Source of the DNA: Methanospirillum sp.
GTDB taxonomy: Archaea > Halobacteriota > Methanomicrobia > Methanomicrobiales > Methanospirillaceae
NCBI GenBank assembly: GCA_028695895.1
Contig: JAQVIE010000041.1
Location: forward strand, 1 to 8,279
Direction of reading: 5' to 3'
Length of the DNA: 8,279 nt
Part shown: in pieces, positions 1-8,279 of the stretch
Position numbering within the stretch: the first letter of the stretch is position 1
Layout: each line of letters begins with the position of its first letter
The notes under the pieces: generated by a model
What the model saw: only the letters and a program-made list of their open reading frames with translations
What the model was told of the DNA's origin: nothing
Databases searched by the model: none
Position numbers and translations under genes: made by a program

Positions 1-68
1 TACAATCTAAAGAATATAAGAATGGTTGTGGTGATAAGCATATTTAATTCAATCTATTTTTGTGCAAT

Positions 69-92
69 AAAAAACCGGCTGCCAAGAGGCAG
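69..92 (-). terminator. Hairpin plus T-run terminator after the epimerase pseudogene
   Basis: Read on the minus strand, a CTGCC/GGCAG stem (79-83 with 88-92) closes a 4-nt loop and is followed within a few bases by six T residues (74-69). It lies about 105 nt beyond the stop of the epimerase pseudogene and in the right orientation to end that transcript. The remaining sequence from 1 to 196 is A/T-rich and contains no recognisable gene; the plus-strand open frame at 22-270 has no family resemblance and runs antisense into the pseudogene. Confidence 0.55.
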
Positions 93-196
93 TGTTTTCC
101 GAAATACAGTATTATCTATAAAAAAATGTTTTCAATGGCCGTTTCAAAAAATATTTTTTTGGGACAGTCTTTTTTTTAATCATTCCTGTTTTTTGA

Positions 197-1073
197 TTAA
201 ACAATATCTGAATAGCCTTTTGATCTCAAAAAATAACTATATTTCCTCCCATCCCCCCAAAACGCCATAGGCTCATACTCCGGGTACGGATAATACCCTA
301 ACTCCAGTTCAATCTCTGCTCCCCTGTGAGCAATATGCTCTCCCACCAGACGCCGGATAGATACAGGTCTCCCACTACAGCAATTGATGATCCCATGACA
401 TTCTGGATATCCAGCAATCTTGACAATCCTCCTGGCAACCTACTCTACCGGAAGATAATCCCTTAGCTGTTCACCACCGGACATCCGAAATACCAAATCG
501 CCCCGGTCAATCGCAGCATCCAGTTGTGAAAGAAGACTCTTCGGGTTCTGCCCCGGACCATACAGGTAAAACAATCTCACCCACTGGAGAGTGAACGGAT
601 GAATCTCCTGGAGCATCACAAGAGATTTCCGAAGCACATCCTTCGCAAACCCATACGGAGTTACCGGAGCAGTTAACATCTCCTCTGATAGACACCCGTT
701 CTGGAGCCCGTACTCAAAGCAGGTTCCAGTCACAAGAACCCGTCTCACTCCCGACAAAACCATATTCCTGATGAACCGGTAATCAGCAGGAGGCGTCTTA
801 AAAATGAGAGAGTGAGTCATAATGTGACAGTCCTGGCCAGGTCGGGTAGAACAGAACATCAAAGAGGCCATATGCAGCGACCAGATCCGTTTCAGGATGA
901 TGAATATCAATAGAAATATACCGGACTTTCCCCTATCAGGGCATCAATTCAGCTTTCATCCGGTCACGGGAAACCGCATGAACCTGATGTCCGTGAGCCA
1001 GAAGTTCTGATACTACATGACAGCCGACAAACCCGGTTGTACCGGTGACCAGAATCTGTAATGATGGTACCAT
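197..1073 (-). pseudogene. NAD-dependent epimerase/dehydratase family pseudogene
   Basis: This was an extended short-chain dehydrogenase of the nucleotide-sugar epimerase/dehydratase type, about 290 residues, probably for surface polysaccharide sugars. The ATG at 1073-1071 has a strong ribosome-binding site (GGAGGAGG, complement of 1084-1091). The first codons give the Rossmann strand and NAD loop (ILVTGTTGFVG). Two adjacent in-frame stops (TGA, TAG) follow at 938-933. The frame continues with a typical WPGL segment and is then lost by a 1-nt shift at a five-A run (800-804). The next frame carries VLVTGTCFEYG and the catalytic-type YGFAK (Y-x-x-x-K), then RLFYLYGPGQ. A TAG at 442-440 interrupts before VARRIVKIAGYPE, and homology-like sequence reaches the natural stop at 199-197. 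At least three stops and one frameshift make it non-functional. The exact sugar substrate cannot be told. Confidence 0.85.
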
Positions 1074-1141
1074 TGTGAAAAACCTCCTCCTTTCACGACA
1101 GCAGATATCTGATAAGATTCATCCCCAATGGGATCTGATTC

Positions 1142-1342
1142 TCATCCATCATACTGGTTTTCCAGGATTTTCATAATATTTTCTCTCAAAATCGGGAGAT
1201 CTATTTCGACCGCATTCCACACAGCATCCAGATCCACTCCCATATATTTGTGGATAAGGACATCGCGAAATCCTGCAATTTCCCTCCAATGTATCTCTGC
1301 ATGTTCTTTTGCATGAAAAACTTGGATTTGTTCGGGGTCTCT
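1142..1342 (-). pseudogene. HepT-like (DUF86) toxin, C-terminal fragment
   Basis: The last 65 or so residues match the C-terminal half of HepT/DUF86 proteins, the toxin of HepT-MNT modules. These toxins are HEPN-fold proteins with an R-x4-6-H catalytic motif; their partners are MNT nucleotidyltransferases. Visible is HWREIAGFRDVLIHKY, carrying the R-x4-H-x-Y motif, followed by GVDLDAVWNAV. The family is normally 110-140 residues; the N-terminal helices are missing because the IS110 right end lies immediately upstream. An ATG at 1354 overlaps the transposase stop (ATGA), but the first 6 or so codons appear to be IS sequence, so this is probably a fortuitous start. No MNT antitoxin is in the window. 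The stop at 1144-1142 is about 50 nt before the epimerase ribosome-binding site. Function is unlikely. Confidence 0.7.
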
Positions 1343-1348
1343 CACCCC
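1334..1348. repeat. Perfect hairpin at the IS110/HepT junction
   Basis: GGGGT/ACCCC (1334-1338 with 1344-1348) forms a 5-bp stem around a 5-nt loop, just outside the transposase stop. HepT-like similarity begins right after it, so the hairpin may belong to the IS right end. It could also be a chance palindrome. Confidence 0.4.
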
Positions 1349-1349
1349 A

Positions 1350-1356
1350 CTCATAA
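1350..1356. repeat. Direct repeat copy 1 (CTCATAA), IS right side
   Basis: CTCATAA recurs at 2801-2807 in the same orientation. This copy contains the transposase stop codon. A 7-mer shared by two A/T-rich ends may be a recombination core or chance. Confidence 0.3.
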
Positions 1357-2604
1357 TCCAGGATCAGGAGCTTTTAGAACCTGAGATGCCTCCTTAAACA
1401 ACTTAATCGCCTCCTCGATAGTAAATGATAATGGTATTTTAACAGTTGGTATCTTTGGAATTTTTTTTGGGCGAGCGTACTTGTCCTCGTAAAGTTCATC
1501 GTTCGTGATCAGGTGCCAGATAATTGTAATAATTTTCCTGGCAAGTGCTACAGCAGCCTTTCCTTTGCCAATGATATCCTTTTTACTTTCATAGAAATCA
1601 TAGAATACGCTTACTTTCCTTTTAGCTGCTGCATGAGCTACTTGTATCAGAATCCCTCTTGCGAGTCTGGAACCTCTCTTTGTAATTGATCTTCTTGAAT
1701 TATGATCGGCAGATTGGTAGACTTTCGGAACAATTCCAAGCCAGGAGGCTAGTTTATCTGCAGAAGAGAAATCATTAAAATCTCCAATTTCGGCTAAAAG
1801 CGAAATGCAGCGATCTCACCAACTCCTGGAACAGTTAATAAGATCTTATACTCGCAGGGATAGTGCTCTCGTGCAAACTCAGAAGAAACTTTAGTGAGAT
1901 AACTAATTACCGCATCGAGTACTCTTAAGACTTCTAAAGAGTATCTAAGTTGCATCAGGGCATACACTGATAGGCTCTGTTCCAGTAGTTGTCGGATATC
2001 ACCCCCTTTTTTAATTCGAACTTGCCCTTTTATTGACATCATAATTTCATCCGCAGGGGTCCCTTGGATAATTCCATCCATAATCTTTCGCCCTGACTTT
2101 CCAAAAACATCAGTAAGCACATTTGACAAATGGAACATTTCGTTGTCAAAGATATTATGGATGCGATTCTTAAGATCGGTCCTCTTGCGAACTAAGAAGT
2201 GCCTCATTCGGACAATATTTCGAAAATCGCGTTGATGGGCGGGGAACTACCCGAGATGGATTAATCATCCCTTTTAAGGCTAAGGTTGCAATTATTTCAG
2301 AGTCTATTTTATCCGTCTTTTTATGATTCATGACCTTCATGTCATGCGCGTTACCGACAATTACAGTTGTATGATCACACAAACTGTCGTAAATATGGTA
2401 CCAAAAATTGTTAGTCGATTCACAGGCTACCACTTGACATTTATGTTCAATTATCCAACTCTTTAATGCAAGGAGTCCTTGCATTGTTCTTTCAAATCGT
2501 TGCTGGATCTTGAGTTCTTGAGTGGAAAGAATTGTTGCCACAATGAATTTTTTGTGGATATCAAGACCTGCAGCGATTTCGTAATTTTCAGTCATAACTA
2601 TCAA
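1351..2604 (-). pseudogene. IS110-family transposase with two compensating frameshifts
   Basis: The N-terminal DEDD (RuvC-like) domain shows GLDIHKK, VACES and TDKIDSE. Numbered from the second ATG (2595), its acidic residues are D12, E59, D95 and D98. A +1 shift near 2232 moves to the frame reading RDFRNIVRMRHFLVRKR and a helical middle region. Next is the Tnp20 start TVPGVGEIAAF. A -1 shift near 1797-1806, just before a TAG at 1796-1794, restores the original frame: LLAEIGDFNDFSSADKLASW, KRGSRLARGIL (containing a candidate catalytic serine) and a stop at 1353-1351. Joined, it gives about 414-417 residues, normal for the family. Neither shift site is a canonical slippery heptamer, so these look like indels. 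They could also be sequencing errors; if so, the element may be active. The ATG at 2595 and the ATG at 2604 are both possible starts. Confidence 0.85.
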
Positions 2605-2609
2605 AAATT

Positions 2610-2627
2610 GGTAATTAGCGAATTACC
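2610..2627 (-). repeat. 7-bp hairpin ahead of the transposase start
   Basis: GGTAATT-CGCT-AATTACC on the minus strand is a perfect 7-bp stem with a 4-nt loop ending 6 nt before the upstream ATG (2604). It competes with the GCGAAT/ATTCGC pairing. It could shield translation initiation or form the 3' stem of the bridge RNA. Confidence 0.5.
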
Positions 2628-2650
2628 TGGCTGGTTAATTTTGCATTCGC

Positions 2651-2714
2651 GATCTAAGTCACAGTCCAGCTTACAAGGGCAATTCAGGGTTAGTTTTTTT
2701 AACGGGCTTAGATC
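2651..2714 (-). repeat. 8-bp long-range inverted repeat (candidate bridge-RNA stem)
   Basis: GATCTAAG (2651-2658, plus strand) and CTTAGATC (2707-2714) are perfect reverse complements separated by 48 nt. The interval holds unpaired A- and C-rich tracts, as would an internal recognition loop. Confidence 0.5.
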
Positions 2715-2800
2715 CCAAAAAGAAAACAACCTGCACTACCAAAAAGAAGTTTGAACGGAAAATGCTTTTAGTTTTTCATTGGTCAGGCTTGAGGCGAAGC

Positions 2801-2807
2801 CTCATAA
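2801..2807. repeat. Direct repeat copy 2 (CTCATAA), IS left side
   Basis: Second copy of the heptamer at 1350-1356; used here as the tentative left limit of the element. Between this point and the kinase stop (2808-3016) I see no gene, only A/T-rich sequence with a T-run terminator near 2938. Confidence 0.3.
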
Positions 2808-2932
2808 GGGTTTTTTTAATTTAGCTTATCAATATCGCTAATCAATGTACTATAATGAACCATTGGAATTTGCAAATAAATATAGATTGTGAAATGATAG
2901 TTCATAACCAATTGCCACCCGCTGGGCTTTGG

Positions 2933-2944
2933 AAAATAAAAAAA
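2933..2944 (-). terminator. T-run terminator of the sia operon
   Basis: About 73 nt past the histidine-kinase stop, the minus strand reads seven T, one A, then four T. A long T tract without a strong hairpin is the usual form of archaeal intrinsic terminators. It is the only such tract between the kinase stop and the IS left end. Confidence 0.5.
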
Positions 2945-3016
2945 CGGCTCTCATGACTGGATGAATGAGGGAATACAGGGTATTAACAATCTATCCGAAA
3001 TCCTTCCCCCCTTTTA

Positions 3017-4258
3017 TTACTTCTTCAGGGCGATCCTGTGCATGCCGGCAGGAACACGAATTTCAAATTTTACACCTTTTCCATGCTCCCCGGTCTCAGT
3101 GATACTCATCCCGGTAATAGAGAGGATCTCGCTGATTAAGAACAATCCCATGCCGGTGTTCTTACCAAACCCTTTCTTAAAAATCTGTGTCTTCTCTTCA
3201 GGGATGACTCCCCCGCCATCGTCCTCGTATAAGATAATTAACTCCCCGTTGCTTTGCAGATGATATGAAAGTGAAATATTAGAGACATCTGCTCCGTGGC
3301 GAAAAGAATTATCAATAAGATTATAAAACACCTTTTCGAGCATAAGGTCTGCATAGATCTCAAGACCTTCAAGAGACGAGCCAGGGGATAAACAAGGTAT
3401 CATATTCCTTAGCATCGGGCGGGCAAGGATTTCATCAGGACTTTGCCATGCAGGCTCCGCAGAACCAAGCTCCTCGTATTCCCTTGTGAAATTGATGAGA
3501 GTTTTGATCTCATACGATGACTTACTAATCGCCTCTATCCTTTTTTTCATCTTAGGGTCGGTAATATCTTCCTTAATGATCTCTGAATAAGCAGAGATCA
3601 CCATAACCCGGTTTAAGATGTCATGCCTGGTCACACTGGTAAGAATCTTCAGCTTCTGATTCACCTGTGAGACTGCATTATGGGCCTTTCGAATATCGTC
3701 AATATTATGAATTTGGATGATCAGGCAGGGCTCGTTTCGTATCCGTATCGGTGAAAACGAGACATCAGCGGTGAACGGATTGCCACACCCGTTCATGATA
3801 TTCATCTCGGCATGATATGCATGGACATCCCCCTCCGTCCCTCCGATAATCTCCCGGATTCCGGCCCCGGTGATATGAATTGCGATATCATCCAGGTGCT
3901 CCCCGATCACAGTCTCCCTGGGCCGCCGGAAGACAGACTCAAACCACCTGTTCACCTCGGTTATCCGGAATGATTCATTAACGATAAGGATCGGATCCGG
4001 GGTCTTTTGAAAGATTGAGATGAACTTCTCTTCATTCTCCCTTAATGCCTCCTGGGTAAGCAGTAACTGTTCACTCGTGTTTTTCAGGTCCGAATAAAAT
4101 TTGTCAGAGATCCCAAGGATCTTTTCCATCCGTTCAACATGTTTTATGTATGCATAACCCAGGTCAGTATAATCACGTGCAAGCGGGGAGGAATCCACCT
4201 CCAGTTCCTCTATCTTCCTGATGATAGTATCAGTATTGATTTCAGACTCTCTTTTCAT
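3017..4258 (-). CDS. Soluble PAS-domain sensor histidine kinase, putative output of the Sia module
   Basis: 413 residues with no signal peptide or membrane helix, so cytoplasmic. Residues 1-75 are predicted helical. A PAS domain covers about 78-190 (FQKTPDPILIVNES, then EVNRWFESVF). The phospho-acceptor H-box is SVTRHDILN with H212, in the style common in methanogen kinases. The GHKL ATPase domain has an N-box (FYNLIDNSFRHG, N313/N317), a G1 box (EDDGGG, D346-G350) and a G2 box (GKNTGMGLFL). All catalytic motifs are present, so it should autophosphorylate. No receiver domain or response regulator is in the window. Its ATG overlaps the siaC stop (ATGA), a strong sign of coupled translation. 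It is the last gene of the operon, where bacterial sia operons carry the diguanylate cyclase siaD. I infer that SiaC binds this kinase, perhaps through its helical N-terminus or PAS domain. Kinase assignment is secure; link to SiaC rests on gene order. Confidence 0.92.
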   Translation of the reverse strand: MKRESEINTDTIIRKIEELEVDSSPLARDYTDLGYAYIKHVERMEKILGISDKFYSDLKNTSEQLLLTQEALRENEEKFISIFQKTPDPILIVNESFRITEVNRWFESVFRRPRETVIGEHLDDIAIHITGAGIREIIGGTEGDVHAYHAEMNIMNGCGNPFTADVSFSPIRIRNEPCLIIQIHNIDDIRKAHNAVSQVNQKLKILTSVTRHDILNRVMVISAYSEIIKEDITDPKMKKRIEAISKSSYEIKTLINFTREYEELGSAEPAWQSPDEILARPMLRNMIPCLSPGSSLEGLEIYADLMLEKVFYNLIDNSFRHGADVSNISLSYHLQSNGELIILYEDDGGGVIPEEKTQIFKKGFGKNTGMGLFLISEILSITGMSITETGEHGKGVKFEIRVPAGMHRIALKK

Positions 4259-4638
4259 AATACCTGTTTTAATGCGATTATTTCAAACGGTACCTCTGCA
4301 TCTTCTTCAAATTCCTCTGCAATATCAAGGGCCCGGTCATTCTCCTGGTCATAATACCAGCTTACAGACACATCAGATCCTGCCTGTGATGACTTTGCCA
4401 GAAGATCCAGGATATCCAGCATGCATTTTGTGCTGCTTGAGTTCATGTAACTGATATTAACATGCAGATTAAATTTCTTCATACCTGGCAGGTTCATATG
4501 GAGCCATTCAAAAACAGGCTCGAAAAATGCAAATGTATTCTCCGGGTACGACTCTCCGGTGATGAAAAGCGTATGGAACTCTTCGGAAAAAGAGATCTCC
4601 GGTGTAGATTTCGTTGCAGGAATATGCAGCATATTCAT
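4255..4638 (-). CDS. siaC: SiaC-type regulatory phosphoprotein (DUF1987)
   Basis: 127 residues, the usual length of the family. In Pseudomonas aeruginosa SiaC is phosphorylated by SiaB and dephosphorylated by SiaA; the unphosphorylated form binds and activates the diguanylate cyclase SiaD. Family hallmarks here are TPEISFSEE (12-20), ITGESYPENTFAFFEPVFEW (26-45) and the central NISYMNSSSTK (61-71) followed by MLDILDLL. By motif the phosphosite should be the residue after Asn66, here Ser67 where the bacterial protein has Thr, inside a run of Ser/Thr (67-70). The start overlaps the siaB stop by ATGA. A second ATG two codons on (4632) has better spacing to the GGGGG motif at the end of siaB, so the protein may begin there (125 residues). 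The stop overlaps the kinase start. Fold is STAS/SpoIIAA-like by family knowledge. I judge the family assignment solid, the phosphosite inferred. Confidence 0.88.
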   Translation of the reverse strand: MNMLHIPATKSTPEISFSEEFHTLFITGESYPENTFAFFEPVFEWLHMNLPGMKKFNLHVNISYMNSSSTKCMLDILDLLAKSSQAGSDVSVSWYYDQENDRALDIAEEFEEDAEVPFEIIALKQVL

Positions 4639-5174
4639 GTCCCCCGGACCGTGACCTGAAGACTGAAAAAATCAAACTCCTCATCCATGGGTTCAAACCT
4701 GAATAAGAGCCCTCCATCAGTCCTTCGTGCAATATCAATAAGGCCAAGCCCTGCACTTGTTGCATCCGGTTCGCGTAACCTTCTTCTCTGTTCCTTGTGA
4801 TATTGTTTCAACCCTTCCTTGTCAAGGCTGTTTATATGTTCAAGTCTCCTTTTAAGGCCCGGTATATCGCATTTTCTGATACTGTTACCTGAAGTGATAT
4901 GATACTTGTTCTCATGGTAACTGATAAGGATAATTGATGACTGGTGTTTCTCATCAAGGTCATGCCTGGAGATATAATTGCAGATATTCTGTGTCTGTTC
5001 GATATACACCGAAAAGATATCAGAGATTGTTCCTTTTTCCCTCTCTTCTTCCTGGAGGTATATTTTTATGGCATTTCCGATCTCTTCGATGATGCTGTTT
5101 GATAATGGACCGTTAAAACTGATAAGAACGCCTTTTTCATTGAAAATTCTATGTAATTTTAATAAATTCTCCAT
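4635..5174 (-). CDS. siaB: SiaB-type protein kinase (DUF6272, GHKL fold)
   Basis: 179 residues, normal for SiaB kinases, which are anti-sigma-factor-like Ser/Thr kinases of the GHKL ATPase fold that phosphorylate SiaC. An N-terminal strand (VLISFNGPLSNSIIEEIG) leads to a helix with the N-box-like FSVYIEQTQNICNYI (54-68; E59, N63). Next is a strand pair around IILISYHENKYHITSGN (81-97). The C-terminal G2-like loop is SAGLGLIDIARRT (140-152), then a final sheet GLLFRFEP...FFSLQVTV. No signal or membrane segment, so cytoplasmic. The ATG at 5174 is preceded by AGGAGAG at good spacing, and this ribosome-binding site overlaps the siaA stop. The end overlaps siaC by four bases. Homology is judged from motifs and from the siaA-siaB-siaC order; each supports the other. 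Confidence 0.85.
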   Translation of the reverse strand: MENLLKLHRIFNEKGVLISFNGPLSNSIIEEIGNAIKIYLQEEEREKGTISDIFSVYIEQTQNICNYISRHDLDEKHQSSIILISYHENKYHITSGNSIRKCDIPGLKRRLEHINSLDKEGLKQYHKEQRRRLREPDATSAGLGLIDIARRTDGGLLFRFEPMDEEFDFFSLQVTVRGT

Positions 5175-5183
5175 ATTTCTCTC

Positions 5184-7094
5184 CTACCTGATCATAAACC
5201 CGATGATAGTAAGGTCATCCTTTGCTGCCCATGTTCCCTGGTGGGTTTCAAGTGCCTGCATCACCATCTCTCCCTGTGTTGTCATTGGCAGGTTAGAAAT
5301 ATTTCCGATAAGTTCAAGGAGTTTTTTCCTTCCAAGCCCATGCCCGTGTTGTCCCCCCGGAAGGTCCAGGATACCGTCCGTTATCAGGTATATACTGGTC
5401 TTTGTTGTATAAGGGATTATATGGTCGGTAAAGGATATTCCTCCCTTTTCCCTGGAAAACCCAAGGTGAATCCGGTCTCCTGCAATCTCGCGGACACCTG
5501 TTTCATCAGCGATGATGAGCGGCAGTCCCCCGCCGGCAAAGATAATCTCCTGCCTGTCCGGATATACTTTACAAAGTGCAATGTCAAGACCGTTTTCAAG
5601 ATGTTTTTTATCAGACTGTGCCTTAAGTGTCTGCTGCACCAGATCATGAAGTCTTTCCAGGATGAAAGCCGGTTTGCCATCCGGATTGCCTGCAATTACC
5701 TGGCAGAGCAGTGTGCTTGTCATCATCGTCATCATAGCCCCTGGAACTCCGTGTCCTGTGCAGTCTGCAACGGCTATGAAAAATCCGTCTGATGTCTTTT
5801 TCAGGAGGTAATAGTCACCTCCGACGATGTCGCGGGGTTTAATGATGGTGAAATACTCACCCAGGTACATGTCTTTCTCTTCTTTTGATGGGAATATTGA
5901 CTGCTGAATCAGCTGTGCATAATGGATAGAGTCAAGGATCTTCTCCTTTGATTGTGCAAGTTCATCATGAGTCTTCAGGAGTTCTGCTTTTGATTCCTTC
6001 AGTCTCCTCTTTGTCCGGAGTGTATAGGCAAGAATGATGACAAGGATGATTATAACAAGAATGACCGCAAAAATGGTCTGCCAGTACTGGTTTAACACCT
6101 CCCTGATGGTGGGTTTTCCATACTGGTCATATGGTGGAAACTGAAGCGACCGTAACAGTTCATGGACTTTTGTATGATCCTGTGGAACTGCCCATCCGGC
6201 TCCTCTGGTCGCCTTAGCTGCAGGATCGTCCGGTTCCATGCTGAGGAGGGCAATCGCGACATCCTTGCTTAGTTTGTGATCAGTCCCGGTTATTGCAGCA
6301 AATGGCCATTCAGGGTATAAAGGGGTGGAGAGAAGATAAGGGTAATGCGGGTATCTGCCCTCTTGAGAGTTTAGAACTTGAATTTCTGACAGGTTTATCT
6401 TCTCTTCGTTTGCCATCCGTTCAAGCTGGGAACTCCGGACGGTTCCGGTATCTTTTTCTCCTGTAAGGACTGCAAATACCACTGAATCATGTGTTCCGTC
6501 AAAGGTCAGACTGGAAAGGTCTCGTTCAGGATCTATTCCGGCTTTAAGAAGTTCGGCCCATGCTGCATGCCATCCCCCAAGGGAGGTCTTGTCAACCGCC
6601 ACAAATGTCTTACCTTTCAGGTCCCCAAGGTGAGCGATATCGGTCCGGTCTGACCTGGTAAAGATAACTCCGCCAAAAACCGCCTGTGGTTCAGGATCTC
6701 CTGGCACATAAAGCGTTGCAATCCTCTGAGCAAGACCAAAATACTCCTGGTAGGTATATACTGATGGATTTGCACAGAGGAATGAGATATTATGTGTCCT
6801 TGCTGCCTCAGGTATCTCATTAAAGTTAAGAGGAACTATCGTAAATTGCAACGGGAAGAGGGTTTTATTCAGGTAATCCGCAGTCGGTCCCCACTCCTGC
6901 ATGGCAATATCATATCCGCGGTTCGCCAGAACTCCGATCTTTACCGGCTGACTCTGGCTGGCTGTGATTGCTTTATCATGTTCCCCGGCTATGTTCTGGT
7001 CTGCCTGGGATGGCAGAATAGCCAATGCAGGTTCGAATATGAAGCCGGTGACAACGATTAATAAAATGATAAGAACCGGTATTTTTTTGTTCAT
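5184..7094 (-). CDS. siaA: SiaA-like membrane sensor: PhnD-like ectodomain fused to SpoIIE/PP2C phosphatase
   Basis: Numbering is from a TTG at 7121; I prefer the ATG at 7094 (codon 10, giving 636 residues). It lies directly before the signal sequence and is preceded by AGGAAGGGA; the TTG has no ribosome-binding site. Residues 12-34 are a hydrophobic signal ending ALA. Residues 60-330 resemble PF12974 phosphate/phosphonate-binding (PhnD) and TtrS-type sensor domains: KIGVLANRGYD, EWGPTADYLN, CANPSVYTYQE, DLKGKTFVAVDKTSLGGW. One membrane helix is at about 347-367. A coiled-coil linker with LDSIHYAQLIQQSIFP follows. The PP2C domain (about 415-644) retains metal-binding acids in RDIVGGDYY, VADCTGHGVPGAMM, ITDGILDLPG and KDDLTII, so it should be active on SiaC-phosphate. 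Bacterial SiaA instead uses a HAMP-linked sensor. The ligand is unknown; phosphonate, phosphate or a sulfur oxyanion are family-based possibilities only. Confidence 0.9.
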   Translation of the reverse strand: MNKKIPVLIILLIVVTGFIFEPALAILPSQADQNIAGEHDKAITASQSQPVKIGVLANRGYDIAMQEWGPTADYLNKTLFPLQFTIVPLNFNEIPEAARTHNISFLCANPSVYTYQEYFGLAQRIATLYVPGDPEPQAVFGGVIFTRSDRTDIAHLGDLKGKTFVAVDKTSLGGWHAAWAELLKAGIDPERDLSSLTFDGTHDSVVFAVLTGEKDTGTVRSSQLERMANEEKINLSEIQVLNSQEGRYPHYPYLLSTPLYPEWPFAAITGTDHKLSKDVAIALLSMEPDDPAAKATRGAGWAVPQDHTKVHELLRSLQFPPYDQYGKPTIREVLNQYWQTIFAVILVIIILVIILAYTLRTKRRLKESKAELLKTHDELAQSKEKILDSIHYAQLIQQSIFPSKEEKDMYLGEYFTIIKPRDIVGGDYYLLKKTSDGFFIAVADCTGHGVPGAMMTMMTSTLLCQVIAGNPDGKPAFILERLHDLVQQTLKAQSDKKHLENGLDIALCKVYPDRQEIIFAGGGLPLIIADETGVREIAGDRIHLGFSREKGGISFTDHIIPYTTKTSIYLITDGILDLPGGQHGHGLGRKKLLELIGNISNLPMTTQGEMVMQALETHQGTWAAKDDLTIIGFMIR

Positions 7095-7177
7095 ATGTAT
7101 CTTCTTTTCCCTTCCTGCCAACTACTATGGCAGATCCTGATGATTGAGAGCCCCTCCCCCGCCAGGATAGATTTCAT
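7091..7177 (-). CDS. Possible 28-residue leader ORF overlapping the siaA start
   Basis: ATG at 7177 opens a frame whose TGA (7093-7091) overlaps the siaA ATG (7094-7092) as ATGA, the same coupling seen at two other junctions of this operon. The peptide begins MKSILAGEGLSIIRICHSSW and ends rich in Arg/Lys. There is no good ribosome-binding site, and the frame is open upstream to about 7281 without another ATG. I recognise no family. It may be a regulatory leader peptide or an open frame by chance; the overlap is the main argument for it. Confidence 0.25.
   Translation of the reverse strand: MKSILAGEGLSIIRICHSSWQEGKRRYI
7115..7133 (-). promoter_or_regulatory. siaA leader hairpin next to the ribosome-binding site
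   Basis: CTGCCA-TAGTAGT-TGGCAG on the minus strand is a perfect 6-bp stem with a 7-nt loop. It ends at the start of the AGGAAGGGA purine stretch that should serve siaA and contains the alternative TTG codon. It could gate translation of siaA. Confidence 0.45.
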
Positions 7178-7183
7178 CCGGCG
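7160..7183 (-). promoter_or_regulatory. siaA leader hairpin with one bulge
   Basis: CGCCGGAT pairs with ATCC-T-GGCG (8 bp, single bulged T, 7-nt loop) on the minus strand. It is GC-rich in an otherwise A/T-rich leader and partly buries the ATG of the possible leader ORF. A G-rich tract (GGGGGAGGGG) follows immediately. Confidence 0.45.
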
Positions 7184-7270
7184 TGGGTCTTCAAAGTCTT
7201 TGCAAAATATGTATGGTTTATTGTTTAATGAGGGTATGGATGATCTTGTTGTTGAATTTCTACTGGTTTC

Positions 7271-7279
7271 ATATTTAAA
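7271..7279 (-). promoter_or_regulatory. TATA-like box upstream of siaA
   Basis: The minus strand reads GAATTTAAATATG. TTTAAATA matches the archaeal TATA consensus, with purines just upstream as a weak BRE. Transcription would start about 25 nt downstream (near 7245), giving a roughly 150-nt leader that includes the two hairpins. A second A/T box (AAAATATAA, near 7360) is a weaker alternative. Confidence 0.4.
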
Positions 7280-7283
7280 TTCT

Positions 7284-7794
7284 TATATTCCAGTTAAAGA
7301 TGGAATGGGGTCTTATTTGTTTAGCAAACTGAAAATTAAGTGATAATAAATAAAGGGCTTATATTTTGACCCTTCATAGGGGTATCCATTCCTATGGAAA
7401 ATAACATTTATGGCCTTTTCGTCACGGGAGATGCACATTTGGGTGTCCACTATTGCGGGGTGCAAAAAACACGACAAAGAACATAATTTTAGATATTTGG
7501 GAATTGGGATGGTATGGACAAGCCCTCATCGAAAGCTAAAACACCGGTCTAACAGATCACATGTCGTCAGAGGTGCCTTGAAATCTCCGAGTATATTGCC
7601 TGGAATTAGAAAATAACCTCAATTTGCAGTATAGGTACAGTATATCTCCATGAAAATAATTATTCAGGGATGTATCAAACTATGTACTGGTTTTTTTCCG
7701 ATATTATATGAGCGATGATGTCATTTTTATGAAGAGGGATTAAGCTTATCAGAATTAATGATCGAAAATTGAGAGGGCTAAGATAACCAACTGT
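7284..7794. other. A/T-rich intergenic stretch without a convincing gene
   Basis: About 510 bp with no frame that resembles a known family. A CATAGG/CCTATG inverted repeat (7375-7380 with 7391-7396, 10-nt spacer) is the clearest structure. Plus-strand frames between about 7515 and 7770 give short protein-like runs broken by stops (RCLEISEYIA, FYEEGLSLSELMIEN), which could be remains of a decayed gene; no family is recognised. Confidence 0.4.
7375..7396. repeat. 6-bp inverted repeat CATAGG/CCTATG
   Basis: Perfect 6-bp arms with a 10-nt spacer, about 100 bp upstream of the siaA TATA-like box. It may be an operator-like dyad or chance. Confidence 0.3.
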
Positions 7795-7805
7795 TTAAAC
7801 ATGAT
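7761..7805. repeat. Imperfect direct repeat copy 1, left of the IS1634-type fragment
   Basis: Contains ATCGAAAA, AGGG, AACTGTTTA and ATGAT in this order. The same blocks recur at 8165-8202 with slightly different spacing. The transposase similarity of the adjacent fragment ends where this copy begins. Confidence 0.35.
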
Positions 7806-8004
7806 AATGTAGAGATAGACGACGTTCAGTAAAACCCAGGCAATTGAGAAGTAAGGCCTTGACTGCCTGGCCATGAGTGACAAGATGACTACGTTTTTTC
7901 GGAATAAAACGATCGATATATTCACAAATTCCGAGTTTGTCGACTATACCTGATACTATACCTAAGTAAGCTACGGTAACATTTGAATCAGCAATGATGG
8001 ACAT
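7795..8004 (-). pseudogene. IS1634/DUF4277-type transposase, N-terminal fragment
   Basis: 69 codons starting MSIIADSNVTVAYLGIVSG and containing LGICEYIDRFIP and HGQAVKALLLNCLGFTERRL, the N-terminal DUF4277 signature of IS1634-type DDE transposases (normally 500 residues or more). Shortly after RLSLHYH the similarity ends and a stop (7797-7795) follows, so the whole catalytic domain is missing. No second piece of it is in the window. The ATG at 8004 has a TATA-like box about 34 nt upstream, so the fragment could be transcribed nearly leaderless, but it cannot act as a transposase. Confidence 0.8.
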
Positions 8005-8164
8005 TATTCAAAAAGAGTATACAACGTACTCATATTTTAATGTTTGTACTAAAAATTAGTTACGTAATGCTCGTAGCTGCCGAAGGTAGGACTTACCAAA
8101 ACTTTCCCTAATTTAAGTCAAGCAACACCCTCTTAGGTTAATATAATCGGATGAACAATATAGA
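8005..8164 (-). promoter_or_regulatory. Upstream end of the IS1634-type fragment, with TATA-like box and palindromes
   Basis: On the minus strand TTAAAATAT (about 8034-8042) is placed to start transcription just before the ATG at 8004. Several short dyads crowd this stretch: GAGTA/TACTC (about 8015-8031), ACTAA/TTAGT (8048-8060) and TTACGTAA (8060-8067). These fit an IS terminal region, but no matching inverted end was found on the other side of the fragment. Confidence 0.35.
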
Positions 8165-8202
8165 ATCGAAAACTAGGGATCAATCAAACTGTTTAGGATG
8201 AT
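8165..8202. repeat. Imperfect direct repeat copy 2, right of the IS1634-type fragment
   Basis: Repeats the blocks of 7761-7805: ATCGAAAA, AGGG, AACTGTTTA, ATGAT. The spacing between the first and third block is 4 nt shorter. From here to the window end no gene is visible. Confidence 0.35.
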
Positions 8203-8279
8203 CTGGGTCACGTTCAGAGAAGGGTGAGAAAGAGATAAAATTACAATTTTCTGTCTTTTTATTCTCATTCTATCCGCTC

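Follow-up and report, generated by a model that had tools for sequence, protein, structure and literature searches.

A histidine kinase (HK) of Methanospirillum is probably the target of a bacterial-type SiaABC system, in which, as judged from sequence, SiaC would dock on an N-terminal stalk helix of the kinase and switch it. The N-terminus of the HK resembles the helix on which SiaC docks in SiaD of the reference system, SiaABCD of Pseudomonas aeruginosa (PMC8457831, PMC7647112), hence SiaC likely controls the HK directly and not c-di-GMP synthesis. The analysed window, 8,279 nucleotides of a Methanospirillum sp. contig, carries siaA, siaB, siaC and a PAS HK gene, all on the minus strand:

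5184..7094, minus strand: siaA, encoding a SpoIIE-type PP2C phosphatase that carries a PhnD-like sensor
6195..6935, minus strand: sensor of SiaA, a Phosphonate-bd domain resembling phosphite-binding PtxB and ArrX (PF12974, 117.5 bits)
5202..5789, minus strand: SpoIIE/PP2C catalytic domain of SiaA (PF07228, 68.6 bits; alignment to 6k4e)
4635..5174, minus strand: siaB, SiaB-family protein kinase (DUF6272; profile matches)
4255..4638, minus strand: siaC, STAS-like phosphoprotein (DUF1987/PF09345; profile and structure matches)
4438..4440, minus strand: codon of SiaC Ser67, counterpart of Thr68, the residue phosphorylated in P. aeruginosa SiaC (alignment)
4635..4638, minus strand: ATGA overlap of siaB and siaC, 4 nt
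4255..4258, minus strand: ATGA overlap of siaC and the HK gene, 4 nt
3017..4258, minus strand: stalk-PAS-histidine kinase (HK), 413 aa
4055..4189, minus strand: stalk helix of the SiaC-docking type at the HK N-terminus, approximately residues 24-68 (profile; SiaD contacts from PMC8457831)
3725..4000, minus strand: PAS domain of the HK, between stalk and kinase (profile match)
3623..3625, minus strand: codon of the predicted phospho-acceptor His212 in the TRHDILN box of the HK
3047..3343, minus strand: HATPase_c catalytic domain of the HK with N, G1 and G2 boxes (profile match)

The preliminary description had claimed a tightly coupled siaA-siaB-siaC order followed by a PAS histidine kinase at the place of SiaD, and both points were confirmed. 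A gap of 9 nt separates siaA from siaB, the two ATGA overlaps join the following genes, and the fourth gene, which encodes a GGDEF cyclase in the SiaABCD (c-di-GMP) system, here matches PAS and HATPase_c. The start of siaA is the ATG at 7094, with an in-frame TTG at 7121 as a possible alternative. The same order and coupling recurred in all five siaC-bearing Methanospirillum genomes found (in one, L002, a contig end cuts siaA), M. stamsii Pt1 (L008) among them, which makes chance and contamination poor explanations; contamination or mis-binning was rejected in view of the operon's presence in strain Pt1. An Rfam scan of the window gave no matches, and weak matches to the ParM_N, Protocadherin and MqnE profiles were disregarded.

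By homology, the operon encodes the components expected of a SiaABC partner switch: a PP2C phosphatase related to SiaA, a SiaB-family kinase, and a SiaC with serine at the T68 site. The PP2C domain of SiaA aligned with the solved serine phosphatase 6k4e (1.3e-46), which we take to be the P. aeruginosa SiaA-PP2C, and its sensor, predicted to sit outside the membrane, matched PtxB (2.7e-9) and ArrX (1.1e-7). SiaB matched DUF6272 with 134.6 bits and exceeded the SiaB-family cut-off (NF038262; 180.1 versus 85), and SiaC exceeded that of PF09345 (130.1 versus 24.5 bits) and matched the structures 6kko/7e6g (1.6e-29). All three remained below the NCBIfam equivalog cut-offs: SiaA with 221.8 versus 700 required, in a match spanning its C-terminal part only, SiaB with 162.8 versus 225, and SiaC with 128 versus 150. 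The alignment placed Ser67 at the T68 site, in agreement with its earlier proposal as the phosphosite equivalent.

In the HK, Pfam recognised PAS and HATPase_c (47.2 bits), and a HisKA match stayed under its cut-off (17.7 versus 26.9). The kinase carries the boxes TRHDILN, NLIDNS, DDGGGV and GFGKNTGMGL, the last three presumably the N, G1 and G2 boxes, and the predicted phospho-acceptor histidine in TRHDILN is unchanged in 13 of 13 HKs aligned. A phmmer search with the HK against the PDB returned kinases and a few unrelated weak matches; 7e6g was absent. PAS is missing from the HKs of M. stamsii and G398. AF2 gave a poor model of the window HK (pLDDT 61) and a better one of the 295-aa M. stamsii HK, in which a single helix, residues 26-113, runs through the stalk and His96.

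The docking-type stalk had gone unnoticed in the preliminary description. A profile built from 18 GGDEF-protein stalks revealed the resemblance of HK residues 25-65 to the bacterial SiaD stalk helix that binds SiaC: it scored 27.4-31.8 bits on the archaeal HKs (5/5; window HK, 28.6), and shuffled sequences reached at most 6.2 bits (n=2200). The stalk motif of the window HK reads R43-x-x-K46-I-x-x-I50-S51-D52. Compared with the SiaD residues that contact SiaC in the solved SiaC-SiaD complex (PMC8457831), 5 of 13 positions are identical in the window HK and 7 of 13 in that of M. stamsii. SiaD Q86, which hydrogen-bonds the phosphosite threonine, is replaced by tyrosine in the window HK, S82 by alanine in the HKs of L003 and M. 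stamsii, and R80 and M88 are unconserved. On the SiaC side, the contact residues Y65, N67, S69, D79, R103, E110 and D114 are identical and T68 is serine. Each archaeal kinase has one stalk motif versus two in P. aeruginosa SiaD.

The N-terminal helix could instead be an ordinary S-helix or coiled coil on a kinase that does not bind SiaC and is merely its operon partner, a reading that we consider improbable. PMC1592074 describes S-helices as 40-residue parallel coiled coils upstream of HKs, cyclases, PP2C and GGDEF domains, an output list similar to that of the stalk, and some archaeal stalks contain ERT, the S-helix signature, or ERM; the window HK has ERM, and ERT is present in some of its relatives. 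Against this, the stalk lies at the N-terminus, no Pfam domain precedes it, and it retains an I-[SGA]-D motif and some SiaD contact residues. The profile also set it apart from related kinases: among 120 archaeal-type HKs, 16 of them retrieved by a search with the stalk N-terminus itself, 21 scored at least 11.8 bits and 99 at most 5.1 bits. A further 1355 ORFs scored at most 3.1 bits with four exceptions, L055:1087-1365 and, in L073, L077 and L036, genes adjoining siaC. Within the genus, moreover, the stalk was found only alongside siaC.

Together, siaC, stalk and HK are present in 5 of 12 Methanospirillum genomes. The stalk occurs in exactly the five genomes with siaC, in one copy each and on the gene adjoining siaC, a coincidence expected 1 time in 792 by chance if linkage, ancestry and incompleteness are ignored. 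Co-occurrence of kinase and siaC in related genomes, proposed earlier as a check, was thus exceptionless within the genus. Neither siaC nor stalk was detected in the other 7 of the 12 genomes (4 of these 7 at least 90% complete), so that the system is dispensable. A siaD elsewhere in the genome, a check set beforehand, was also rejected, since GGDEF was found in 0 of the 12 Methanospirillum genomes searched (5 of 12 less than 90% complete).

The preferred reading, docking of SiaC on the HK stalk in a module whose target in bacteria is often a diguanylate cyclase, suggests the following mechanism. An oxyanion-type ligand on the PhnD-like sensor of SiaA would likely alter dephosphorylation of SiaC Ser67, which, from homology, would be phosphorylated by SiaB. 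Unphosphorylated SiaC would bind the HK stalk at R43, K46, I50, S51 and D52, as it binds the SiaD stalk, and phospho-Ser67 would clash with the stalk, both predicted from the solved SiaC-SiaD complex. The coiled coil of the stalk would likely be held fixed by bound SiaC, and kinase activity would then be set via PAS or, in M. stamsii, via one predicted continuous helix into DHp. Phosphate of the HK would pass on to a response regulator, and in one genome (L003) the gene of a stand-alone REC protein begins 68 nt past the HK. The sign proposed here, activation of the HK by unphosphorylated SiaC as for SiaD, is the most uncertain part of the mechanism. A possible but less probable alternative is that free SiaC inhibits the kinase or favours its phosphatase state. 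Single-residue changes in linker length alter the response of the kinase YF1, according to PMC6798134, and SiaD becomes active on leaving an inactive pentamer, according to PMC8457831, a step that kinases need not share; activation in the homologous SiaD case speaks for the activating sign.

Among 52 bacterial siaC loci, a gene beside siaC has a stalk-like start in 38; in the other 14 no stalk gene was found within the locus sequence examined. Fusions to GGDEF, class III cyclase, Ser/Thr kinase, PP2C or HK domains account for most of these stalks; SiaC-stalk outputs are of at least five kinds, HKs among them. Stalk-HKs are present at seven loci (L043, L045, L046, L055, L063, L097 and L099), L097 showing the stalk-PAS-HK plan of the window and L043 a stalk-HK-REC protein. 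With the GGDEF-only profile, two of these stalks gave weak scores, 5.5 bits in L063 and 9.8 bits in L046 against up to 6.2 for shuffles; a wider profile recognised both (24.1 and 20.7 bits). Plasmid pAB510c of Azospirillum sp. B510 (L085) encodes siaA-siaB-siaC-HK-GGDEF with both outputs stalked. In the class of G482, no further full-length SiaC locus was found, and the literature searched contained no description of bacterial stalk-HK siaC operons. Because seven bacterial loci and the Azospirillum plasmid have it, the HK output is not archaeal-only, and the earlier claim that it is new to the module and specific to an archaeon lacking c-di-GMP was not supported. The core of the earlier reading, rewiring of SiaC to an HK, gained support from the stalk, the co-occurrence and the absence of GGDEF matches in the genus genomes searched.

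The distance from stalk to output follows a heptad register in two output classes. Counted from the aspartate of the stalk nearest the output to DxLT, 19 of 19 GGDEF proteins, with five different lengths (20, 27, 34, 41 and 48 residues), fit 6 mod 7, as does L095; in these proteins the stalk copies farther from the output are off register, 2 of 7 having 6 mod 7. Of seven PAS-less HK lineages, six have 22, 29 or 43 residues from the stalk aspartate to the phospho-histidine, each 1 mod 7 (P ~4e-4, equal-chance model), the exceptional lineage, L063 and L099, having 52 residues (3 mod 7). No common register emerged for the class III cyclases (70 and 63 residues, 0 mod 7; 54, 5 mod 7; 255 with GAF between, 3 mod 7). 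A direct helix register is inapplicable to the window HK, in which PAS lies between stalk and DHp.

In a SiaB+SiaC tree, the archaea form a single clade (97.3/96), grouped with four Spirochaetaceae and L043 (97.3/99; without L043, 71.3/65). The case for a bacterial source of archaeal siaABC rests on distribution as well. A 39-residue comparison did not single out one particular bacterial stalk copy as the source of the archaeal stalk. The stalk-HK might have come complete from bacteria with siaABC, leaving no archaeal rewiring. Bacterial siaC operons with a stalk-HK exist at the seven loci, one with stalk-PAS-HK, and by SiaB+SiaC the stalk-HK-REC locus L043 ranks with the nearest relatives; the archaeal kinase core, however, clusters with archaeal-type HKs, at distances of 0.9-2.8 from 54 non-stalk members and of 6.5-9.1 from six bacterial stalk-HK cores (L097 and L099 were left out of this tree), which makes transfer of the complete kinase quite improbable. 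The archaeal stalk-HK is likely an independent graft onto an archaeal-type kinase core.

Overall, many enzymes seem to use the stalk as a portable input helix, and the census suggests that SiaC, reading out through it, forms one switch attachable to many outputs. We favour, with some reserve, a model in which SiaABC is a general plug-in switch that drives at least five enzyme classes through one short SiaC-docking helix, held in coiled-coil register with the following enzyme, and in which a methanogen acquired the bacterial switch and grafted this helix onto its own HK. If true, an archaeal lineage in which no GGDEF was found has a Ser/Thr-to-His/Asp relay, bacteria and archaea share a direct Ser/Thr link to two-component signalling, targets of SiaC family proteins can be predicted from sequence, and a register rule is available for constructing SiaC-controlled enzymes.

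Compared with known systems, the archaeal operon shares with P. aeruginosa SiaABCD the order phosphatase-kinase-phosphoprotein-target, a SiaC family protein with a phosphorylatable serine at the T68 site, and a target starting with a stalk that fits the SiaC-binding motif. It differs in its target (HK versus GGDEF cyclase, one stalk motif versus two), in the PhnD-like sensor of SiaA, and in its archaeal host, from a genus in which no GGDEF was found. S-helices (PMC1592074) likewise precede HK, cyclase, PP2C and GGDEF domains, but nearly always lie between two signalling domains and are typed by ERT, whereas the stalk is N-terminal, has I-[SGA]-D and is tied to siaC. Bacterial stalk-HK operons also place siaC before a kinase with an N-terminal SiaC-type stalk; their cores (six in the tree) are remote from the archaeal core, and Azospirillum adds a stalk-GGDEF protein. 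Archaeal-type PAS/REC/HAMP HKs (those named are from Methanospirillum, Methanoregula and other archaea) have the TRHDILN-type core in common (relative to the M. stamsii core, 65% for P0141 and 59% for P0143), with PAS, REC or HAMP N-termini in which the stalk is absent. The archaeal case is a bacterial-like SiaABC joined to an archaeal-type kinase core.

The preliminary description had placed siaA, siaB, siaC and a histidine kinase gene (HK) in one tightly coupled operon, and this was borne out: all four are read from the minus strand, with a 9-nt gap followed by two ATGA overlaps.

5184-7094, minus strand: siaA, PP2C phosphatase (Pfam Phosphonate-bd and SpoIIE)
4635-5174, minus strand: siaB, SiaB-family kinase (Pfam DUF6272)
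4255-4638, minus strand: siaC, phosphoprotein (Pfam SiaC)
3017-4258, minus strand: HK, stalk-PAS-histidine kinase (Pfam PAS and HATPase_c)

SiaB exceeded the SiaB-family cut-off in NCBIfam, and none of the three Sia proteins reached the NCBIfam equivalog cut-offs for SiaA, SiaB and SiaC, which makes them family members rather than close Pseudomonas orthologues. The PP2C domain of SiaA matched structure 6k4e (1.3e-46), and SiaC matched 6kko and 7e6g (1.6e-29). The SiaA sensor is PhnD-like according to Pfam in the window and in M. stamsii, with sequence likeness to PtxB and ArrX. The window is one whole contig (C119) of a genome that is 75.85% complete and 1.15% contaminated. An IS110-family transposase ORF (DEDD_Tnp_IS110, 2170-2604) lies directly downstream of the operon, overlapped by a second ORF without Pfam match (1794-2207) that may be a transposase remainder. 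A partial NAD-dependent epimerase gene occupies 440-910 on the minus strand, and the other contig end carries a DUF4277 fragment (7795-8004), typical of an IS transposase N-terminus. Genes near the operon encode archaeal type IV pilin N-termini in two Methanospirillum genomes (locus L002, 5467-8352; locus L003, 6525-7631).

The N-terminal helix of HK, here called the stalk, resembles the SiaC-binding helix of bacterial SiaD. The structural study describes SiaC seated on the SiaD stalk at R74, K77, V78, R80, I81, S82 and D83, with further contacts at R84, Y85, Q86, M88, R90 and D91; SiaC T68 inserts at S82/Q86, and its phosphorylation blocks binding (PMC8457831). HK residues 43-60 align gap-free to SiaD R74-D91. 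Identical contact positions number 5 of 13 in the window HK (R, K, I, S, D) and 7 of 13 in the M. stamsii HK, Y85 and Q86 among them; for comparison, three spirochaete stalks retain 6, 10 and 8. R80 and M88 are not retained, Q86 is replaced by Tyr in the window and L003 kinases, and S82 by Ala in those of L003 and M. stamsii. On the SiaC side, as read by eye from a sequence alignment, contacts Y65, N67, S69, D79, R103, E110 and D114 were identical in the window protein, I71, M75 and L107 were T, L and I, and phosphosite T68 corresponded to Ser67, the residue named earlier. AF2 predicted a helix at residues 25-84 of the window HK (mean pLDDT 61) and, in the M. stamsii HK, a single helix (26-113) spanning stalk and His96 (mean pLDDT 73).

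We next scored stalks with a profile made from 18 stalks of 12 bacterial GGDEF proteins. This GGDEF-only profile gave 27.4-31.8 bits on the five archaeal kinases and at most 6.2 bits on 2200 shuffled N-termini of 11 test proteins. In a background of 1355 ORFs, the three best (in L073, L077 and L036) were genes adjoining siaC that had been left in the set; the fourth, at 8.5 bits, was a short ORF immediately preceding a siaC (L055, 1087-1365), and all others had at most 3.1 bits. Bacterial HKs scored below the archaeal ones (L043, 18.2; L055, 17.6 bits) except L045 (33.5 bits). L046 had 9.8 and L063 5.5 bits, and L062, a protein without assigned output class, had 9.1 bits; the stalk call for these three therefore rests on a wider profile of 29 non-HK stalks, which gave 20.6-39.4 bits for the bacterial proteins. 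Two HK searches supplied 120 proteins, of which 21 had at least 11.8 bits with the GGDEF-only profile, 16 of them from the search with the HK N-terminus itself, and 99, a few of which appear N-terminally cut, had at most 5.1 bits. A mixed profile (26 rows, 4 archaeal) had a single match in each of the five siaC genomes of the genus, at the HK adjoining siaC, and none at E up to 0.1 in the seven genus genomes without siaC. This coincidence has a chance of 1 in 792 under independence, but the genes are linked, the genomes related, and 5 of the 12 less than 90% complete.

A SiaC scan of genome contigs found ten loci, three from Methanospirillum or Methanomicrobiales and seven bacterial (five Spirochaetaceae/Spirochaetales/Spirochaeta, one Holophagaceae, one Desulfobacteraceae). 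Within an even sample of 392 host-phylum genomes, SiaC exceeded the cut-off in two, both of the window's genus, and in no other archaeal genus; a match in G197 (20.4 bits) fell below it. Methanospirillum carries siaC in 5 of 12 genomes (3 of 7 among those with a completeness of 90% or more). The association of siaABC with a histidine kinase, first described for the window, recurs in the order siaA-siaB-siaC-HK in all five, siaA of L002 being interrupted by a contig end. Three of the kinases are stalk-PAS-HKs of 413-417 aa and two (M. stamsii L008; L017 from G398) are PAS-less, with 295 aa each; hence, PAS is optional, while N-terminus and kinase core are constant. A search for a siaD elsewhere agreed with the claim that the kinase takes its place: none of the 12 genus genomes gave a GGDEF match, versus 8 of 14 control genomes. 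According to a 2018 census, GGDEF/EAL-output response regulators are absent from most archaeal genomes and stand-alone REC proteins are abundant in archaea; the census counts 133 HKs and RRs in M. hungatei JF-1 (PMC5847659).

To take a census of outputs, we sought siaC in the phyla of G402 (L004; 296 genomes), G408 (L011; 297) and G407 (L010; 199), as well as in the 7 genomes of the first bacterial loci. We left out duplicates, counting the tandem siaC of L011 once, together with the weak archaeal L013 and 11 loci in which a custom profile gave no SiaC ORF of 60 bits; 3 further matches had no locus, and 52 loci remained (5 archaeal, 47 bacterial). At a threshold of 10 bits with the wider profile, a stalk gene was present in 5/5 archaeal and 34/47 bacterial loci; the bacterial outputs, assigned by Pfam or a custom GGDEF profile (L073 and L077 because they resemble L072), were GGDEF (13), Guanylate_cyc (8), Ser/Thr kinase (5), HK (5), PP2C (2) and one without assigned class (L062). 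The other 13 bacterial loci had no stalk gene within the stretch examined (mostly ~1.5 kb each side), which in L067, at least, is cut by a contig end. Because many census loci had trained the wider profile, it was later tested on five further full-length loci, all drawn from the class of G805 (6/42 genomes positive, one being L063). Four had a stalk, on GGDEF (L095), PAS-HK (L097), HK (L099) and PAS-PAS (L098, gene cut by the locus end), and L096 had no stalk gene; the class of G482 (9 genomes) yielded no new full-length SiaC locus. Overall, 38 of the 52 bacterial loci, which sample a few phyla, have a stalk, 7 on HKs and 2 without assigned output.

Plasmids gave 19 records with SiaC, of which 8 were examined. 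Plasmid pAB510c of Azospirillum sp. B510 (L085, 3896-5607) has the order siaA-siaB-siaC-stalkHK-stalkGGDEF and is a natural two-output branch from one siaC. GGDEF adjoins siaC in L086, L087, L089, L090 and L091, with stalks of 14-21 bits in four and <8 in L086, and no GGDEF was seen near siaC in L088 and L092.

Several loci show further arrangements. In L069, L070, L072, L073 and L077, the gene after siaC joins a stalk to a Ser/Thr protein kinase, so that a Ser/Thr switch may here control a further kinase; in L040 and L044 the corresponding gene joins a stalk to a second PP2C phosphatase. A Cys-containing segment (C..C.K.R.D..YW type) lies after or between stalks in L095 (2673-3152) and the fourth genes of L068 and L075. 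The 92-aa ORF at L055 1087-1365 matches the stalk over residues 40-82 (25.3 bits) and lacks any Pfam domain; it may be a fragment or act as a decoy. Genome G408 (L021, L028-L032) has six SiaC matches, one partial and two flanking one siaB (L011). Weak bacterial matches of about 22-27 bits (L048-L053, L059-L061, L066) may represent a separate DUF1987-related family.

The spacing between the nearest stalk and a GGDEF or PAS-less HK output largely follows a heptad register. From the stalk Asp (SiaD D83) to the DxLT Asp we counted 20, 27, 34, 41 or 48 residues, all of them 6 mod 7, in 19/19 GGDEF proteins, several of them close relatives, using the stalk copy nearest GGDEF as told by eye from stray pattern matches; L095, counted in addition, has 20. 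Distal copies, found in 7 of the 19 proteins, were 6 mod 7 in just 2/7, which confines the rule to the copy adjoining the output. In PAS-less kinases, the distance to the phospho-acceptor His was 43 in both archaeal proteins and L043, 22 in L045, L046 and Azospirillum, and 29 in L055, that is, 1 mod 7 in 6 of 7 lineages; the exception, L063 with L099, has a common spacing of 52 (3 mod 7). With residues mod 7 equally likely, this agreement has P about 4e-4 in a post hoc test in which lineage independence is our judgement. Spacings of 160, 163 and 152 in PAS-containing kinases are not comparable, and class III cyclases have no single common register.

In a midpoint-rooted SiaB+SiaC tree of 37 tips, the archaea formed one clade (97.3/96) nested inside bacteria. 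They grouped with four Spirochaetaceae loci, whose fourth gene encodes GGDEF, and L043, which has a hybrid HK, at 97.3/99; support without L043 was just 71.3/65. Given this nesting, the wide occurrence of siaC in bacteria and the lack of matches above the cut-off in other sampled archaeal genera, archaeal siaABC likely came from bacteria. In an HK-core tree of 75 tips, from which 8 proteins were dropped because the search pattern missed their H box, the 15 archaeal stalk-HKs and five non-stalk archaeal-type HKs made up a 20-tip group; its base was poorly supported (30.6/40), and it held no bacterial stalk-HK. In patristic distance, archaeal stalk-HKs lay 0.9-2.8 from 54 non-stalk archaeal-type HKs, compared with 6.5-9.1 from the six bacterial stalk-HKs included in the tree, and all HK relatives with an organism name, a minority of the best 120 of 3240, were archaeal. 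Together, these sequence comparisons indicate that a local kinase core probably acquired the stalk by fusion, perhaps on more than one occasion.

We propose that the PhnD-like sensor of SiaA would provide the input, that SiaB and SiaA would set Ser67 phosphorylation of SiaC, and that SiaC would dock on the HK stalk, leading to His phosphorylation and then likely to a REC protein. In L003, a stand-alone REC gene begins 68 nt after HK; in the window, an IS110-type transposase ORF follows it. Among the papers listed for SiaC/SiaABC, DUF1987 and partner switching, which take in only a minority of subscription papers and preprints, and in passages of PMC8457831, PMC7647112 and PMC9239204, we saw no non-cyclase SiaC target. 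The proposed portable-stalk rule is, in our view, the most interesting part of the finding. Kinase linkers are known to depend on the heptad, YF1 being one example (PMC6798134). The eLife study suggests that DUF1987 proteins modulate adjacent proteins (PMC8457831).
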